A stretch of 64,000 bases of DNA from an uncultured Aquimarina sp. (GTDB lineage: Bacteria > Bacteroidota > Bacteroidia > Flavobacteriales > Flavobacteriaceae), in assembly GCA_947495425.1 (NCBI GenBank), contig CANLYR010000009.1, positions 62,001 to 126,000 on the forward strand. The letters are read 5' to 3'. Under the pieces are notes generated by a model, which saw only the letters and a list, made by a program, of their open reading frames with translations, was not told the origin of the DNA and ran no database searches. Every line of letters starts with the position of its first letter. Position 1 is the first letter of the stretch. The translations under genes were made by a program, and so were the position numbers. Shown here in pieces: positions 1 through 64,000 of the stretch.

Positions 1-84
1 AAAGCTTTGCTCAATGATAATCCAGAACTCATGGAAGAACTTGAAGAGAAAATCGTAGAGGCCATCAAAATTATAAAAGAATAA
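1..84 (+). CDS. recA: RecA recombinase, C-terminal tail (partial)
   Basis: Only the last 27 codons are inside the window, ending at TAA 82-84. The peptide contains LLNDNPELMEELEEKI, which matches the acidic C-terminal tail of Bacteroidetes RecA (family knowledge). RecA is the cytoplasmic ATP-dependent strand-exchange protein that also triggers LexA-type self-cleavage. A hairpin terminator follows at 145. Because only the tail is visible, the identity rests on one motif, but the match is specific. Confidence 0.8.
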   Translation, partial: KALLNDNPELMEELEEKIVEAIKIIKE

Positions 85-144
85 AATTTTCTTAGTAAAC
101 TACCTCGGGGTATTATACCCTTTGGCGGTGCCAATAAAACTCTT

Positions 145-172
145 AAAATCCCGAAACTTCGGGATTTTTTTA
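145..172 (+). terminator. Rho-independent terminator after recA
   Basis: An AAAATCCCGAA / TTCGGGATTTT stem (145-155 and 158-168) runs into a T-rich tract. It lies about 60 nt after the recA stop and before the next gene on the same strand, so it most likely ends the recA transcript. Confidence 0.75.
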
Positions 173-250
173 TACCTTCTAAGCAACCTTATTTATCTTC
201 GGGCATCTATATAATAGATCGATTGTGTTATTTCTCAAAACCCCAAAAAT

Positions 251-673
251 ATGAGAACGATAAAAATACTATTCGTTCTTTTTCTTGTAACTGCCCTTTT
301 TGGGTGTTCTGGTGATGATGATACAAATTTCTTTTATGAATTAGTTACCATAGAAGAGGTTGAGCTACCAGAAAAGCTTGAGAGAGGTGAAACGTATACC
401 ATTGCAGTTTCTTACTTTAGACCATCAAATTGTCATTCATTTTCTGGATTTGATTATAATGGTCTAGGTAACGAACGTACAGTGGCTATAGTCAATGTAG
501 TGGTTAATGATGGTGATTGTAGTGCGATTGAAAGAGCAGATTTGATTGAAGTATCCTTTGATTTCTTGGTTGGAAAAGAAGAATCCTATATTTTTAGATT
601 CTGGCAAGGAAGAGATGATAATGGAAACAATCAATTTTTAACTGTAGAATTACCAGTAATAGAAAAATCATAG
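251..673 (+). CDS. Small putative lipoprotein upstream of the ECF sigma gene
   Basis: A 140-residue protein with a short basic N-terminus, a hydrophobic stretch and the lipobox LFGC (Cys at residue 19), followed by SGDDD, an acidic run that in Bacteroidetes goes with lipoproteins kept in or exported to the outer membrane. The mature part is acidic and probably beta-rich, with two further Cys residues (C61, C90 by count). I do not recognise a named family. It ends 16 nt before the sigma-factor gene, so the two are probably co-transcribed, and it could be a surface or periplasmic partner of that sigma/anti-sigma system; this link is inference from position. Confidence 0.7.
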   Translation: MRTIKILFVLFLVTALFGCSGDDDTNFFYELVTIEEVELPEKLERGETYTIAVSYFRPSNCHSFSGFDYNGLGNERTVAIVNVVVNDGDCSAIERADLIEVSFDFLVGKEESYIFRFWQGRDDNGNNQFLTVELPVIEKS

Positions 674-689
674 GGGTACAAATCAAAAA

Positions 690-1250
690 ATGAAATTAGT
701 GGGGTTGGATCAACTCATAAAAAGATGTAAGAAAAAAAATGTCAAGGCACAAGAACAGTTGTATAAACTATACAGTAGTAAATTATTTTCTATTTGCTTA
801 AAATATGCTAATGATTACTCAAGTGCAGAAGATACCCTACAAGACGCCTTTATGACCATTTTTGATAAAATAAATCAATACAAGAACCAAGGTTCTTTTG
901 AAGGATGGATAAAACGTATAACCATAAATACGGCATTACAGAAATATCGAAAACAAAAGGTTTTTGACATTATAAATGAAGAGCAAATTGTGGAAGTTGA
1001 CGTCGACGTTGACGAAGAAGAAATCTCCTTAGATTATCTTCTAAAAATCATACAACAACTCCCCGATAGATACCGTTTAGTTTTTACACTATATGTACTA
1101 GATGGTTATTCGCACAAAGAGATTGCTAATATGTTAGAAATATCTATAGGCACCTCGAAATCTAACTTGGCGAGAGCCAGATATATACTAAAAGATAAAA
1201 TTGAAACCACTCAAGAGCACTATGTTCGATCAATAGAAGGACAAGGATGA
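690..1250 (+). CDS. ECF-type RNA polymerase sigma factor
   Basis: A 186-residue sigma-70 family protein with only regions 2 and 4, the ECF layout. Region 2 lies around residues 25-95 (SAEDTLQDAFMTIFDKI, then GSFEGWIKRITINTAL). Region 4 lies around 125-175 (LPDRYRLVFTLYVLDGYSHK, IANMLEISIGTSKSNLARA helix-turn-helix). It directs core RNA polymerase to a stress or envelope regulon. Its stop overlaps the next start in ATGA (1247-1250), so it is translationally coupled to the membrane protein that follows, the usual arrangement of an ECF sigma with its anti-sigma. No promoter was recognised just upstream, in line with co-transcription with the lipoprotein. Confidence 0.92.
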   Translation: MKLVGLDQLIKRCKKKNVKAQEQLYKLYSSKLFSICLKYANDYSSAEDTLQDAFMTIFDKINQYKNQGSFEGWIKRITINTALQKYRKQKVFDIINEEQIVEVDVDVDEEEISLDYLLKIIQQLPDRYRLVFTLYVLDGYSHKEIANMLEISIGTSKSNLARARYILKDKIETTQEHYVRSIEGQG

Positions 1251-2827
1251 AAGATAAAAAAAATATAGACCGATTGTTTCAGGAAAAATTCAAAAATTTT
1301 GATGTTGCTCCTGATGCATTGGTTTGGGAAAAAATCAAAGCCCGACAAGAAAAAAGTCGCAAACGAGCTGTTATACTGCCTATTTGGTACAAAATTGCTG
1401 GTCTTGCTGCTTCGATAGCCCTATTATTGGGAGTTGGATATATTTCCTTTGATGGATACTTAACAACACCAGAAACTATCGTGGTTACTCCAAATGAGAC
1501 TAAGAACGTAATTAAAACCACTCCTGAAACTCCTTTTGAAACTACCATTTCTTCTGAAGAGACTAGGATGGTTATTGAAGAAGGAAAATCTAATAATTCA
1601 CGTAAAGAAAAAGAAAAGTCTAAAAATCAAGTTCATCAAAGTAACAATATTAATCCAACAACCGCAAAGGAAACTACGGTTGCCGGTACATGGCTAAAAA
1701 AACGATTAACATCCAACGATAATAAAGGAATAACCCGTGATTCTCATACCTCTAGTCAAGAGCGTATCGTTGAAAATTCTAAAAAAGACGATCTTTCTAA
1801 TACAACTGCCAACCCAAGAGATGAACATAGCGTTGCGCTAATAGTATCAAAAGATAAGGTTTCAAGTGTTGCAACTCAAAATGATACCTCACAACCCAAA
1901 AATCAGAATTCTTTTATAACCCCAGAATATCAAAAAGATAGTCCTAATTCAGATAACATTGTAGAAAGTAATACTAATAAAAGCAGTACTGCCAAAAAAG
2001 AAGAAAATAAAATAGATGAACATATAGAAGTCGTTGATAATGATAGAAAAAAATCCTTATTTGATGTTATTGAAGAAAAAGAAGAAACAATAGCAGAAGA
2101 AACCTCATCGACAAAGAAGTGGAATGTATCACCAAATGTTGCTCCGGTGTATTATAATGTTATTGGAGATGGATCTTCCATCGACTCTGAATTTGCAGAC
2201 AATGACAAAACCGGACAAGTTAACCTAAGTTATGGAGTACAGGTTTCTTATGCCATAAATAAAAGGTTGAGTATCCGCTCTGGAGTAAGCAAAGTAGATC
2301 TTAGCTATAATACAGAAGATATCGGTTTTACAGCCTCTTCTTCGGGTCAAAATCTTACTGGTATTGATTATAGTCCCAATGCTGAAGCTTTATTGGTTTC
2401 TGATATCGAAAATCAAAACAATTTTTCTACATCAGATATCAACCGTGCCCCTATTAATCAAACACAAAATGAAGGATTGTTAAATCAACGCATTGGCTAC
2501 ATAGAGGTTCCGATGGAAATGAAATATGCATTGGTTGATAAGAAACTAGGTGTTAATATGATTGGAGGAATCAGCACATTATTTTTGCAAGATAATGAGG
2601 TCTCTATTGAGGCTGGAGGTTTTGAAAGCGCTGTTGGGGAAGCTAATAATCTAAATGAAGTAAGTTTTAGTGGTAATATTGGTCTGGGAATGGATTATAA
2701 AGTATCTGAGCAATTTCAAATTAATCTCGAACCTATTTTTAAGTATCAATTTAATGCACTTAATACTACAGAAAGCTTTAGACCCTATTATTTTGGTATT
2801 TATACTGGAGTGAGTATAAAATTTTAA
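1247..2827 (+). CDS. Dual-membrane anti-sigma-like protein: one inner-membrane helix plus outer-membrane beta-barrel
   Basis: The 526-residue protein has three parts. Residues 1-46 are basic and helical with the DALVWEKIKA segment seen in anti-sigma-like N-termini. Residues about 47-67 form one transmembrane helix (IAGLAASIALLLGVGYISF). A Ser/Asn/Lys/Glu-rich linker of roughly 220 residues follows, and the last ~235 residues alternate like an outer-membrane barrel and end in Phe (GIYTGVSIKF). This layout would span both membranes, with the sigma-binding end in the cytoplasm. It matches the dual membrane-spanning anti-sigma (Dma) proteins described in Bacteroides thetaiotaomicron, which control outer-membrane vesiculation; assignment here is by architecture and coupling to the sigma gene, not by alignment. 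Confidence 0.75.
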   Translation: MKDKKNIDRLFQEKFKNFDVAPDALVWEKIKARQEKSRKRAVILPIWYKIAGLAASIALLLGVGYISFDGYLTTPETIVVTPNETKNVIKTTPETPFETTISSEETRMVIEEGKSNNSRKEKEKSKNQVHQSNNINPTTAKETTVAGTWLKKRLTSNDNKGITRDSHTSSQERIVENSKKDDLSNTTANPRDEHSVALIVSKDKVSSVATQNDTSQPKNQNSFITPEYQKDSPNSDNIVESNTNKSSTAKKEENKIDEHIEVVDNDRKKSLFDVIEEKEETIAEETSSTKKWNVSPNVAPVYYNVIGDGSSIDSEFADNDKTGQVNLSYGVQVSYAINKRLSIRSGVSKVDLSYNTEDIGFTASSSGQNLTGIDYSPNAEALLVSDIENQNNFSTSDINRAPINQTQNEGLLNQRIGYIEVPMEMKYALVDKKLGVNMIGGISTLFLQDNEVSIEAGGFESAVGEANNLNEVSFSGNIGLGMDYKVSEQFQINLEPIFKYQFNALNTTESFRPYYFGIYTGVSIKF

Positions 2828-2880
2828 ACATTTTTTAGTTGGTTAGGTAATTATTGCTTTATAAAAGCAATGATGAGCAG

Positions 2881-2909
2881 AGCCGTTCCTGGGGAGGAAC
2901 GGCTTTTTT
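2881..2909 (+). terminator. Rho-independent terminator of the sigma/anti-sigma operon
   Basis: A perfect 9-bp stem, AGCCGTTCC (2881-2889) and GGAACGGCT (2896-2904), is followed by a T run on the plus strand. It lies 53 nt after the anti-sigma stop. The other strand has no T run after the stem, so it should act only on plus-strand transcripts. Confidence 0.9.
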
Positions 2910-2931
2910 GCTACACTCTCTTATCGCTATT

Positions 2932-4902
2932 TTATACTGCTTTGGGTAGTGTTATACAAAAATCACTTCCTTCTCCATATACACTTTTTACTGTGATTTT
3001 TCCATTATTGAGTTCTACAAGTTCTTTACATACCCTCAACCCTAATCCGGTTCCTGTTTCTTGTAAGGTTCCTGTTGTTGTAAATGTATCTTCTGCAAAA
3101 AGTTTGCTTATATTTTCTTCAGCTATGCCTATCCCTGTATCTACAAAATGGATTTCATAGTGCTTATCTTTCTCCTTCGAGAGTAACGTTATGGTGTCTC
3201 CAGGATTACAAAATTTAATAGCATTAGCTATCAGGTTTTGTGATACTATTGCAAACATGTCTTTATCTGCATAAACCATCGTACTATCTAATTTATTGGT
3301 GAGCTCTATACCTTTTAACTCTGCTGTAGGCTTTAAGAAGGAGAATTTATCAGAAATAACTTCATTAATATCAAAAACAACGGGCTTGGCACTCAGCTCT
3401 TTTAATTGCGATTTTGACCAGTTTAATAAATTATTTAATAAAATTGATGTTTGATGGGTTCTGTTAGAAAGTATAGGAACTATCTCTTTAAATTCTTCTG
3501 TCGAAATATCATTATCTTTCAATAAATTTAAGCTTCCATCGAGACCGTGAATTTCGTTTTTGAGATCGTGAGAAATAATTGAAAACAACATATTTTTCAC
3601 TCTATTAGATTCATTGAGCTGTTTTACATAACGCTTTCGCTCTTTTCGGGATTTGATGATGAATACAAAGAATGTAAGTATGATAATACTAATACCTATA
3701 CTGATGTATGTAAATATCCTATACCTAATTAGCTTTTCTTTGTTTAGTTGCTCTCTTTTTTCTTGTTCGTCAATACGCTTCAGTTGCTCCATTTCTGATT
3801 TGAAACGAGTTTCTGTTAATTCAATCTTTTTTGTAGTCTCTGCAGAAGAACTTTCATCTGATAATTTTTGATGTTTTTTTTGCCACTCAAACGCTTCAGA
3901 GAAATTACCCCTGGCAGAGTCTAATGTTGCCGAGTATTTGTAGTTCGTTAAAAGAAGCGGTTCAATGTTTAGTTTTTTCAGCTTTTTTCGTGCAGTAGTC
4001 AAAAGATTTTCTGCTTTGTCAAAATTTTTAGTTCTTATCGAAATAAGTCCTAACTGTTGTGTTGCATTTACTTGTATTCTTTGGTTTTTTGCTTTATCTG
4101 CAGTTGTGTAAGAAGAATCATAATATTTTCTGGATCTTTGATAATCTTTATCAATAAGAGCTATAGATCCAAGTCTGTTATAGGCAAGAGCAACACTTGC
4201 TATGTTTTCATTTTTTTTATTTATTGCCAAGGATTCTTTGAGTAATACTTTGGCGCTATCAAGTTTTTTAAGCGAAATATATAAGAGTGCAAGATTATTG
4301 AGTGATGCACCAAGTTTTTTGGATTTATTTTTTCTTTTAAAAATAATCGATTTTTTATAATATTCCTCTGCTGATTCTAAATCTCCAAGATCTGAATATA
4401 CATTACCAATATTATTATATGTGCTAGATAAAACGACACTATCGTTTACCCTAGTAAAATATAGATTTGCCTCTAACAAATAGTGTATTGCATTTTCTAG
4501 ATTTCCTTTTTTTTGCTCTATCGTCGCTTTATTATTACTAATTATGGCTAACCCTCTTAAATGATTCGCTTTTTTGTAAAACACTACAGCTTTGTCATAA
4601 TTATGGAAGGCTTTAAGGTATTTATTAGTAACGTTATAAATATTTCCAATCTGATTGTAGACATCACCAGTTCCTTTATCATATTCTATTGCTTTAGAAA
4701 GGGATGCTAATTCATCTTCATAAGATAAGGCTTTGTCAAATTCTTGTTGCCTCCACAAATTTTTGAAATAATTCATAGCACTATCAAAAGCTATGGTGTC
4801 TTGAGGAGTACTAATTTTTGACATAATACTATCCAATGATTTCTGTTGTGAGAAACACAATGAACTCATAAGGATTAGTACGATGAAGTAATTTTTTTTC
4901 AT
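2932..4902 (-). CDS. TPR-containing sensor histidine kinase (orphan)
   Basis: The start chosen is the Met at 4902, which begins a signal peptide (KKNYFIVLILMSSLCFSQ) and gives 656 residues; an in-frame Met 18 codons upstream has no signal function. Residues ~40-350 are TPR repeats in the periplasm (for example NIGNVYSDLGDLESAEEYYK). One transmembrane helix lies at about 395-417. The H-box is ISHDLKNEIHG with His445, which lacks the usual Pro after the phospho-acceptor segment. The ATPase part has N-box N556 (SQNLIANA), DTGIGI at 588-593 and GTGLGL at 617-622. The family senses an unknown periplasmic signal and autophosphorylates on His. No response regulator is adjacent, so its partner must lie elsewhere. 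Confidence 0.9.
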   Translation of the reverse strand: MKKNYFIVLILMSSLCFSQQKSLDSIMSKISTPQDTIAFDSAMNYFKNLWRQQEFDKALSYEDELASLSKAIEYDKGTGDVYNQIGNIYNVTNKYLKAFHNYDKAVVFYKKANHLRGLAIISNNKATIEQKKGNLENAIHYLLEANLYFTRVNDSVVLSSTYNNIGNVYSDLGDLESAEEYYKKSIIFKRKNKSKKLGASLNNLALLYISLKKLDSAKVLLKESLAINKKNENIASVALAYNRLGSIALIDKDYQRSRKYYDSSYTTADKAKNQRIQVNATQQLGLISIRTKNFDKAENLLTTARKKLKKLNIEPLLLTNYKYSATLDSARGNFSEAFEWQKKHQKLSDESSSAETTKKIELTETRFKSEMEQLKRIDEQEKREQLNKEKLIRYRIFTYISIGISIIILTFFVFIIKSRKERKRYVKQLNESNRVKNMLFSIISHDLKNEIHGLDGSLNLLKDNDISTEEFKEIVPILSNRTHQTSILLNNLLNWSKSQLKELSAKPVVFDINEVISDKFSFLKPTAELKGIELTNKLDSTMVYADKDMFAIVSQNLIANAIKFCNPGDTITLLSKEKDKHYEIHFVDTGIGIAEENISKLFAEDTFTTTGTLQETGTGLGLRVCKELVELNNGKITVKSVYGEGSDFCITLPKAV

Positions 4903-5169
4903 AAATTCTATATTGAGACAATAGACTAAATGCAACAAGTTACTGCAATTAACCAAAAATATACCTAAAAAACCTTTTTTTGTAGTACTAATCTTACTTT
5001 TTAAGTGTTTTTTTATGGTTTTAACGTAAATATAGTGCGTAAATCACTCTTTTGCAAAGAAGTATAGGTTCAAATGATAGTAATGTGATAGTATATTTTT
5101 TTGTGAAATTAAAGAAATGTGCTCAACATTTAGAATCTAACCAAGTCTGTTAAGCTTTGGTTAATAAAA

Positions 5170-5901
5170 TCATTTTTTGAGAGTTTCTAAAATGATATCT
5201 CGTGTTTTATCTTTTAATTCTTTTTTATGTTCTTGTGTTAATCCTTTGGTTGATATTTCTTCAAGGATTCTTGCTCGCATAATTCCCGGGCTACCACTAA
5301 AAAAAACATACGGAAACCGTTTTTTGTTATCAGAAAATGCAAGAGGTAATATTGGGATTTGATGATCGATTGCAAGCCTAAAAGCTCCATCTTTAAACGT
5401 ATCCAAAATTAGGGTTTGATCATCAGGCACTCCACCTTCAGGAAAAATACAAATACTTGTACCACCATGCAATCTGGCGTGTGCCTGATCAAAAACTTCC
5501 TTTCGGCTTCTTTGACTATTACGATCTACCAAAATACACGAGCGCTTATAGAAAAAACCAAAAATTGGAATTTTTGCCAGTTCTTTTTTACCTACAAAAA
5601 CAAAAGGATGTTTTACACAATGTAGCATCAACATGATGTCTGTCATCGAAGTATGGTTAGCAACGACCATATAGCTTCTCTTAGGATCTGCCTCTGCTTC
5701 TCTAGTAACTTTGGGCACAAACCCGCTGCCATATAAAACAATTCTTGCCCAAAATCTTGCGACCACAAAAAACTGAGGGTACCACTTTTCTCTGGCAGTA
5801 AGTACTAATAATAAAGGGAACATAATAATTATTGGAATTCCCATTAGAATATAAAACCAAATTCGCCAAAGCAGGATGAGTGTTTTTCTTAAAATTGACA
5901 T
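5170..5901 (-). CDS. plsC: 1-acyl-sn-glycerol-3-phosphate acyltransferase (PlsC family)
   Basis: A 243-residue membrane-associated acyltransferase. It has the catalytic HX4D block NHTSMTD (His83, Asp88) and the substrate-binding FPEGG block (153-157), with an N-terminal hydrophobic segment at about 8-36. The family adds the second acyl chain to lysophosphatidic acid to make phosphatidic acid for phospholipids. It is divergent from trpS, with only 73 nt between the two start codons. Related lyso-ornithine or aminolipid acyltransferases share these motifs, so the exact acceptor is not certain. Confidence 0.88.
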   Translation of the reverse strand: MSILRKTLILLWRIWFYILMGIPIIIMFPLLLVLTAREKWYPQFFVVARFWARIVLYGSGFVPKVTREAEADPKRSYMVVANHTSMTDIMLMLHCVKHPFVFVGKKELAKIPIFGFFYKRSCILVDRNSQRSRKEVFDQAHARLHGGTSICIFPEGGVPDDQTLILDTFKDGAFRLAIDHQIPILPLAFSDNKKRFPYVFFSGSPGIMRARILEEISTKGLTQEHKKELKDKTRDIILETLKK

Positions 5902-5922
5902 GGCTCAAAAATACACAATTGG

Positions 5923-5954
5923 TTTGAGGTATGTGAACAAAAAAATTACCTTTG
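5923..5954 (+). promoter_or_regulatory. Bacteroidetes-type promoter of trpS
   Basis: TTTG at 5923-5926, a 20-nt spacer, then TACCTTTG at 5947-5954. This is a full match to the Bacteroidetes consensus TTTG-N19-21-TAnnTTTG, about 20 nt before the chosen trpS start. Confidence 0.8.
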
Positions 5955-5974
5955 CGGAAAACTACAAAATTACT

Positions 5975-6943
5975 ATGTCCAGAATTCTGACAGGAGTACA
6001 AAGCACAGGAACTCCACATTTAGGAAACCTATTAGGAGCAATTATTCCAGCGATTACAATGGCAAACCAACCAAAGAACGAATCTTATTTGTTTATTGCC
6101 GATATGCATTCGCTCACACAAATCAAGGATGCCAAGACATTAAAAGAGAATACCTACTCTACTGCTGCAACCTGGTTAGCTTTTGGTCTAGATATAGAAA
6201 AAACAGTATTTTACAGGCAAAGTGATATCCCGCAAGTGACTGAACTATCATGGTACTTGAGTTGCTTTTTTCCGTATCAGCGATTAACGCTTGCACATTC
6301 GTTTAAGGATAAAGCAGACCGGCTGGGAGATGTTAATGCCGGATTATTTACTTACCCAATGCTTATGGCAGCAGACATTTTATTATATGATGCAGAAATT
6401 GTACCTGTAGGAAAAGACCAATTGCAGCACCTTGAAATGACCAGAGATGTTGCTTCAAGAATACATACTCAGGTTGGGGAAATTTTTGTGTTACCAGAAG
6501 CACAAGTACAAAAAGAAACTATGTATGTACCTGGTACGGATGGTAGTAAAATGAGTAAATCCAAAGGTAATATTATTAACCTATTTTTACCCGACAAAAA
6601 ATTACGTAAGCAGATCATGTCTATAGACACAGATAGTAAGCCGCTAGAAGAGCCTAAAGATCCAGAGACATGTAATATATTTGCACTATACTCTTTAATT
6701 GCTACACCTGATCAACAAGACCAGATGCGCAAAAATTACTTGGGTGGTAATTATGGGTATGGGCATGCTAAGCAAGCACTTTTCGAATTACTTATCCAAA
6801 AATTCTCTAAAGAACGTGAGCGATATACATATTACATGGATAATCTTAAAGAAATAGATGAAGCACTCACTTTTGGAGCTCAAAAAGCTACAGAAGTTGC
6901 TAATGAGGTACTGGCGAGAGTGCGTAAAAAAATAGGATACTAA
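5975..6943 (+). CDS. trpS: Tryptophanyl-tRNA synthetase
   Basis: A class I aminoacyl-tRNA synthetase of 322 residues that charges tRNA-Trp with tryptophan in the cytoplasm. The HIGH-type signature is HLGN (residues 15-18) and the KMSKS loop is at 192-196 (GSKMSKSKGN). The start at 5975 gives the family N-terminus SRILTGVQSTGTPHLGN; an in-frame ATG at 5876 would add 33 unrelated residues and would lie upstream of the promoter, so it is rejected. Length is normal for bacterial TrpRS. Confidence 0.97.
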   Translation: MSRILTGVQSTGTPHLGNLLGAIIPAITMANQPKNESYLFIADMHSLTQIKDAKTLKENTYSTAATWLAFGLDIEKTVFYRQSDIPQVTELSWYLSCFFPYQRLTLAHSFKDKADRLGDVNAGLFTYPMLMAADILLYDAEIVPVGKDQLQHLEMTRDVASRIHTQVGEIFVLPEAQVQKETMYVPGTDGSKMSKSKGNIINLFLPDKKLRKQIMSIDTDSKPLEEPKDPETCNIFALYSLIATPDQQDQMRKNYLGGNYGYGHAKQALFELLIQKFSKERERYTYYMDNLKEIDEALTFGAQKATEVANEVLARVRKKIGY

Positions 6944-7132
6944 GCAACAGAACCGTTTAATCCCTCATATCGGGTTTGATTGCGGCTGGGATTGCCCTGA
7001 TAACAAAAATATTTCGAAAGCATACCTTGTGAGCTCACTTCGAGGTAGTTAATTGAGTGAAGTAATGTAGCGCTGATAAATATCATATATAGGAATCAAA
7101 AAATTAAGTACTATTGATTTTTATATCCATTC

Positions 7133-7634
7133 ATGAAAATTTCTAATGATATTATTCTGCGTCCCAGATTTTGTAAAGATCTGGATAGATCGTCAGAAAT
7201 GGCACTCATGGCTTTCGAAAAAACCAGTGCTACGTGTAAAGACTTTAAAGTAAGTCGAATAGATCATCATGTTTTTATACGCATTCCAAAAAAGCAAACA
7301 ACGTTTCTGGTCACCGCAATTGCATCTCGAAATATATGACACTGCAGAAGGTCAATCTCAGATTAAAGGATTATTTGGATCAAATCCATCAATCTGGACT
7401 TTATTTATGTTCCTGCATTTTATCGTAGCCATATTATTCATAAGCGCCTCAACCTGGATGTATGTAAATGTAAGTTTAGATAAGCCTTATATCTTGCCAA
7501 CTGTTTGTATGTCTTTTCTTCTTATCACTTGGTTTATCCTATATTTTGCTGGACGTATGGGTAGAGTAGCTGGTAAAAAAGAGATGCGAATATTGTATCT
7601 TTTTATGGAAAATACGATACGCACAATAGCCTAG
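7133..7634 (+). pseudogene. Frameshifted two-helix membrane protein (conserved flavobacterial family)
   Basis: Two overlapping frames make one protein. The first (from 7133) runs through DHHVFIRIPKK; the second carries FWSPQLHLEIYDTAEGQSQ, LFGSNPSIWTLFMFLHFIVA and a second hydrophobic helix (PTVCMSFLLITWFILYFAG), ending at 7634. Removing one A from the A6 run at 7288-7293 restores a continuous RIPKSKQRFWSPQLHLEI, the form I recall for this family of ~165-residue flavobacterial membrane proteins, sometimes labelled GTP-binding without support. Function is unknown. The shift may be a true mutation, slippage in the A run, or a sequencing error. Confidence 0.65.
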
Positions 7635-7804
7635 TATATTAAAAGTATAAAGAACTTAAAACTCATTGTACCGATACTGCTATACTCAAAATGCGCACTT
7701 CACACTATACAAAAAAAATTGCATACTTAGGATGCGGGTACCCGTAACAGTATATCACATTTTTGTTATACATTTAGAAGTAGAAATATTAACCTGATTA
7801 AAAT

Positions 7805-8056
7805 TTAATCCTGATTATTACAATCATTTAGTCGATCAAAATCATCTCTAAACAATTGATTGGGTGTTATTTCAAAATACTGACATATTTTAAAAAGCGT
7901 AGTAAAAGAGATATCTCTTCTTCCTTGTTCAATTCTACCAAAGTGAATTCCTGTGTCGTTGAGAGCATCTTCTTGAGTTACTTCTTTTTTCAACCTTAGT
8001 TCTTTAATGCGTTTGGCGAGTAAACTAAGTAGCTCTTTTTTTTCATGTTCTTTCAC
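7805..8056 (-). CDS. XRE-family helix-turn-helix regulator
   Basis: An 83-residue, single-domain Cro/CI-type DNA-binding protein. The helix-turn-helix covers roughly residues 12-70 (RIKELRLKKEVTQEDALNDT, then GRIEQGRRDISFTTLFKICQ, PNQLFRDD). It is transcribed away from two tiny paralogous genes, with 83 nt between the start codons. Such regulators usually bind that shared spacer and repress one or both sides; here the spacer holds an AT-rich inverted repeat (see 8074). The target genes are inferred from position. Confidence 0.88.
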   Translation of the reverse strand: MKEHEKKELLSLLAKRIKELRLKKEVTQEDALNDTGIHFGRIEQGRRDISFTTLFKICQYFEITPNQLFRDDFDRLNDCNNQD

Positions 8057-8073
8057 AATGGAAAATTCAGCTT

Positions 8074-8129
8074 ATTAAAAGATAATTTTAATTACCGTTT
8101 GGTTATTTTTATTATATTTGTCAAAGACA
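8074..8129. promoter_or_regulatory. Divergent regulatory spacer: inverted repeat, -7 box and small dyad
   Basis: ATTAAAA (8074-8080) and TTTTAAT (8086-8092) form a perfect 7-bp inverted repeat with a 5-nt spacer. TATATTTG at 8113-8120 matches the TAnnTTTG -7 element, pointing at the gene that starts at 8140; no good -33 TTTG sits at the right distance. TGTC-AAA-GACA (8119-8129) is a second short dyad overlapping the end of the -7 box. Either dyad could be the operator of the divergent XRE protein. Confidence 0.45.
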
Positions 8130-8139
8130 TCATGAAATT

Positions 8140-8304
8140 ATGACGCAAAAGGAGCTTTATCATTATATGTTGGCCTACAAACAAGAACACCAATTCAACC
8201 AGAAAGAGCAAAGCAATTTCATTGCAATGCTTCAGGACTTGTACTCAAATAGTGCTTCAAAAAATGAACGTAAAGTTTTAATAAAAAAACAAGATCATGA
8301 CTGA
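8140..8304 (+). CDS. Tiny protein A (54 residues), paralogue of the next gene
   Basis: A 54-residue reading frame beginning MTQKELYHYMLAYKQEH and ending KKQDHD. No family is recognised; it is charged, predicted helical and has no membrane segment. Three facts support it as a gene: it starts 20 nt after a TAnnTTTG box, its stop overlaps the start of the following small gene (ATGACTGA), and both proteins share the pattern MT-x-K-x-L, then M-x-x-YK, in the first 14-16 residues. A nearby ATG at 8132 is closed by a stop after three codons. Confidence 0.55.
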   Translation: MTQKELYHYMLAYKQEHQFNQKEQSNFIAMLQDLYSNSASKNERKVLIKKQDHD

Positions 8305-8452
8305 AAAAAAACTACACGAAAAACTAATGTCCTATAAAAGTCAATACGGGCTTACTAAAGAAGTTTTGCAACACTATCAATGGGCATTAGAAACGTTATC
8401 AAAACAACAACCCCTAACTAAGCTTAACAAGCAAGAACCTCCCATCTCATGA
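8297..8452 (+). CDS. Tiny protein B (51 residues), paralogue of the previous gene
   Basis: A 51-residue frame beginning MTEKKLHEKLMSYKSQYGLT and ending QEPPIS. It overlaps the preceding small gene by 8 nt, so the pair is probably translationally coupled. The N-terminal pattern matches protein A (MT-x-K-x-L, M-x-x-YK), suggesting an old tandem duplication. It has no recognised domain, signal peptide or membrane helix. Its stop lies inside a hairpin shared with the convergent lipoprotein gene. With the divergent XRE gene this makes a three-gene cassette of unknown role. Confidence 0.55.
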   Translation: MTEKKLHEKLMSYKSQYGLTKEVLQHYQWALETLSKQQPLTKLNKQEPPIS

Positions 8453-8461
8453 AGATGGGAG
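8439..8461. terminator. Hairpin at the convergent gene ends
   Basis: CTCCCATCT (8439-8447) and AGATGGGAG (8453-8461) form a perfect 9-bp stem with a 5-nt loop. It covers the stop codons of the convergent genes ending at 8452 and 8447. There is no T run on either side, so it is at best a weak or factor-assisted bidirectional terminator. Confidence 0.45.
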
Positions 8462-9001
8462 TACTTTGTGCATAATTTTCATATCTGTTTTTGAACCTAA
8501 AGAATTAAATCCACTGTCTTTATAATCTTTTGTATAAATAAACTTAAGCACTGTTTTTAACCCCAAATCCGGATCGTCGTATACCAGGGTTACAATTAAG
8601 TACCCTTTTTCTATACGCACCTCTGATTTTGTAAAATTAAAGGTATCATTTTCATCATATGTAATATTGATTTCACCTTCAGGATTTTTCTCCCAATTAC
8701 CAACAGTATCTTCACTATCTTTTAAGCACTCTCCTCCTGTACCCAAATCACTGTAGTAACTTTTTTCTATAAATTTTCCGTTATCCAAGATTTCTAAGGT
8801 TGTCTTTTTTTCACAATCAGACAATAAAAATTCTTTGAGCGGGGTATCACCACCCTCATTACTGTATTCTTGTTTCAAAAACCATGTTCCGGTAAGCGTA
8901 ATTTCTGAGGTATTCAAACTACTACTCTCACAAGAAAATAAACATAGTATAAAAATTAACACAGTGAATCTCAGTACACCAATACATAAAAAATTCTTCA
9001 T
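8447..9001 (-). CDS. Lipocalin-like lipoprotein
   Basis: Starting at the Met at 9001 gives 184 residues with a signal peptide ending in LFSC (lipobox Cys near residue 24). The mature part begins with TGTWFLKQEYSNEGGD and continues as beta strands with ILDNGKFIEKSYYSD and GNWEKN, the pattern of the Bacteroidetes lipocalin-like (DUF4923/Lipocalin_4 type) lipoproteins. These are membrane-anchored small barrels of unknown ligand. An upstream in-frame Met at 9016 is possible but gives no better signal peptide. It is convergent with the two tiny genes. Confidence 0.72.
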   Translation of the reverse strand: MKNFLCIGVLRFTVLIFILCLFSCESSSLNTSEITLTGTWFLKQEYSNEGGDTPLKEFLLSDCEKKTTLEILDNGKFIEKSYYSDLGTGGECLKDSEDTVGNWEKNPEGEINITYDENDTFNFTKSEVRIEKGYLIVTLVYDDPDLGLKTVLKFIYTKDYKDSGFNSLGSKTDMKIMHKVLPSS

Positions 9002-9190
9002 ATGTTGTATTTCCAATTACAACCACTAAATTCATAAAAACACATGTACTTAACAAATATTTGATGTTAAATTATGCATTTCAACATTAAAAAATAGTAT
9101 TTAATCGACTAACTACGTGATTACCGTAATTATGAAATTATTCGAATGACTAACAAAAAATCCACAATTTATGCCTTCAATTTCATACTT

Positions 9191-9233
9191 CATTTTATAA
9201 TGAACTATTATAAAATGATTCCAACTAGATTTG
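9191..9233 (+). promoter_or_regulatory. Operator and -7 box of the osmC-ACT-arsR operon
   Basis: CATTTTATAAT (9191-9201) and ATTATAAAATG (9207-9217) are a perfect 11-bp inverted repeat with a 5-nt spacer. TAGATTTG (9226-9233) is a full match to TAnnTTTG and lies 18 nt before the osmC start. The inverted repeat covers the -33 region, where a bound repressor would block RNA polymerase. AT-rich dyads of this kind are typical of ArsR-family sites, and an ArsR-type gene closes the operon. Confidence 0.65.
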
Positions 9234-9251
9234 TATATACGGTATAGAAAA

Positions 9252-9711
9252 ATGAAAATTACAGCAAACATACACTGGAAAAAACAACCTGAAGAAGTAT
9301 TTCTTGGCGGATATTATAGTCGTGTTCACCAATGGTCATTTGATGGAGGTATGAAGATTTTTGCATCTTCATCCCCTGATGTTGTTCCTGCACCTATGTC
9401 TGATGCAACGCTAATTGATCCTGAAGAAGCTTTTTTAGCTAGCATTTCAAGTTGTCATATGTTATTCTTTTTATCTTTTGCAGCAAAAAAAATACCTGAT
9501 ACATTCCTATGAAGATCAGCCTGTTGGAATAATGGGCAAAAGTGATGAAGGAAAATTGGCTATGGTATCTATAGTTTTATGCCCAAAAATTAGTTTTGAA
9601 GGAATTCATGTTCCATAAGATACAACTATAACAAAAATTCATGATCTAGCACATTCGAATTGTTTTATGGCAAATTCAGTTCATACTAAAATTAAAATCA
9701 AACACTTATGA
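9252..9711 (+). pseudogene. OsmC-family protein, frameshifted and with an internal stop
   Basis: The N-terminal frame starts at 9252 (MKITANIHWKK) and carries the OsmC segment ASISSCHMLFFLSFAAKK with the first conserved Cys. The reading continues in another frame with SYEDQPVGIMGKSDEGKLAM and IVLCPKISFEGI, holding the second Cys. One extra A in the A8 run at 9485-9492 explains the shift. A further TAA at 9616-9618 interrupts the second frame, and the frame ends at TGA 9709-9711, overlapping the next ATG. Intact OsmC proteins are thiol peroxidases for organic hydroperoxides or related reductases. Two separate lesions make loss of function likely. Confidence 0.8.
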
Positions 9712-10103
9712 AAAATCTAGCTATTCGATTAAAAAATCAACCTGGAGCCCTTGCACGTATGGGAGAAATATTAGGCGATGCCCATGTGAGTTTAGAAGGA
9801 GGAGGCGTTTTTGTTCACAAGAATGAAGGAGTAGCTCATTTTCTGGTTGAAGATGCCAAAAAAGGGAAAAAAGCACTAGAATCCAAAGGTATCGAAGTTA
9901 TGGCTATTAGTAATGTATTGATTCAAAAACTAAGGCAAGATATCCCAGGCCAATTAGGTAAAATCTGCCGCCTGATGGAGAAGAACGGAGTGAACATACT
10001 AGTTCAATATAGTGATCATAACAATCAGCTTATATTGGTAGTAGATAATTATGAAAAAGGAAGTATTATATCACAAAATTGGTCAAAGGGAATATATGAA
10101 TAA
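9708..10103 (+). CDS. Tandem ACT-domain protein
   Basis: A 131-residue cytoplasmic protein built of two ACT-like ligand-binding modules: residues ~1-65 (KNQPGALARMGEILGDAHVS, with GGGVF) and ~70-125 (RQDIPGQLGKICRLMEKNGV, with NQLILVVDNYEKG). ACT modules bind small molecules, often amino acids. It overlaps the osmC remnant at ATGA and its stop overlaps the arsR start, so it sits in the middle of a coupled three-gene operon. It is the only member that still looks intact. The ligand is unknown. Confidence 0.8.
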   Translation: MKNLAIRLKNQPGALARMGEILGDAHVSLEGGGVFVHKNEGVAHFLVEDAKKGKKALESKGIEVMAISNVLIQKLRQDIPGQLGKICRLMEKNGVNILVQYSDHNNQLILVVDNYEKGSIISQNWSKGIYE

Positions 10104-10797
10104 CGCACTCGAAACTATTGAAGAACATTTTAGCCATATTGCTTCTCTCATTGGAGAGAAATCCCGCGCTATTATGTTATGGAATTTGCTAGATGGCAAA
10201 GCATATACCGCTACAGAATTAGCTACTGGCGCCAATATTTCTGCTACGGCTGCAAGTAATCATCTTTCAAAGCTAGTTAAGGCTAATCTACTGGCGGTAG
10301 AAAAGCAAGGAAGACATAAATATTATCGATTTGCTAATGATAGTGTAGCGCTTGTGATTGAGAATATTGCTAACCTTATTCCGATTTTAGATCTCTCAAA
10401 ACTGAATAAAGAACTGCCTTTATTTGGTATGAAATATGCCCGAACGTGCTATGACCACCTGGCTGGAAGAGCTGGAGTAGAAATAACAAAAGCTTTACTC
10501 AGTAAAAAAATTATTGTCGCTACTACGAATACATACAACATTACCCCAACAGGAAAAAATTGGTTTAATGAATTAGGCGTAGATATAAATAGCGTACTAT
10601 CGATGAAACGAAAATTAGCTTTTCCTTTCCTGGATTAGACAGAAAGACAACATCATCTGGGTGGTGCGTTGGGAGCAGTATTTTTAAATGCTATGCTAGA
10701 AAATGATTGGATGCGAAAAACTAAAGAATCCCGAGAGCTTATAATTACAGCAAAAGGTAAGATAGAATTATATAAAAGACTGGAGCTAACGCTTTGA
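10096..10797 (+). pseudogene. ArsR-family transcriptional regulator with a premature stop
   Basis: The frame from 10096 gives a winged helix-turn-helix: LATGANISATAASNHLSKLV followed by the wing EKQGRHKYYRF. It is closed at residue 180 by TAG (10636-10638) directly after FPFLD. The same frame then continues cleanly as TERQHHLGGALGAVFLNAML to TGA at 10795-10797. In this family the motif reads DWxERxxHLxGALG, so the TAG replaces the Trp codon TGG by one G-to-A change. An intact gene would encode 233 residues. The DNA-binding half could still be made, so partial function is possible. Confidence 0.8.
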
Positions 10798-11193
10798 TTA
10801 TCTCATCAAAACTCCACGCTTACTCATTGTAGGAATGTCTTGCAACGCGTTCTCATTAATTGTATATTTTCTAAAAATGTATTTTTTTTCATACAATTTA
10901 TGATCTGCAAAAAAAGTCACAGCAAATTCATTGTTCATCGCCAATAAGTCTTCCTGAAGCATTTCGATTTTGGCAGATGATTTGGGTGCTATTGTTCCGA
11001 TACCATGACGTAATAATGAGGTCTTGCGATTCTGATCATATCCTTTGGTAACAACCAAAACCATTTCGATAGCAACATCTCGATCGTTGATTATATATGA
11101 ATTCCAATGCTGTGCCAAAAACTCTTCATCCCATTCTTTGATAACGGCTACATATACATTTTTGACAACTGGTATTTCAATATCTTTTTTCAT
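10798..11193 (-). CDS. Conserved hypothetical protein next to pheS
   Basis: A 131-residue soluble protein (VKNVYVAVIKEWDEEFLAQH, later FRKYTINENALQDIP). I do not recognise a named domain. No signal peptide or membrane helix is visible, so it should be cytoplasmic. It lies 110 nt upstream of the pheS start's far end, that is, downstream of pheS on the same strand, and may be co-transcribed with it. Its stop directly abuts the stop of the convergent arsR remnant. Confidence 0.72.
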   Translation of the reverse strand: MKKDIEIPVVKNVYVAVIKEWDEEFLAQHWNSYIINDRDVAIEMVLVVTKGYDQNRKTSLLRHGIGTIAPKSSAKIEMLQEDLLAMNNEFAVTFFADHKLYEKKYIFRKYTINENALQDIPTMSKRGVLMR

Positions 11194-11303
11194 AGGCTCA
11201 CAATCCCCAAATAAAGAATCTATATATTATGTATTTTAATACTATGAATTTCTCTGAGCATCTCAAAAAAACAAATGCTTTCTGTCTGAATGATTAAGAA
11301 TTA

Positions 11304-12323
11304 CTACAATGCAGACCTAAACTGCTCTAGAAAACGCACATCATTCTCACTTAGCATACGAATATCTGAGATTCCATATAACAACAATGCGATACGATCT
11401 ATACCCATCCCAAAAGCAAAACCGCTATATTCTTCTGGATCGATATTACAGTTTTTAAGTACGTTAGGATCTACCATACCACATCCCATAATCTCTAACC
11501 ATCCGGTTCCTTTGGTCATTTTATAATCGGTTTCGGTTTCCAAGCCCCAATACACATCTACCTCTGCACTTGGTTCGGTAAACGGAAAATATGACGGGCG
11601 CAATCTAATCTTTGATTTGCCAAACATCTCTGTGGTAAAATATTGTAAGGTTTGCTTAAGGTCTGCAAACGATACATCTTTATCGATATACAACCCTTCT
11701 ACCTGATGAAAAAAGCAATGAGATCTTGCTGATATTGCTTCATTACGATATACTCTACCCGGTGATATTGTTCTAATCGGGGGTTGATTATTTTCCATAT
11801 ATCGTACTTGTACCGATGAGGTATGGGTACGCAATAAAATATCGGGATTGGTTTGAACAAAGAATGTATCCTGCATGTCTCTGGCTGGATGATACTCAGG
11901 CAGGTTGAGGGCCGTAAAGTTATGCCAGTCATCTTCAATCTCAGGACCTTCACTTACATTAAATCCGATTCTAGAGAAAATTTCGATGATCTGATTTTTA
12001 ACCAATGAGATAGGGTGACGTGATCCTAATGCTATAGGCACTGATGGTTTTGTAAGATCACCATAAGCTCCTTTTTCTTCTTCTTTCGATTCAAACTCTT
12101 CTTTAAGAGACTGCACTTTACCTTCAGCTGCTATTTTGAGTGCATTAATTGCTTGTCCGAATTCTTTTTTCTGATCATTAGCTACATTCCTGAATTCTGC
12201 AAAAAATTCATTGATCAGCCCCTTTTTACCAGAAAACTTAATCCTAAATGCCTCAACTTCTTCTTTGGTCTTGGCCTTGAATGTATCAACTTCTGCTATA
12301 TACTCTTTAATCTTGTCAATCAT
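11304..12323 (-). CDS. pheS: Phenylalanyl-tRNA synthetase alpha subunit
   Basis: A 339-residue class II synthetase subunit that, as an alpha2-beta2 enzyme with PheT, charges tRNA-Phe. The N-terminal ~90 residues are the coiled coil that binds tRNA ([20 protein letters not shown]). The core has motif 2 ([30 protein letters not shown]) and motif 3 ([15 protein letters not shown]). Length is normal. The pheT gene is not in this window; in many Flavobacteriia the two genes are apart. Confidence 0.97.
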
Positions 12324-12345
12324 TACTATTTTCTTGATAGAAGGG

Positions 12346-12353
12346 CAAATTTA
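12346..12353 (-). promoter_or_regulatory. Candidate -7 element of pheS
   Basis: On the minus strand this reads TAAATTTG, a full match to TAnnTTTG, 23 nt before the pheS start. No clear -33 TTTG lies at the expected distance. Confidence 0.4.
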
Positions 12354-12582
12354 TACATTTCCGACCTAATTTAATTAGATTTTAATCGGATTTATAGCAT
12401 CTTAAGGAAATCAAACCAACTGAACTAAAAATTTGATAAGAATTATGTTTCATTTACATAGGTGTACAGAATCACAATTGCTTATTTCATAACCATTGGT
12501 TTATAATATTTAACAGAAAAATAGGACGCTTTTTCGTTTATTTCGTTTATTATTGCGTTACTATTTAAAGCTATTAGTTATC

Positions 12583-13038
12583 ATGGAAGCATTCAAAAAT
12601 ATAAAAAAGCCCTCTAAAGATGAACAAAAATTAGCTATTGAATCCTATGATGCATTATCTTCTGTAATTGAACAACTAAAATCAGATAATCCCGAGATTG
12701 AAATTGAAGAGACCAGAGAAAGGATAAAAATTCCTTTAAGCGCTCTAAAATTTTTAGGAGAAATTTTGAAAGCGATGAGCCAAGGAAAACTTCTTTCTCT
12801 AGTTCCTGTAGCAACAGAGGTAACGACACAAAAAGCAGCCGAAATTTTAGGATGTTCCAGGCCTCATTTAGTCAAATTACTCGAAGAAGGTAAAATTGAA
12901 TATACCAAAGTAGGAAAGCATAGAAGAGTAAGGTTCGAGGATGTAATGAAGTTTAGGGATCAGATGAAGAAAAGTCAGAAACAGCATATTATTGACATTA
13001 TGAAGTCTGATGAAGAATTAGGGTTGTATGATTCATAG
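12583..13038 (+). CDS. Antitoxin with excisionase/MerR-type helix-turn-helix, partner of the PIN toxin
   Basis: The start at 12583 gives 151 residues. The C-terminal half has a HTH_17-type DNA-binding domain (TTQKAAEILGCSRPHLVKLL, then GKIEYTKVGKHRRVRFEDV). The N-terminal half is helical and acidic. It overlaps the downstream PIN-domain gene by 11 nt. In the type II pattern the first gene is the antitoxin that neutralises the ribonuclease and represses the operon. Pairs of an excisionase-like antitoxin with a VapC-like PIN protein are known in several bacteria. Confidence 0.82.
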   Translation: MEAFKNIKKPSKDEQKLAIESYDALSSVIEQLKSDNPEIEIEETRERIKIPLSALKFLGEILKAMSQGKLLSLVPVATEVTTQKAAEILGCSRPHLVKLLEEGKIEYTKVGKHRRVRFEDVMKFRDQMKKSQKQHIIDIMKSDEELGLYDS

Positions 13039-13591
13039 CGTAAGGTTTACATGTGTTTTGGACACAAACATAATGTATCCAGTTGAGATAAGAGATTTAC
13101 TTTTTTGGTTTGCTTATTATGACTTGTATACCCCTAAGTGGAGTAAACATATCTTTGATGAATGGAAAGATGTCATGAAACGAAGAGATGTAAGTGAAGA
13201 TGAAGCAGAAAAAAGAATGAGAAAAGCAAATTTAGCTTTTCCAGATGCTTTTGTAAAGAATTACTCAGGATTAATTGATGGATTGAGGTTACCTGATGCT
13301 AAAGATCGTCATGTTCTGGCTGCTGCCATAAAGACAAATGCCAATGTAATTGTAACAAATAATATTAAAGATTTCCCAGAAGACTACCTTGCCTCTTTTG
13401 GACTATCTGTTAAAACCGCTGATGATTTCTTAACTGATATCATTGATTTAAATTCAGAACAATCCATCAAAGCTTTTAGAGAGATGGTATTAAATAGGCG
13501 AAATCCAGATTTAAACGAGTTTGAAGTTCTTGATATTTTAAGAAAAAGAGGGCTAAGAGAGACTGCAAATTTTCTACATTCACAGTTATAA
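13028..13591 (+). CDS. PIN-domain ribonuclease toxin (VapC-like)
   Basis: A 187-residue protein with the PIN acidic residues in order: LDTNI near residue 11, Glu in FDEWKDV near 46, DAKDRHVLAAA near 96-106, and TNNIKDFPEDYL near 119. The PIN fold is a Mg2+-dependent RNase; VapC-type toxins cut tRNA or rRNA when the antitoxin is lost. At 187 residues it is longer than classical VapC (~130) because of a ~50-residue helical C-terminal extension. It overlaps the antitoxin gene, so the two are translationally coupled. Confidence 0.85.
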   Translation: MIHSVRFTCVLDTNIMYPVEIRDLLFWFAYYDLYTPKWSKHIFDEWKDVMKRRDVSEDEAEKRMRKANLAFPDAFVKNYSGLIDGLRLPDAKDRHVLAAAIKTNANVIVTNNIKDFPEDYLASFGLSVKTADDFLTDIIDLNSEQSIKAFREMVLNRRNPDLNEFEVLDILRKRGLRETANFLHSQL

Positions 13592-13615
13592 ATTTTGATT
13601 AAATCTAACTATATG

Positions 13616-13972
13616 CTATGCTATATACGCACTAGCCAAAAAATAGTTGACAATGGCTTCTTTCATCAAAACAGACTGCTCTCCTGCTTTTAGATTTGGT
13701 AATTGTTCTTTAACCTTATAATGTGGCCAACCTTGATCATCAAAATAATCAAATTCATAATACCCATAAGGTTCTAAAAGTCTACAAATGGCAATATGCA
13801 TCAAATCTAATTTCTCATCTTTTTTGAATTTGCGATGGATTTGCCCCAATTCCTGAACACCTATTAGATATATGATTCCATCAAGATCAAGATCTTCTCC
13901 ATCAGAAAATTGGTCTGAAAGCTTATGTACCAATACCTCCCATCGTTCTTTTAATTTTTCGTCTCTGGCCAT
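13616..13972 (-). CDS. Conserved hypothetical cytoplasmic protein
   Basis: With the start at 13972 (MARDEKLKERWEVLVHKLSD) the protein has 118 residues; an in-frame Met at 14002 would add a Lys-rich decapeptide. It is acidic and aromatic-rich (LEPYGYYEFDYFDDQGWPHY), with no signal peptide or membrane helix. I recall similar hypothetical proteins in Flavobacteriaceae but no function. It stands alone, convergent with the PIN toxin gene. Confidence 0.65.
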   Translation of the reverse strand: MARDEKLKERWEVLVHKLSDQFSDGEDLDLDGIIYLIGVQELGQIHRKFKKDEKLDLMHIAICRLLEPYGYYEFDYFDDQGWPHYKVKEQLPNLKAGEQSVLMKEAIVNYFLASAYIA

Positions 13973-14234
13973 AGTGATTTTGCTCTTTTTCTTTGTCAAC
14001 ACTGCCGTGTTAGACAGTAACTCAATCTAAAAGGTATGATTTAACTAATTAAACCCTTTATGAAGTTAAGCGCTACAAAAATAACGCTTAACAAAAAAAT
14101 GAGCTATAAATAATAGAAATATTTCAAGGTGCGAATCTATCTCTTGTATATTCGACAACTTACTTCGTTTTGTTAGCAAATTGCACCTAGTATATAGCAT
14201 ACTTATAAGATTATTTATTACCGAAAAGCCACTG

Positions 14235-14510
14235 CTATTTACGATGTATAACTTTGATTAATGTATCACGATGCAAAAACCGTAAAAGTGTCATTTCTTT
14301 TTCTGATGTGAGTATCGCAACTATATAGTAAAAACCAATCCCTACTTTATACGCTTTATCATTGCCGTTAATTTTTCGAAGCTGTGCTATTTCTTTGATA
14401 TTCTCAGCTGTTTTTATTATCGCTAAGACACTTTTGATCTTTTTTGTGAGGGTATTGTCATTTAGTATTTTAAAGTCGGCAGCAAAACTTGTAGCGATTT
14501 TCACCTCCAT
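14235..14510 (-). CDS. RelE/ParE-superfamily toxin
   Basis: Starting at 14510 (MEVKIATSFAADFKIL) gives 91 residues with the RelE-like fold pattern: a helix pair, then AQLRKINGNDKAYKVGIGFY, IVAILTSEKEMTLLRFLHRD and a basic C-terminus. RelE proteins cut mRNA on the ribosome, ParE proteins poison gyrase; the sequence does not decide between them. The start lies 4 nt after the antitoxin stop; a longer in-frame start at 14540 would lie inside the antitoxin gene. Confidence 0.75.
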   Translation of the reverse strand: MEVKIATSFAADFKILNDNTLTKKIKSVLAIIKTAENIKEIAQLRKINGNDKAYKVGIGFYYIVAILTSEKEMTLLRFLHRDTLIKVIHRK

Positions 14511-14514
14511 AATA

Positions 14515-14757
14515 TTATGATTTGAATAACTCTTCTTCACTAATGGTTATAGTCGCATTGGCTTGCTGCATCAAAAGCAATAACCCCAAGTCTTCTTTTT
14601 GCTCCAAAGACATTGCGTTTATTTGCTCTTTTTGCTTGTGCTCTAGGTACCATGAGATAGCATCTTCCATCACTTTCTTTACACTAGAACTCTCTATTGC
14701 AGCTATTAATTTGAGTTTAGGGACTAATTGTTCATCAATATCAACAATTTTTCTCAT
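14515..14757 (-). CDS. Antitoxin of the RelE/ParE pair
   Basis: An 80-residue protein starting at 14757 (MRKIVDIDEQLVPKLKLIAA). The N-terminal third resembles a ribbon-helix-helix DNA-binding fold (beta strand, then SSSVKKVMEDAISWYLEHK). The C-terminal part is acidic and probably wraps the toxin. It immediately precedes the toxin gene, and a perfect palindrome lies 3 nt upstream of its start, consistent with autoregulation by the complex. Confidence 0.72.
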   Translation of the reverse strand: MRKIVDIDEQLVPKLKLIAAIESSSVKKVMEDAISWYLEHKQKEQINAMSLEQKEDLGLLLLMQQANATITISEEELFKS

Positions 14758-14759
14758 AG

Positions 14760-14774
14760 TATATATCATATATA
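14760..14774. promoter_or_regulatory. Palindromic operator candidate of the RelE/ParE-type operon
   Basis: TATATAT-C-ATATATA is a perfect 15-bp dyad beginning 3 nt before the antitoxin ATG. Ribbon-helix-helix antitoxins bind such short palindromes. AT-rich sequence makes chance matches easier, so support is moderate. Confidence 0.4.
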
Positions 14775-14906
14775 TTATATGCTAAATATATAAAAATAAA
14801 TTTGATTCAGAATCAAAACATACTCTAATTAAAATAACTGGAAGGTTATTACCCTTGTCAAGAATGACATATTAGTCTCTAATGTTAAAATCTGAGTAGA
14901 ATGAAT

Positions 14907-14914
14907 TATATTTG
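14907..14914 (+). promoter_or_regulatory. Candidate -7 element of the cvpA-like gene
   Basis: TATATTTG is a full match to TAnnTTTG and lies 19 nt before the start codon at 14934. The expected -33 TTTG is not seen at 19-21 nt upstream. Confidence 0.45.
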
Positions 14915-14933
14915 AAACCATAATTATTCATTA

Positions 14934-15446
14934 ATGAATTATATTGATATCATCTTAGGGGTACTTTTGCTTTGGGGATTAATAAAAGGGTTTAGTAAAG
15001 GGTTATTTTCTTCACTAGCTTCATTAATCGCATTGGTTGTTGGTATTTATATTGCGGTACATTTTTCTCACATTACAGGAGCATATTTAGAGCAATATGT
15101 AGATTGGCAAGAGGGCGTTGTAAAACTGATCGCTTTTGCAATTACTTTTATACTTATTATCATTTTAGTTTCGCTTGCAGGAAAAATACTGACTAAAATA
15201 GCTGATTATGCAGCTTTGGGGATTTTAAATAAAATTCTTGGTGGTGCTTTTGGAATCTTAAAAATGGCATTTATTGCTAGTGTTATTATCATTTTTGTAG
15301 AAGCTGTTAACAGAAATATAACCATCATTAAAGAAGAAACATTAAATTCATCTTTATTATATGATCCGGTACGAAAGTTAGCACCAATGATACTTCCTAA
15401 TGTGTTAAAACAAGACTCGGAAAACGATGAGAATACTACTTCTTAA
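14934..15446 (+). CDS. CvpA family membrane protein
   Basis: A 170-residue inner-membrane protein with four hydrophobic helices. The family signature is the start YIDIILGVLLLWGLIKGFSK followed by GLFSSLASLIALVVGIYIAV. CvpA was named for colicin V production in E. coli and is now linked to envelope integrity; the molecular role is unknown. The C-terminus is short and polar (KQDSENDENTTS). It stands alone. Confidence 0.88.
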   Translation: MNYIDIILGVLLLWGLIKGFSKGLFSSLASLIALVVGIYIAVHFSHITGAYLEQYVDWQEGVVKLIAFAITFILIIILVSLAGKILTKIADYAALGILNKILGGAFGILKMAFIASVIIIFVEAVNRNITIIKEETLNSSLLYDPVRKLAPMILPNVLKQDSENDENTTS

Positions 15447-15867
15447 TCTTGTTTAGGGCACCAAACTCATTTTTTAACGCAGTAACCTTATTTTATACAA
15501 TTTTGTTTGGATGAGTAATACAAGAATCATAATGTCAATGGCTATTATAAAAACACAAATTATAGGGTATGACATATATCTTCTCTCTCCTATCACTCAT
15601 AAGTTAACTGTATAAAGCCAACTAAAAGAAATACTGTTAAAATCGACAGCTAGGCTTTTTATACAAATTCATTATTTGCGCCTATTACTTATCACCTATA
15701 AGGTTAATCAACAACCCCGTAGCTAGATCGCGAGTCATGTTTACGAAACATTTTTTGTTATCGTGGCAAGCCCCAGAGAATTAAACCCTCTATGAGAAAT
15801 TAAAAAATCCTTTCATAATCATATGCAAACTTCTCTAATAATGATTGTAAAGCTATTAAACTAATGC
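15447..15867. other. Intergenic stretch without a recognised gene
   Basis: About 420 nt between the CvpA gene and the carbonic anhydrase terminator. I see no reading frame with a plausible protein, no tRNA cloverleaf and no strong hairpin. It is AT-rich and stops occur in all frames. Confidence 0.5.
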
Positions 15868-15901
15868 AAAAAAATCGACGTCATTGCGACATCGATTTTT
15901 T
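15868..15901 (-). terminator. Terminator of the carbonic anhydrase/SulP operon
   Basis: AAAAAATCGA-x-GTC pairs with GAC-x-TCGATTTTTT across a short ATTGC loop (one C/A mismatch). A T run follows the stem on the minus strand, 25 nt after the carbonic anhydrase stop. The A run on the other side could also let it work on plus-strand transcripts. Confidence 0.75.
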
Positions 15902-15925
15902 GTAAAAATTTTATGGCTTAATCGT

Positions 15926-16552
15926 TTAAAAGAAAATCACCTTTCCGTTACTTATATCATACATTCCTCCAACTATTAATATTTCACCTTTGTCCTCCAT
16001 CTCTTTGAGTACTTCACTTTCTTTTCTAATAGTATCGATAGTCATATGTACATTTTTTACTGCTACTTCATTTACAAAATCGATGTTTTTTGAATTTCTT
16101 AAAGAAGCATCTGCAGGATTTGGTACAGCAGCAACCGCAGGTTTTATCTTATTTATCAATGCAGTAAGATTACCTAGTTTAGCATCATCACACGCTCCTT
16201 TTACAGCTCCGCAACTTGTATGCCCTAATACTAAAATTAATTTGGTGCCAGCAAGTTTACAAGCAAACTCCATACTGCCCAGAATATCTTCATTTACGAA
16301 ATTCCCTGCCACTCTAGCACTAAAAATATCTCCTATTCCTTGATCAAAAATTAGTTCTGCCGAAACTCGAGAATCAATACAACTTAATACTGTGGCGAAT
16401 GGGAACTGACCAGTAGTTGTATCCGAAATTTGTTCTAATAAATCTCTACTTACTTGTTTCTTTTTCTGAAATCTTAGATTTCCTTCTTTGAGTAAGTCTA
16501 TTGCTCCTTTGGGTGTAATTAACGACTGCGTCTCTTTGGTATATGCTTTCAT
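15926..16552 (-). CDS. Beta-class carbonic anhydrase
   Basis: The start at 16552 (MKAYTKETQSLITPKGAIDL) gives 208 residues. The zinc and catalytic residues are all present: CIDSR (Cys58, Asp60, Arg62) and HTSCGAV (His111, Cys114). The enzyme interconverts CO2 and bicarbonate. It lies directly downstream of a SulP transporter gene on the same strand, a common partnership in which the transporter imports bicarbonate and the anhydrase converts it to CO2 for carboxylases. An in-frame start at 16591 would add 13 residues without family support. Confidence 0.93.
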   Translation of the reverse strand: MKAYTKETQSLITPKGAIDLLKEGNLRFQKKKQVSRDLLEQISDTTTGQFPFATVLSCIDSRVSAELIFDQGIGDIFSARVAGNFVNEDILGSMEFACKLAGTKLILVLGHTSCGAVKGACDDAKLGNLTALINKIKPAVAAVPNPADASLRNSKNIDFVNEVAVKNVHMTIDTIRKESEVLKEMEDKGEILIVGGMYDISNGKVIFF

Positions 16553-16593
16553 TTTATATATGTTATAATTTTGTATTTGTTTAATACACATAT

Positions 16594-18177
16594 TTATCTT
16601 CTAGGTCGTAGTTTGAAAAACTGAATAAAACTATCAGGGTTTTCTACTTCTCCTCTTTCTGAAATTAGTTTAATATCGATATGCTTATGTTTCGCTTTTT
16701 CGGAAAAATCTTCTAGTATCTCAATAATATCATTATCCAAATATCGTGTTTTTCTCACATCAAGAGTAAGATACGTATCTTCTGGTAATTGATCAAGCTC
16801 CTTTAAAATAGCTCCTTTATTAAAAAAAGTCACTTCTTCAGCAAGTGTCATAGTGATTCTATGCTTTCCGTTACTCTTATCTTCAATATGAAGGAAGTGC
16901 GAATTCTGATAACTTTTTAACAAAATTACTGCGATCCCAACCATTAATCCTAAACCAATTCCAACTAATAAATCTGTAAAAACAATTCCTACTACGGTTA
17001 CCGTAAACGGAAGAAATTGTTTCCACCCCAAGGCATACATTTTTTTAAAAAGGGATGGTTTTGCTAACTTATAGCCAACAATTAGTAATATTGAAGCCAA
17101 CACTGAAAGTGGGATCTTATTTAATAATCTCGGGATCAGGATTACTGAAATCAATAATAAAAAACCATGAATAATTGCAGACATTTTAGTTTTTCCACCT
17201 GATTGGATATTAGCAGAACTACGCACTATGACTTGTGTAATCGGTAATCCTCCTATCAAACCTGAAATTATGTTTCCTGTTCCTTGAGCAAGAAGCTCTC
17301 TATTCGTCGGGGTAACATGTTTCTCGGGATCAAGCTTATCTGTCGCCTCTACACAAAGTAGCGTTTCTAAACTTGCAACAAGAGCAATCGTAAATGCTGT
17401 AACCCATACGTCAATATTACCAATGACCGCGAAATTTGGAAAACTAAACTGCCCTAAAAACGATGATAAATCATCTGGTATTGGCACCGTTACCAAATGT
17501 TCTTTCGATATGCCTAATGTGTCGTGATCTTTTGTCAAAAGATAAAAAATGATACCTATCGCCACAGCTACCAAAGGTCCCTGTATGATCTGAAAGAACT
17601 TGGCTTTTTTTACTAAAACTTTATCCCACAAGATCAATATTCCTAATCCTACAAGCGCAACAATTGTTGCTCCGGGACTAATAAAATTTATAGCATTAAA
17701 AATTTCTGAAAATGTATTCTCTCCATCGACCTGAAAAAATGCAAAATCTCCTTCGGGATCTGCATCGTAGCCAAAAAAGTGCGGAATCTGTTTCAAAATA
17801 ATTATAATTCCTATCCCGGTGAGCATTCCCTTTATAACAGAAGACGGGAAATAGTACCCAATAATTCCTGCTTTTAGTACACCAAACATCAATTGAATTG
17901 CACCACCTAGTACTACTGCTACTAGAAAATTTTCGAATCCTCCTAATGCGCCGATAGATGTAAGTACTATTGCGGCTAAGCCTGCTGCCGGTCCGCTTAC
18001 TCCAATTTGTGAACCGCTTAAACCTCCTACAATAATTCCGCCTATAATACCGGCAATTAAACCAGAAAAAAGAGGGGCGCCACTAGCAAGTGCAATACCC
18101 AAACATAAAGGTAATGCCACAAAGAATACCACAATACTTGCAGGTATGTCATTTCTTAAATTCTTAAAAATGTTCAT
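16594..18177 (-). CDS. SulP family anion transporter (probable bicarbonate transporter)
   Basis: A 527-residue inner-membrane protein with about 12 hydrophobic segments, opening with the SulP start DIPASIVVFFVALPLCLGIA. The conserved GLIGGLPITQVIVRSSANIQ segment near residues 303-322 is present. A C-terminal STAS domain covers about 435-527 (LTLDVRKTRYLDNDIIEILE). SulP proteins carry sulfate, bicarbonate or other anions; pairing with the carbonic anhydrase gene favours bicarbonate, in the manner of cyanobacterial BicA. That substrate call is inference. Confidence 0.92.
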   Translation of the reverse strand: MNIFKNLRNDIPASIVVFFVALPLCLGIALASGAPLFSGLIAGIIGGIIVGGLSGSQIGVSGPAAGLAAIVLTSIGALGGFENFLVAVVLGGAIQLMFGVLKAGIIGYYFPSSVIKGMLTGIGIIIILKQIPHFFGYDADPEGDFAFFQVDGENTFSEIFNAINFISPGATIVALVGLGILILWDKVLVKKAKFFQIIQGPLVAVAIGIIFYLLTKDHDTLGISKEHLVTVPIPDDLSSFLGQFSFPNFAVIGNIDVWVTAFTIALVASLETLLCVEATDKLDPEKHVTPTNRELLAQGTGNIISGLIGGLPITQVIVRSSANIQSGGKTKMSAIIHGFLLLISVILIPRLLNKIPLSVLASILLIVGYKLAKPSLFKKMYALGWKQFLPFTVTVVGIVFTDLLVGIGLGLMVGIAVILLKSYQNSHFLHIEDKSNGKHRITMTLAEEVTFFNKGAILKELDQLPEDTYLTLDVRKTRYLDNDIIEILEDFSEKAKHKHIDIKLISERGEVENPDSFIQFFKLRPRR

Positions 18178-18312
18178 AGTTGAAATAATTTTGTCGTTCT
18201 CGATTAATAATTAGGAACGGATAGATAAACTGACTTGAAATAATTTGGAAACAGTAGTACGCCTTCAATCAATTGAATAGTATATTTTGCGCAATAGAAT
18301 ACTCAAAATGTA

Positions 18313-18636
18313 TTATGAAAATTCTGGAGGTGGTGTTTTCTGTTCTAAATATACAGAAGTGTTTTTTAAATAAAAATCCGGATGATAGGCATCAACTAAA
18401 TCTTTTACATATAAAGTTTTCTCATCATGATATTGAGAAATTATATCTTTTTCTTTAAAATCTTCCTTTTCTGAGCTCTCTTTTTCTTCCTTTTCTGAAT
18501 GCTCAGTTTCTTCAAAAACAATTGAAAATTTTTCTTCGCTAGTATAAAAATGAACTAGCCCAATGCCATAATTGATTATATTCAGAAAGAACCCAAATAC
18601 TATTAATAATTTAATTAGTTGAAGTTTTGTTGACAC
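18313..18636 (-). CDS. Small membrane-anchored protein with a charged tail
   Basis: A 107-residue protein with one N-terminal hydrophobic segment (LIKLLIVFGFFLNIINYGIG) that may be a signal peptide or anchor. It is followed by a Glu/Lys-rich stretch (EETEHSEKEEKESSEKEDFK) and a moderately conserved-looking end (DAYHPDFYLKNTSVYL). No family is recognised. It lies 135 nt upstream of the SulP start on the same strand; co-transcription is possible but not shown. Confidence 0.5.
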   Translation of the reverse strand: MSTKLQLIKLLIVFGFFLNIINYGIGLVHFYTSEEKFSIVFEETEHSEKEEKESSEKEDFKEKDIISQYHDEKTLYVKDLVDAYHPDFYLKNTSVYLEQKTPPPEFS

Positions 18637-19102
18637 TCATTGAGAATTTAGAAAAGCTAAAATAACAGTATTACTTTCAAATTTTGTTAAATGAATTGTA
18701 AATTTATCTAAACTATTGTTATCTGATTAGAATAATTTCAGAACTTTTTATATATGTCAAAAAAATACGCTACGGTCAGTTCAAATGGTAAATAATATCA
18801 ACACCATTACTATCAAAATAGCACAACGTTGTTTTTAGAAAGTTTCACAAACTTATACGTAAAAAAAGAATTGTCCCGAGCATTAAGAATTGTAAATATA
18901 TTCATTATTAGTAATGGTCTTTTTAATCACAGTATCGACATAAGAATCACAACACGAAGTTAAAATCAAGAAAAAGGTGTTAACAAATAAGAAAATTTGA
19001 ATAAATGTCATTAAAGACAAATATATGCTTTGAATTTGGATCAATCAACATACCGAATCTTACTTAATCAGAAAAGCAAAAATTACTTTACGTAGCAAAG
19101 TA
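18637..19102. other. Intergenic stretch without a recognised gene
   Basis: About 465 nt between the small membrane protein and the end of the bat operon. A minus-strand TATATTTG box is present at 19018-19025, but it lies too far from the gene at 18636 to be assigned with confidence. No RNA gene or convincing terminator for batE was seen. Confidence 0.45.
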
Positions 19103-19855
19103 TCACAACTCTTTTAGGTCTGCTGCAGGCACCCAACCAATTTTACCATCGGCTAGCTTTATTTTTTTCCAGTCATTTACGGTCTCGGTAACTTGTACTT
19201 TGGTTCCTTCATGAAGTTCAAATATTTCTTCACTACGTAGGTTTGGCTCACTTTTTATAGTGGTTTCCTGAGCAAAAATAATAGCAAATTGATTGTTCTT
19301 AACCTCATTATATTGCTTAAAAGCAAAGCAAACCGCAAAAATACCTAAGAGGAAAATCAACCAAGATCCCACAAAAAACAACCTTTTTTTTGAGGAAGCA
19401 TTCATAGTGTAATATAAGATAAACAGGATCACAAAAAGCACCATACAAACTACCGAAATCCATGCCCAACCATCATAAGTATACATCCTTGTGAACTTTT
19501 TGATTGTTCTGGCAATAAAACCTTCTGGGATTACATCAATTTTATCTATAGTTGCGTTTCTGGCAAAAGCAAGATTATTTGTAATATCCTCGTCGTTTGG
19601 TGCTAATTCTAATGCTTTTTCATAATAATAAATACTCGGGCCAATATTGCTCAATTTATAATGCGCATTCCCCAGGTTGTAATATAATGAAACAGATTCT
19701 TGCCCAGCATCCAAAATTGATTTATAAGTATCGATTGCATCCTGGTATTTCTCTTGATTATACAATGAATTGGCTCTCAAAAAAGTTTCTTCATCCTGAG
19801 AAAAACCCAAAGCAACTACCCAAAAAAATAATATCCTGACTGTTTTTTGTATCAT
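19103..19855 (-). CDS. batE: BatE: TPR and SH3 membrane protein
   Basis: The 250-residue product has a signal peptide, TPR repeats at about 25-95 (SLYYNLGNAHYKLSNIGPSI, YYYEKALELAPNDEDI), two transmembrane helices around 130-150 and 160-180, and a C-terminal bacterial SH3 domain (~190-248, ending KLADGKIGWVPAADL). This is the BatE layout, last gene of the Bacteroides aerotolerance operon. The Bat proteins are thought to form a periplasmic complex with the MoxR ATPase; the exact biochemical task is unknown. It starts 18 nt after batD. Confidence 0.85.
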   Translation of the reverse strand: MIQKTVRILFFWVVALGFSQDEETFLRANSLYNQEKYQDAIDTYKSILDAGQESVSLYYNLGNAHYKLSNIGPSIYYYEKALELAPNDEDITNNLAFARNATIDKIDVIPEGFIARTIKKFTRMYTYDGWAWISVVCMVLFVILFILYYTMNASSKKRLFFVGSWLIFLLGIFAVCFAFKQYNEVKNNQFAIIFAQETTIKSEPNLRSEEIFELHEGTKVQVTETVNDWKKIKLADGKIGWVPAADLKEL

Positions 19856-19873
19856 CCTCTACTCTATATTTGT

Positions 19874-21637
19874 TTATCTATCTATAGCTGCAATTACTCT
19901 CGAAGCTTTATCATAATCCTGTTGCATTGCTGTGGTCGATGATGGTGTGTATCTTGCAAATTCACAACTCTCAAGCAAAGCTATAAATTCTATGGCAACG
20001 GTATCCTCTACCTCTCGCTCTTTTAAAAGCCTTTGTATTCTGTCTTTGCTCATTTCGCTTGTTTGGATATGTAATTTTGCCTTTAAATAATTATGCAAAG
20101 CACGCTCCATGGCGATGTAAAATTCTTTTTGATTCCCTAGATTTTTCTTGGCTTCAGAAAGATACTTTCGTGCTAGCTTATTTGCTTTTCTCACTCTGTT
20201 ACCGCGTACATCACTTACTCTTTCTTCTCTCTTTTTTCCAAAGAAAAGAAATAGTGGAATCGCTAGTAAAGGAGCGGTTAATGACAGCCAGTATGCTGTA
20301 GACTTAAAAAAATGCTCGCTTTTGGTTGGTCTAAGATTCGCATTCAATTTTAGGAACCTAAATTGATTTCCTGTCTGCGTAACTAATTTTTTACCCGTTG
20401 TCCCTTCGGTTTCTGGAGTGACTGTAGTGTTGCCACCATCTGGACCAGTTTTTACATTAATTACAATTTCATCGGATGTTATTCTCCTATATGATTCTGT
20501 TTTAAGATCAAAGTAAGAAAATGAAACTGCAGGTATCGGATATTTTCCTTTGTATTGCGGTACAAGTGTGTAAGTATCTGATATATTACCTGCCATCCCC
20601 GTTAGGTTAGTCCTTACCTTTTCGTTGTGTTGCGGTTCATATTGTTCTAATCCATTGGGCACAACTAGTTTTGGTAGATCAAATAATTTAAGGTTACCTG
20701 TTCCTGAAACCATAACTTTGGCATCCAAAGATTCTGTTGCATCTAATTCTTTTTTATTAGTGGTAACTTCAAATCTAAATGATCCAACGGCTCCAGAAAA
20801 ATCATCAGGTCGCCCTTGTAAAGGAAGTGATTTCACATTAATAGTTCTATTTCCTGCAGCGACTGTTTTATTCACTGTAGAATAGAGTCTGCCTCCAAAA
20901 ATATCTCTCCTTTTTGTCGGTACATCTACAGATACAGTGAGTGTAAGTGGTTCTATATTAAGTTTTCCTGTTTTTTGAGGGTATAATACTGTTTTACGTA
21001 ATATTACATAGCGATATGGCTCTCCATTATATGTTCCATTTTCTATCTTGAGCTGTTTCATATCTATGGCCTGGCTCCAGAAGTCACTATATTTAGGGCT
21101 GTCGAGTTCTCTCCAATTGCTTACACTTATTCTTGGACTCACATAGAGTTTGTAGACCACAGTAATCGCCTCGTTGAGATAGGGATTGGCTTTTGAAACC
21201 TCGGCAACAAGGTGTAAATTCTCACTGGCAACAAAGTCAGTATTATTTCCGTCCTTAGGCTTATCTACTGCTCCTGTTACTTCAACCCGAACTGGTAGGG
21301 TTTTATAGGTCTGCCCATCGATCTCTATGGTTGCTTGTTTTATGGTAAATTTACCTCTGCCTCTTGGCTCAAGAAAATAACTAAATGTTTTGGAGTAGGA
21401 TCTTTTCCCATTAATCCAAGAATTGCTAATCGATTGGTTAGGTCCTCCTACTACGGTGAATCCCGAAAATGACGGGGGTGTGAAATTATCACCATCCTTA
21501 TTCATTTCAAAATCTACGCGTAATCTCTCATTTACCCCTAACTTTTTCTTACTTACTTTAGCTTCAAATTTTACCTGCGCCCATGTAAGCTGAGCAAAGG
21601 TTAGAAACACGGTTAGAAAAATTAGTTTTAATTTCAT
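19874..21637 (-). CDS. batD: BatD: oxygen-tolerance membrane protein
   Basis: A 587-residue protein with a signal peptide (LKLIFLTVFLTFAQLTWAQ), a long beta-rich periplasmic part matching the BatD family (FTPPSFSGFTVVGGPNQSIS, FLEPRGRGKFTIKQATIEI) and one transmembrane helix at about 445-465 (YWLSLTAPLLAIPLFLFFG). A cytoplasmic helical tail of ~120 residues follows. It belongs to the moxR-bat operon, between batC and batE. The 125-nt spacer before it contains palindromic repeats. Confidence 0.9.
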   Translation of the reverse strand: MKLKLIFLTVFLTFAQLTWAQVKFEAKVSKKKLGVNERLRVDFEMNKDGDNFTPPSFSGFTVVGGPNQSISNSWINGKRSYSKTFSYFLEPRGRGKFTIKQATIEIDGQTYKTLPVRVEVTGAVDKPKDGNNTDFVASENLHLVAEVSKANPYLNEAITVVYKLYVSPRISVSNWRELDSPKYSDFWSQAIDMKQLKIENGTYNGEPYRYVILRKTVLYPQKTGKLNIEPLTLTVSVDVPTKRRDIFGGRLYSTVNKTVAAGNRTINVKSLPLQGRPDDFSGAVGSFRFEVTTNKKELDATESLDAKVMVSGTGNLKLFDLPKLVVPNGLEQYEPQHNEKVRTNLTGMAGNISDTYTLVPQYKGKYPIPAVSFSYFDLKTESYRRITSDEIVINVKTGPDGGNTTVTPETEGTTGKKLVTQTGNQFRFLKLNANLRPTKSEHFFKSTAYWLSLTAPLLAIPLFLFFGKKREERVSDVRGNRVRKANKLARKYLSEAKKNLGNQKEFYIAMERALHNYLKAKLHIQTSEMSKDRIQRLLKEREVEDTVAIEFIALLESCEFARYTPSSTTAMQQDYDKASRVIAAIDR

Positions 21638-21661
21638 TAAATTATATGTTTTTCGTCATTT

Positions 21662-21744
21662 CCGCTAAAGCGGCAATTTTTATCAATCTTATTTTATTAA
21701 TTAGACTTCGACCCCTATCTACCGACAGTCAGTTTAGCCGAAGT
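21662..21744. repeat. Palindromic repeats in the batC-batD spacer
   Basis: CCGCT-AA-AGCGG at 21662-21673 is a perfect dyad. A second element runs from ACTTCG (21705-21710) to CGAAGT (21739-21744), with ACCGACAGTCAGTTTAGC between the arms; its ends are exact inverted copies. I recall closely similar sequences scattered between genes in Flavobacteriia, so these look like dispersed intergenic repeats. Copy number in this genome was not tested. Confidence 0.5.
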
Positions 21745-21762
21745 AGACAACAGTATTATAGT

Positions 21763-22665
21763 TTACCAGTCTTTATCTGTTTTCACTTTTGATCCTTGTG
21801 CTTTTTGTGCATTAATCTTATCCTGCACCTTCTTTTCTTCGTTATTCATGGCTTCGAGCAAGCTTTTTACCTGTTGAGGAGATAATTGGCCTTGCACTTG
21901 CTGTGGTTTTTGATCCTGCGGGGTGCCTTCTCCATCTTTTTGGTCGTCCTTCGGATCTTTTTTATCATCCTTAGCATCTCCTTTATCATCTTTCTCTTCG
22001 TCACCCTCATCCTTTTTCTCTTCTTCCTTGTCTTCCCCGTCTTTATTCTCTCCATCTTTTTTATCCTCTTCATTTTCTTTATCTCCCTCATCACCTTTTT
22101 TCTCTTCCTTATCGTCTCCTTCTTTCTGGTCTTTATTATCCTGTTGATCTTTGTTCTGGTCTTCATCCTGACCATCATCATCTTTATTTTGATCGTTTTT
22201 CTTTTCTTCTTCTTCCAACATTTTTTTTGCTAGTGCAAGATTATACCTAGTTTCTTCGTCTCTGGTATTATTACGCAAAGCGTTTTTGTAAGCTTCGACC
22301 GCTTCTTTATATTTTTTTTGCTCCATAAAGGTATTCCCCTGATTATGGAACGCTTTGTGTTTTTCTGATTTAGAAGTTGCTACTTTTACAGCATCTGCAT
22401 AGCGCTGTGTAGCTTCATCATATTTTTCTGACGTATAATATGCGTTGGCAAGATTATATTTTGCTGTTGTGCTTGCTGGATTTTTTGCGATAGCCTTCCT
22501 ATATTCTCCTTCAGCTTTGGGGAAATTACCATCTTGTACTAATACATCATTTCCTGTAGCAACAAATTGTTTTGCCTCTAGAATAGCTTCTTCTCTATCT
22601 TTATTTTCTTGCGAAAACAGGAAACCAAAGTGTAAACAGCATATAACTACTAAAAAATGTTTCAT
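21763..22665 (-). CDS. batC: BatC: TPR protein with a long Asp/Glu/Lys tract
   Basis: A 300-residue protein with a signal peptide (KHFLVVICCLHFGFLFS), then TPR repeats at about 45-150 (ASTTAKYNLANAYYTSEKYD, HNQGNTFMEQKKYKEAVEAY, TRYNLALAKKMLEEEE). Residues ~155-250 are almost only Asp, Glu, Lys, Gln, Asn and Gly. The C-terminal segment is LSPQQVKSLLEAMNNEEKKV. This is BatC, placed between batB and batD as usual. The charged tract is low-complexity and probably disordered. It also creates long unreal reading frames in other frames. Confidence 0.87.
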   Translation of the reverse strand: MKHFLVVICCLHFGFLFSQENKDREEAILEAKQFVATGNDVLVQDGNFPKAEGEYRKAIAKNPASTTAKYNLANAYYTSEKYDEATQRYADAVKVATSKSEKHKAFHNQGNTFMEQKKYKEAVEAYKNALRNNTRDEETRYNLALAKKMLEEEEKKNDQNKDDDGQDEDQNKDQQDNKDQKEGDDKEEKKGDEGDKENEEDKKDGENKDGEDKEEEKKDEGDEEKDDKGDAKDDKKDPKDDQKDGEGTPQDQKPQQVQGQLSPQQVKSLLEAMNNEEKKVQDKINAQKAQGSKVKTDKDW

Positions 22666-22682
22666 CCTATTGTATTATTTTC

Positions 22683-22697
22683 AACGTATTATACGTT
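22683..22697. repeat. Perfect short dyad in the batB-batC spacer
   Basis: AACGTAT-T-ATACGTT is a perfect 15-bp palindrome in the 52-nt spacer between batB and batC. It could be a binding site or a remnant of a dispersed repeat; nothing decides this. Confidence 0.3.
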
Positions 22698-22717
22698 TTA
22701 ATTCCTGGCTAAAAAAT

Positions 22718-23758
22718 TTAGCTAGACGCTTCGTTAAAAAGGTTTAGCTTTTTTACCCATGATGTTTTTCTGTCTAAAAAGAAAATGTCTAAAAACAGTA
22801 ATAACAATCCTGCTCCCAGAAACCATTGAAATTGATCTTTGAAATCTGCAAATTGCTTTGCTTCAAATTCTTTTTTATCCATGTTTTGTAAAATGGTCGT
22901 TACCTCTTCTACAACTTTATTTGTATTTCTACCATCAATGTATGTGCCATTTGCTTCATTGGCAATTTCCTGTAAAGTTGTCGGGTTTAATTTTGTAATT
23001 ACTGTAGCACCCTGACTATCTTTCTTGTAACGCTCTATAATACCATTCCTTTTGATAGGAATGGGCGCTCCTTTTTCGGATCCTACTCCTATGGTAAAGA
23101 TTTTTATTCCTTCTTCTGAAGCTTCTTCTGCTATTGCCTTTACGTTACCTTGATGATCTTCGCCATCACTAACAATAAACAGCACTCGATTGGTTTGTTC
23201 TTCGTCGTTGTAATATGTTTTTGCTAACTCTATAGCTTCATAGATTGCGGTTCCCTGAGAAGAAAGCATGTCGGTATTCATGGATTGAAGGAACATTTTT
23301 CCTGAAGCATAATCTGTAGTGATAGGCAACTGCGGAAAAGCACTGGCAGCGTAGGCTATAATTCCTATACGGTCACTTGCCAGGTTATTAATAATTTGTG
23401 TGATCAATTGTTTTGACTTTTCTATCCTATTTGGTGCTATGTCTTCTGCCAACATACTTTTGGATACATCTACCGCAAATACCACATCCACTCCTTCACG
23501 TTTTACGGTTTCGAGCTTTGTACCAATCTTAGGGTTTACCAAAGCTACTATTAAACACCCCAAAGCTAAACTGATCACGAATATCTTTAAAATCGATTTA
23601 AATATCGATTGATCTGGGCTTAGTTTTTTTAGCAATTGCACATCTGCAAATTTTTTCTGAGTTGTTTTTTTCCAAAGCAATACTCCTAAAAATAACACCA
23701 CTAGGATGGGAATCCCCAATAGCAACCAGAAATATATTTTTTCTTCTAATAAGTACAT
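22718..23758 (-). CDS. batB: BatB: von Willebrand factor A membrane protein
   Basis: A 346-residue protein with transmembrane helices at about 9-29, 58-78 and 310-330 around a VWA domain. The MIDAS metal site begins with DVVFAVDVSKSMLAEDI (DxSxS at ~91-95) and continues with Asp in FIVSDGEDHQGNV. VWA domains bind partner proteins through a divalent metal. BatA and BatB are thought to act together in the inner membrane with the MoxR ATPase. It follows batA after an unusually long spacer of 195 nt. Confidence 0.92.
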   Translation of the reverse strand: MYLLEEKIYFWLLLGIPILVVLFLGVLLWKKTTQKKFADVQLLKKLSPDQSIFKSILKIFVISLALGCLIVALVNPKIGTKLETVKREGVDVVFAVDVSKSMLAEDIAPNRIEKSKQLITQIINNLASDRIGIIAYAASAFPQLPITTDYASGKMFLQSMNTDMLSSQGTAIYEAIELAKTYYNDEEQTNRVLFIVSDGEDHQGNVKAIAEEASEEGIKIFTIGVGSEKGAPIPIKRNGIIERYKKDSQGATVITKLNPTTLQEIANEANGTYIDGRNTNKVVEEVTTILQNMDKKEFEAKQFADFKDQFQWFLGAGLLLLFLDIFFLDRKTSWVKKLNLFNEASS

Positions 23759-23764
23759 TAATTA

Positions 23765-23799
23765 AGTCAATAGTTTTTAGTCGTTAGTCAATAGTTTTG
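23765..23799. repeat. Heptamer tandem array in the batA-batB spacer
   Basis: Five adjacent 7-bp units: AGTCAAT, AGTTTTT, AGTCGTT, AGTCAAT, AGTTTTG. AGT is fixed at the start of each unit while the other positions vary. It sits immediately upstream of batB (start 23758). Confidence 0.6.
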
Positions 23800-23826
23800 T
23801 CAATGAAATCTCTGTATTTGTCGATA

Positions 23827-23949
23827 TCAGTAATCATAGTGACCCATATCTTTTTTATAAAGATCTTTAATCTCTTTGAGATAAGAAACCGCTGTAAAAG
23901 TATCTCCTTTGCTTCTTGAACTTCCAAATATGATAATTCCTTTATTCAA
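23827..23949 (-). pseudogene. Possible stump of a flavodoxin-fold NAD(P)H/FMN reductase
   Basis: A 40-residue minus-strand frame (TTG start or read-in from upstream) gives NKGIIIFGSSRSKGDTFTAV, which looks like the first strand and FMN-phosphate loop (GSSRxxGxT) of NADPH-dependent FMN reductases, then KEIKDLYKKDMGHYDY, similar to the next family segment. It stops at TGA 23827-23829 and only broken fragments follow. It lies wholly inside the spacer between batA and batB. The match is short and made by eye, so this is tentative. Confidence 0.35.
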
Positions 23950-23953
23950 ATCT

Positions 23954-24958
23954 TTATATAAAACTTCTAAATACGGTATATCTTAATAAAAACTCTACAA
24001 AAATCAAGACTACGGCAAGCAATATCAATACTCTAAACTTTTCTTCATAATTATAGAATTTAAACTCTTCGATATCTGTCTTTTCTAATTTATCAATTTC
24101 TTGATAGATCTGTTGTAATTTTTTGTTATTTGTTGCTCTAAAATACTTTCCTCCCGTAGCTTTTGCAATTTCCTTGAGTAAGTCTTCATCAATTTCTACC
24201 TGGACCCTACCATACTGAAAAGAACCATTAGGTAAAATTGCTACTGGGGCTAATGCCATACCGTTTGTTCCCAAACCAATAGTATATGTTTTTATACCAT
24301 ATTCTACTGCCAATTCTGAAGCGATCTTAGGGTCTATAAACCCTGCATTATTAGAACCGTCGGTAAGCAAAATAATGACCTTGCTTTTCGCTTTGCTATC
24401 TTTAAGTCGGTTTACCGAAGTTGCCAATCCCATACCAATAGCAGTACCATTCTCCAATACATTATCATATTTTACATCTTTCATGCTACTCAAAACAATT
24501 GATTTATCGCTTGTGATCGGTGTTTTGGTAAAGCTTTCTCCCGCATAGACCACCAAGCCAATGCGATCGTTTGCTCTGTCTTTAATAAATTCTGCAGCTA
24601 CATCTTTTAAGGCTTCTAAACGATTAGGCTTGAGGTCTTTTGCTAACATACTGGCAGAAACATCGATTGCCATAACAATATCTATCCCCTTAGTGGTTTT
24701 GGTTTTTGTAGAAACATCTACAGTTCTAGGTCTTGCCAAGGCCGTTATGATTAGTGATAACGCAATAAGCCGTAATATTAATAAAACTGGTTTTAGTTTT
24801 GTTAACCAACTACCAGAAACCTTAAATCCTTTGATACTAGAAATCTTTAAGGCAGCTTGTTGTTTATTTCGTTTCCATATGTACCAGGCAATTGCTATTG
24901 GTAGTAATAAAAACAACCAAAAAAACTGTGGGTCTTCAAATGTGAAATTTTCAAACAT
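23954..24958 (-). CDS. batA: BatA: von Willebrand factor A membrane protein
   Basis: A 334-residue protein with transmembrane helices at about 12-28, 57-76 and 308-328 and a VWA domain between. The MIDAS motif is DIVMAIDVSASMLAKDL (~92-108), followed by FTKTPITSDKS and ILLTDGSNNAGF. Its start overlaps the stop of the preceding gene by one base (TAATG), so translation is coupled. It is a core member of the bat operon, acting in the inner membrane. Confidence 0.92.
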   Translation of the reverse strand: MFENFTFEDPQFFWLFLLLPIAIAWYIWKRNKQQAALKISSIKGFKVSGSWLTKLKPVLLILRLIALSLIITALARPRTVDVSTKTKTTKGIDIVMAIDVSASMLAKDLKPNRLEALKDVAAEFIKDRANDRIGLVVYAGESFTKTPITSDKSIVLSSMKDVKYDNVLENGTAIGMGLATSVNRLKDSKAKSKVIILLTDGSNNAGFIDPKIASELAVEYGIKTYTIGLGTNGMALAPVAILPNGSFQYGRVQVEIDEDLLKEIAKATGGKYFRATNNKKLQQIYQEIDKLEKTDIEEFKFYNYEEKFRVLILLAVVLIFVEFLLRYTVFRSFI

Positions 24959-26556
24959 TATTTTTCGGCATTTTTAAGTTCTACAGAATTAAGGATACGT
25001 TGTGCTATATCTTTTGCATAGCGATCTTGGGTATCATAAACGATTGTAATCTGCTGAAAACCTCCTGCTTCTGCAAAATTGAGCATGAGATATTCATTTT
25101 TTTGCTTCTTTTTGGTCACAGGATTAATGACTTCTAAGCTTCCAAATACTTTAACCCCTTTTGCTCCTGCCAGGGTTTCATATTCTTCATCTTTTACAGA
25201 AATATTTTTTGCTCCCTGCGCTTCAAAAGTGGCAACAACACCATCAACTACTTTATCTAATGGTACCTTGGTGGGTTTATTATATTGTAGTGTAGAAACA
25301 TATACATAAAAGTTACCAATCAAGCTTCCGTACACAAAAGTTTCATTTCCTTTGAGCACCTGTTTTTGTTCTTCGCTAATTTGATATGCATTACGAATCA
25401 ACACTTTTGGAGTAGAAACTGTGACTGGTGGCGAACCATAAGCACTAGAAATCCATTCGGTTTCTGCTAGTTCTTTGGTAGGATGACCCAAGATGGTGTC
25501 TTTTACCACATCATATCCTTTTATCATAATAAAGATGCCGAGTGTGATCCCAATAACACCTACCCCTGCAATACTCCCAAAAATGATATATCTCTTTTTT
25601 CTCTTTTCTGCAACTTCTTTTCTATACTCTTCATCAGCTAATAATTCCTCTTCGGTAGGTTCTGGGATTGCACTTTTTGTTTTATGAATTACCTGCTCAA
25701 TTACATTACGGTCTGCTCTTGCTGTTAGGATATCGGGTTTGGATTTGGCGAACTTAGCCATATCGGCAGTTTTTAAAACACTCTTAAGTTCTTCAACCGT
25801 AGCTTTATCCAGATTCAGACTACCGGATTTTATTTCTTCATCTAATCGCGCAATCAACTCATCGGTGGTACTTTCCATAGCATGATCATACACTTCTTCA
25901 TCGATATATTTACGCGCTGTATCACTTAATTGAGAATAATACTCTTTATGCGAGTCTTTTTCTAACAAATGGGACTCATCGATTTTTTGGAGTGCTAATA
26001 TTGCTCTTTCATATGGTGGGAGCTCATTTTTTTTGGCTTCTTTTCGCTTTTTCCTTCTAAAAAGTAAAAAAACAATTACTCCTATAATAAGTAGTGGTAT
26101 TCCTATCCATAACATCCATTTTTTCCAATTAAAAGGAAATGCAACCTCTACATTTTCTAAAGGTTTAATCTGATACATTTTCTGCTTCAGCGTATCTACC
26201 AATACATCTCTAATTTCAACCTTAAGAGAATCTGTGAACAGTATCTGATCTCCTACCATCACTTTTTGTCTTGGTATGGTGTACGATCCAGAATCAAACT
26301 GGGTCAACGCATATTCTTTTGTAAGGCGTAATCGATTTTCATCTTTTGTAGTGTCAATTTTAAAAGATTCAATTACCTCTAAAGGTGTAAATGTTTTTCC
26401 TTCCGGAAATATAACGATTTGGGTATCATCTGCCTCGACCTGCATTTTGTATCGAATCTCTGCTCCGATTTTAACAGTGGTAGAGTCGACCGTAGCGGAA
26501 ACCTGTGCGAAGTTATATTGACTTATCATCAGAAAGAAGAACATTCTTAAAAACAT
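24958..26556 (-). CDS. BatD-like two-helix membrane protein of the bat operon
   Basis: The start chosen at 26556 (MFLRMFFFLMISQYNFAQ) gives a signal peptide and 532 residues. An in-frame Met at 26625 would add 23 residues coded by a palindromic and heptamer repeat, so it is not preferred. Residues ~18-140 are a beta-rich periplasmic domain. A helix at ~147-166 (WMLWIGIPLLIIGVIVFLLF), a helical cytoplasmic domain, a second helix at ~325-346, and a C-terminal periplasmic domain follow. Proteins of this place and shape are usual between the DUF58 gene and batA in Flavobacteriia (DUF4381/BatD-like). Its function is unknown. Confidence 0.78.
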   Translation of the reverse strand: MFLRMFFFLMISQYNFAQVSATVDSTTVKIGAEIRYKMQVEADDTQIVIFPEGKTFTPLEVIESFKIDTTKDENRLRLTKEYALTQFDSGSYTIPRQKVMVGDQILFTDSLKVEIRDVLVDTLKQKMYQIKPLENVEVAFPFNWKKWMLWIGIPLLIIGVIVFLLFRRKKRKEAKKNELPPYERAILALQKIDESHLLEKDSHKEYYSQLSDTARKYIDEEVYDHAMESTTDELIARLDEEIKSGSLNLDKATVEELKSVLKTADMAKFAKSKPDILTARADRNVIEQVIHKTKSAIPEPTEEELLADEEYRKEVAEKRKKRYIIFGSIAGVGVIGITLGIFIMIKGYDVVKDTILGHPTKELAETEWISSAYGSPPVTVSTPKVLIRNAYQISEEQKQVLKGNETFVYGSLIGNFYVYVSTLQYNKPTKVPLDKVVDGVVATFEAQGAKNISVKDEEYETLAGAKGVKVFGSLEVINPVTKKKQKNEYLMLNFAEAGGFQQITIVYDTQDRYAKDIAQRILNSVELKNAEK

Positions 26557-26617
26557 CCCCCTAATCCCATTCAAAGGGGGAATAGAAAATCTTATATTCG
26601 TAATTTGTAATTCGTAA
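26557..26617. repeat. Palindromic repeat plus heptamer array before the BatD-like gene
   Basis: CCCCC (26557-26561) and GGGGG (26576-26580) bound a CCCCCTAATCCCATTC-type element, which resembles C-rich dispersed repeats I have seen in Bacteroidetes. Three exact-length 7-bp units follow at 26597-26617: TTCGTAA, TTTGTAA, TTCGTAA. The whole block lies between the DUF58 stop and the chosen start of the next gene. Confidence 0.55.
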
Positions 26618-26628
26618 TTCTTCATTTA

Positions 26629-27495
26629 CTATCCTCTTCGTTTAAAATAGCCCAGTAATTTTTTTACATAGCTTTCGTCAATTCGGCTACTTAATGAGCC
26701 TGCTCCGCTACGCGTAAAACTATCTTTAAAATAGTCAACCCGATCTTTGTAATATTTACTGTACTGTGATCGTGTCTTTTTTGAACCAGTATTAACCAAT
26801 AGAAGTTCTCCGGTTTCCTCATCTTCCATTTGTACCATCCCTAGATTAGGAATTTTTTCTTCTCGCCGATCATACACTCGTATTCCTGTTACATCATGCT
26901 TGCCACCCACAATTTTGAGGGTTTGCTGGTAACCATCTGCAATAAAATCTGAAAGAATAAAGACTATGGCTTTCTTTTTCATCACATTAGATAAGAATTT
27001 CAAAGCTTCTGTGATATTGGTTTCCTTACTTTTGGGTTCGAACTCCAACAGCTCTCTGATAATTCTAAGTACATGAGATCTTCCTTTTTTTGGCGGAATA
27101 AATAGTTCGATCTGATCTGTAAATAAAATCAACCCAATCTTATCATTATTTTGTGTAGCCGAGAATGCCAGCGTAGCAGCAATTTCGGTAATAATACCTT
27201 TCTTAAATTGTTGTTGTGTACCAAACATCTGAGAACCAGAAACATCAACCATTAGCATCATGGTAAGTTCTCGCTCTTCTTCGAATACTTTTATGTAGGG
27301 TTCATTATACCGTGCAGTCACATTCCAATCAATATTACGTACATCGTCTCCAAATTGATACTGTCGCACTTCACTAAAGGTCATCCCACGGCCTTTGAAG
27401 GTAGAATGATATTCTCCTCCAAAAATATGGTCACTTAAGCGACGTGTTTTAATTTCTATTTTTCGAACTTTTTTTAATAACTCTTTGGTATCCAT
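26629..27495 (-). CDS. DUF58 domain protein of the MoxR-Bat system
   Basis: A 288-residue cytoplasmic protein. It has the DUF58 signature YHSTFKGRGMTFSEVRQYQF followed by DDVRNIDWNVTARYNEPYIK, and a VWA-like core (ELTMMLMVDVSGSQMFGT, with AIVFILSDFIADGY). DUF58 proteins almost always follow moxR and are thought to link the AAA+ ATPase with the membrane VWA proteins. It starts 97 nt after the moxR stop, a spacer filled with heptamer repeats. Confidence 0.93.
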   Translation of the reverse strand: MDTKELLKKVRKIEIKTRRLSDHIFGGEYHSTFKGRGMTFSEVRQYQFGDDVRNIDWNVTARYNEPYIKVFEEERELTMMLMVDVSGSQMFGTQQQFKKGIITEIAATLAFSATQNNDKIGLILFTDQIELFIPPKKGRSHVLRIIRELLEFEPKSKETNITEALKFLSNVMKKKAIVFILSDFIADGYQQTLKIVGGKHDVTGIRVYDRREEKIPNLGMVQMEDEETGELLLVNTGSKKTRSQYSKYYKDRVDYFKDSFTRSGAGSLSSRIDESYVKKLLGYFKRRG

Positions 27496-27500
27496 TTTTT

Positions 27501-27535
27501 CAGTTTGCAGTTTGCAGTCTTCGGTTTGCAGTTAG
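27501..27535. repeat. Heptamer tandem array II (moxR-DUF58 spacer)
   Basis: Five adjacent 7-bp units: CAGTTTG, CAGTTTG, CAGTCTT, CGGTTTG, CAGTTAG. It lies 5 nt upstream of the DUF58 start codon. Confidence 0.65.
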
Positions 27536-27558
27536 GTTCTATCAATATTCAGAAAACA

Positions 27559-27593
27559 ACTGCCTACTGAACACTGATAACTTTTTACTGATT
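27559..27593. repeat. Heptamer tandem array I (moxR-DUF58 spacer)
   Basis: Five adjacent 7-bp units: ACTGCCT, ACTGAAC, ACTGATA, ACTTTTT, ACTGATT. ACT is fixed and G is nearly fixed, while the last two or three positions vary. The array ends at the moxR stop codon. Confidence 0.65.
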
Positions 27594-28594
27594 TATGGTA
27601 CTTCAATCTCGTTTACAATCTTATTGATAATATCTTCTGAGGTTACGTTTTCGGCTTCGGCTTCATAGGTGATTCCGATTCGATGACGTAATACATCATG
27701 AATGATAGCGCGTACATCTTCGGGAATTACGTATCCTCTTCTTTTAATAAATGCATAACACTTTGCCGCTGTGGCCAAGTTGATACTACCACGAGGTGAG
27801 GCTCCAAAGTTTATTAATGGTTTTAGTTCTTCTAATCCGTATTTTTCTGGATACCTTGTTGCAAAAATAATATCGAGGATATATTTTTCTATCTTTTCAT
27901 CCATATACACTTCTCTTACTGCTTTTTGAGCATTCAGAATCTGTTCAATAGACACTACGGGGTTAACTTTTTCAAAAGATCCTTTTAGATTAGCACGAAC
28001 AATTAATTGCTCTTCGTCTAGTTTTGGATAATCGATCACGGTTTTTAGCATAAAACGGTCCACCTGTGCTTCTGGTAATGGGTACGTTCCTTCTTGCTCT
28101 ACCGGGTTTTGCGTTGCCATTACTAAGAAAGGCTTATCTAATATGAAGGTTTCGTCACCAATTGTAACCTGCTTCTCCTGCATAGCTTCTAGCAAGGCAC
28201 TTTGTACTTTTGCCGGAGCACGATTAATCTCATCTGCTAATACGAAGTTGGCAAAAATAGGTCCTTTTTTAATTGAAAAATCATTTTCTTTCATATTAAA
28301 AATAAGCGTTCCTACTACATCGGCTGGCAGTAAGTCTGGCGTAAATTGAATCCGACTGAAACTACCATGAACAGCTTGAGACAATGTGTTGATCGCTAGC
28401 GTCTTTGCTAAACCCGGTACTCCTTCGAGTAGAATATGACCCTGCCCCAATAATCCGATAAGCAAACGCTCTACCATGTGTTTTTGACCTACAATTACCT
28501 TGTTCATCTCCATGACTAATAGATCTACAAAAGCAGATTCTTTTTCTATCTTCTGGTTAATTGAAGCAATATCAATAGCACTATTTTCTTCCAT
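27593..28594 (-). CDS. moxR: MoxR family AAA+ ATPase
   Basis: A 333-residue cytoplasmic AAA+ ATPase, first gene of the bat operon. Walker A is EGVPGLAKTLA (~57-67), Walker B is FVLADEINRAP, sensor 1 is MATQNPVEQEGTYPLPEAQ, and the arginine-finger/sensor 2 part follows (NFGASPRGSINL). MoxR ATPases act as chaperone-like remodelers with VWA proteins. No exact TAnnTTTG element was found in the 278-nt spacer toward the divergent SDR gene. Confidence 0.95.
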   Translation of the reverse strand: MEENSAIDIASINQKIEKESAFVDLLVMEMNKVIVGQKHMVERLLIGLLGQGHILLEGVPGLAKTLAINTLSQAVHGSFSRIQFTPDLLPADVVGTLIFNMKENDFSIKKGPIFANFVLADEINRAPAKVQSALLEAMQEKQVTIGDETFILDKPFLVMATQNPVEQEGTYPLPEAQVDRFMLKTVIDYPKLDEEQLIVRANLKGSFEKVNPVVSIEQILNAQKAVREVYMDEKIEKYILDIIFATRYPEKYGLEELKPLINFGASPRGSINLATAAKCYAFIKRRGYVIPEDVRAIIHDVLRHRIGITYEAEAENVTSEDIINKIVNEIEVP

Positions 28595-28872
28595 CTATTT
28601 TAATTTTTTAAAGCCGTGAATTTACTATTCATAATTAAAGATTGCAAATTGTCGAAATAATTTTCGCGCCGTTGTTAATTCTTGGTTAAATGTACCTTTA
28701 TAAAAGATATTAAAACATAAATTTTGAAGTATATTTAATCACTTTTACAAAAAACCAGACATAACAACGCTCATCATTTTCATGATGAGTATTTCAAAAG
28801 ACGAAATACATTGGTTCGTGTTGCAATTTTTAAGAAATAATAATGACACCAACCCAATAATTATTAAGGCAT

Positions 28873-29625
28873 ATGAAAACAGCACTAATTACAGGAGCTA
28901 CTAGTGGGATTGGAAAATTTACCGCAATAGAACTAGCCAAGCATAATATAAACTTAATTCTTTGCGGAAGAAGGCAAGAACGATTAGATGAATTACAAAA
29001 CGAATTAGGTAAAATAGTCAACGTGCACACACTTTGTTTTGATGTTAGAGATAAAGACAAAGTTTTTGATGCGATTGAAAGTCTTACTGATACATTTGCC
29101 CAAATCGATATTCTTATCAATAATGCAGGAAATGCTCATGGATTGGATCCTATACAAACTGGAGATTTAGAAGATTGGGATGCTATGATGGATATTAATG
29201 TAAAAGGATTATTGTATGTTTCTAAAGCCATACTGCCAAAAATGATAGCACAACAATCAGGACACATCATTAATATAGGCTCTATTGCGGGAAAAGAAGT
29301 GTACCCAAATGGTAACATTTATTGTGCCAGCAAGCACGCAGTTGATGCGATAAACAAAGGGATGCGTATTGATCTTAATCCACACGGTATCAGAGTAGGT
29401 GCTATTCATCCTGGACTGGTAGAAACCGAATTTAGTAAGGTACGTTTCAAAAATGATGATAAGCGAGCAGATAATGTGTATAAAGGTTACGACCCATTAA
29501 TGCCAGAAGATATAGCAGACATTATTGCGTTTGTAGTCACAAGACCGTATCATGTAAATATCGCAGATCTCATTGTACTCCCAACAGCCCAGGCAAGCGC
29601 CACCGTTTTGAATAAGAAATCGTAA
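28873..29625 (+). CDS. SDR family NAD(P)-dependent oxidoreductase (YdfG-like)
   Basis: A 250-residue classical short-chain dehydrogenase. It has the cofactor motif TGATSGIGK (~7-15), NNAGN (~85-89), the Ser of INIGSIAG and the catalytic YCASK (Tyr~152, Lys~156). The whole resembles E. coli YdfG, an NADP+-dependent 3-hydroxy acid/L-allo-threonine dehydrogenase. The natural substrate here cannot be read from the sequence. It is divergent from moxR and followed by 150 nt without a gene. Confidence 0.92.
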   Translation: MKTALITGATSGIGKFTAIELAKHNINLILCGRRQERLDELQNELGKIVNVHTLCFDVRDKDKVFDAIESLTDTFAQIDILINNAGNAHGLDPIQTGDLEDWDAMMDINVKGLLYVSKAILPKMIAQQSGHIINIGSIAGKEVYPNGNIYCASKHAVDAINKGMRIDLNPHGIRVGAIHPGLVETEFSKVRFKNDDKRADNVYKGYDPLMPEDIADIIAFVVTRPYHVNIADLIVLPTAQASATVLNKKS

Positions 29626-29778
29626 AAGATAGGCCTGAAATCTGCAATTCATATTTTTTCTCTATTCGACTGCACAACTACAGCCGTTTATAATTTCTTT
29701 ATTCTCATCGCATTGCAAACCCAATAAAAATAGCTAAGTTTATCTTGGGAAAAGTTTCAATTGCTATTTGAAGAACGA

Positions 29779-30915
29779 ATGATTAATAAGCGCCTACTTA
29801 TCAAAAATCTTTTGGCACATAATGACGAGAATAGTTTTTATGACAAGAAGCGCAAACTTAATATTGGCGAAAAAGAAGGAAAAGCAAAATTCCTGAAGCA
29901 CATCTGTGCGCTTGCTAATTCTAACCCAAAAAACAATTCATATATCGTAATTGGTGTTGAAGATGAAGATAACCAAATTATGGGTGTCGATTTTTTTGAT
30001 GATAGCAAAATACAAAACCTGGTTAATGCGTATTTAGCAAATCCTCCTCTGGTAGCTTATGAGAATATTCCTTTTCCGCATTTGCCTAGTGATAAGGTAG
30101 TGGGACTAGTATCTATTCGTCCTCAGGGTGGCAAAATGTGTTCGCTTCGCAAAAATATCTGGAAATATTATGGCGGCACTGTTTTTTTTAGAGACGGCAG
30201 TATCAGTATGCCTAAAGTGTTTGATCTCGAAATCAAAGATGTAAATTCAGAAATTGTAAGCGCCATAGAAAGCCATGCTCAAAATAATATAGAGCTTACT
30301 CTGGATGGTGTTTTTGATTTTATGAGTTCTAGGCAGGATTATAACCCTATATACAAAGTTTTTAAAGAATATTTTGTAGTGTGCTGGGCTGCAAAAGAAA
30401 AAAGACAAAATGGAGAAGTATATTATTCTCGTGTAGATATAGAATTAATCAATGAGCATGTAAAATTATTCTACTCAGAGTTGGATGAAGTGAGTATATC
30501 ACAAACCGATAATCAGTTTAAAATTGTAGAATATGTGCAATTAGGTCTACAGGATACCTACACGTACTATCCACTAGAGGAGGTTGTGATTACATTTAGA
30601 GATAATGCCAGTTACGATATCGAGAGGAAACTCCTTTTTGAACCCCCACAATTTGATCGCAAAACATTATATCACTTGTACAATAGCAATAATGCATTAA
30701 TCGAAAAGCTAAAAAATAAGATCCCACTATCAAAAAACGAAGAGAAGGACATGCTCAATCTTCCTGCTACCTATTTAATTTGTTATTTTAACGACTTTAG
30801 CGAAGCGAAAGAAAAACTTGAAGAAGCAAAACCTTATTTAAAAGCCTATGATGATTCAGTATACACGCTTTATAAAGAAAGTATGAGAGTCGTAAGAAAA
30901 GTAAAATATAACTAA
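29779..30915 (+). CDS. AlbA_2 (Schlafen-type) domain protein
   Basis: Starting at 29779 (MINKRLLIKNLLAHNDENSF) gives 378 residues; an in-frame Met at 29761 is also possible. Residues ~30-140 have the AlbA_2 pattern KFLKHICALANSNPKNNSYI, VIGVEDEDNQIMGVDFFDD, with RPQGGKMCSLRK. AlbA_2 domains bind nucleic acid or nucleotides and occur in bacterial ATP-binding regulators and in Schlafen proteins. The remaining ~240 residues match no family I know. It opens a same-strand run with the phosphatase, SPFH and zinc-ribbon genes, with short spacers. Confidence 0.78.
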   Translation: MINKRLLIKNLLAHNDENSFYDKKRKLNIGEKEGKAKFLKHICALANSNPKNNSYIVIGVEDEDNQIMGVDFFDDSKIQNLVNAYLANPPLVAYENIPFPHLPSDKVVGLVSIRPQGGKMCSLRKNIWKYYGGTVFFRDGSISMPKVFDLEIKDVNSEIVSAIESHAQNNIELTLDGVFDFMSSRQDYNPIYKVFKEYFVVCWAAKEKRQNGEVYYSRVDIELINEHVKLFYSELDEVSISQTDNQFKIVEYVQLGLQDTYTYYPLEEVVITFRDNASYDIERKLLFEPPQFDRKTLYHLYNSNNALIEKLKNKIPLSKNEEKDMLNLPATYLICYFNDFSEAKEKLEEAKPYLKAYDDSVYTLYKESMRVVRKVKYN

Positions 30916-30964
30916 AGAGGTAATTTACAGTACTTAATAAGCAACAATCAAGCAGTAACGACAA

Positions 30965-31693
30965 ATGAGCAGAACATTAGTAATTGGAGATATTCATGGG
31001 GGATTAAAAGCGTTGGAACAATTGCTTAAAAAGGCAAAAATCACTAAAGATGATACACTCATTTTTCTAGGAGATTATGTAGATGGCTGGAGTGAGAGCG
31101 CAAACCTGATTTCTTTTTTAATTCAACTCAAAACATCTAATACCTGTATTTTTATACGAGGTAATCACGATGAACTCTGTTACAAATGGCTCACTCAAAA
31201 TACATTCAACCCAGAATGGATTAAACATGGCGGGCAGGCTACCATAGATTCATATGCAAAATTATCAAAAGAAGAGATTGCTATTCATCATCAGTTTTTC
31301 GAAAATCTGATTAACTACCACATCGATGATCAAAATCGTTTATTTCTACATGCTGGATTCACAAATCTTCATGGACCTGATCGAGAATATTTTAGTAAAC
31401 TTTTCTATTGGGATAGAACCTTATGGGAAACTGCTTTAGCAATCGACCCCAATCTGGATAAAACAGACCCCAAGTACCCAAAACGATTGTTGCTTTTTGA
31501 TGAAATCTATATTGGTCACACTCCAGTCACCAGAATTAACCAATCTAAACCTGTACATGCAGCTTGCGTATGGAATATGGATACAGGTGCAGCTTTCAAA
31601 GGCTCTCTTACCATAATGGATATCAATTCAAAAGAATATTGGCAAAGTGATCCTGTATATCAATTGTATCCTGATGAAAGCGGAAGGAACTAA
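30965..31693 (+). CDS. PPP-type serine/threonine protein phosphatase / metallophosphoesterase
   Basis: A 242-residue protein with the PPP metal-binding blocks in order: GDIHGG (7-12), GDYVDGW (~38-44), RGNHDE (~67-72), then His residues in LFLHAGF and IYIGHTPV. This is the bacterial PrpA/lambda-phosphatase type, which needs Mn2+ and acts on phosphoproteins or small phosphate esters. It follows the AlbA_2 gene by 49 nt. The substrate is unknown; bis(5'-nucleosyl)-tetraphosphatase activity is another option for this fold. Confidence 0.9.
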   Translation: MSRTLVIGDIHGGLKALEQLLKKAKITKDDTLIFLGDYVDGWSESANLISFLIQLKTSNTCIFIRGNHDELCYKWLTQNTFNPEWIKHGGQATIDSYAKLSKEEIAIHHQFFENLINYHIDDQNRLFLHAGFTNLHGPDREYFSKLFYWDRTLWETALAIDPNLDKTDPKYPKRLLLFDEIYIGHTPVTRINQSKPVHAACVWNMDTGAAFKGSLTIMDINSKEYWQSDPVYQLYPDESGRN

Positions 31694-31759
31694 CGATTTA
31701 ATTTTTCTTCAACCTTACAATTTTGTAGCTTTAAAACTCAAATTTATAAACAAACTATC

Positions 31760-32896
31760 ATGGGAATTTTTGATGAAATTAAGAAGAAACTCAGTCATGA
31801 GTTTATCGATATAGTTGAATGGTTAGACTACACAGACGACACCATTGTACATCGTTTTGAACGTTACCAAAACGAAATAAAAAATGGTGCTCAGCTTATT
31901 GTTCGTGAAGGGCAGACTGCAGTATTTATTAATGAGGGCAAATTAGCAGACGTTTTCACACCAGGCACCTATACATTAAATACACAAAACCTCCCCATTC
32001 TAGCAACTCTAAAAGGGTGGAAATATGGTTTTAATAGTCCTTTTAAAGCTGAAGTCTATTTTGTAAACACACATTTGTTTACCGATGAAAAATGGGGCAC
32101 CAAAAACCCAATAACACTAAACGACGACCGTTTTGGATTGGTAGAAATTCGTGCCTTTGGCACTTACGCTTTCAAGATTAATGATGCAGGTAAATTTATC
32201 ATTGATATCGTAGGTACCGATGCCAATTTTACTAATTATGAAATAAATGAACATCTTAAAAGTTTAATATCTACACGTTTTACAGATACAATTGGCGAAG
32301 CTAACCTACCTATAGAACTCTATGCTGCAAATACTACTGAGTTATCAGAAACTTGTCTGGAAGTAATGCAGCCTGAGTTTAATTCGGTAGGGATTTCTCT
32401 GGAAAAATTCTTCATAGAAAATGTTTCTATGCCCGAAGAATTGAAAAAAGAGATTTTCGAGTATAGTAGAATTGATAAGCTAGACCTTGATAAACTTACC
32501 AAGTTTAAAACAGCCAAGGCCATTGAAGCGGCAGCTGCTAATGAAGGCGGTACCGCCGGAGCAGGAATGGGAATGGGAATGGGGTTTGTTCTCGCCCAAC
32601 AAATGGGTGGAATGATGAGTCCAATGGGCACACAACAATCCTTACAACCTCCACAAACCTCACCAGTTGCTCCACCGCCTATCCCAGTTCAAATTCAATA
32701 TTTTTATGCCAGTAATGGTCAACAAGCAGGACCCGTTTCTTTTGATCAATTAAAAGGATTGTTTGCCAATAGAACAATTAATAACGATTCACTACTGTGG
32801 AAACAAGGAATGGCGAATTGGGCTCCGCTAAAAGATATCGAGGAATTAAAATCATTTTTAGGAGGTAACACTCCTCCTCCATTACCTGGTAACTAA
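31760..32896 (+). CDS. SPFH-domain protein with C-terminal GYF_2 module (YdjI-like)
   Basis: A 378-residue protein. Residues ~1-255 are an SPFH/band-7-type domain of the virion core-like YdjI group (IVREGQTAVFINEGKLADVF, LEKFFIENVSMPEELKKEIF). A Gly/Met/Pro-rich linker follows (~270-310). The last ~55 residues are a GYF_2 (DUF4339) module (GPVSFDQLKGLFANRTINND, LWKQGMANWAPL). SPFH proteins assemble on membranes. In Bacillus subtilis YdjI works with the zinc-ribbon protein YdjG and PspA in membrane stress; a zinc-ribbon gene follows here too. The GYF module probably binds partner peptides. Confidence 0.85.
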   Translation: MGIFDEIKKKLSHEFIDIVEWLDYTDDTIVHRFERYQNEIKNGAQLIVREGQTAVFINEGKLADVFTPGTYTLNTQNLPILATLKGWKYGFNSPFKAEVYFVNTHLFTDEKWGTKNPITLNDDRFGLVEIRAFGTYAFKINDAGKFIIDIVGTDANFTNYEINEHLKSLISTRFTDTIGEANLPIELYAANTTELSETCLEVMQPEFNSVGISLEKFFIENVSMPEELKKEIFEYSRIDKLDLDKLTKFKTAKAIEAAAANEGGTAGAGMGMGMGFVLAQQMGGMMSPMGTQQSLQPPQTSPVAPPPIPVQIQYFYASNGQQAGPVSFDQLKGLFANRTINNDSLLWKQGMANWAPLKDIEELKSFLGGNTPPPLPGN

Positions 32897-32916
32897 CAAA
32901 ACACCCTCATCTTAAT

Positions 32917-32936
32917 CTTCTCCCTCGTGGGAGAAG
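32917..32936. repeat. Perfect hairpin between the SPFH and zinc-ribbon genes
   Basis: CTTCTCCC (32917-32924), loop TCGT, GGGAGAAG (32929-32936). No T run follows, so it is not a classical terminator. It resembles C-rich dispersed intergenic palindromes of Bacteroidetes, preceded by ACCCTCATCTTAAT. It might reduce expression of the downstream gene. Confidence 0.45.
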
Positions 32937-32975
32937 GAACTATTTTATAGCAAATCTAGTACTATTAGTTCCTCG

Positions 32976-34079
32976 ATGGAAAAAGAGAAAAAAGCTATTT
33001 CAGAGCAAAAGAAGTCCTGCATCAACTGTGGTGCAGTATTACAATACAAACCCGGTACTACAGAGATCACTTGTGATTACTGTGGCTACAACGAAACTAT
33101 TCTTAAAAATCAAAATGGTTTTAAAGAGTTAGCTCTCGAAACTTACCTCTCAGAAATGGGTTCTCAATCCCATTCTGAGGAGATTATGATGCTACATTGC
33201 AAAAATTGTGGGGCTAACCAGCATATAGAAGAGCATTACAAATCTTTGCACTGCGTGTATTGTACTATGCCACTAATTATTAAAGATGCATACAAAGAAG
33301 ATTGGATTCTTCCGGGTGCTGTTCTTCCCTTTCAATTTGATCAAAAAAAATCACATCAAATCTTTACCAAATGGGTAAGCAACCTATGGTTTGCACCGAA
33401 TAATCTAAAAAAAGCTGCTCTAGATCCTCAAAATACCAAAGGCCTATATCTACCCTACTGGACATTCGATGCGCAATTTTATGCATCTTACACCGGGCAT
33501 CGTGGCGATTATTATTATGTAAATGTTCCTTATACCGCTACTGTTAATGGAAAGTCAGTACGAAAAACCAGACAAGAACGAAAAACCCGATGGACCGGCG
33601 TAAGTGGAAATATAAGCGGCTTTGTAGATGACACACTAATTAAAGCATCTCATCAAAGTAAAAATCCTATTCCATCAAAAATATCAAATTGGAAACTCAA
33701 TGCGCTTGAACCCTTTAACACTGGCTTTTTGAGTGGTTTTGTTACCGAAAAATATACTATTCCGCTCAAAGATGGCCATTTATCTTCTACCAAAGTAGCA
33801 GAAAAAATTGCAACTTCGTGGGCAAGGCGAGATATTGGTGGGGATACACAACGCATACATAGTGTAGATATGAGCTTAAGTGAGGAAACCTTTAAGCATA
33901 TTTTATTACCGGTTTACATAAGTGCATACACGTATTCTGGACAGAAGTATAACTTTTTTATTAATGGACAAACGGGTACAATCTCGGGTAAAAGACCGTA
34001 TTCCTTTTGGAAGATATTCTTTTTTGTTCTCTTTGTATTGGCATTGATCTTAGGTATACTTTGGCTATCCAATGCCTAA
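32976..34079 (+). CDS. Double zinc-ribbon protein with a C-terminal membrane anchor (YdjG-like)
   Basis: A 367-residue protein. Residues ~14-40 hold the first ribbon (CINCG...CDYCG) and ~72-100 the second (CKNCG...CVYC), each a CxxC pair set. A central region includes PYWTFDAQFYASYTGHRGDY and an Arg/Lys-rich stretch with RWTGVSGNISGF. One C-terminal transmembrane helix follows (~345-365). The shape, zinc ribbons plus tail anchor next to an SPFH gene, matches the TFIIB-type zinc-ribbon partners of YdjI in Bacillus. No catalytic motif is seen; a scaffold role is inferred. Confidence 0.8.
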   Translation: MEKEKKAISEQKKSCINCGAVLQYKPGTTEITCDYCGYNETILKNQNGFKELALETYLSEMGSQSHSEEIMMLHCKNCGANQHIEEHYKSLHCVYCTMPLIIKDAYKEDWILPGAVLPFQFDQKKSHQIFTKWVSNLWFAPNNLKKAALDPQNTKGLYLPYWTFDAQFYASYTGHRGDYYYVNVPYTATVNGKSVRKTRQERKTRWTGVSGNISGFVDDTLIKASHQSKNPIPSKISNWKLNALEPFNTGFLSGFVTEKYTIPLKDGHLSSTKVAEKIATSWARRDIGGDTQRIHSVDMSLSEETFKHILLPVYISAYTYSGQKYNFFINGQTGTISGKRPYSFWKIFFFVLFVLALILGILWLSNA

Positions 34080-34084
34080 ATAAA

Positions 34085-34558
34085 CTATTTTCCTTTAAAG
34101 CTTGAAATTAAATAAACAGCTTCACTTCCATCTCTGCAGCGCCCTTCTTCAACTATAAAAAAGAAACGTTTTCCTGCTGTCAGTTCCTGCTTTAATGAGG
34201 TAAGATCTGCAGCCATATATTTTCTAACTCCAAAAGTCACTTCTTGCCCAGAAGCAATCATATTTACGATTCCTGATCCGGATCCTTTGATATGACCTAC
34301 TTTGATGTTAACCGCAGCCCTGTAAGATTTGCCGCAAATACTTTTATTTTCAGAAACGCTAAGCACAACACCTTCTAAGTGTATTGTTCCTGGACTCATT
34401 TGATCCTGAATACCTGGATGCACTGGCTTTTCTGCTTTTAATGTTTCGATTTTTGGCTCTGCATTTTTAACGTCTATTGACTCTTTTTCTTGTGCGACAG
34501 TATTTGTTTTACAAGAAAATAAGAATGTTATTACAATAAGATATATTACTTTATCCAT
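34085..34558 (-). CDS. Putative lipoprotein of unknown function
   Basis: A 157-residue protein with a signal peptide ending in the lipobox LFSC (Cys near residue 16). The mature part is polar near the anchor and then likely beta (IHLEGVVLSVSENKSICGKS, GKRFFFIVEEGRCRDGSEAV), with two Cys that could pair. No family is recognised. It is convergent with the zinc-ribbon gene, 5 nt between stops, and is transcribed after the terminator of the giant secreted protein gene, so it probably has its own promoter. Confidence 0.65.
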   Translation of the reverse strand: MDKVIYLIVITFLFSCKTNTVAQEKESIDVKNAEPKIETLKAEKPVHPGIQDQMSPGTIHLEGVVLSVSENKSICGKSYRAAVNIKVGHIKGSGSGIVNMIASGQEVTFGVRKYMAADLTSLKQELTAGKRFFFIVEEGRCRDGSEAVYLISSFKGK

Positions 34559-34573
34559 ACCATTAAATTAAAA

Positions 34574-34600
34574 AAAGGAGTTGAAAAATTCAACTCCTTT
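34574..34600 (-). terminator. Terminator of the first giant secreted protein gene
   Basis: AAAGGAGTTGAA (34574-34585) and TTCAACTCCTTT (34589-34600) form a perfect 12-bp stem with a 3-nt loop. A T run follows on the minus strand. It lies 27 nt after the stop of the gene ending at 34627. Almost the same hairpin ends the paralogue at 38909. Confidence 0.88.
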
Positions 34601-34626
34601 GTTATGTTTCTACTTAATCATTTCAC

Positions 34627-37600
34627 CTATTCTTTAATAAGCTTATACTTTTTAGTAGTATTGGGTCCAGTAATTTCAACAAAATAAATACCTGGAGCTT
34701 TGTTGGAAGCATTCCAAGATGTATTTGTTAGATTTACTTTTTCTTGATGTACTAAAGTCCCTGTGATATCATACACTCTAAGTGCAACTTTTTGGTTTAA
34801 TTTAGAACCTGATTTTGCAGTAAAATCTTGTAAATTAAAGTTGAAAACACCAGAAGATGGATTAGGGTAAGCTTCGGAATTAACTGTTGAATATAATTGA
34901 ACTGAAGGTTCTTGAGCAGCAACAGGATTTTCTTCATCACCAGCATCTACGCTTCCGAAAATCTGAAATATCTGATCTAATGAGGGTTGCCCAACAAAAG
35001 GAGCGATAGATAACCAGTCAAGAGCATCAATCCCAAAGAAATTTGCTTCATCTCTAAACTGTGAATCTCCACCTATCCCACCAGCTTGTGATGACCAGAA
35101 CCATCGACTTGTAGCAAATGGCACTGTTGCGTAAACAGATATCCAATACGTACCGCTACCTAAAGTAACAACTTCTGGTAATGTTAGGTTGAGATTTGAT
35201 CCTGATTCAGAAGAAGGTACAATAGATCCACTATTGTAAACAACTTCGCCAGGAACACCGTTATTGCTTGCATATATTACAATTGTAGCATCAGTTAGCC
35301 CTATTGAATTATTTTGTGAACCAAAAGCTAGTATACGATTAATATCCCAAGAACTCCCTTCTGGAATTATAAAATCATCAGCCATTTGAACTAGGGCTTC
35401 AAAATCGGTAAAGAATTGAGAATTGATTCCACTTACGCTTCCTTCACTTTGTTCGTATATCGGTAAATCTTCAACAAAAACAGTAAATCCTTCTGCTACT
35501 TGTTCACCTTGTGATGTAGCAACAAGACTTATTGTTGCCTGTGCGATTTGATCTGTATTTATAGAGAGTGAAATTGTATTTCCATTACGTGTTGCTGTAA
35601 CTACATCTGGATTAGAATTTGCAAATTCGATATCGATCGGACTACCATTTGATTGTACAAATAAGTCTGTAATATCCACTTCGATCTCTTTGATACCTGA
35701 ATTCAAAGCGACTGTGATATCTTCCAGTAGATACGCAACGCTTAATGAAGATTCTGGCAATTCGTTGAATATAGGAAATCTTGCGCTAAACAATCCATTA
35801 CCATGAGCAGCAACAGCAATAAAGCCATCTTTACGCGTTACAACCTCATCGGTTACTGCATTACCGATGGCAAATGATTCTTTTATCCAACGTGTTCTTT
35901 GTCCGTTAAGTCTGGTTGCATAGTATAACCCTGTACTTGTTGCAGCATATACTCTTTGTACTCTAGCTCCCAAGAAACCATTGCTACCTCCTAGAAATGC
36001 AGTACTTCTAACTGAAGGACCATTACCAGATCCATCTGCATTTTCTTCTAGGTTACCACTTATATTTGTCCAGGTTTCTCCTCCATTTTCAGTTAAAAAT
36101 AAACTGATAACTCCATAGTTAGAAAAAGTAATAATTACTCTATCCGAATTTGAAGGATCTACATTGATATCATTTACAAAACCATCTTCAGGCAATCCTT
36201 TTCCTGTAGAAATATCTACAGCATCTTGCCCATCGATATTTGCATTATCCATTTTATACACACCACCTTGATTTGTCCCATAGTATAAACGATTCGCTAT
36301 TGGAAAAGTCGATATGGCAAGCGATGTTATTCTGCTTCCTTCTGGTGTATCTGAATTGGGTAAATTCACCCAATTCACCGTTGTAGGTGCACCGGCAAAT
36401 ACACTATTCCCATCACTAGAGATAAAAGGGATTTCATCTAAATTATTATTTCTCCAGATTCTGTTACCCGCAGGCATATACATGATGTTATCATTATTAG
36501 AATCTAAAACGAACGGAGCAATAAAAGAGAAGCCCGAAGCACCTGCAGGTTGAACTCTTGCAAACGATATTAACTCTCCAGCTTCGTTATAATTTAATCT
36601 GTGTAAACGTCCTCTTTGAGAAGATACGTATCTGGTTCTACCCCCATCGGCAATAGCACTGTATGATCCATCACCTCCAAAGATATCTTCCCATGATGCT
36701 GTTGGATCTGTAGAATTGGTATACCACGTACTATTATCTTGAAATCCTGCTAGTAAATCATCACTATTAGCATCAGGATCAAAAGATACATGATACGGTT
36801 GTGTAGTAAGATACCCGTTATTTAAAGAAGTCCAATCAACAGGCTCGAATTGTGCTAATGAAGTCGTAATATCTTCAGTTATCGAAACTCCTCCATCACT
36901 ACCTGTCAAAGCTTTGTTTGGGTTAGATGGATAAAATAATAAAACATGTTGATCTGGGTGTTGACCCGGGTATTGACTTACATCATTTATTGGTGAATAT
37001 CCTGCTATCCAACTTTCTTGTCCTGCTGGGGTTGTAAATCCAGTTGTAGATCTATAAAGATTAGTTCCACCAACAAATACCAAATTAGGATCAGCCGGAC
37101 TTACTTTAACGACCATGTTATATCCTGTCTGAAGATTTAAGTTTCCAACAGGCCCTCCAATATTGATAGGTAGGTTTGCACTTAGATCTGTATACATTTC
37201 TTCTGGTGTTTCGGCAGCTGCATTGTATTTTACCAAAAACGCTTCTGAAGCCGCATCATTATTACGAGAAAAGAAATACACGATATTCTCGTTTGATGGA
37301 TCTACTGCCATAACAGTTCTACGTAATGTAGGTGTTAAAAATTCTGGAGTAATGTCTGTCCAAGTGTTTCCGTCGGTAGTTGTGAAAAAGCCAGCATTTG
37401 GCTCACCGGCAGAGGCAATTGTTGCATAAATTGTTCCTGTAGAAGTGATTTCAACTTCTGTGATATTATCATCTCCACCTGCTAGTACTTCTTGAAAAGA
37501 ATTACCTCCATCTTGTGATCTGTGAACACCATTAGATGTTCCTACATAGACATCGCCATTATTAGGGTTTATATCTATTGAATTCACAATATCAAAAGGC

Positions 37601-38358
37601 GAAAAGGAACTTATACTTCCATCATCTGTTGCGCTAAGCAAACGCCATGTTCTTCCTCCATTTATGGATTTGTAAATACCCGTTCCTGCAAAAAAGGCTC
37701 CTCCTGCACTTGCAGAGTTTCCTATATCTTCTCCTGACCCATAATACCAGATTCTTTCTTTTCCTGGTCTTGGATCCTGCACGATACATGTAATACTTGG
37801 TGATTGTCTTCGATTAGTAACCTTGTTCCATGTAGCTCCACTATCTGTTGAGCGCCATAATCCACCAGAAACTCCACCTGCAAGAATTATATTTTCATTT
37901 GTGCGATCTATAGCTAGCGCTCTAGTCCTACCTCCTACATTAAATGGTCCTCTATTTTCCCAATATGAGAAATTTCTTGATTTTGAGGATTTCGATGACT
38001 TTGCAATGTTGTTAAGGGATTGTTTTGAATGATCGCCAACAGCAATTTTGTCAGAAAATTTTAATTCTGCTTTTCTAATTCCTGACGGAATTTTGTTGGT
38101 GTACGGGTTTTTTAGTCTTTCATAATCATAAGCAGTTCTGGCTTCAATATCCTCTATAACTCTCTCGACTTTCGACTTTTTAGGACTGTCTTTATTGTCA
38201 TAGCGTTTGGATTGATGATAAATCTGCTTACCAGTAATCTGTTTTGGGTTAGTTAATGTCCTAGGATTAGGAGTTTGTTGGGCGGTTAATGTAGTTGTCA
38301 TTCCTATCAAAGTGAATGCCCAAACCGACCTTTTAAAGTAACATAAAAATCTTTTCAT
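34627..38358 (-). CDS. Giant secreted BNR/sortilin-like protein with type IX secretion sorting domain (copy 1)
   Basis: A 1,243-residue protein with a signal peptide (~1-26) and many Asp-box/BNR repeats of a beta-propeller (STDSGATWNKV, SINGGRTWRLL, SQDGGNSFQEV, TENGGETWTNI), as in VPS10/sortilin and exo-glycosidase-like proteins. A beta-sandwich region (~860-960) and a ~120-residue domain before the end follow. The last ~85 residues are a type A T9SS C-terminal domain (YPNPSSGVFNFNL, with GIYFVEITGPNTTKKYKLI). The T9SS exports such proteins to the cell surface or medium. No sialidase catalytic set was confirmed. Copy 2 lies at 38963-42661. Confidence 0.85.
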   Translation of the reverse strand: MKRFLCYFKRSVWAFTLIGMTTTLTAQQTPNPRTLTNPKQITGKQIYHQSKRYDNKDSPKKSKVERVIEDIEARTAYDYERLKNPYTNKIPSGIRKAELKFSDKIAVGDHSKQSLNNIAKSSKSSKSRNFSYWENRGPFNVGGRTRALAIDRTNENIILAGGVSGGLWRSTDSGATWNKVTNRRQSPSITCIVQDPRPGKERIWYYGSGEDIGNSASAGGAFFAGTGIYKSINGGRTWRLLSATDDGSISSFSPFDIVNSIDINPNNGDVYVGTSNGVHRSQDGGNSFQEVLAGGDDNITEVEITSTGTIYATIASAGEPNAGFFTTTDGNTWTDITPEFLTPTLRRTVMAVDPSNENIVYFFSRNNDAASEAFLVKYNAAAETPEEMYTDLSANLPINIGGPVGNLNLQTGYNMVVKVSPADPNLVFVGGTNLYRSTTGFTTPAGQESWIAGYSPINDVSQYPGQHPDQHVLLFYPSNPNKALTGSDGGVSITEDITTSLAQFEPVDWTSLNNGYLTTQPYHVSFDPDANSDDLLAGFQDNSTWYTNSTDPTASWEDIFGGDGSYSAIADGGRTRYVSSQRGRLHRLNYNEAGELISFARVQPAGASGFSFIAPFVLDSNNDNIMYMPAGNRIWRNNNLDEIPFISSDGNSVFAGAPTTVNWVNLPNSDTPEGSRITSLAISTFPIANRLYYGTNQGGVYKMDNANIDGQDAVDISTGKGLPEDGFVNDINVDPSNSDRVIITFSNYGVISLFLTENGGETWTNISGNLEENADGSGNGPSVRSTAFLGGSNGFLGARVQRVYAATSTGLYYATRLNGQRTRWIKESFAIGNAVTDEVVTRKDGFIAVAAHGNGLFSARFPIFNELPESSLSVAYLLEDITVALNSGIKEIEVDITDLFVQSNGSPIDIEFANSNPDVVTATRNGNTISLSINTDQIAQATISLVATSQGEQVAEGFTVFVEDLPIYEQSEGSVSGINSQFFTDFEALVQMADDFIIPEGSSWDINRILAFGSQNNSIGLTDATIVIYASNNGVPGEVVYNSGSIVPSSESGSNLNLTLPEVVTLGSGTYWISVYATVPFATSRWFWSSQAGGIGGDSQFRDEANFFGIDALDWLSIAPFVGQPSLDQIFQIFGSVDAGDEENPVAAQEPSVQLYSTVNSEAYPNPSSGVFNFNLQDFTAKSGSKLNQKVALRVYDITGTLVHQEKVNLTNTSWNASNKAPGIYFVEITGPNTTKKYKLIKE

Positions 38359-38364
38359 TTTTTT

Positions 38365-38398
38365 AAGCTAATTTGTGAGTAATTCACAAATCTAGCTT
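38365..38398 (-). promoter_or_regulatory. Nested dyad and -7 box before giant protein copy 1
   Basis: AAGCTA-A-TTTGTGA, GTAAT, TCACAAA-TC-TAGCTT is a two-part inverted repeat starting 7 nt upstream of the start codon. The minus-strand TAGATTTG at 38387-38394 fits TAnnTTTG and lies inside the dyad. The core TGTGA-N5-TCACA recalls a CRP-type site with a spacer one base short. It could be an operator on the promoter or a leader hairpin. Confidence 0.45.
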
Positions 38399-38442
38399 AA
38401 TTTTTTAATTTTTTTCTTAAAAATTTATAAAAATTTAATGTT

Positions 38443-38826
38443 TTATTGTTCTTTCTCTAACAAAACCTCAATACTTTGTGTAATTACATGACACATATCT
38501 TTATCTACTACTACTGAATTAGTTATGTTGGTTTTATACTCTTGTTTACTTACTGTAACGGTATATACTCCTGTACGTTCATATGCTCCAAAAAAGGTAT
38601 TTGATTCTGTAAAATTTTCTAGTGTTTCTTTATATTCATTATCAGTAATGACAACTTTAACACCTTCGACTACAAACATAGGATCATCCATACTACTTTT
38701 TACTGTTACTTCGATGCCAGGTCGTGCTTCTAATGTACAGAAAACAGGATCTTCGACTGCGTCGTCATCGTTATTGCAGGCAAAACAACTAATTAGTATG
38801 CCAATACAAACAAGATTTCTTATCAT
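38443..38826 (-). CDS. Small lipoprotein between the giant paralogues
   Basis: A 127-residue protein with a signal peptide and lipobox CFAC (Cys near residue 17) followed by NNDDD, the acidic start of many Bacteroidetes outer-membrane lipoproteins. The mature part looks like a carboxypeptidase-regulatory/Ig-like beta-sandwich (VEGVKVVITDNEYKETLENF, GVYTVTVSKQEYKTNIT). No function is known. It lies between the two giant secreted proteins on the same strand, after the terminator of copy 2, so it is probably transcribed alone or with copy 1. Confidence 0.7.
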   Translation of the reverse strand: MIRNLVCIGILISCFACNNDDDAVEDPVFCTLEARPGIEVTVKSSMDDPMFVVEGVKVVITDNEYKETLENFTESNTFFGAYERTGVYTVTVSKQEYKTNITNSVVVDKDMCHVITQSIEVLLEKEQ

Positions 38827-38908
38827 AATTCTAAATTTTACACAATACTACTTGTATAGATAAGATGATACTAAAAGAATAAGGTTGCGTTTTGGTAACA
38901 TATTCCAT

Positions 38909-38941
38909 AAAAAAGGAGTTGAATTGTTCAACTCCTTTTTT
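38909..38941 (-). terminator. Terminator of the second giant secreted protein gene
   Basis: AAAAAAGGAGTTGAA pairs with TTCAACTCCTTTTTT across a TTG loop; a T run follows on the minus strand. It is 22 nt after the stop at 38963. The arms are the same as those of the terminator at 34574. Confidence 0.9.
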
Positions 38942-38962
38942 ATAGTTTTATGAATACTTTTT

Positions 38963-41900
38963 TTACTTTTTTATAAGTTTATATCTTTTGTTGGTATTTG
39001 GCCCTTTAATTTCTACAAAATAAACACCAGAAGGTCTATTAGAAGCGTTCCAGCTCATATTTGAAAGACCTGCAGACTCTTGATGTACCAAAGTGCCAGA
39101 GATGTCATAAACGCTTATCATGACTATTTCATTCGATTTTGTACTTGATTCTAAATTAAAATCTTTTAGATTGAAGTTAAATATATTTGTAGATGGATTC
39201 GGAAAAACAGAAGAGTTAATTGCCGTATCTATTTGTGCTAATGGCTTTGTGTTTTCTACTGAAGCCCCCCCTACACTACCAAAGATTTGAAATACTTGAT
39301 CTATTGGAGGTTCTTCAATAAGTACTCCAGCTGGTGTCCAATCTACTGCTCCATCACCAAACAAATCAGATTCATCTTTTGATTGTGCTTCTTTACCAAT
39401 TACAACATTTCGAGCAGCCCAGTACCATCGTTTTCGACCAGGGCTAAAAGACTCATTTGCATATACTGACAGCCAGTAGTTACCACTTTTTAAGGTAATT
39501 TCTTCGGGCAACATTAAGTTCATATTTGCATCGCCAGAATCCGAAATAGGAACGATCTGTCCGCTATTATAAATCTCTTCTCCGGGTATTCCTTGATCGT
39601 CTTCATATATTACAATTGTGGCATTTGTAAGTGCTGGTGAGTTTGTTGAATTGCCAAAGGCAAGAACCCTCTCAATAGACCAAGAGCTACCTTCTGGAAT
39701 TGTGAAGTCATCTGCTGCCTGTACTAAAGCATCAAAGTCTGTAAAAAATTGAGATGTTGTTTGGGTTGTTGGAATTCCATTTTGATCATAGACAGGAGTT
39801 TCTTTAACACTTATAGTAAACCCTTCTGCTACTTGCTCTCCTTGGGATGTTGCAACTAGCCCTATCGTAGCTTCTCCTATACTATCGGGTACAATGGTGA
39901 TAGAAATAGTATTATCCTCTAACGCAGCTGATACTAATTCGGGATTAGAATTTGTAAATTCTATATCTATTGGAGCACCCGTTGATGAAACAAATAAATC
40001 AGTAACATCCACCTCAAAAGTTTCAATACTATCGCTAACAATACTCCTCACATCATCTAAGAAATAAGAAACACTTAATGTTGATTCTGGTAATTCATTA
40101 AAAAGAGGGAATCTAGCACTATACACTCCATTACCATGAGCGGATACCCCTACAAATCCATCTTTACGGGTTTTTACCACATCAGTTACCGCATTGCCAA
40201 TAACAAAAGGCTCTTTTCTCCAACGCGTCTTCTCACCATTGATTCTATTGGTATAATACAATCCAGTACTTGTTGCAGCAAATACTTTTTGTAGTTTAGA
40301 TCCAAAAAGACCTTGACTGCTACCCAAAAAGGCGGTGTTTCGTACCGATGGTCCATTTCCTGTGCCGTCAGCGTTCTCCTCAAGGTTACCACTTATATTT
40401 ACCCAAGTATCTCCTCCATTTTCAGTAAGAAACAAGCTAGGGATTCCATAATTCGAAAAAGTAACTATTACTCTATCAGAATTTGATTCATCAACATTAA
40501 TATCATAAACGAATCCTGCTTCGGGTAGTCCTTTTCCTGTCGAAATATCTATAACCTCTTGTTCATCTATATTCGCATTATCCATTCTATAAATACCACC
40601 CCTATTGGTACCATAGTATAATCTATTGGCTACTGGATATTTTGAAACATCCAAAGATGTGATTGAGCTGCCTGATGGAGTAGCCGAATTAGATAGGTTT
40701 ACCCAATTTACAGTAGTGTTTTCAATAGAAGAAAGAGGCAATTCGTCCAAATCATTATTTCTCCATATTCTATTGCCTGCCGGCAGATACATAATGTTAT
40801 CATTATTAGAATCCAAAACAAAAGGAGCAATAAACTGAAATCCACTAGCTCCTGCCGGTGTTACACGTGCATAAGATTCTAACGCTCCCGCCTCATCAAA
40901 ATTAAATCTGAATATGCTTCCTCTTTGAGCAGATACATATCGAGTTCTTCCTGCGTCGGCAATAGCGCTAAAAGATCCATCTCCAGAATAATCTTTTATC
41001 CAAGAAACTTTACCATCGGTAGAATTAGTAAACCAAGTACCGTTATCTTGAAAACCTACAAGCATATCATCAATATTTGCTCTTGGGTCGATAGACATAT
41101 GGTGAGGTTGTGTGGTTATATATCCGTTGTTTAAGCTAGTCCACGCTACAGGTTCTACTCCTGTATTGACAGCAGTAATGTCTTCTGTAACATACACCCC
41201 ACCATCATTGGCAGATAGTGCTTTGTTTGGATTAGACGGATAAAATATCAAATCGTGCTGATCAGGATGCTGATTTGTATACCACTCATACTCTATTCCT
41301 ACAGGTCGATAACCGCCTATCCAACTTTCTATACCAACAGGAGTTGTGAATCCGTCTGTAGACCTATACAGGTTTGTACCGCCTACAAATACTGTGTTAG
41401 AATCTGTAGGACTTACTTTTACCAACATACTGTATCCTCTTAGAAGACTAAATTCTCCCCCTGTTGTTCCAATATTTGGAGGAAGATTAGCGGTAAGGTC
41501 TGTCCAGGTGTTTTCTGTGGCATTGTATCTATTTAACGAAGCAACATTGTTTGAGACATAATCAACAGTAAGAAAATATACTGTATTTTCATTTGAAGGA
41601 TCTATTCCAATTGTACTTCTTCCAAAGTCAGTCATAAAATCGGGTGGTGTGATATTTATCCAGGTATCGCCTCTATCGATAGATGTAAAGAATCCTGTAT
41701 TTATTTCTCCATAATCTGCTACAGCAGCATAAATGCGCCCTGTAGAAGTAATACTAATTTCTGAGATAGCATCTTCTCCTGTTTCAAGTATTCTACTAAA
41801 TGAATTTCCTTCATCCTTAGTTCTGTAAACCCCATAAGTTGTCGCCACATATACATCGCCATTCATAGGATTAACAACTATAGAATTTATAATATCAAAA

Positions 41901-42661
41901 GGATTTACAATGTTAAATGGAGAGTCTAATATGTTACCATCATTAGTAGCTTCTAGCACTTTCCATGTTCTTCCGCCATCTGTAGATTTGTATACACCAG
42001 TACCTGCATAAAATGCTCTTCCTGCACTTGCAGAGTTTCCTCTTCTTTCGCCAGAACCATAATACCATATATTATGCTTGCCTGGTCGTGGATCTTGCAC
42101 AATGCAGGTAATACTTGGTGATTGTCTACGGTTGGTAACTTTTCTCCAGGATTGCCCCCCATTGGTAGAGCGCCATACGCCTCCTGATACTCCACCTGCA
42201 ATAATTACATTCTCGTTGGTACGATCGATAGCCAGTGCCCTTGTTCTACCCCCTAAATTAAACGGCCCTCTGCTCTTCCAATAGGAAAAATTTCCTGCTT
42301 TGGCTGATTTTGAAGAAATTGATTGCTTAAGATCATTACCTTCTGGAATTTTTTTAGAAAAATTTATCTCGCGATCTCTAATATCAGCCGGTATTACACC
42401 AGTATTAGGGTTTCTTAAAACCTCATAAAAGTATCCCTCTCTTTCGTTAGCATTATCCCCTACCTGAGGAACCTTATTAGTTTGGTCAAATAGTTTGGCC
42501 ATTTTATATAACTTCTGACCCTGATTATGGGCTTTGGCTCCTTTTTGATTTGTTCTTTTCTGAAGTCTTTGCATTTTTTGTTGAGCATTGGCAGAAGCCA
42601 TAATCCCTAGAAGGGAAAGCCCACAAACAAAAAAATTGAGATTAAATAATAATGTTTTCAT
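38963..42661 (-). CDS. Giant secreted BNR/sortilin-like protein with type IX secretion sorting domain (copy 2)
   Basis: A 1,232-residue paralogue of the gene at 34627, collinear over nearly the whole length. Shared blocks include FSYWKSRGPFNLGGRTRALA, GGVSGGVWRSTNGGQSW, KVTNRRQSPSITCIVQDPRP and the C-terminal T9SS type A domain (FPNPSTNIFNFNL, GVYFVEIKGPNTNKRYKLI). It has its own signal peptide and Asp-box repeats. The paralogues differ most in the N-terminal ~80 residues. Upstream lies a decayed second copy of its own leader (42814-42870). The substrate or ligand is unknown. Confidence 0.85.
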   Translation of the reverse strand: MKTLLFNLNFFVCGLSLLGIMASANAQQKMQRLQKRTNQKGAKAHNQGQKLYKMAKLFDQTNKVPQVGDNANEREGYFYEVLRNPNTGVIPADIRDREINFSKKIPEGNDLKQSISSKSAKAGNFSYWKSRGPFNLGGRTRALAIDRTNENVIIAGGVSGGVWRSTNGGQSWRKVTNRRQSPSITCIVQDPRPGKHNIWYYGSGERRGNSASAGRAFYAGTGVYKSTDGGRTWKVLEATNDGNILDSPFNIVNPFDIINSIVVNPMNGDVYVATTYGVYRTKDEGNSFSRILETGEDAISEISITSTGRIYAAVADYGEINTGFFTSIDRGDTWINITPPDFMTDFGRSTIGIDPSNENTVYFLTVDYVSNNVASLNRYNATENTWTDLTANLPPNIGTTGGEFSLLRGYSMLVKVSPTDSNTVFVGGTNLYRSTDGFTTPVGIESWIGGYRPVGIEYEWYTNQHPDQHDLIFYPSNPNKALSANDGGVYVTEDITAVNTGVEPVAWTSLNNGYITTQPHHMSIDPRANIDDMLVGFQDNGTWFTNSTDGKVSWIKDYSGDGSFSAIADAGRTRYVSAQRGSIFRFNFDEAGALESYARVTPAGASGFQFIAPFVLDSNNDNIMYLPAGNRIWRNNDLDELPLSSIENTTVNWVNLSNSATPSGSSITSLDVSKYPVANRLYYGTNRGGIYRMDNANIDEQEVIDISTGKGLPEAGFVYDINVDESNSDRVIVTFSNYGIPSLFLTENGGDTWVNISGNLEENADGTGNGPSVRNTAFLGSSQGLFGSKLQKVFAATSTGLYYTNRINGEKTRWRKEPFVIGNAVTDVVKTRKDGFVGVSAHGNGVYSARFPLFNELPESTLSVSYFLDDVRSIVSDSIETFEVDVTDLFVSSTGAPIDIEFTNSNPELVSAALEDNTISITIVPDSIGEATIGLVATSQGEQVAEGFTISVKETPVYDQNGIPTTQTTSQFFTDFDALVQAADDFTIPEGSSWSIERVLAFGNSTNSPALTNATIVIYEDDQGIPGEEIYNSGQIVPISDSGDANMNLMLPEEITLKSGNYWLSVYANESFSPGRKRWYWAARNVVIGKEAQSKDESDLFGDGAVDWTPAGVLIEEPPIDQVFQIFGSVGGASVENTKPLAQIDTAINSSVFPNPSTNIFNFNLKDFNLESSTKSNEIVMISVYDISGTLVHQESAGLSNMSWNASNRPSGVYFVEIKGPNTNKRYKLIKK

Positions 42662-42870
42662 TTTCTGATTGTGATTTGTTTGTAAATAGATTTCAATTTT
42701 ATAATTCTATTGTATAAACCTAAAAAAAAACCTTTGATCTTTATGCCGGGAAAATTAAAAAATAAAGATTTGTGACCAAAAACAATTTTTTGTGACCAAA
42801 AGCAAACTATACTTTCATTTTCTGACAATGATTTGTAAATAGTTCGTAAATAGATTTCAAATATGTAATT
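42659..42870 (-). repeat. Duplicated leader/start region before giant protein copy 2
   Basis: The segment 42659-42705 and the segment 42814-42870 share CATTTTCTGA, then ATGATTTGT or GTGATTTGT, GTAAATAGATTTCAA and TAATT in the same order. On the minus strand both read GTAAATCA... to CAGAAAATGAAA, that is leader plus start codon. The upstream copy continues ATGAAAGTATAG, closing after three codons. It looks like the remains of a duplicated or deleted gene start. Confidence 0.55.
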
Positions 42871-43095
42871 AAGCTTTACAAATTTTATTATTAAAAAGTT
42901 TCAAAACATGAGTAGACATACTCATTTTATAGTAATAGATCTAAAAAAATGGTAGTGGTTTTTATTTTTTTACACGTGTATTTTCTTGAAAAGTTTTTAG
43001 TATTGAATACTGTATTAATTCCTCCCCAACTATGTTAAAGTGGTCGCAATGAAAAAATGAAAATTGGTACTAGTCAGGTTAAGGTTAAGCGTGTA
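42662..43095. other. Long intergenic region with regulatory-type repeats
   Basis: No gene is recognised in this 430-nt stretch. It holds two exact direct repeats TTTGTGACCAAAA at 42769-42781 and 42789-42801 (20 bp apart, start to start) and a perfect dyad ATGAGTA-GACA-TACTCAT at 42908-42925. It also includes the duplicated leader described separately. The aldehyde dehydrogenase terminator closes it. Confidence 0.5.
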
Positions 43096-43127
43096 GCAAA
43101 AAAAGCATCCCATCATGGAATGCTTTT
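43096..43127 (-). terminator. Terminator of the aldehyde dehydrogenase gene
   Basis: AAAAGCAT-C-CCAT pairs with ATGG-A-ATGCTTTT around one C; one mismatch interrupts the stem. A T run follows on the minus strand. It is 26 nt after the stop at 43153. Confidence 0.8.
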
Positions 43128-43152
43128 AACTATTTTATAAGAAAATTATTTT

Positions 43153-44706
43153 CTACAAATCAAACTTGATTCCTTGTGCTAATGGCAATTCTGTAGTATA
43201 ATTTATAGTATTAGTCTGGCGGCGCATATATATTTTCCAGGCATCTGATCCTGATTCGCGACCACCGCCAGTATCTTTTTCTCCACCAAAAGCTCCGCCA
43301 ATTTCTGCACCAGAGGTTCCGATGTTTACATTAGCGATACCACAATCTGATCCTGCATGTGATAAGAAACGCTCGGCTTCTCTCAAATTATTGGTCATAA
43401 TGGCAGAAGATAATCCTTGTGCTACTCCGTTTTGCACGTCGATTGCATTTTCTACTTCACCGCTATATTTCAAAAGATATAAAACCGGTGCAAAGGTTTC
43501 GTGTTGCACAATTTCGAATGTATTATCAGCTTCGGCAATTGCAGGTTTTACATAACACCCGCTTTCATATCCTTCGCCAGCAAGCACAGCGCCTTCAACT
43601 ACGATATTTCCTCCTTCTTCAACTACTTTTTGCAGTGCATTTTGATATCCTTTTACAGCATCAGTATCAATTAAAGGTCCAACATGATTGTTCTCATCTA
43701 ATGGGTTACCAATTTTCAATTGTCCATAAGCATCGACCACTGCTTTCTTTACTTTGTCATAAATAGATTCATGAATAATCAATCTACGTGTTGAGGTGCA
43801 TCGTTGTCCCGCGGTTCCGACTGCACCAAAAACGGCTCCAATTACAGTCATTTTAACATCTGCATCTGGTGTTACAATAATTGCATTATTCCCGCCAAGC
43901 TCCAAAAGTGATTTTCCTAAACGTTGTCCTACTGTCGCAGCAACAATTTTGCCCATTCGTGTAGAACCTGTTGCAGAGACCAGAGGAACTCTCTTATCGG
44001 TTGTCATCATTTCTCCTACTTTGTAATCTCCATTGATCAAGCAAGAAATTCCTTCTGGCAGGTTATTCTCTTTTAATACTTTGGCAATAATATTCTGGCA
44101 AGCGACTCCGCAAAGTGGTGTTTTCTCACTTGGTTTCCAAATACATACATCACCGCAGATCCAAGCTAATACTGTATTCCATGCCCAAACTGCAACCGGA
44201 AAATTAAATGCCGAGATAATTCCGACAATTCCGAGAGGATGGTATTGTTCATACATTCTATGACCTGGACGTTCGGAGTGCATCGTCAACCCATGTAATT
44301 GCCTCGATAATCCTACTGCAAAATCACAGATATCGATCATTTCTTGTACTTCACCCAGACCTTCTTGGTATGATTTGCCCATTTCATAAGAAACTAACTT
44401 ACCAAGGGGTTCTTTTAATGTTCGTAATGCTTCTCCAAACTGTCTTACAATCTCTCCTCGCTGGGGAGCTGGCATTACTCTCCAGGTTTTGAAAGCTTTT
44501 GTTGCTGCTTGTATTGCCTTCTCATAATCTGATTGCGTTGTTGCTACTACTTTGCCTATTAACTCCCCATCTACCGGAGAATATGAAGAGAATTCTTCTC
44601 CAGAAGAGAACCAGTTAGACCCTGTTGATGTTCCTTGATTAAGATCAGAGACTCCTAATTGTTGAAGCGCTTCCTGAATTCCGAAATCTGATATTGTTAT
44701 TGCCAT
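43153..44706 (-). CDS. Aldehyde dehydrogenase, antiquitin/ALDH7-like (aminoadipate semialdehyde type)
   Basis: A 517-residue NAD(P)-dependent dehydrogenase with all catalytic residues: Asn168 (SAFNFPVAVW), Lys191 (IWKPSEKTP), Glu269 (LLELGGNN) and the nucleophile Cys303 (GTAGQRCTST). The N-terminal motifs and the VGIISAFNFP and FGGEKDTGGGRESGSDAWK blocks point to the ALDH7 (antiquitin, alpha-aminoadipic semialdehyde) group of lysine breakdown, rather than the aminomuconate type. The gene is monocistronic, with its own terminator. Exact substrate is inferred from family resemblance. Confidence 0.88.
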   Translation of the reverse strand: MAITISDFGIQEALQQLGVSDLNQGTSTGSNWFSSGEEFSSYSPVDGELIGKVVATTQSDYEKAIQAATKAFKTWRVMPAPQRGEIVRQFGEALRTLKEPLGKLVSYEMGKSYQEGLGEVQEMIDICDFAVGLSRQLHGLTMHSERPGHRMYEQYHPLGIVGIISAFNFPVAVWAWNTVLAWICGDVCIWKPSEKTPLCGVACQNIIAKVLKENNLPEGISCLINGDYKVGEMMTTDKRVPLVSATGSTRMGKIVAATVGQRLGKSLLELGGNNAIIVTPDADVKMTVIGAVFGAVGTAGQRCTSTRRLIIHESIYDKVKKAVVDAYGQLKIGNPLDENNHVGPLIDTDAVKGYQNALQKVVEEGGNIVVEGAVLAGEGYESGCYVKPAIAEADNTFEIVQHETFAPVLYLLKYSGEVENAIDVQNGVAQGLSSAIMTNNLREAERFLSHAGSDCGIANVNIGTSGAEIGGAFGGEKDTGGGRESGSDAWKIYMRRQTNTINYTTELPLAQGIKFDL

Positions 44707-44883
44707 GACATATGTTGCTTTTGAAAAGGTTAAAGATACTGTGTTTTAGAGATACTTCAAATTTTGATCCGCTTTTACATTATTTTTAAGAAGCTTTTAA
44801 AGAAAACTGCCTCAAAAAAGTCAATTTAATAAAATAACAATGGTATCCCAAGAAAATTGGTTCGATACGACGTAAAGCAATGG

Positions 44884-45390
44884 CTAGAAAACAAACACGT
44901 CTGAAAGCTCTTTTGTTTGCCACAATGCTTTCTTAAATGTAAATGAAACTTTATCACTTTTATCCAGTGTAATTTCTTGATCACCCCAATGATATTCTAT
45001 CTTGATTTTTTTATGTATATCAGGTAGCCTTACTTCTGCAAAAACAACTGAAGTTGTAAAACCACTAACACTATTATAAAAATGTTTTGCTTTTTTTACA
45101 AGAAGTGTATCTCCTTTTTTAAGAATATAATGTACTGATGTACCTTCATACAAATTAGCATCAGGCTCTTCTAACAGAAATTTTGTTTCAAAAGAAAATG
45201 CTTCCAGATTATTTACAATGATCGCATCTCTTTTCAAAATTAATTCTTTGTTAATCAAAGTATTATAGGGTGGATATGCAGAAACATCTTTATCTTTTGT
45301 TCTCAAAACCAGATACATAAATCCAGAAATGGATGCTATCCCTACAACCCCAACAATTGCCAGAGCAAGAATAATTTTTTTTGCAGTCAT
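44884..45390 (-). CDS. Membrane-anchored hypothetical protein downstream of the dioxygenase
   Basis: A 168-residue protein with one N-terminal transmembrane anchor (~5-28, IILALAIVGVVGIASISGFM) and a ~140-residue probably periplasmic beta-rich domain (LLEEPDANLYEGTSVHYILK, IHKKIKIEYHWGDQEITLD). No family is recognised. It starts 10 nt after the 3-hydroxyanthranilate dioxygenase stop, so the two are likely co-transcribed; no functional link is evident. Confidence 0.68.
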   Translation of the reverse strand: MTAKKIILALAIVGVVGIASISGFMYLVLRTKDKDVSAYPPYNTLINKELILKRDAIIVNNLEAFSFETKFLLEEPDANLYEGTSVHYILKKGDTLLVKKAKHFYNSVSGFTTSVVFAEVRLPDIHKKIKIEYHWGDQEITLDKSDKVSFTFKKALWQTKELSDVFVF

Positions 45391-45400
45391 TTAAAAAAAA

Positions 45401-45943
45401 TTATTTGTGCTCAACTACAAATCGTTTATCTGTTGGCATTACTGTTCCACAATTATCGCAGGTTCTTAAACTCTTGCTTTCATAAAAATGTTTGAAATGC
45501 TTTAGAAAATCGTTTTCGATATCGTGTAATTTAAAGTAAACCTCATGTAGTTTATTGTTACAGTGATCACAAAACCACAAAAGTCCGTCCTCTGCATCAA
45601 GGTCTACTCGTTTTCTCTCGATCACTAAACCAATTGATCCCTCATGTCGAACAGGAGAGTGTGGTACTTTGGCAGGGTGCAAATACATGTCTCCCGGACC
45701 CAAAATCATGGTTTTCTTTTCTCCGTTTTCCTGAATATGAACCTCGATATTTCCTTCTAATTGATAAAAAAGTTCTTCGGTTTCGTTATAATGATAGTCT
45801 TTTCTGGCATTGGGTCCCGCTACAATCATCACAATATAATCTCCGGCATCTTTATATAAATTTTTATTGCCGACCGGAGGTTTTAAGGTATCTCGGTTTT
45901 CTTCAATCCATTGATTGAGATTAAATGGTTTTTGAATCGCCAT
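45401..45943 (-). CDS. 3-hydroxyanthranilate 3,4-dioxygenase
   Basis: A 180-residue cupin that opens the ring of 3-hydroxyanthranilate in the kynurenine pathway (tryptophan breakdown or quinolinate/NAD synthesis). Iron ligands His51, Glu57 and His95 are at the positions known for the Cupriavidus enzyme, and the C-terminal rubredoxin-like metal site has CDHC (Cys125, Cys128) and CDNC (Cys162, Cys165). No other kynurenine pathway gene lies in the window, which is common in Bacteroidetes. Confidence 0.95.
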   Translation of the reverse strand: MAIQKPFNLNQWIEENRDTLKPPVGNKNLYKDAGDYIVMIVAGPNARKDYHYNETEELFYQLEGNIEVHIQENGEKKTMILGPGDMYLHPAKVPHSPVRHEGSIGLVIERKRVDLDAEDGLLWFCDHCNNKLHEVYFKLHDIENDFLKHFKHFYESKSLRTCDNCGTVMPTDKRFVVEHK

Positions 45944-46070
45944 GCATATTACTTTTAAGAACTATAAAAATACGGAATTAGAAGCGAAAAAGTTTAAAAA
46001 TTTTAGTTTCAGATATTTACTATACAGAAAAACACATCTCCCCTTTTTCACTTCTAAATTCGTATCTGCA

Positions 46071-46913
46071 TCACTCAAAAGTATATCGTGCTCTCACTAC
46101 TTGTGTTACCCTAAAATATCCATTGGCATAGTTATCCGGATTATCAAGATTAACACAGTTTCCTCTAAAAGCAACGGGAATTGTACTAAAAAGACCTAAG
46201 CCATCAGCTTGTTCTATAAGTATACTCATATAATTGTAATAGTCTTCAGAAATACCAAATAAATCTATATTTACAACATCTCTTGGTACAAATACTTCGG
46301 TACCAGCGTCTTCATCTTCTTCTTTTTCATACTCCAAGCTAATCTCGTTCCCGTTTACAAACTCATCATCAATAACCCCCAGTTCAGGCAGTAAATCTCC
46401 TTCTTCTTGTAATCTCAAAAGATATCGGTTTCCTTCTATATCTGGATCATTAAATATAATATTTACTTCTAGTGCTTCGTCATCAAAACCTTCTTCTGTA
46501 GATTGTGTAATTTCTAGAAAGTCTACAACAGGAATCAGTGTTTCTGTAGCTGTATAATTTTCGTCGTTATACCGCACATCTAAGGTATATGATTGATTAA
46601 GCACGGGTATGAACGCTGAGGTTGTGTAGGTTCCATTATTTTGATCTTCAAAAATAAACTCATCACCGCTGGTATCATTAGTAACCATAACCGAAGCACC
46701 TGTAACAGCAGAATTTGACGTGGTATCAAAATATGGGGTTGAGGTACTTAGTTTTATCGTTTGGTTATTTCCTTGGGTACCTTTTTCCCAATCTAAAGAA
46801 GCCTCAATAGTAAGTCTGGCTGGTGCTGTTTGCAAATCTACGTCTACTACATCCTCACAAGAGTTAAAAACTATGACTGAAAGGAATATTATGATTTTGA
46901 AATATGTTTTCAT
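46071..46913 (-). CDS. DUF4249 lipoprotein, partner of the TonB receptor
   Basis: A 280-residue protein with a signal peptide and lipobox FNSC (Cys near residue 19) followed by EDVVDVDLQTAPARLTIEAS, the DUF4249 start. The body is beta-rich (NQTIKLSTSTPYFDTTSNSA, TLDVRYNDENYTATETLIPV). DUF4249 lipoproteins are encoded next to TonB-dependent receptors in Bacteroidetes; here the gap is 4 nt. By position it may be a surface lid or substrate-binding partner. The ligand is unknown. Confidence 0.88.
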   Translation of the reverse strand: MKTYFKIIIFLSVIVFNSCEDVVDVDLQTAPARLTIEASLDWEKGTQGNNQTIKLSTSTPYFDTTSNSAVTGASVMVTNDTSGDEFIFEDQNNGTYTTSAFIPVLNQSYTLDVRYNDENYTATETLIPVVDFLEITQSTEEGFDDEALEVNIIFNDPDIEGNRYLLRLQEEGDLLPELGVIDDEFVNGNEISLEYEKEEDEDAGTEVFVPRDVVNIDLFGISEDYYNYMSILIEQADGLGLFSTIPVAFRGNCVNLDNPDNYANGYFRVTQVVRARYTFE

Positions 46914-46917
46914 GGCA

Positions 46918-49332
46918 TTAAAATTTAAAGTTATACGTCACCGAGGGTACGATTCCAAAAATTGCAGTTCTAGTCGCTTCGTTTGCTCCGGTTTCTGCGT
47001 TTTGGCCAAAAGATATTGAAGCTGCATTTTTTCGATTATATATATTGTAAATACCGAATACCCATTCTCCTTTCCATCTTTTGTGTGGTTTTCTATTGGG
47101 TCTGTATGTAGCAGAAATATCAAGTCTATGATATGAGGGTAATCGATCAGAGTTTCTATCAGAAAAACTAGCGATAGATAAATTTTCATACCCGTATTGA
47201 TTGTTTGGAAATGTTACTGGTCTACCGGTCTGAAAAACAAGATTAGCCCCAAAGTTCCATTTATCATTTAATCGATACGCTCCTGTTAATGAAACATCAT
47301 GGGTTCTGTCAAATGGGGTATTATACCAATCTCCATTGTTAATTCCTGGCCCTCCTGCATTACCTCCTAGTGTTCTTTGCTCTGATTTTGATACCGTATA
47401 GGCAAGCCATCCTGTAAATTTCCCTTCATTTTTACGGAATAAAAACTCTAATCCATACGCTCTCGACTCTCCATTGAGTATTTCAGTTTCGATCGCATTA
47501 TTACCAATTAGATCAGATCCATCGATATAATCTATTCGATTGTCTGTGGTTTTATAATATGTTTCTATTTCTAAAGAATAGGCTTTATCCTTAAAATTTC
47601 TAAAATATCCCAAGGCATATTGATCAGATAACTGTGGCTTTATAAATTCGCCACTTGGGGTCCATACATCCAAAGGTGTCACATTAGTCGTATTAGACAA
47701 TAAGTGAATATATTGTGCTGCTCTGGAATACCCTGCTTTGATCGAAGAAGACTCATTTAATTGATATGCTAATGATGCTCTGGGTTCAAAGTTACCAAAA
47801 CTTTTAATCGTTTCACTATTTTTAAAATTGATTTCTCCTATTTCGGTACCTCGTTGATAAATCCCTAGCGTATTATTATAAACCACCGGCTGGTTATTTG
47901 CATAGGTTGCCAAAGGTTGGCCGCCCAATCGGCTGAATGTGCTATATCGAATCCCATATTGCACGGATAGCTTTTCTGTGAGCTTTTGCTCTGCATTTAC
48001 ATATACCGCACTTTCAACGGCTCTTTTTTGATCCAAAGATAAAGGGTTTACTTCTGAACTCTCTGATGTAGGTTCTATCTGCCCGGGATCAAACTCGTAA
48101 TAAATACTACTAGCGCCAAAATCGAGTTTGAAGGTATCACTCATATAATATTTTAGATCATATTTTATATTGTAGTTACTTATTGATGAGATCCAATCAA
48201 ATTCTTCGACAACGATCCCTATGTCATAATCATATTTGCTATAGATAAGTGATAAATTCGAAAATAATTTATCATTAAAAATGTGGTTCCATCTCAGGTT
48301 TCCAGATGCATTTCCATAGCTTGTAGTAAAGCTATCTCCAAAAACGAATACGTCTCTACCAAAATAGCCAGAGAGATACAATTTATTATTCTCACTTAAA
48401 TTATAGTTGGTTTTTAGGTTTACATCATAAAAACTAGCTGCATTGTCTTCGCCGGCTGCTTTTAAAAAAAGATGTGCATACGATCCTCGACCTGCCACCA
48501 AAAAAGATCCTTTATCCTTAAACATAGGTCCTTCTGCCGCAAGGCGACTAGAAATAACTCCTACACCCCCTGTAAGCGCAAAATTCTTACTGTTTCCGTC
48601 TTTTTGACGAACATCTAAAACCGAAGAGGTCCTACCACCAAAACGAGCAGGAATACCTCCTTTGTATAATTTTATATCTTTAATCGCATCTGCATTAAAA
48701 ACAGAAAAGAATCCTAGTAAATGAGAAGTATTGTAAATAATAGCCTCGTCGAGTAACACCAGATTCTGATCTGCTGCCCCTCCTCTTACGTGAAATCCAC
48801 TAGCCCCTTCGCCATTTTTTGTAACACCCGGCAGCATTTCTAATGATTTTATAACATCTACCTCTCCAAGTACCACAGGCATCTGTTTTACGGTTTTGAT
48901 ATTTAGCTTAGAAACGCTCATTTCAGGTTTTTTGAGACTCACGCGTTCTGTTTCTCCACTCTTGATCACCACTTCATCTAACTGAGTAGAGGATTCTATA
49001 ATCTCAAAATCTATTTTTTGATCCTTATCTAAAATGACCTCTTTATTGATTTCTGAATATCCAACATAAGAGGCTATCAATGTATAATTTCCTTCTGGAG
49101 CAGTAATAGAATAAAAACCATACTCATTGGTTATAACGCCAATCGAAGTCCCCTTTAGAAAAACGGAGGCTCCAAAAACCGTCTCTCCATTACTTTCATC
49201 TTTAATTGTTCCGCTTAGTGTATAGTTATCTTGCGCTTTAACAATGCCACTTGCCAAGAATAAAATCAAGCAGCAAAGCATAAGAGGAGTTCTCTTTTTT
49301 TGAAAACTTCTAAATCTTGAATTTTTAAACAT
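46918..49332 (-). CDS. TonB-dependent outer-membrane receptor with N-terminal CarboxypepD_reg-like domain
   Basis: Start at 49332 (MFKNSRFRSFQKKRTPLML) gives 804 residues with a signal peptide (LCCLILFLASGIVKAQ). A carboxypeptidase-regulatory-like domain (~40-115, GTIKDESNGETVFGASVFLK) comes first. A plug follows (~130-245; LPGVTKNGEGASGFHVRGGA, DQNLVLLDEAII) and then a 22-strand-type barrel ending in Phe (VPSVTYNFKF). It is energised by TonB/ExbBD. The missing RagB/SusD partner and the DUF4249 neighbour place it outside the classical polysaccharide systems. An in-frame Met at 49422 adds 30 residues of no signal quality. Confidence 0.92.
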   Translation of the reverse strand: MFKNSRFRSFQKKRTPLMLCCLILFLASGIVKAQDNYTLSGTIKDESNGETVFGASVFLKGTSIGVITNEYGFYSITAPEGNYTLIASYVGYSEINKEVILDKDQKIDFEIIESSTQLDEVVIKSGETERVSLKKPEMSVSKLNIKTVKQMPVVLGEVDVIKSLEMLPGVTKNGEGASGFHVRGGAADQNLVLLDEAIIYNTSHLLGFFSVFNADAIKDIKLYKGGIPARFGGRTSSVLDVRQKDGNSKNFALTGGVGVISSRLAAEGPMFKDKGSFLVAGRGSYAHLFLKAAGEDNAASFYDVNLKTNYNLSENNKLYLSGYFGRDVFVFGDSFTTSYGNASGNLRWNHIFNDKLFSNLSLIYSKYDYDIGIVVEEFDWISSISNYNIKYDLKYYMSDTFKLDFGASSIYYEFDPGQIEPTSESSEVNPLSLDQKRAVESAVYVNAEQKLTEKLSVQYGIRYSTFSRLGGQPLATYANNQPVVYNNTLGIYQRGTEIGEINFKNSETIKSFGNFEPRASLAYQLNESSSIKAGYSRAAQYIHLLSNTTNVTPLDVWTPSGEFIKPQLSDQYALGYFRNFKDKAYSLEIETYYKTTDNRIDYIDGSDLIGNNAIETEILNGESRAYGLEFLFRKNEGKFTGWLAYTVSKSEQRTLGGNAGGPGINNGDWYNTPFDRTHDVSLTGAYRLNDKWNFGANLVFQTGRPVTFPNNQYGYENLSIASFSDRNSDRLPSYHRLDISATYRPNRKPHKRWKGEWVFGIYNIYNRKNAASISFGQNAETGANEATRTAIFGIVPSVTYNFKF

Positions 49333-49451
49333 ATTACTTTCGTTTTTATAATTTCTGACTGAAACTGATGTATTGATTTTAAAAAAATAATCAAGCTCTA
49401 TCATTGACAAATCAAAAAACAAAAGGTTGCAGGTAACAAAGATTTTGTTTC

Positions 49452-49496
49452 AAAAAAAAGAAATCGCTCAAACAAGATTTCTCTTGTAGAGCGATT
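49452..49496 (-). terminator. Terminator of the lipoprotein gene ending at 49550
   Basis: AATCGCTC (49462-49469) and GAGCGATT (49489-49496) enclose an inner ACAAGA/TCTTGT stem, so a long two-step hairpin forms. On the minus strand it is followed by a run of T (A run at 49452-49460). It is 54 nt after the lipoprotein stop. Confidence 0.85.
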
Positions 49497-49549
49497 CCCA
49501 ACTAAATAACCAACCAAAAAGTTTTTATTGTTAAGTGCTACCTTACTTT

Positions 49550-50488
49550 TTATTTTGAAAGCTTTCTTATCTTAAGATCTGCTTTTTTTATTCTCTTTGT
49601 ATCATTCTGAGTTGTTTTACTTTTTTCAGAATTCTTAAATAGGATATGTCCTCTTCCTTTAAATTCATAAGTTGTACCAGAATTTGGATGAAACAATTCT
49701 ATTTTACTGTCATTAATAACGGATAACTCGAAGAATTCATTGTCCAGATATCCGTAATCAAGTGTTAAAGTTTTCCTATAAAAATTATCAGCAATGTCAT
49801 ATACCTCATAATGACCTATGTAATCATAAAAAATATCATCAATATGCATCCCATTTGCATCCCTAGAACTGTTAAAGTTTTCTCCGGATCCGTAGTAGAA
49901 AAATTTCAAGTAATTTTCATTATCAAATTCATTAAGTGCACCATACTCACTGGTATATACTTTTTCCCATGTTTCATATTCCTGAAGAAAATAATGGATG
50001 TTATCATAAAAAACCCTATCGTAATCAAAATTACTTCTTTGATATCCTATCAAATAATAGCTCGTATTAGTAACGCTATCATATATTTCTATTTCATTAG
50101 TAGAAAGTTGCGTCGCCACAAGTTCGTATACTCCATCGATATCATGATTAATATCAACTCGCATACGGTGGGTGTCATAAACACCAACGTCTAATCCAAA
50201 GCCATTACCATTATCTCCCATCCCTACCAGGTTGTTATTTGCAAAGAAGGTTCCATTTTTGAAAGAAACTGTAAATGCTTTTTGTAAAAACGGAATTTCG
50301 CCGCTACCCTGTGTACGTTCAATATCAACATACCAAATTTCATGAGCATTTAATACTTCTTCTAAAGTAATTACTCGTACTGGCGGTTCTTCAATGTATA
50401 CATCTTCTTCGATAACTACCTCAGCTACACAAGAGGTAAACATGATAGCGCCTAAAAAAATAATCGAAAGTAATTTTAATGTCTTCAT
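49550..50488 (-). CDS. Putative lipoprotein of unknown function (312 residues)
   Basis: Starting at 50488 (MKTLKLLSIIFLGAIMFTSC) gives a signal peptide with a lipobox FTSC (Cys at residue 20) and 312 residues; an in-frame Met at 50530 only adds 14 residues. The mature protein is rich in Tyr, Asp and Asn (YVDIERTQGSGEIPFLQKAF, NNNLVGMGDNGNGFGLDVGV) and appears beta-structured, with a Lys-rich tail. I recall no family name with certainty. It is divergent from gpsA and ends in its own terminator. Confidence 0.72.
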   Translation of the reverse strand: MKTLKLLSIIFLGAIMFTSCVAEVVIEEDVYIEEPPVRVITLEEVLNAHEIWYVDIERTQGSGEIPFLQKAFTVSFKNGTFFANNNLVGMGDNGNGFGLDVGVYDTHRMRVDINHDIDGVYELVATQLSTNEIEIYDSVTNTSYYLIGYQRSNFDYDRVFYDNIHYFLQEYETWEKVYTSEYGALNEFDNENYLKFFYYGSGENFNSSRDANGMHIDDIFYDYIGHYEVYDIADNFYRKTLTLDYGYLDNEFFELSVINDSKIELFHPNSGTTYEFKGRGHILFKNSEKSKTTQNDTKRIKKADLKIRKLSK

Positions 50489-50586
50489 AATTTGCGTCTT
50501 TTCAATTTCAATTATCTCAAACCAAAACATGTGCCAAACTTGTAACTATTTGATTATCAATTTTTTATTTTGATGTGGATTTTGCC

Positions 50587-50594
50587 TATTTTTG
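50587..50594 (+). promoter_or_regulatory. Candidate -7 element of gpsA
   Basis: TATTTTTG matches TAnnTTTG and lies 16 nt before the gpsA ATG. A TTTG at 50569-50572 is only 14 nt upstream, so the -33 element is not at the usual distance. Confidence 0.45.
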
Positions 50595-50610
50595 AACCTA
50601 CAATATTTTT

Positions 50611-51606
50611 ATGGAAAAAAAGCTAAAATTTGCCGTATTAGGTGGTGGTAGTTGGGCTACTGCCATTGTAAAAATGCTAACCGAAAATCTAGACGAGGTA
50701 GGTTGGTATATGCGCAGTGTGTATGCTCTTGAGCATCTCAAACGGCAACAACATAACCCTAATTATCTAAGTTCTGTTGAATTTAAGATTGAACAACTCA
50801 AACTCACCAATGATATTAATGAGGCTGTTGAGTATGCTGATTATCTTATTTTTGCTATTCCTTCTGCGTTCTTACACACAGAACTTCAAAAACTTACAGT
50901 GTCCTTAAAAGATAAAGTAATTTTCTCTGCTATAAAAGGTATCGTTCCAGAGACTGGGCTTATTGTAGGAGAACATTTTCATGATGAGTACGATATCCCT
51001 TTAGATAATATCGGAGTTATTACCGGCCCTTGTCATGCAGAAGAAGTGGCTCTTGAGCGTCTTTCGTACCTTACTATCGCCTCAAATGATGAAGAAAAAG
51101 CAAAAATCATGGCCGATCATTTATGTAGTGAGTATATCAAATGTAAAACTAGTGATGATATTATAGGTACCGAGTATGCAGCTGTACTGAAAAATATTTA
51201 TTCTGTAGCAGCAGGTATTGCGCATGGATTAGGATATGGAGATAATTTTCAGAGTGTTTTAATGAGTAATGCTATTCGCGAGATGAAACGCTTTATCAAA
51301 AAAGTACACAAGATGAAACGTAATATCAACAACTCAGCCTATCTAGGTGATTTACTGGTCACAGGATATTCTATTTTTTCACGAAATAGAATGTTTGGAA
51401 ACATGATTGGCAAAGGATATACTGTAAAAAGTGCCCAAATGGAAATGAATATGGTCGCCGAAGGGTATTATGCGGCTAAAACCGCTTATGAATTAAATGC
51501 TACAAAAGCAGCTCGAACGCCTATTATTGATGCTGTACATGATGTTTTATATGAAAATAAAAATCCTAAGAAAGTATTTAAGAAACTAGCCGATAAGCTC
51601 GACTAA
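50611..51606 (+). CDS. gpsA: Glycerol-3-phosphate dehydrogenase [NAD(P)+]
   Basis: A 331-residue cytoplasmic enzyme that reduces dihydroxyacetone phosphate to sn-glycerol 3-phosphate for phospholipid synthesis. The dinucleotide motif is GGGSWATA (residues 10-17), followed by ITGPCHAEEVALERLSYLTI and the catalytic Lys in GTEYAAVLKNIYSVAAGIA. LGDLLVTGYSIFSRNRMFG belongs to the C-terminal substrate domain. Length is normal. It begins a same-strand series that runs to the GH3 gene. Confidence 0.95.
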   Translation: MEKKLKFAVLGGGSWATAIVKMLTENLDEVGWYMRSVYALEHLKRQQHNPNYLSSVEFKIEQLKLTNDINEAVEYADYLIFAIPSAFLHTELQKLTVSLKDKVIFSAIKGIVPETGLIVGEHFHDEYDIPLDNIGVITGPCHAEEVALERLSYLTIASNDEEKAKIMADHLCSEYIKCKTSDDIIGTEYAAVLKNIYSVAAGIAHGLGYGDNFQSVLMSNAIREMKRFIKKVHKMKRNINNSAYLGDLLVTGYSIFSRNRMFGNMIGKGYTVKSAQMEMNMVAEGYYAAKTAYELNATKAARTPIIDAVHDVLYENKNPKKVFKKLADKLD

Positions 51607-51644
51607 TTATGCTTATCTTCATAACTGATTAATGCATACATCTT

Positions 51645-52106
51645 ATGAAGCAACTTATAGAAACATTCTATACAGGATTAAGCGAACTTAATGCTGATAA
51701 AATGATATCATGCTATCATAAGGACGTGCTCTTTGAAGATCCTGGTTTTGGTAAATTAAAGGGTGATCGCGCAAAAAGTATGTGGAGGATGTTATGCAAA
51801 AACGCAAAAAATTTTAAAGTAGAATACTCACGGGTTGAAGCAAATCAGCACAATGGAAAAGCCAACTGGGAGGCTTGGTATACATTTAGCAAAACAGGAA
51901 GGCCTGTACATAATATCATCGATGCACAATTTGAATTTAAAGATGGTAAAATCATAAAACATACCGATCATTTTAACATACACAAATGGGCCTCACAAGC
52001 CATGGGATGGAAAGGTAAATTGCTGGGTGGTACAGGGTTTTTCAGGAAAAAACTAGTAGAACAAACCAACAAGATGCTAGATAAATTTATAGCTTCTAAC
52101 TCTTAA
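51645..52106 (+). CDS. NTF2-like (SnoaL-type) protein, tandem copy 1
   Basis: A 153-residue protein of the cone-shaped NTF2/SnoaL fold: ETFYTGLSELNADKMISCYH, then FEDPGFGKLKGDRAKSMWRM, with EFKDGKIIKHTDHFNIHKWA. Proteins of this fold are ketosteroid-isomerase-like enzymes or small-molecule binders; the substrate cannot be read. It is a close paralogue of the next gene, and both contain the same WASQAMGWKGK block. It lies 38 nt after gpsA. Confidence 0.85.
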   Translation: MKQLIETFYTGLSELNADKMISCYHKDVLFEDPGFGKLKGDRAKSMWRMLCKNAKNFKVEYSRVEANQHNGKANWEAWYTFSKTGRPVHNIIDAQFEFKDGKIIKHTDHFNIHKWASQAMGWKGKLLGGTGFFRKKLVEQTNKMLDKFIASNS

Positions 52107-52116
52107 TTAAAACACT

Positions 52117-52572
52117 ATGAAGGAGCTTATCAAAACTTTTTATACAGCACTAAACGATCATGATCCAGCAACTATGTGTAATTGTTATCATAAGGACATT
52201 GTTTTTAAAGATCCCATTTTTGGCGAATTAAAAGGAGACGATGTAAAAAAGATGTGGTATTGGCTTTGTGAAAACGGTAAAGATCTTACCGCAAAATTTT
52301 CAGATCTAAACATTGATGATCAAAAAGGCTCGGTATATTGGGAAGCCAGATATACATTTGGGACGAGAAAAAGACTGGTACTTAATCGTGTTCATACCAC
52401 TTTTGAATTTAAAGATGGTAAAATTATAAAACACGTCGACGACTATAGTTTACATCGATGGGCCTCACAAGCCATGGGATGGAAAGGAAAAGTAGTTGGG
52501 GGCACTACCTATTTCAGAAAAAAAATACAACATCGATCTGGCAGATTACTCAAAAAAATTACACTGCCCTGA
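52117..52572 (+). CDS. NTF2-like (SnoaL-type) protein, tandem copy 2
   Basis: A 151-residue paralogue of the preceding gene, starting 10 nt after its stop. Equivalent blocks are KTFYTALNDHDPATMCNCYH, FKDPIFGELKGDDVKKMWYW and WASQAMGWKGKVVGG. About 30 bases around the WASQAMGW codons are identical in both genes, pointing to a recent duplication or gene conversion. Role unknown, as for copy 1. Confidence 0.85.
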   Translation: MKELIKTFYTALNDHDPATMCNCYHKDIVFKDPIFGELKGDDVKKMWYWLCENGKDLTAKFSDLNIDDQKGSVYWEARYTFGTRKRLVLNRVHTTFEFKDGKIIKHVDDYSLHRWASQAMGWKGKVVGGTTYFRKKIQHRSGRLLKKITLP

Positions 52573-52589
52573 TATGTAAAATTAAACCA

Positions 52590-53438
52590 ATGAATGCATT
52601 AGAAATCACATCACCCTTAGTATCTGTATCTTGGCTTTCAACACATCGTGATCATCCTGATTTGATGATATTAGATGCCACTATTAAAAAAGTTGCTGCT
52701 AATACACTTGAAACCTATACAAATCTCGCCATAAAAAACACTCGCTTTTTTGATATCAAAGGCACTTTTTCAGATACAAGTACTAATATTCCAAACATGT
52801 TACCTTCTCCAGAAGTTTTTTCTGAAGCATGCAAAGTCTTGGGAATCAACTCAAATCATACAATTATAGTATACGATAAATTAGGAATATACTCTAGCGC
52901 AAGAGTATGGTGGATGTTTACTAGTATGGGGCATAAGAATGTGGCAGTACTCGATGGAGGATTACCTGCATGGAAAAACGCGAACCTACCCTGTGAAGAA
53001 ATCCACAATCAAAAAACGTTTCAACGTGGCAACTTTGAAGCCAATTATAACCCTAAATTAGTAGTAAATGCTGCAATAGTTCATGATAGTATACTAGATA
53101 AAAACACCCTAATCCTAGATGCACGGTCGCCAGGTAGATTTAAAGCAGAAGAGCCTGAACCAAGAGAAAGCCTTAAGGGAGGTCATATCCCTAATGCTAT
53201 GAATCTACATTATACTAAGCTACTACGCGATGGTAAAATGCTTCCAATTCAGGAATTAAAAGAAATTTTTTCTGATTATACTATGGAACATAAAAAACTG
53301 ATCTTTACCTGTGGATCAGGAATTACTGCCTGCATCATTATGCTTGCTGCGACACTTTGTGGATACAAAAATATGTCGATTTATGATGGCTCCTGGAGTG
53401 AATGGGGACAGCTAGATAATGCACCGATCCAATGTTAG
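52590..53438 (+). CDS. Sulfurtransferase with two rhodanese domains (3-mercaptopyruvate type)
   Basis: The start at 52590 (MNALEITSPLVSVSWLSTHR) gives 282 residues, normal for the two-domain family. The N-terminal domain has TIIVYDKLGIYSSARVWWMF and FTSMGHKNVAVLDGGLPAWK; the C-terminal one has LILDARSPGRFKAEEPEPRE and the active loop CGSGITA with the catalytic Cys241. CGSG(I/V)T is the mercaptopyruvate sulfurtransferase form; thiosulfate enzymes carry CRKGVT. It passes sulfane sulfur from 3-mercaptopyruvate to acceptors. Confidence 0.92.
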   Translation: MNALEITSPLVSVSWLSTHRDHPDLMILDATIKKVAANTLETYTNLAIKNTRFFDIKGTFSDTSTNIPNMLPSPEVFSEACKVLGINSNHTIIVYDKLGIYSSARVWWMFTSMGHKNVAVLDGGLPAWKNANLPCEEIHNQKTFQRGNFEANYNPKLVVNAAIVHDSILDKNTLILDARSPGRFKAEEPEPRESLKGGHIPNAMNLHYTKLLRDGKMLPIQELKEIFSDYTMEHKKLIFTCGSGITACIIMLAATLCGYKNMSIYDGSWSEWGQLDNAPIQC

Positions 53439-53467
53439 ATTATAAAGAAACACTACCTTGCCAACAT

Positions 53468-54568
53468 ATGAAATATTCATTCTCTTTAGTATTCATTTCA
53501 ATATTCCTGTCCATTACTGGAATTGCTCAGGATACCAGATTTAACTTACAGGATTTTTATACTGATAATGATGAACTACATTGTACTGTTGATTCAATTT
53601 TTAATACCCTATCGGATCGAGAAAAAATAGCACAAATGATTATTAGTTGCACAGGAGAATTGGGAAAACCCGAGGCTACCGTAAAAAAATTTGTACAAGA
53701 GAATCTCATAGGTGGTGTGGTGTTCTTAAAAGGAAACAAGCAAACACACACCAAAACAATTAAAAAATTTAATTCAATTTCAGAAAAAAATAAATCCTTA
53801 CCGCTTATTTTTAGTATGGACGCCGAGCCTAGTCTGTTTGCCAGTAGAATTAAAGGTGCCCGCGATGTAGGCAAAACTATCGATATTAAAAATGATGCAC
53901 AATCTGATGCTGTTGTGAATATTATTAATCAAGAGCTAAAAGAAATTGGGGTGCACCACAACTTTGCTCCGGTATTGGATATCAGCCCAAGTAACGAAGC
54001 AATCAAATCGCGTAGTTACGGTAATAACAAAGATTCTGTGGTTGATCTTGCCAATCGTTTTATACAATGCACTCAAGAAGGTGGCATAATCGCAACTGCC
54101 AAACATTTTCCCGGCCATGGACTCGTAAAGGGCGATACTCATAAACAAAGCGTGTATATCGATGGCTCCTTACAGGAAGTAGATAATTATAAACCCATCA
54201 TTGCCGCTGGTGTTTTATCTATTATGGTCGCTCATATTACGGTAAAAAACAATGATATTTTTGGCACTAATGGGTTGCCAGCCAGTTGCTCAAGAAGAAT
54301 TATTACCGATGTTTTAAAAGACGGGATGTGTTTTGATGGCATCGTGATCTCTGATGCTTTGAATATCATGAAAGCCGTTACTATTTTAGACAATGCTCCT
54401 CTACTCGCCTCAAAAGCCGGTTGTGATATGATCCTGATGCCACAAGATGAAGAAAACACAATGAAATCTATCCTTGCTGAAATCAAAACTGATGAAGAAT
54501 ATCACAAGCAGGTTATGAAATCGGTCAAAAAGATTTTACGACTAAAGGTTTGTGCAGGGATACTGTAG
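53468..54568 (+). CDS. Glycoside hydrolase family 3 (beta-N-acetylhexosaminidase type)
   Basis: Starting at 53468 gives 366 residues with a signal peptide (KYSFSLVFISIFLSITGIAQ), so it is exported. GH3 blocks include NLIGGVVFLKGN, GVHHNFAPVLDISPSNEAIK, the AKHFPGHGLVKGDTH signature of NagZ-like enzymes (acid/base loop) and the nucleophile in GIVISDALNIMKA. It has the single TIM-barrel form without the second GH3 domain. It probably acts on N-acetylglucosaminyl linkages, such as peptidoglycan or chitin fragments; the substrate is inferred from the NagZ signature. The longer in-frame start overlaps the sulfurtransferase gene. Confidence 0.9.
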   Translation: MKYSFSLVFISIFLSITGIAQDTRFNLQDFYTDNDELHCTVDSIFNTLSDREKIAQMIISCTGELGKPEATVKKFVQENLIGGVVFLKGNKQTHTKTIKKFNSISEKNKSLPLIFSMDAEPSLFASRIKGARDVGKTIDIKNDAQSDAVVNIINQELKEIGVHHNFAPVLDISPSNEAIKSRSYGNNKDSVVDLANRFIQCTQEGGIIATAKHFPGHGLVKGDTHKQSVYIDGSLQEVDNYKPIIAAGVLSIMVAHITVKNNDIFGTNGLPASCSRRIITDVLKDGMCFDGIVISDALNIMKAVTILDNAPLLASKAGCDMILMPQDEENTMKSILAEIKTDEEYHKQVMKSVKKILRLKVCAGIL

Positions 54569-54803
54569 TGGTAGATCGATGAAAAATAGGGTTTACATAT
54601 GAGTTCACTCTTAGCAATAGTATAATAGCTTAGACTTATCAAATGCTCTTAGACTACTTGTTTTAGTGCTTAAACAAGGTTTTAGACTTAAAAACTGACG
54701 AAAAAATCGTAATAGATATAGGAGATTATGTGTACTTTTACATACAGCCAATTGTTATGATCAATTGTCTATTTTGTATTTATACACAAACAGCTTAATT
54801 CAA

Positions 54804-55916
54804 ATGGCAAATGTTAACACTATAGACTTTACTGTAAAAATTAATGACCTTCAAGAATCCAAGTTTGTGGCTAAAACTTATTCTGATGAATTATCATCAA
54901 ATCAAGTACTTTTAGAAATTGAAAAAATTTCATTTACTTCAAATAACATTACCTACGGTATTGTTGGAGAGCAAATGAACTATTGGAATTTTTTTCCAGC
55001 TCAACATGAATATGGAATTATTCCGGCTTGGGGGTTTGCTAAAGTTATTGTTTCCAACCATCCAGGTGTACAAGTGGGGCAACGATTTTATGGATACTAT
55101 CCAACGAGTACCCACTTATTGGTTACCATTGACAATGTTAACAGCAAAGGTTTTATGGATAAAACTAAACACCGCCAAGCTCTTCCTCCAATCTATAATT
55201 TTTATTCTAATACGGAAAAAGACCCTACATTCACTCCAGAGACTGAGGCGTTAATTGCTATATTTCGTCCATTGTTTGTTACATCTTTTTTAATTGATGA
55301 TTATCTAGCAGATCATAATCTCTACAATGCCACACAAATACTCTTGACAAGCGCATCTAGTAAAACTGCTCAAGCGTTGGCGTTCTTATTAGCAAATAGA
55401 AAAAAAGAAAACGCATTGAATTTCAACCTTTTGGGGCTTACTTCAAACAAAAATGTAGAATTCGTAGAGCAACTGGGTTGGTATGATCAAACGATAAGTT
55501 ACGACAAAATTTCTCATTTAGATGCTACTGAAAAATCTGTTATCATTGACTTTACAGGTAACCATAACCTCCAATTTGGCTTACAAATGTTATTGAGTGA
55601 CAAACTGATGTACAATTGTCTTGTGGGGCTTGTCGATTGGCAAAACCTAGAAGGTGAAAACCCACTACCCCAAAAAGGAGCGTTTTTCTTTGCTCCTAAA
55701 CACGCAGAAAAAAGGCAAAAAGAATGGGGAGCATTTAGATTTCAACAAAAAATTGAAGTGGCTTGGTTACAGTTCGTAGACGCTACTCAATCAGTAATTT
55801 CAATCAAAGAACACATAGGAATGGAAAGGTTAAAACAATTATATTTGGATATGTTAAATGGGAAAATTGACCCAAAATATGGGAATATTGTAAACCTAAA
55901 AAATAAAAAATTATAA
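54804..55916 (+). CDS. DUF2855 family protein
   Basis: Starting at 54804 (MANVNTIDFTVKINDLQESK) gives 370 residues. The protein matches DUF2855 in layout: SSNQVLLEIEKISFTSNNIT, IVGEQMNYWNFFPAQHEYGI, PAWGFAKVIVSNHPGVQVGQ. This resembles a degenerate medium-chain dehydrogenase with a Rossmann-like second half (TQILLTSASSKTAQALAFLL). The activity is unknown. It has no clear operon partner: 235 nt separate it from the GH3 gene. Confidence 0.82.
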   Translation: MANVNTIDFTVKINDLQESKFVAKTYSDELSSNQVLLEIEKISFTSNNITYGIVGEQMNYWNFFPAQHEYGIIPAWGFAKVIVSNHPGVQVGQRFYGYYPTSTHLLVTIDNVNSKGFMDKTKHRQALPPIYNFYSNTEKDPTFTPETEALIAIFRPLFVTSFLIDDYLADHNLYNATQILLTSASSKTAQALAFLLANRKKENALNFNLLGLTSNKNVEFVEQLGWYDQTISYDKISHLDATEKSVIIDFTGNHNLQFGLQMLLSDKLMYNCLVGLVDWQNLEGENPLPQKGAFFFAPKHAEKRQKEWGAFRFQQKIEVAWLQFVDATQSVISIKEHIGMERLKQLYLDMLNGKIDPKYGNIVNLKNKKL

Positions 55917-56102
55917 CAATTCCGTATACTCTATATGCACCCTTCGGGAAGCAAACGTAACATACAAAAAACGTTAGACAAATAAAATGGATATAGTAAA
56001 GAGTTATCCCAGTACCCATCAAAAAATTATCCGAATTTTCACTAGCTCATCCCTTTTAATTAACTTCGCACACAATGCAATTACCCACATATAGATTGAA
56101 AC

Positions 56103-56681
56103 ATGTGTAGATATCATAAAAAAACGCTGATATTACTATTATTTATGCTGACTTCACAAATAACTGAAGCACAATTCATAAAAGAAAAATCAATAAATGC
56201 TCAAATAGGCTATGGCCTCAGTGTACCATATGATAGTGCTGACGCTATTGTTAACGATGGATTTTTTGCACAAGGGGAATTCGTTTTAAAAGCAACGTCT
56301 TGGGTTGAATTTAGACCCTATGCCGGTTTTATTTTAACCAACTCCGATGGAAAAGATTTAGATGATAATCCCACAGATGAAAAAGCCGAATCCAAAGCCT
56401 TTTTATTAGGGAGTAAAGCAAGAGTAAGAGCCCCAATACCTTGGATAGCTCCATATTTTGAAATTGGGATAGGAGCTTCAATCGGAAGATTTGAAACATT
56501 GACCGCTTTTGACAATATTGATAAAAGTGGAATCATATACCACATTCCTATTTCTTTCGGACTAGAATTAGGGCGCAATAATAATACTGATATAGGACTT
56601 TCCTACTATTTTCAGCCCTCTGTTGAACAGTTTGTTGGAGCATTTGCCATAGGAATCACATTTCCTTTAAAAAACAACTAG
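56103..56681 (+). CDS. Small outer-membrane beta-barrel protein
   Basis: A 192-residue protein with a signal peptide (KKTLILLLFMLTSQITEAQF) and alternating beta strands (INAQIGYGLSVPYDSADAIV, WVEFRPYAGFILT, GIIYHIPISFGLEL, DIGLSYYFQPS) ending near VGAFAIGITFPLKNN. This is a small porin-like or OmpX/OmpW-like barrel. No specific family was recognised. It stands alone between DUF2855 and the AraC gene. Confidence 0.75.
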   Translation: MCRYHKKTLILLLFMLTSQITEAQFIKEKSINAQIGYGLSVPYDSADAIVNDGFFAQGEFVLKATSWVEFRPYAGFILTNSDGKDLDDNPTDEKAESKAFLLGSKARVRAPIPWIAPYFEIGIGASIGRFETLTAFDNIDKSGIIYHIPISFGLELGRNNNTDIGLSYYFQPSVEQFVGAFAIGITFPLKNN

Positions 56682-56820
56682 TGTAGTACAGCTTCAGTTA
56701 TTGTTGCTCTGAACAACATTTTAGGAGATCATAATTTCTTACTTTCGATGAACCATAAACTGAGTTAAATCAATGATCTCTTAGAGGTTCTCGTATATTT
56801 CATATCATCTAAAGAAAAGA

Positions 56821-57744
56821 ATGACTCCTTCAGAAAACAAATTAACAAAAGACTATATCCGTCGCATTAATCTCGCGCTGCAGTATATAGACGATCACCT
56901 TGATGCTCAATTATCATTAGCATCTATTGCAGCTGTAGCGCATTATTCACCATTTCATTTTCATCGTATTTTCAAGGCTATTATTGGTGAACCATTAAAC
57001 GCATACGTAAGTAGACGGCGCATAGAAAAGACAGCTTCGATACTATTGCATAAAAAAGAGGTTCGTATTGCCGAACTTTCACTTCAATATGGATTTACCA
57101 GTAATTCTTCCTTTACAAGGGCTTTCAAAAACTTCTATGGCATACCCCCAACACAATTCCGGAAAGAAAATCCAAACAAGTTTAGCAAGATACATACCAT
57201 AGAAAGCAAGAATAGACAAGAAAATTCACATATTGAAAAATATATTTGCAACATTACGAATCATTTAAACTGGATTAAGATGAATGCAACTATTGAAATT
57301 AAAGAAATACCAGCCCTAAACTTTGCAGGCATTACTCATATTGGAATACAAGGGATCGAAAATACATTCGAGCACTTGATTCAATGGGCAAAGTACAAAG
57401 GTCTTATGGACACTTCTGAAGCTAAATTGGGAAGAGTTTTTCATGATAGTTTTAAAATAACTTCACCAAACAAAGTACGCATGAGTATTTGCATACAAAC
57501 TGATCAACCCTTTACAAGAGAAGGAGAAATAAGTGCAATCACCATTAAAAAAAGCAAATGTATTGTGGGACGTTTTGAAATAGCACCTAATGATTTTGAA
57601 AAATCCTGGAGTGCCCTATTTGTATGGATGAATGATAACGGATATAAAAAAACTGAAGAAAACCCATTCGAAATCTATCATAATGATTTTAGAACACATC
57701 CTGAGCATAAATTTATAGTAGATTTATATATTCCTATTATGTAA
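56821..57744 (+). CDS. AraC-family regulator with C-terminal GyrI-like domain
   Basis: A 307-residue regulator. Residues ~10-115 carry two AraC helix-turn-helix units (LSLASIAAVAHYSPFHFHRI, ELSLQYGFTSNSSFTRAFKN, YGIPPTQFRK). Residues ~150-307 are a GyrI-like small-molecule-binding domain (IEIKEIPALNFAGITHIGIQ, EIYHNDFRTHPEHKFIVDLY). This is the SbmC/BmrR-type sensor layout seen in multidrug or metabolite-responsive regulators. The next gene, a small membrane protein 30 nt downstream, is its likeliest target or partner. Confidence 0.9.
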   Translation: MTPSENKLTKDYIRRINLALQYIDDHLDAQLSLASIAAVAHYSPFHFHRIFKAIIGEPLNAYVSRRRIEKTASILLHKKEVRIAELSLQYGFTSNSSFTRAFKNFYGIPPTQFRKENPNKFSKIHTIESKNRQENSHIEKYICNITNHLNWIKMNATIEIKEIPALNFAGITHIGIQGIENTFEHLIQWAKYKGLMDTSEAKLGRVFHDSFKITSPNKVRMSICIQTDQPFTREGEISAITIKKSKCIVGRFEIAPNDFEKSWSALFVWMNDNGYKKTEENPFEIYHNDFRTHPEHKFIVDLYIPIM

Positions 57745-57774
57745 AAGGTGTGATTTAATTAGAAATATAAGAAT

Positions 57775-58197
57775 ATGACCGAAAAATTCATTCAAAACGT
57801 ATTAATAGCCTCAGGGTTGATCAATATCCTAGCAGTTTTGACATTTTCAAAACTATTTACCAATCCTGTGATTCCTGAAACTGATCCTGTGGTGATGTCC
57901 AATTTTGGGCTTGTTATGATCATGGTCTGGGGACTAGCTTATATTGCCGTTTCAAAAAATTATAAAAATGTAAATTGGGTATTGATTGTTTTTGCTATCG
58001 AAAAACTATGCTACGTAATTGCCTGGGGCTTATGGTTTCGAGAACATGATCTGTTGTCAGTATATCAAAAAGATATTTTTGCAGGTATTTTCTACTCTAT
58101 TTATGGATTGAATGATTTTCTGTTTATGATTTTTTTTGGTCTTGTATTTTTTAAAATAAATAAAACAACCACGCCACAAATATGTCAAACAGATTAG
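57775..58197 (+). CDS. Four-helix membrane protein after the AraC-GyrI regulator
   Basis: A 140-residue protein with four hydrophobic segments (NVLIASGLINILAVLTFSKL, VMSNFGLVMIMVWGLAYIAV, VLIVFAIEKLCYVIAWGLWF, GIFYSIYGLNDFLFMIFFGL). No family is recognised. The 30-nt gap from the regulator suggests one transcript. Small membrane proteins in this place often handle the compound sensed by the regulator, but that is inference. Confidence 0.72.
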   Translation: MTEKFIQNVLIASGLINILAVLTFSKLFTNPVIPETDPVVMSNFGLVMIMVWGLAYIAVSKNYKNVNWVLIVFAIEKLCYVIAWGLWFREHDLLSVYQKDIFAGIFYSIYGLNDFLFMIFFGLVFFKINKTTTPQICQTD

Positions 58198-58292
58198 GCA
58201 CACTACCCGCTATTTGTAATGAATTCAGACTTTAAACATCAGAGAAAACAAAGTCTAGGGAGAAAACAAAGAGTATTGAGATCTCACTATGT

Positions 58293-58305
58293 CTGCCTGA
58301 GGCAG
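58293..58305. repeat. Short palindrome of dispersed-repeat type
   Basis: CTGCC-TGA-GGCAG is a perfect dyad within GTCTGCCTGAGGCAGGATTA, a sequence type I recall between genes in Bacteroidetes genomes. No T run follows. Confidence 0.4.
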
Positions 58306-58375
58306 GATTAACGAGTAAAAAATATAAAAACGTTACTACATTACTAAAAAATTAAAGACCAAAAAAATGATTAAC

Positions 58376-59083
58376 ATGACTACTACATCAAACGTTTTAT
58401 TACGCTACATATTTACAATTTTATGTAGTTGTTCATCAAGCTCAACACTTCCGTTAAAAATACAATCCAGCAACACTCAAACGGATAATAAAACATTTTC
58501 TTTTTTGGCTCTGGGCGACTCATATACTGTAGGACAAAGTGTTGATCGGGATCAAAGTTGGCCTTTTCAACTAAAAAAGGGTTTAGATTCCTTAAATATC
58601 AATATAAAAACGCCTACTGTTATTGCTAAAACTGGATGGACTACACGTGATTTATTACGGGCAATCAAAGAACAAGCTCCGTCGAATCATGATCTTGTTT
58701 CCTTACTCATCGGGGTAAACAATCAATTTCAAGGAAAATCTTTTTCAAAATTTAAGACAGAATTCGATGATTTGCTTTTGATTTCTAAAACATTAGCGGA
58801 TACTTATCAAAATGTCATAGTAGTCTCTATTCCGGATTATGGAGTTACTCCTTTTGGATCAAGAAATAAAATAACGATTGCAAAAGAGCTAGACTCCTAT
58901 AATACGTATATGCAACAGCGCTGTATAGAAAATAACATCAAATTTATTGATATTACCACAATTTCCAGAGCTTTGGAAACTAATGATAAAGCATTGGCAG
59001 TTGATAATTTACATCCCAGTGAGTATCAATATGGTTTGTGGGTAGAAAAAATCATCCCTGTAGTTTATGAAATTCTAAAATAA
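58376..59083 (+). CDS. SGNH/GDSL-type esterase, probably exported
   Basis: A protein of about 235 residues from 58376 (an ATG 9 nt upstream is equally possible). A hydrophobic N-terminus ends in LCSCSSSS, which may be a lipobox. Block I is LALGDSYTVGQS with the catalytic Ser, block III has LIGVNNQFQG with the Asn, and block V is VDNLHPSEYQ with the Asp-x-x-His pair. SGNH enzymes split ester or thioester bonds in lipids or acetylated sugars. The substrate is not predictable. It stands alone, transcribed toward a convergent hypothetical gene. Confidence 0.85.
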   Translation: MTTTSNVLLRYIFTILCSCSSSSTLPLKIQSSNTQTDNKTFSFLALGDSYTVGQSVDRDQSWPFQLKKGLDSLNINIKTPTVIAKTGWTTRDLLRAIKEQAPSNHDLVSLLIGVNNQFQGKSFSKFKTEFDDLLLISKTLADTYQNVIVVSIPDYGVTPFGSRNKITIAKELDSYNTYMQQRCIENNIKFIDITTISRALETNDKALAVDNLHPSEYQYGLWVEKIIPVVYEILK

Positions 59084-59116
59084 GGCATTTGTTATATAAG
59101 ATAAAGCAAAGAAATT

Positions 59117-59473
59117 TTAACGTTGCATCGCATGTTCTTGTTCGGAATGTAATTTGATTCGTAGTAGCACATAAAAATCAAACGTTATTGCTCTAATTGT
59201 TGCTTGATTTTCTACATCAATTTTTAATGCATGGTTATCTAAAGCACTATGGTACCACTCCCATAGTGTATCTGTTCGGTTGCTAAAACCCATTAGCGAT
59301 AAAATTGCGGTACCAAGCTCGATATTAAATAAAGAGCTGTCAAAACCTACTGTACTTAATTGATTCATAAACCTGATTCCTAATAGTTCATTCTTAATCA
59401 AGAATAGAATTAAATCCTGATCTGTTGATAATCTGAATTTTGGGAAATCTTGAGCATTTACCTTTGGTTTCAT
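59117..59473 (-). CDS. Hypothetical cytoplasmic protein
   Basis: A 118-residue, mostly helical protein (DFPKFRLSTDQDLILFLIKN, LLGIRFMNQLSTVGFDSSLF, NIELGTAILSLMGFSN) with no signal peptide or membrane helix and no recognised family. It lies downstream of the XRE gene on the same strand, 207 nt away. Co-regulation with that repressor is possible but not shown. Confidence 0.6.
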   Translation of the reverse strand: MKPKVNAQDFPKFRLSTDQDLILFLIKNELLGIRFMNQLSTVGFDSSLFNIELGTAILSLMGFSNRTDTLWEWYHSALDNHALKIDVENQATIRAITFDFYVLLRIKLHSEQEHAMQR

Positions 59474-59680
59474 CTACTTAATTCTTTTAATTTTTTAAAA
59501 TAAGGTATTATAAAATTAGCGTAGTTCCCGGCCTTTGCTGAAGTAATCATTTTCAAATATAATGCGTTACCAAGTGCTATCTTCTATATAGAAGCGGGTA
59601 TATAATATTTATTAAGAACTATGATTCCTTAATAAAAATCCATAAATCAACAATTGCATGAGTAGGATTTGCAATTTGAT

Positions 59681-60001
59681 CTATGTTATATTATTATCTT
59701 TCTTTACTGTTCTGCGATACGCAGCTTTTTCTTCAGCAACTTTGAGTACTGCTCTAGAACAATTCATTTCATAAATATGTTTGGCAAGACGATCACTTAC
59801 AAATTCGTCCTGTAGCTCTTCAATACCAAGATCAAAAATCGTTGCCAGCTTTACCAATCTATTTTGGTCAAAATCTCGCTTACCATTTTCAATTTTACTT
59901 AGATTTGCAGCATCCAAATCCAATTGAGCTGCCAGCTTCGTTAGGGTGAGCCCTTTTTTTGTTCTAAGTAGCCTTATGTATTCTCCAAAAGTTTCTTTCA
60001 T
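59681..60001 (-). CDS. XRE-family helix-turn-helix repressor
   Basis: Starting at 60001 (MKETFGEYIRLLRTKKGLTL) gives 106 residues; the in-frame Met at 60013 would lie in the operator. The Cro/CI-type domain covers ~5-62 (LTKLAAQLDLDAANLSKIEN, GKRDFDQNRLVKLATIFDLG, IEELQDEFV), followed by a ~45-residue helical tail. A perfect dyad overlaps its promoter (60007-60051), which suggests autorepression. Its other targets are unknown; the gene at 59117 lies downstream. Confidence 0.88.
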   Translation of the reverse strand: MKETFGEYIRLLRTKKGLTLTKLAAQLDLDAANLSKIENGKRDFDQNRLVKLATIFDLGIEELQDEFVSDRLAKHIYEMNCSRAVLKVAEEKAAYRRTVKKDNNIT

Positions 60002-60006
60002 TTGAC

Positions 60007-60051
60007 TTGTCAATCTTTGACAAATTTAATAGACTTTTATCGATTTTCAAA
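60007..60051 (-). promoter_or_regulatory. Promoter and operator of the XRE repressor gene
   Basis: On the minus strand: TTTG (60051-60048), a 19-nt spacer, TAAATTTG (60028-60021), a full Bacteroidetes promoter. A perfect inverted repeat TTGTCAA-TCT-TTGACAA (60007-60023) overlaps the end of the -7 element and the expected start site. Binding there would block transcription initiation. Confidence 0.7.
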
Positions 60052-60092
60052 CAAAAAAATGATAGGTACCTGATTTTTTATCAACAGAGCGA

Positions 60093-61196
60093 TCAAATTA
60101 CCTCAAATAACTTCCCCGGCAAGGGCTTTATGATTCCTTTCAGCTCCATAGTTAATAAAATTGAAGCTGTTTTAAAAGTCGGGATGTTGCACTGTAAGGC
60201 AATCACATCGAGTACTTCTTTTCCATTATCATTCAAAAAATTATAGATATTTTTCTCATCACCTTCTAGCTCGACAAATAATTTTTTCTGAACAGTTGCG
60301 TGTTCTTTTTCTTCTAATTCCCAATTGAGCATATAGATCAAATCAGCTGCGCTAGTTAGCATATGCGCCCGCTGTGTTTTAATGAGCATATTACATCCTG
60401 TGCTTAGGGGATCATGAGCTCTGCCTGGCACAGCAAAGACGTCGCGATTATACGAATTAGCAATATCTGCGGTCACCAGAGAACCACCTTTATCAGCACT
60501 TTCGATTACTACGGTAGCTTCACTAAGGCCTGCGATGATACGATTACGCGCTAAAAAATTCTTACGGTCAAAAGTATCGGTACTCCAGAAATCAGTAAAA
60601 AACCCACCATTTTCTTCAATTTGGGCAACGTATTTCTTGTGCACTTTGGGATAGATCTGATTTAACCCATGTGCCAGACAACCAATTGTCTGTAAATTAT
60701 GCTTCACTGCTACACGTTGTGCCGTTATATCTACTCCGTAAGCAAAACCAGAGACAATCACCGGGTCTATAGGAGCGAGCATTTCTATGAACTCTTCACA
60801 AAATCGTACCCCGTAGTTCGTTACTTTTCTCGTTCCTACGATGCTCAACATCTTTTTCTGCTGTACATTTATATTTCCAGAACCGAACAAAACTACGGGT
60901 CCATCGATACAATGCTTTAATTTTTCGGGATACGCTGCCTCATCATATAGCCAACATTTAATAGTATTATCCTCGATAAATCGCAACTCATTTTCTGCAG
61001 CTCTGTAATGTTCAGGATTGTGTAGGTCTTTAATTTTTACACGACCAATTCCATCGATTTTGAGAAGATTAGTCGTTTTTTCACTAAGCACAGCTTCTGC
61101 AGAACCTACTTCGCGTATTAATTTTTTGATAGAACTATCACCAAGATTCGCTACTTTTTTAAGGGTAAGTAATCCCAAAAGTTTATTGACACTCAT
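60093..61196 (-). CDS. dprA: DNA-processing protein DprA/Smf
   Basis: A 367-residue cytoplasmic protein that binds incoming single-stranded DNA and loads RecA in natural transformation. N-terminal helix-hairpin-helix region (ILKIDGIGRVKIKDLHNPE) at ~40-60; Rossmann-fold core at ~100-300 with LFGSGNINVQQKKMLSIVGT, RKVTNYG, VSGFAYGVDITAQR and FAVPGRAHDPLSTGCNMLI; C-terminal winged-helix domain ~310-367 (ALQCNIPTFKTASILLTMEL). Length is normal. DprA is present in many bacteria not known to be transformable, so competence is not implied. Confidence 0.95.
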   Translation of the reverse strand: MSVNKLLGLLTLKKVANLGDSSIKKLIREVGSAEAVLSEKTTNLLKIDGIGRVKIKDLHNPEHYRAAENELRFIEDNTIKCWLYDEAAYPEKLKHCIDGPVVLFGSGNINVQQKKMLSIVGTRKVTNYGVRFCEEFIEMLAPIDPVIVSGFAYGVDITAQRVAVKHNLQTIGCLAHGLNQIYPKVHKKYVAQIEENGGFFTDFWSTDTFDRKNFLARNRIIAGLSEATVVIESADKGGSLVTADIANSYNRDVFAVPGRAHDPLSTGCNMLIKTQRAHMLTSAADLIYMLNWELEEKEHATVQKKLFVELEGDEKNIYNFLNDNGKEVLDVIALQCNIPTFKTASILLTMELKGIIKPLPGKLFEVI

Positions 61197-61286
61197 GTAC
61201 TCATTTATAAATCAGCACAAGTAACAAAAAAAATAAAACTGTTGATAAATTTAAACACTATAGTTTTAATGACTTTCATTTTTTCT

Positions 61287-61294
61287 TACCTTTG
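61287..61294 (+). promoter_or_regulatory. Candidate -7 element of the HU/SPOR gene
   Basis: TACCTTTG is a full match to TAnnTTTG, 46 nt before the ATG at 61341. A TTTT at 61264-61267, 19 nt upstream, is a near match to the -33 TTTG. Confidence 0.5.
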
Positions 61295-61340
61295 AATGCA
61301 ATAACCACACACTACAAAGCAGTAATTTTCAGAAGGGGTA

Positions 61341-62339
61341 ATGAACAATACAGCCAAATACATTAACGAATTATTATATAGATACGAATGTGTAATCTTG
61401 CCAGGTTTTGGTGCTTTTTTAACCAGACGTCAGTCTGCTACCATTCAAGAAGCTACTAATTCGTTTTTTCCACCTAAAAAGTTGATTTCTTTTAATAGTC
61501 AATTAAAAAATAATGATGGTTTATTAGCCAACTATATTGCCGCTGCAGAACATATCTCTTATACAGATGCTGTTGCAAAAATACAACGCTACGTGTTATC
61601 CCTTAATGAGAAAATGGCGCAAGGCAAACGTTTAGAGCTAACTAATATTGGTGCGTTTTTTACTTCTATAGAAAACACATTACAGTTTGAGCCATTGCAA
61701 GAGGTAAACTATCTTACTGAAGCTTTTGGCTTATCTACTTTTGTTTCTCCTGCTATTAACAGGGAAATACAGCGTGAGGTATACAAGCAAGAGGTAGAAG
61801 CTATTGAAGAAGTCGTTCCTTTGACATTTACTCCAGAAAAACGAAACGAACGCCCTTATCTAAAATATGCAGCTGTTGCCGCTATTGTATTTGGTATAAG
61901 TGGTTTTTTTGGATTGAAAAAAATTAGCGATAATACTATAACGTTTAATCATCAGGAATGGCAACAAGCCAATCAGGAAATCGAAAATAAAATTCAGGAA
62001 GCTACTTTTGAAATTTCAAATCCTTTACCGGCAATCACCCTGAATCTTATAAAAGAAGAAGCAGAAGGCAATATATCTTCATCTGCTGAAATGGCCAATA
62101 TATCACCACAGAAGTATCATATTGTAGCCGGTGCTTTTAGAATTGCTTCTAATGCCGATAAAAAAGTAAGAAAACTAAAAACCGAAGGGTTTGATGCCCG
62201 TTTAGTTGGAGCAAACAAATATGGGCTTCATCAAGTAATTTATGAAAGCTACGATAATCGATTAGACGCTTTACAAGCTTTACGAAAGATCAAAAAAGAG
62301 CATAGCTCTAGAGCTTGGTTACTGGTTCAGGATTTTTAA
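61341..62339 (+). CDS. HU-CCDC81-type and SPOR-domain membrane protein
   Basis: A 332-residue protein. Residues ~1-120 contain the bacterial HU-CCDC81 repeats (YECVILPGFGAFLTRRQSAT, GKRLELTNIGAFFTSIENTL). A transmembrane helix lies at ~173-195 (YAAVAAIVFGISGFFGL). A C-terminal SPOR domain (~258-332; YHIVAGAFRIASNADKKVRK, GLHQVIYESYDNRLDALQAL) would bind denuded peptidoglycan in the periplasm. HU-like parts are cytoplasmic here, so the protein could link the cell wall at division sites with a cytoplasmic or nucleoid partner. It is typical of Bacteroidetes. Confidence 0.88.
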   Translation: MNNTAKYINELLYRYECVILPGFGAFLTRRQSATIQEATNSFFPPKKLISFNSQLKNNDGLLANYIAAAEHISYTDAVAKIQRYVLSLNEKMAQGKRLELTNIGAFFTSIENTLQFEPLQEVNYLTEAFGLSTFVSPAINREIQREVYKQEVEAIEEVVPLTFTPEKRNERPYLKYAAVAAIVFGISGFFGLKKISDNTITFNHQEWQQANQEIENKIQEATFEISNPLPAITLNLIKEEAEGNISSSAEMANISPQKYHIVAGAFRIASNADKKVRKLKTEGFDARLVGANKYGLHQVIYESYDNRLDALQALRKIKKEHSSRAWLLVQDF

Positions 62340-62515
62340 GCTCCAAATTTTTCTTTCAAAGAAAAGTACATAATATTTCATTTTCAATGACACTTCCTTG
62401 CATTTCAATGGATTTTTTCTATCATTTAGACAAGAACCTTCATGAATTCTTAGTGTATGTTTTTAGTGTAAAACACTTTTATTCAACGGCATAGTGTAAG
62501 TTGTTTTTACGTGAT

Positions 62516-62523
62516 TATCTTTG
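62516..62523 (+). promoter_or_regulatory. Candidate -7 element of the thioesterase gene
   Basis: TATCTTTG matches TAnnTTTG and lies 20 nt before the start codon at 62544. A suitably spaced -33 TTTG was not found. Confidence 0.5.
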
Positions 62524-62543
62524 CCTAAAAATTAAAAATTACC

Positions 62544-63053
62544 ATGAAAGCCAGACACCCTTCAGAATCGCTCGCTATATTAACTGATTTTGTATTAACA
62601 GGAGAAACCAATTCTCTAAATAATCTATTCGGAGGAGAGCTTTTGGCTCGCATGGATCGTGCCGCCGGGATTGCTGCAGGTCGACACTCACGTCGAGTTG
62701 TTGTTACTGCCTCTGTAAACCACGTAGCCTTTAATAAACCGATCCCGCTGGGAAGTGTCGTCACTGTCGAGGCAAAAGTTTCGAGAGCATTTAACTCCTC
62801 TATGGAAGTTTATATTGATGTTTGGGTAGAAGATCGACAAAGTGGCGAAAAAACCAAGGCGAATGAAGCTATTTATACTTTTGTTGCAGTAAATGAAACA
62901 GGCAATCCTGTTGCCATCCCTCCTATTCAACCCGAAACCAAGCTCGAAAAAGAACGTTATGAAGCTGCTTTACGTCGTAAGCAACTTAGCTTGGTTCTGG
63001 CTGGTAAAATGAAACCAAACGACGCTACAGAGCTCAAGGCATTGTTTGTGTAA
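62544..63053 (+). CDS. Acyl-CoA thioesterase, hotdog fold (YciA/BACH type)
   Basis: A 169-residue cytoplasmic enzyme of the acyl-CoA hydrolase family. The N-terminus has TNSLNNLFGGELLARMDRAA, where the Asn-x-x-x-Gly-Gly block precedes the central hotdog helix. VVVTASVNHVAFNKPIPLGS and the strand SMEVYIDVWVEDRQSGEK follow. It hydrolyses acyl-CoA to free acid and CoA. Chain-length preference cannot be read. It probably forms a hexamer like other family members. Confidence 0.92.
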   Translation: MKARHPSESLAILTDFVLTGETNSLNNLFGGELLARMDRAAGIAAGRHSRRVVVTASVNHVAFNKPIPLGSVVTVEAKVSRAFNSSMEVYIDVWVEDRQSGEKTKANEAIYTFVAVNETGNPVAIPPIQPETKLEKERYEAALRRKQLSLVLAGKMKPNDATELKALFV

Positions 63054-63103
63054 TTATGTTGTTGGTTTCGTTTCGTTTCAAAAAAATGTAAAATTATTAT
63101 ATA

Positions 63104-64000
63104 TCACATCCTATAAATCCAACTCTGTGGATTTAATCGTTTTGCATTCTGATAGATTAAGAACTTCATTATTGCTCTTCCTGTTGTCGGGTTAATACGT
63201 ACCTGCCCTATAGATTGCTTGGTTGTTACTTTTTGACCTTCTTTGACAACAATATTCTCGATATTATAATAAGTTGTAATATAGTTACCATGCCTAATTT
63301 GTACTAAACGGCTTGCGCCTTTTAATTTCTGGATAGCAATAACCTCACCTTCAAAAATGGCTCTGGCTTTTTCTCCTTTTCTCGTTTCGATTTCTACACC
63401 ACTACTATTGATCAAAATATTGGGGAGCGTAGGGTGTGGTTGTCGTCCAAATTTTTTGGTAACTCTTCCTGTTCCTACCGGCCATGGCAGCTTGCCCTTA
63501 TTCGATGTAAAGTTATCAGCCAATTCTTTGGCCTCTGCGGTTAATGCAAAGGTTGTCGCAGATCCTTTCTTAGTCACTTTCTTACCCGCCTTTTTATTAG
63601 CTTTGGCAATAGCGTCACGAATCAATTTTTCTATAGCTTTATCTATCGCACTGGCTTGTTGTTCTTTTTGTTTAATCTGCTTTGTATAGGTTCCTTGTTT
63701 TCTTCGTATGGAAGCCATCAAAACCTGCTGTTCTTTCTTTTCTTCTTTAAGTTTTTGCTGCGCTTCGCGATTTTCGACGATTAAGATTTCTTTATCTTCT
63801 TTTTGTTTAGATAAGTCCCTGTTTAATTTCTGAAGTTGTGCTGCATTACCTTCTATTCGATCAGCTTGCTCTTTGCGATGCTCATTATATTGCTTCATAT
63901 ATTGTAATCGCTTATAAGCCTGGGCAAAATTTGAAGAAGATAATAAGAACATAATTCTACTTTGATGAGACTTACTTTTGTATGATTTTTTAATCATTTC
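63104..64000 (-). CDS. EnvC-like murein hydrolase activator, C-terminal part (cut by the window end)
   Basis: The frame is open to the window edge, so the N-terminal signal peptide and first coiled coil are missing. What remains, ~299 residues, starts in the coiled coil (IKKSYKSKSHQSRIMFLLSS, LQYMKQYNEHRKEQADRIEG) and ends with a LytM domain (LPWPVGTGRVTKKFGRQPHP, IRHGNYITTYYNIENI). The first zinc motif HxGxD reads NSSGVEI, so the metal site is degenerate, as in EnvC, which activates amidases instead of cutting peptidoglycan itself. Full-length homologues have about 400 residues. Confidence 0.85.
   Translation of the reverse strand, partial: EMIKKSYKSKSHQSRIMFLLSSSNFAQAYKRLQYMKQYNEHRKEQADRIEGNAAQLQKLNRDLSKQKEDKEILIVENREAQQKLKEEKKEQQVLMASIRRKQGTYTKQIKQKEQQASAIDKAIEKLIRDAIAKANKKAGKKVTKKGSATTFALTAEAKELADNFTSNKGKLPWPVGTGRVTKKFGRQPHPTLPNILINSSGVEIETRKGEKARAIFEGEVIAIQKLKGASRLVQIRHGNYITTYYNIENIVVKEGQKVTTKQSIGQVRINPTTGRAIMKFLIYQNAKRLNPQSWIYRM

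Follow-up and report, generated by a model that had tools for sequence, protein, structure and literature searches.

Two heptad arrays in an Aquimarina bat operon pair into a predicted intercistronic hairpin, probably a gene-less copy of an IVS-like element

What are the short arrays of 7-bp units in the bat operon of an uncultured Aquimarina sp., and are they separate repeats or parts of one structure? We analysed a window of 64,000 nucleotides that contains the operon. The original prediction had placed four arrays in the spacers of the operon, each with a core of its own. Every letter of the four arrays was found as given, and so were one array adjoining the moxR stop (array 4) and two near start codons (arrays 1 and 3; Table 1). 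Spacer positions held for arrays 1, 3 and 4, but array 2 lies inside the batD ORF. The claim of different cores was wrong for arrays 1, 3 and 4, which have a common core, ACT(G)/(C)AGT, with array 3 inverted relative to array 4. The four arrays are not four unrelated repeats.

Table 1. Genes, arrays and predicted hairpin in the window (hairpin coordinates were derived manually from the predicted fold)
Feature	Position	Strand	Remark
moxR (AAA_3 ATPase), upstream gene	27593..28594	-	stop codon adjoins array 4
Array 4, 5' arm of hairpin	27559..27593	-	CAGT heptads on coding strand
moxR-DUF58 intercistronic hairpin	27500..27591	-	predicted fold; spacer is 27496-27592
Array 3, 3' arm of hairpin	27501..27535	-	ACTG heptads on coding strand; ends 5 nt before start of DUF58 gene
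DUF58 gene of bat operon (PF01882)	26629..27495	-	
Array 2, ATTACGA-type heptads in 5' end of batD (peptide MKNYELQITN)	26597..26617	-	
batD	24958..26625	-	start at 26625; PF13584 22.0 bits, slightly below cut-off of 24.1
Array 1, ACT-type heptads	23765..23799	-	ends 6 nt before batB start; partner arm not evident
batB (VWA), downstream of array 1	22718..23758	-	

TRF detected array 2 (26596-26620, score 43) and array 3 (27497-27533, score 46), and the window contained two lag-7 segments compared with a mean of 0.0 in 5 shuffles. Simple unit-match counts were replaced with a score corrected by other lags, because A/T runs masked the lag-7 excess in them. Arrays 3 and 4 were prominent when 464 kb were scanned in 35-base windows (excess 0.54 and 0.41, respectively), with 5 matches at a threshold of 0.40 compared with 0.6 in shuffles; array 1 alone (excess 0.36) was close to shuffled spacers (8 vs 2.6 at 0.35) and is weak by itself. 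In a sample of 864 kb made up of the window and 40 further stretches (28-base windows, threshold 0.40), codirectional spacers exceeded their shuffles (14 vs 3.5, n = 338), while neither divergent (0 vs 0.8, n = 86) nor convergent spacers (1 vs 1.2, n = 62) showed a 7-nt excess. Among the remaining codirectional spacers with lengths of 40-200 nt (n = 192), pooled autocorrelation was flat at lag 7 (z = 0.6), so the pattern is restricted to few spacers; 33 divergent spacers gave a pooled z of 2.6. When spacers were ranked by lag 7, moxR-DUF58 came first of 194 and batA-batB, which holds array 1, came 63rd. Period 11 was likewise in excess in the 864-kb sample (7 vs 0.5; 35-base windows, threshold 0.38).

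Because array 4 repeats the core of array 3 in inverted form (CAGT/ACTG), the two are predicted to be the arms of one imperfect hairpin that fills the moxR-DUF58 spacer. Its minimum free energy was -30.3 kcal/mol (z = -6.5), and none of 100 shuffles folded as low. An intrinsic terminator was rejected because the stem is followed on the coding strand by AAAAAATG, an A run rather than a T run. None of 4227 Rfam models matched at E ≤ 1 in 22000-29500, and a search of the host genome for donor copies of the spacer returned only the spacer itself. A stable fold by itself is not special in this genome, where codirectional spacers of 75-120 nt average a z of about -2.0 to -2.3. Many of these folds resemble terminators, and strong ones that did so by eye were not counted as members.

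Across relatives, the 7-nt period at this spacer was common in Flavobacteriaceae. Pooled lag-7 autocorrelation reached 0.434 (z = 21.3) in 47 loci from Aquimarina and close kin and 0.392 (z = 15.2) in 47 other genera, with harmonics at lags 14 and 21. The other genera came from 49 genomes besides the window's own that were read at moxR-DUF58, of 60 (one genus code each); two loci with spacers above 200 nt (L181 and L185) were left out of the autocorrelation and of the PF05635-count test. At a third locus (L037) the moxR match stopped short, so 42 nt were trimmed from the 5' end of the spacer, and this locus was omitted from one flank-likeness comparison. Spacers folded more stably than their shuffles (mean z -2.52, 28/47 loci at or below -2), compared with coding stretches as control (mean z -0.26, 20/282) and with batA-batB spacers (mean z -1.68, 11/25). 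The spacer sequence was swapped repeatedly, with at least 24 changes on the gene tree when seven singletons are taken as separate states. Flanks next to the spacer were not clearly more similar in same-family pairs, and the swaps therefore look confined to the spacer. A search of 12 genomes for donor copies of families B and E gave only short partial matches apart from the moxR-DUF58 site itself. In family A, 94.7% of aligned cells were paired compared with 23-52% when the alignment was slid, and 4 cells had changed on both sides compared with 0.6 in shuffles; further pair types were below shuffles (6 vs 7.3). The consensus stem of family B comprised only five pairs, and several Aquimarina spacers (families D and E, L014 and L020) carried hairpins that were not built of heptads. 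A sense-strand G-U bias was weak (61 vs 35, P = 0.01; elsewhere 52 vs 47).

Despite this replacement of sequence, the hairpin tendency and the length of the spacer persisted (median 90 nt, middle half 84-96), as might be expected of a host regulatory hairpin whose stem sets the MoxR/Bat protein ratio through translational coupling, or through mRNA protection or processing, and whose sequence may turn over while a stem remains. In the coupling version, the ribosome finishing moxR would melt the 5' arm, leaving the A-rich 3' arm upstream of the DUF58 start unpaired. A role in transcript stability or translation coupling has been proposed for the hairpins of cyanobacterial short tandemly repeated repetitive sequences (STRRs; PMC2670836). 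We consider this explanation unlikely: 23 of the 47 other genera had no significant period at the spacer, including 9 of the 12 without PF05635 (the remaining 3 had one), and operons unrelated to this one contain similar elements. The fold also brought stop and start only slightly closer together than in shuffles (distance 13.5 vs 15.7), so evidence for bridging was weak.

In Flavobacteriaceae and on cyanobacterial plasmids, genes of PF05635 (S23/IVP, the 23S rRNA intervening-sequence protein) were found to be enclosed by inverted heptad arrays (30 and 14 loci tested, respectively). The Flavobacteriaceae loci were drawn, one to a genome, from 43 PF05635-positive genomes of 60 and represent a minority of copies. 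Their two flanks gave lag-7 z values of 12.0 and 9.2, compared with -1.9 and -0.6 in control stretches 0.8-0.9 kb away and with -1.0 and -0.2 beside 114 other small ORFs. The left flank was closer to its own inverted right flank than to those of other loci in 25/30 cases (35.1 vs 24.4); flanks were also alike in direct orientation (30.9 vs 35.1 inverted). The gene was codirectional with both neighbours in 29/30 loci. The plasmid loci (14 of 27 records, all cyanobacterial, some of them closely related and alike in their flanks: L265, L270, L274 and L275) gave flank z values of 14.7 and 14.2, the inverted fit exceeded that of other loci in 13/14, and 3/14 copies were antisense to both neighbours. 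Copies in the window's own genome had weaker arms (z values of 3.3 and 4.5), and the inverted fit was higher than that of others in 7/8, clearly so in 4. One copy (L251, G000:C8:128392-128709) is flanked by CAGT and ACTG stretches; its scores were 25.5 vs 30.9, and stretches that are nearly complementary can be seen when more of the surrounding sequence is included. By eye, its left neighbour appears to lie on the other strand.

The same spacers occurred with and without the gene. The sdhA-sdhB spacer measured 4-25 nt in 13/30 loci and 53-117 nt in 12 and was long in 5, of which 3 contained PF05635; with two further genomes added, 4/5 sdh copies of the gene had clearly inverted arms. In one genus (G014), PF05635 lay between inverted arms in the moxR-DUF58 spacer itself (46 vs 30.8). 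At sdhA-sdhB and, in one genus, at moxR-DUF58, the same spacer is occupied by a bare hairpin or by a hairpin plus gene. The insertion that the original prediction had offered as one origin is supported in the sense that genera differ at sdhA-sdhB, where the spacer may be short, filled by a hairpin or occupied by a hairpin with the gene. The window spacer is without a PF05635 gene, and its arms have only the core in common with gene-bearing copies. At the genome level, CAGT-heptad arrays were present in 103/201 PF05635-positive compared with 3/48 PF05635-negative genomes (OR 15.8, P = 1.2e-9, kinship ignored); per-genome counts were whole, and genomes without a match were partly named by elimination. 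The control family PF01797 (Y1 transposase, associated with REP/RAYT) gave an OR of 1.6 (P = 0.07, 249 genomes, kinship ignored) and, in genomes below 3.0 Mb, of 4.7 (P = 0.044, kinship ignored). The reversed control pattern occurred in 47/249 genomes, 46 of them PF05635-positive (OR 13.9, P = 0.0003, counted by hand); it is no null, and we take it for another heptad core.

Slippage, also named in the original prediction, is supported as a mode of array length change, as the spacer of one locus (L032) falls short of that of its sister (L031) by 21 nt, the length of three heptads. Such changes would also arise in a neutral by-product, in which polymerase slippage favours 7-nt units in bacteria, quasi-palindrome template switching yields inverted copies and spacers tolerate both. 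In one survey, most genomes had more repeats of heptanucleotide type than of any other category, and slippage was proposed (Mrazek et al. 2007, via PMC4679880). That account predicts neither arrays beside PF05635 genes, nor the preference for codirectional spacers, nor a dependence on the presence of PF05635, and we regard it as decidedly improbable.

Taken together, the predicted stem, the 7-nt period that is wide at the site, the gene-bearing copies, including those at the same sites, and the genome association with PF05635 lead us to read the bat hairpin (arrays 3 and 4), with a probability of about 60%, as a gene-less, or solo, copy of an IVS-like element that resides in operon spacers. 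The original prediction had caught the arrays and missed the single hairpin, the family-wide period and the PF05635 link. The element would consist of two inverted degenerate-heptad arrays pairing into a long stem with about one internal loop per heptad, and full-length copies would enclose the S23/IVP gene between them; solo and gene-bearing copies would be one kind of element. By analogy with rRNA IVSs, RNase III may cut the stem, and the element would therefore do little harm between two cistrons. Heptads would be gained and lost by slippage with pairing maintained, because any shift by 7 would restore the register. The element may be mobile and may affect Bat ratios, and its solo copies may be acted on in trans by the S23/IVP protein.

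In 23S rRNA, IVSs have terminal inverted repeats that form a long stem, may hold an S23 ORF in the loop and are transcribed (PMC4990558). The window element is likewise predicted to fold into a long stem by pairing of inverted repeats at its termini, some copies have an S23 ORF in the loop, and the element lies within a transcript. It differs in occupying the spacer of a protein-coding operon rather than an rRNA gene and in having arms of degenerate heptads, and the window copy is without the S23/IVP ORF that the G014 copy has. IVSs can also be about 90 nt long and have no ORF, for example in Salmonella. The likeness to STRRs drawn in the original prediction is apt: these cyanobacterial 7-bp units also lie in operon spacers (e.g., hupS-hupL) and form hairpins (PMC2670836). 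The present arrays differ in their host, a member of the Flavobacteriaceae whose nearest relatives place it in Aquimarina, and in being tied to PF05635 genes through flank and genome-wide tests. Nostoc tRNA-Leu introns have degenerate heptanucleotide repeats in their P6b stem, reportedly described by Costa et al.; these similarly place heptads on both stem strands and change by slippage, but within a group I intron. The Nostoc csR1 elements ttgtcagttgtcagttgtca and ccactgactactgac carry CAGT and ACTG heptads, and no hairpin was reported for either alone (PMC2408588).

TAACTGA direct repeats, described from Beggiatoaceae, cyanobacteria and five Bacteroidetes, have an AACTG core and often end just before a start codon (PMC4679880). 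Their proposed role as binding sites for a post-transcriptional regulator could be carried over to the present arrays, since only 5-6 nt separate arrays 1 and 3 from the start codons that follow, much as in most TAACTGA sets of the BOGUAY genome (PMC4679880). We give this explanation very little credence, as cores differ among species at one site, which a sequence-specific binder would hardly tolerate, and the paired inverted arm is left unexplained. The window units are degenerate and have an inverted partner array, unlike TAACTGA repeats, and no exact TAACTGA or TCAGTTA tandem occurs in the units of the four arrays.

Under the IVS-like reading, the heptad hairpins of Flavobacteriaceae and cyanobacteria appear to be one little-noticed element whose full-length form carries the S23/IVP gene. 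More tentatively, spacer heptad arrays, STRRs and those of Flavobacteriia alike, could be arms of one widespread, RNA-level selfish "mRNA IVS" that enters between cotranscribed genes, is neutralised by stem cleavage and spreads with S23/IVP acting in trans on solo hairpins, in the way that RAYT proteins act on REP sequences. It is pure speculation that the heptad is the unit gripped by each subunit of the pentameric S23/IVP protein. The function of heptanucleotide repeats in cyanobacterial operon spacers was called unknown (PMC2670836), and S23/IVP proteins were described as having no known function (PMC4990558); joining the two gives each a testable partner. A genome with solo hairpins should also encode an S23/IVP protein, and the gene for that protein should be bordered by inverted heptads. 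If this is true, many operons would hold a mobile intercistronic hairpin, possibly altering mRNA processing.

Arrays 1 and 2 both lie at translation starts, and each may represent a lone arm or a remnant. The batD start gave little fold signal (mean z -0.63, 4/47 at or below -2), and the position of array 2 had a lag-7 z of 24.2 in the 47 loci of Aquimarina and close kin and of 5.9 in 29 other genera.

All four 7-bp arrays of the original prediction were found at the coordinates claimed for them, in an operon whose genes have their closest relatives in Aquimarina. As described, array 4 abuts the moxR stop, and arrays 3 and 1 end 5 nt before the DUF58 gene start and 6 nt before the batB start, respectively; the placement of arrays between genes held for arrays 1, 3 and 4 and failed for array 2. 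Arrays 3 and 4 are predicted to form one hairpin. The window's moxR-DUF58 spacer folded at -30.3 kcal/mol (z -6.5; 0 of 100 dinucleotide shuffles as low), with helices of 2-7 pairs and symmetric internal loops of 1-4 nt between them, and this alternation in the predicted stem largely accounts for the fixed and variable heptad positions.

Coordinates of the arrays and associated features (window positions unless a locus is named)
Feature	Position	Strand	Remark
bat operon		minus	gene order moxR, DUF58 gene, batD, batA, batB
Array 1	23765-23799		
Array 2	26597-26617		within batD frame
Array 3	27501-27535		ACTG heptads on coding strand
Array 4	27559-27593		CAGT heptads on coding strand
CCCCCTTTGAATGGGATTAGGGGG-type element	26555-26580		batD 5' coding end
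batA-batB spacer	23759-23953	minus	short remnant of a 169-aa ORF
Intact 169-aa ORF in a relative	L030:8667-9176		PF03358 NADPH-dependent FMN reductase
82-aa ORF, own genome	L063:4494-4742		PF05635 (37.5 bits, cut-off 33.8)

The CCCCCTTTGAATGGGATTAGGGGG-type element is common to several Aquimarina species, the rest carry other sequence in its place, and related sequence forms the moxR-DUF58 hairpin arms at locus L014. The 169-aa ORF between batA and batB is intact in some relatives; others are without it and have spacers of 31-136 nt there.

DUF58 protein homologues were present in all 60 genomes drawn. Among moxR-DUF58 spacers of 40-200 nt from 47 other genera, the pooled lag-7 autocorrelation was 0.392 (z 15.2; lag 14, z 11.3; lag 21, z 6.8), and 24 of the 47 genera had a significant 7-nt period when tested singly. 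The CAGT/ACTG hairpin itself was recognised by eye in several genera (e.g. loci L138, L140, L143, L153, L157 and L164). At locus L185 the 264-nt spacer has TAAAAGA/TAAAAGG heptads along one side; it also contains, as judged by eye, a small, unrelated ORF. Within the window's own genome, a scan of 864 kb of sequence revealed a 7-nt excess in codirectional spacers and none elsewhere, with moxR-DUF58 ranking first of 194 spacers. Other spacers with the period included sdhA-sdhB (domains identified) and some in clusters with enoyl-CoA hydratase-like and hydroxyacyl-CoA dehydrogenase-like genes (translations judged by eye). A sample of codirectional spacers also showed an excess of period 11 (7 vs 0.5 in shuffles; 35-base windows, threshold 0.38).

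For close relatives, we compared the window with 46 further operon loci in which moxR and the DUF58 gene are both present (three, L016, L049 and L051, without an Aquimarina label); a 47th match, L054, lacks these two and was excluded. Pooled over the 47 loci, the moxR-DUF58 spacer (median 90 nt, middle half 84-96) had a lag-7 autocorrelation of 0.434 (z 21.3); lesser peaks stood at lags 8, 15 and 22. Fold z averaged -2.52 (-2 or lower in 28 of 47) vs -0.26 for coding controls (20 of 282), -1.68 for 25 batA-batB spacers and about -2.0 to -2.3 for own-genome codirectional spacers of 75-120 nt, many of them terminator-like; the fold strength is thus not unusual among spacers. BLAST grouped the 47 spacers into families of 18, 8, 5, 4, 3 and 2 plus seven singletons. 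At least 24 changes between families were needed on a quick gene tree, in which 12 of 44 inner branches stayed open, vs an average of 27.4 with shuffled labels, indicating only slight clustering. Even between the very close species of L013/L043 and L008/L017 the family differs, and the flanks show no trace of this. Family A conserves its paired cores and varies in its loops; cells changed on both sides numbered 4 vs 0.6 in shuffles, and further pair types showed no excess (6 vs 7.3). The family B consensus stem has five pairs only. Non-heptad hairpins occur in family D (GTCATTCC type), family E and the G/C-rich L014, and the site is also used by other hairpin elements. A GTCATTC...GAATGAC-type hairpin without heptads fills the spacer at L015, L028, L040, L141 and L170, in Aquimarina and, by eye, other genera.

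Some heptad arrays enclose a gene of PF05635, the 23S rRNA intervening-sequence (S23) protein family. The sdhA-sdhB spacers of 30 loci, including that of the window's genome, measured 4-25 nt (13), 53-117 nt (12) or 387-499 nt (5), and twelve of 25-117 nt from other genera gave a lag-7 z of 10.4. PF05635 matches coincided with three long spacers and adjoined sdhB in genomes G056 and G063; flanks were clearly inverted in four of these five copies, G056 being the exception. Loci L202 and L204, from two genera, have, by eye, a membrane-protein-like ORF there instead. In a set of 30 PF05635 loci from as many genomes, the 7-nt period was present on either side of the gene (z 12.0 and 9.2); it was absent from the distant flanks of these loci and from those of 114 other small ORFs. 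In 25 of these 30 the left flank matched the inverted right flank of its own locus better than those of other loci (35.1 vs 24.4; direct orientation, 30.9), and in 29 the gene was codirectional with both neighbours, each taken as the longest open frame to that side. Eight own-genome copies showed a weaker flank period (z 3.3 and 4.5); the 82-aa ORF of locus L063 lies beside heptad arrays. In genus G014 the moxR-DUF58 spacer itself holds PF05635 between inverted arms (46 vs 30.8). Among the genera of loci L218, L223, L225, L226, L230 and L232 (also L216 and L228), several have PF05635 between seemingly the same two genes, the right-hand one thiolase-like by eye; this would be either an old insertion or a site of repeated insertion.

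A pattern of four CAGT heptads occurred in 106 of 249 Flavobacteriaceae genomes. By statistics that ignore kinship, it was found in 103 of 201 PF05635-positive vs 3 of 48 negative genomes (OR 15.8, P = 1.2 × 10−9), in 92 of 173 vs 3 of 25 among genomes of at least 3.0 Mb and in 11 of 28 vs 0 of 23 among smaller ones; the pattern in reverse, which is probably a further heptad core, showed the same link (46 of 201 vs 1 of 48). The control mobile family PF01797, with kinship equally ignored, gave an OR of 1.6 (P = 0.07) over all genomes and 4.7 (P = 0.044) in smaller ones. A significant moxR-DUF58 period was present in 21 of 35 PF05635-positive vs 3 of 12 negative genera (Fisher P = 0.049); a Mann-Whitney test gave P = 0.052, and the rank correlation with copy number was 0.40 (P = 0.005), all irrespective of kinship.

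Published work describes rRNA intervening sequences (IVSs) as having terminal inverted repeats, an optional S23 ORF in the loop and RNase III excision (PMC4990558). The elements found here share the terminal inverted repeats and, in some, the S23 ORF in the loop, and we therefore read the bat hairpin, from its anatomy, as the putative solo (gene-less) form of an IVS-like element residing in mRNA spacers. Unlike IVSs, they sit in operon spacers and have arms of heptads; the bat hairpin is no member of the rRNA IVSs, because it lies outside rRNA and carries no ORF in the window. On this reading RNase III would cut the stem, the element would be mobile and the protein could act in trans. Among the matches listed, in a search that reached a minority of subscription journals, none connected S23 or four-helix-bundle proteins to heptad repeats or to intergenic ones. 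Other papers report cyanobacterial operons with STRR hairpins, for which a role in stability or in the coupling of translation was proposed (PMC2670836), CAGT/ACTG elements adjoining a Nostoc hyp operon (PMC2408588), stem-loops conserved where nif mRNA is processed (PMC4284476) and TAACTGA repeats (PMC4679880).

At 14 loci on cyanobacterial plasmids, whose genes bear the annotation 'four helix bundle protein' or 'S23 ribosomal protein', both flanks carried heptads (z 14.7 and 14.2) that look like STRRs as the literature describes them. The inverted fit of a locus's own flanks exceeded that with other loci's in 13 of 14 (e.g. AGTAGGG vs CCCTACT, AGGGAAC vs GTTCCCT); L262 has a nearly identical heptad in a single orientation on both sides, and in three of the 14 loci the gene runs antisense to its neighbours on either side. 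A four-helix-bundle gene with heptad-like flanks separates cas6 from cas4 at L262 and L267, and cas10 from a Cmr3-family gene at L269.
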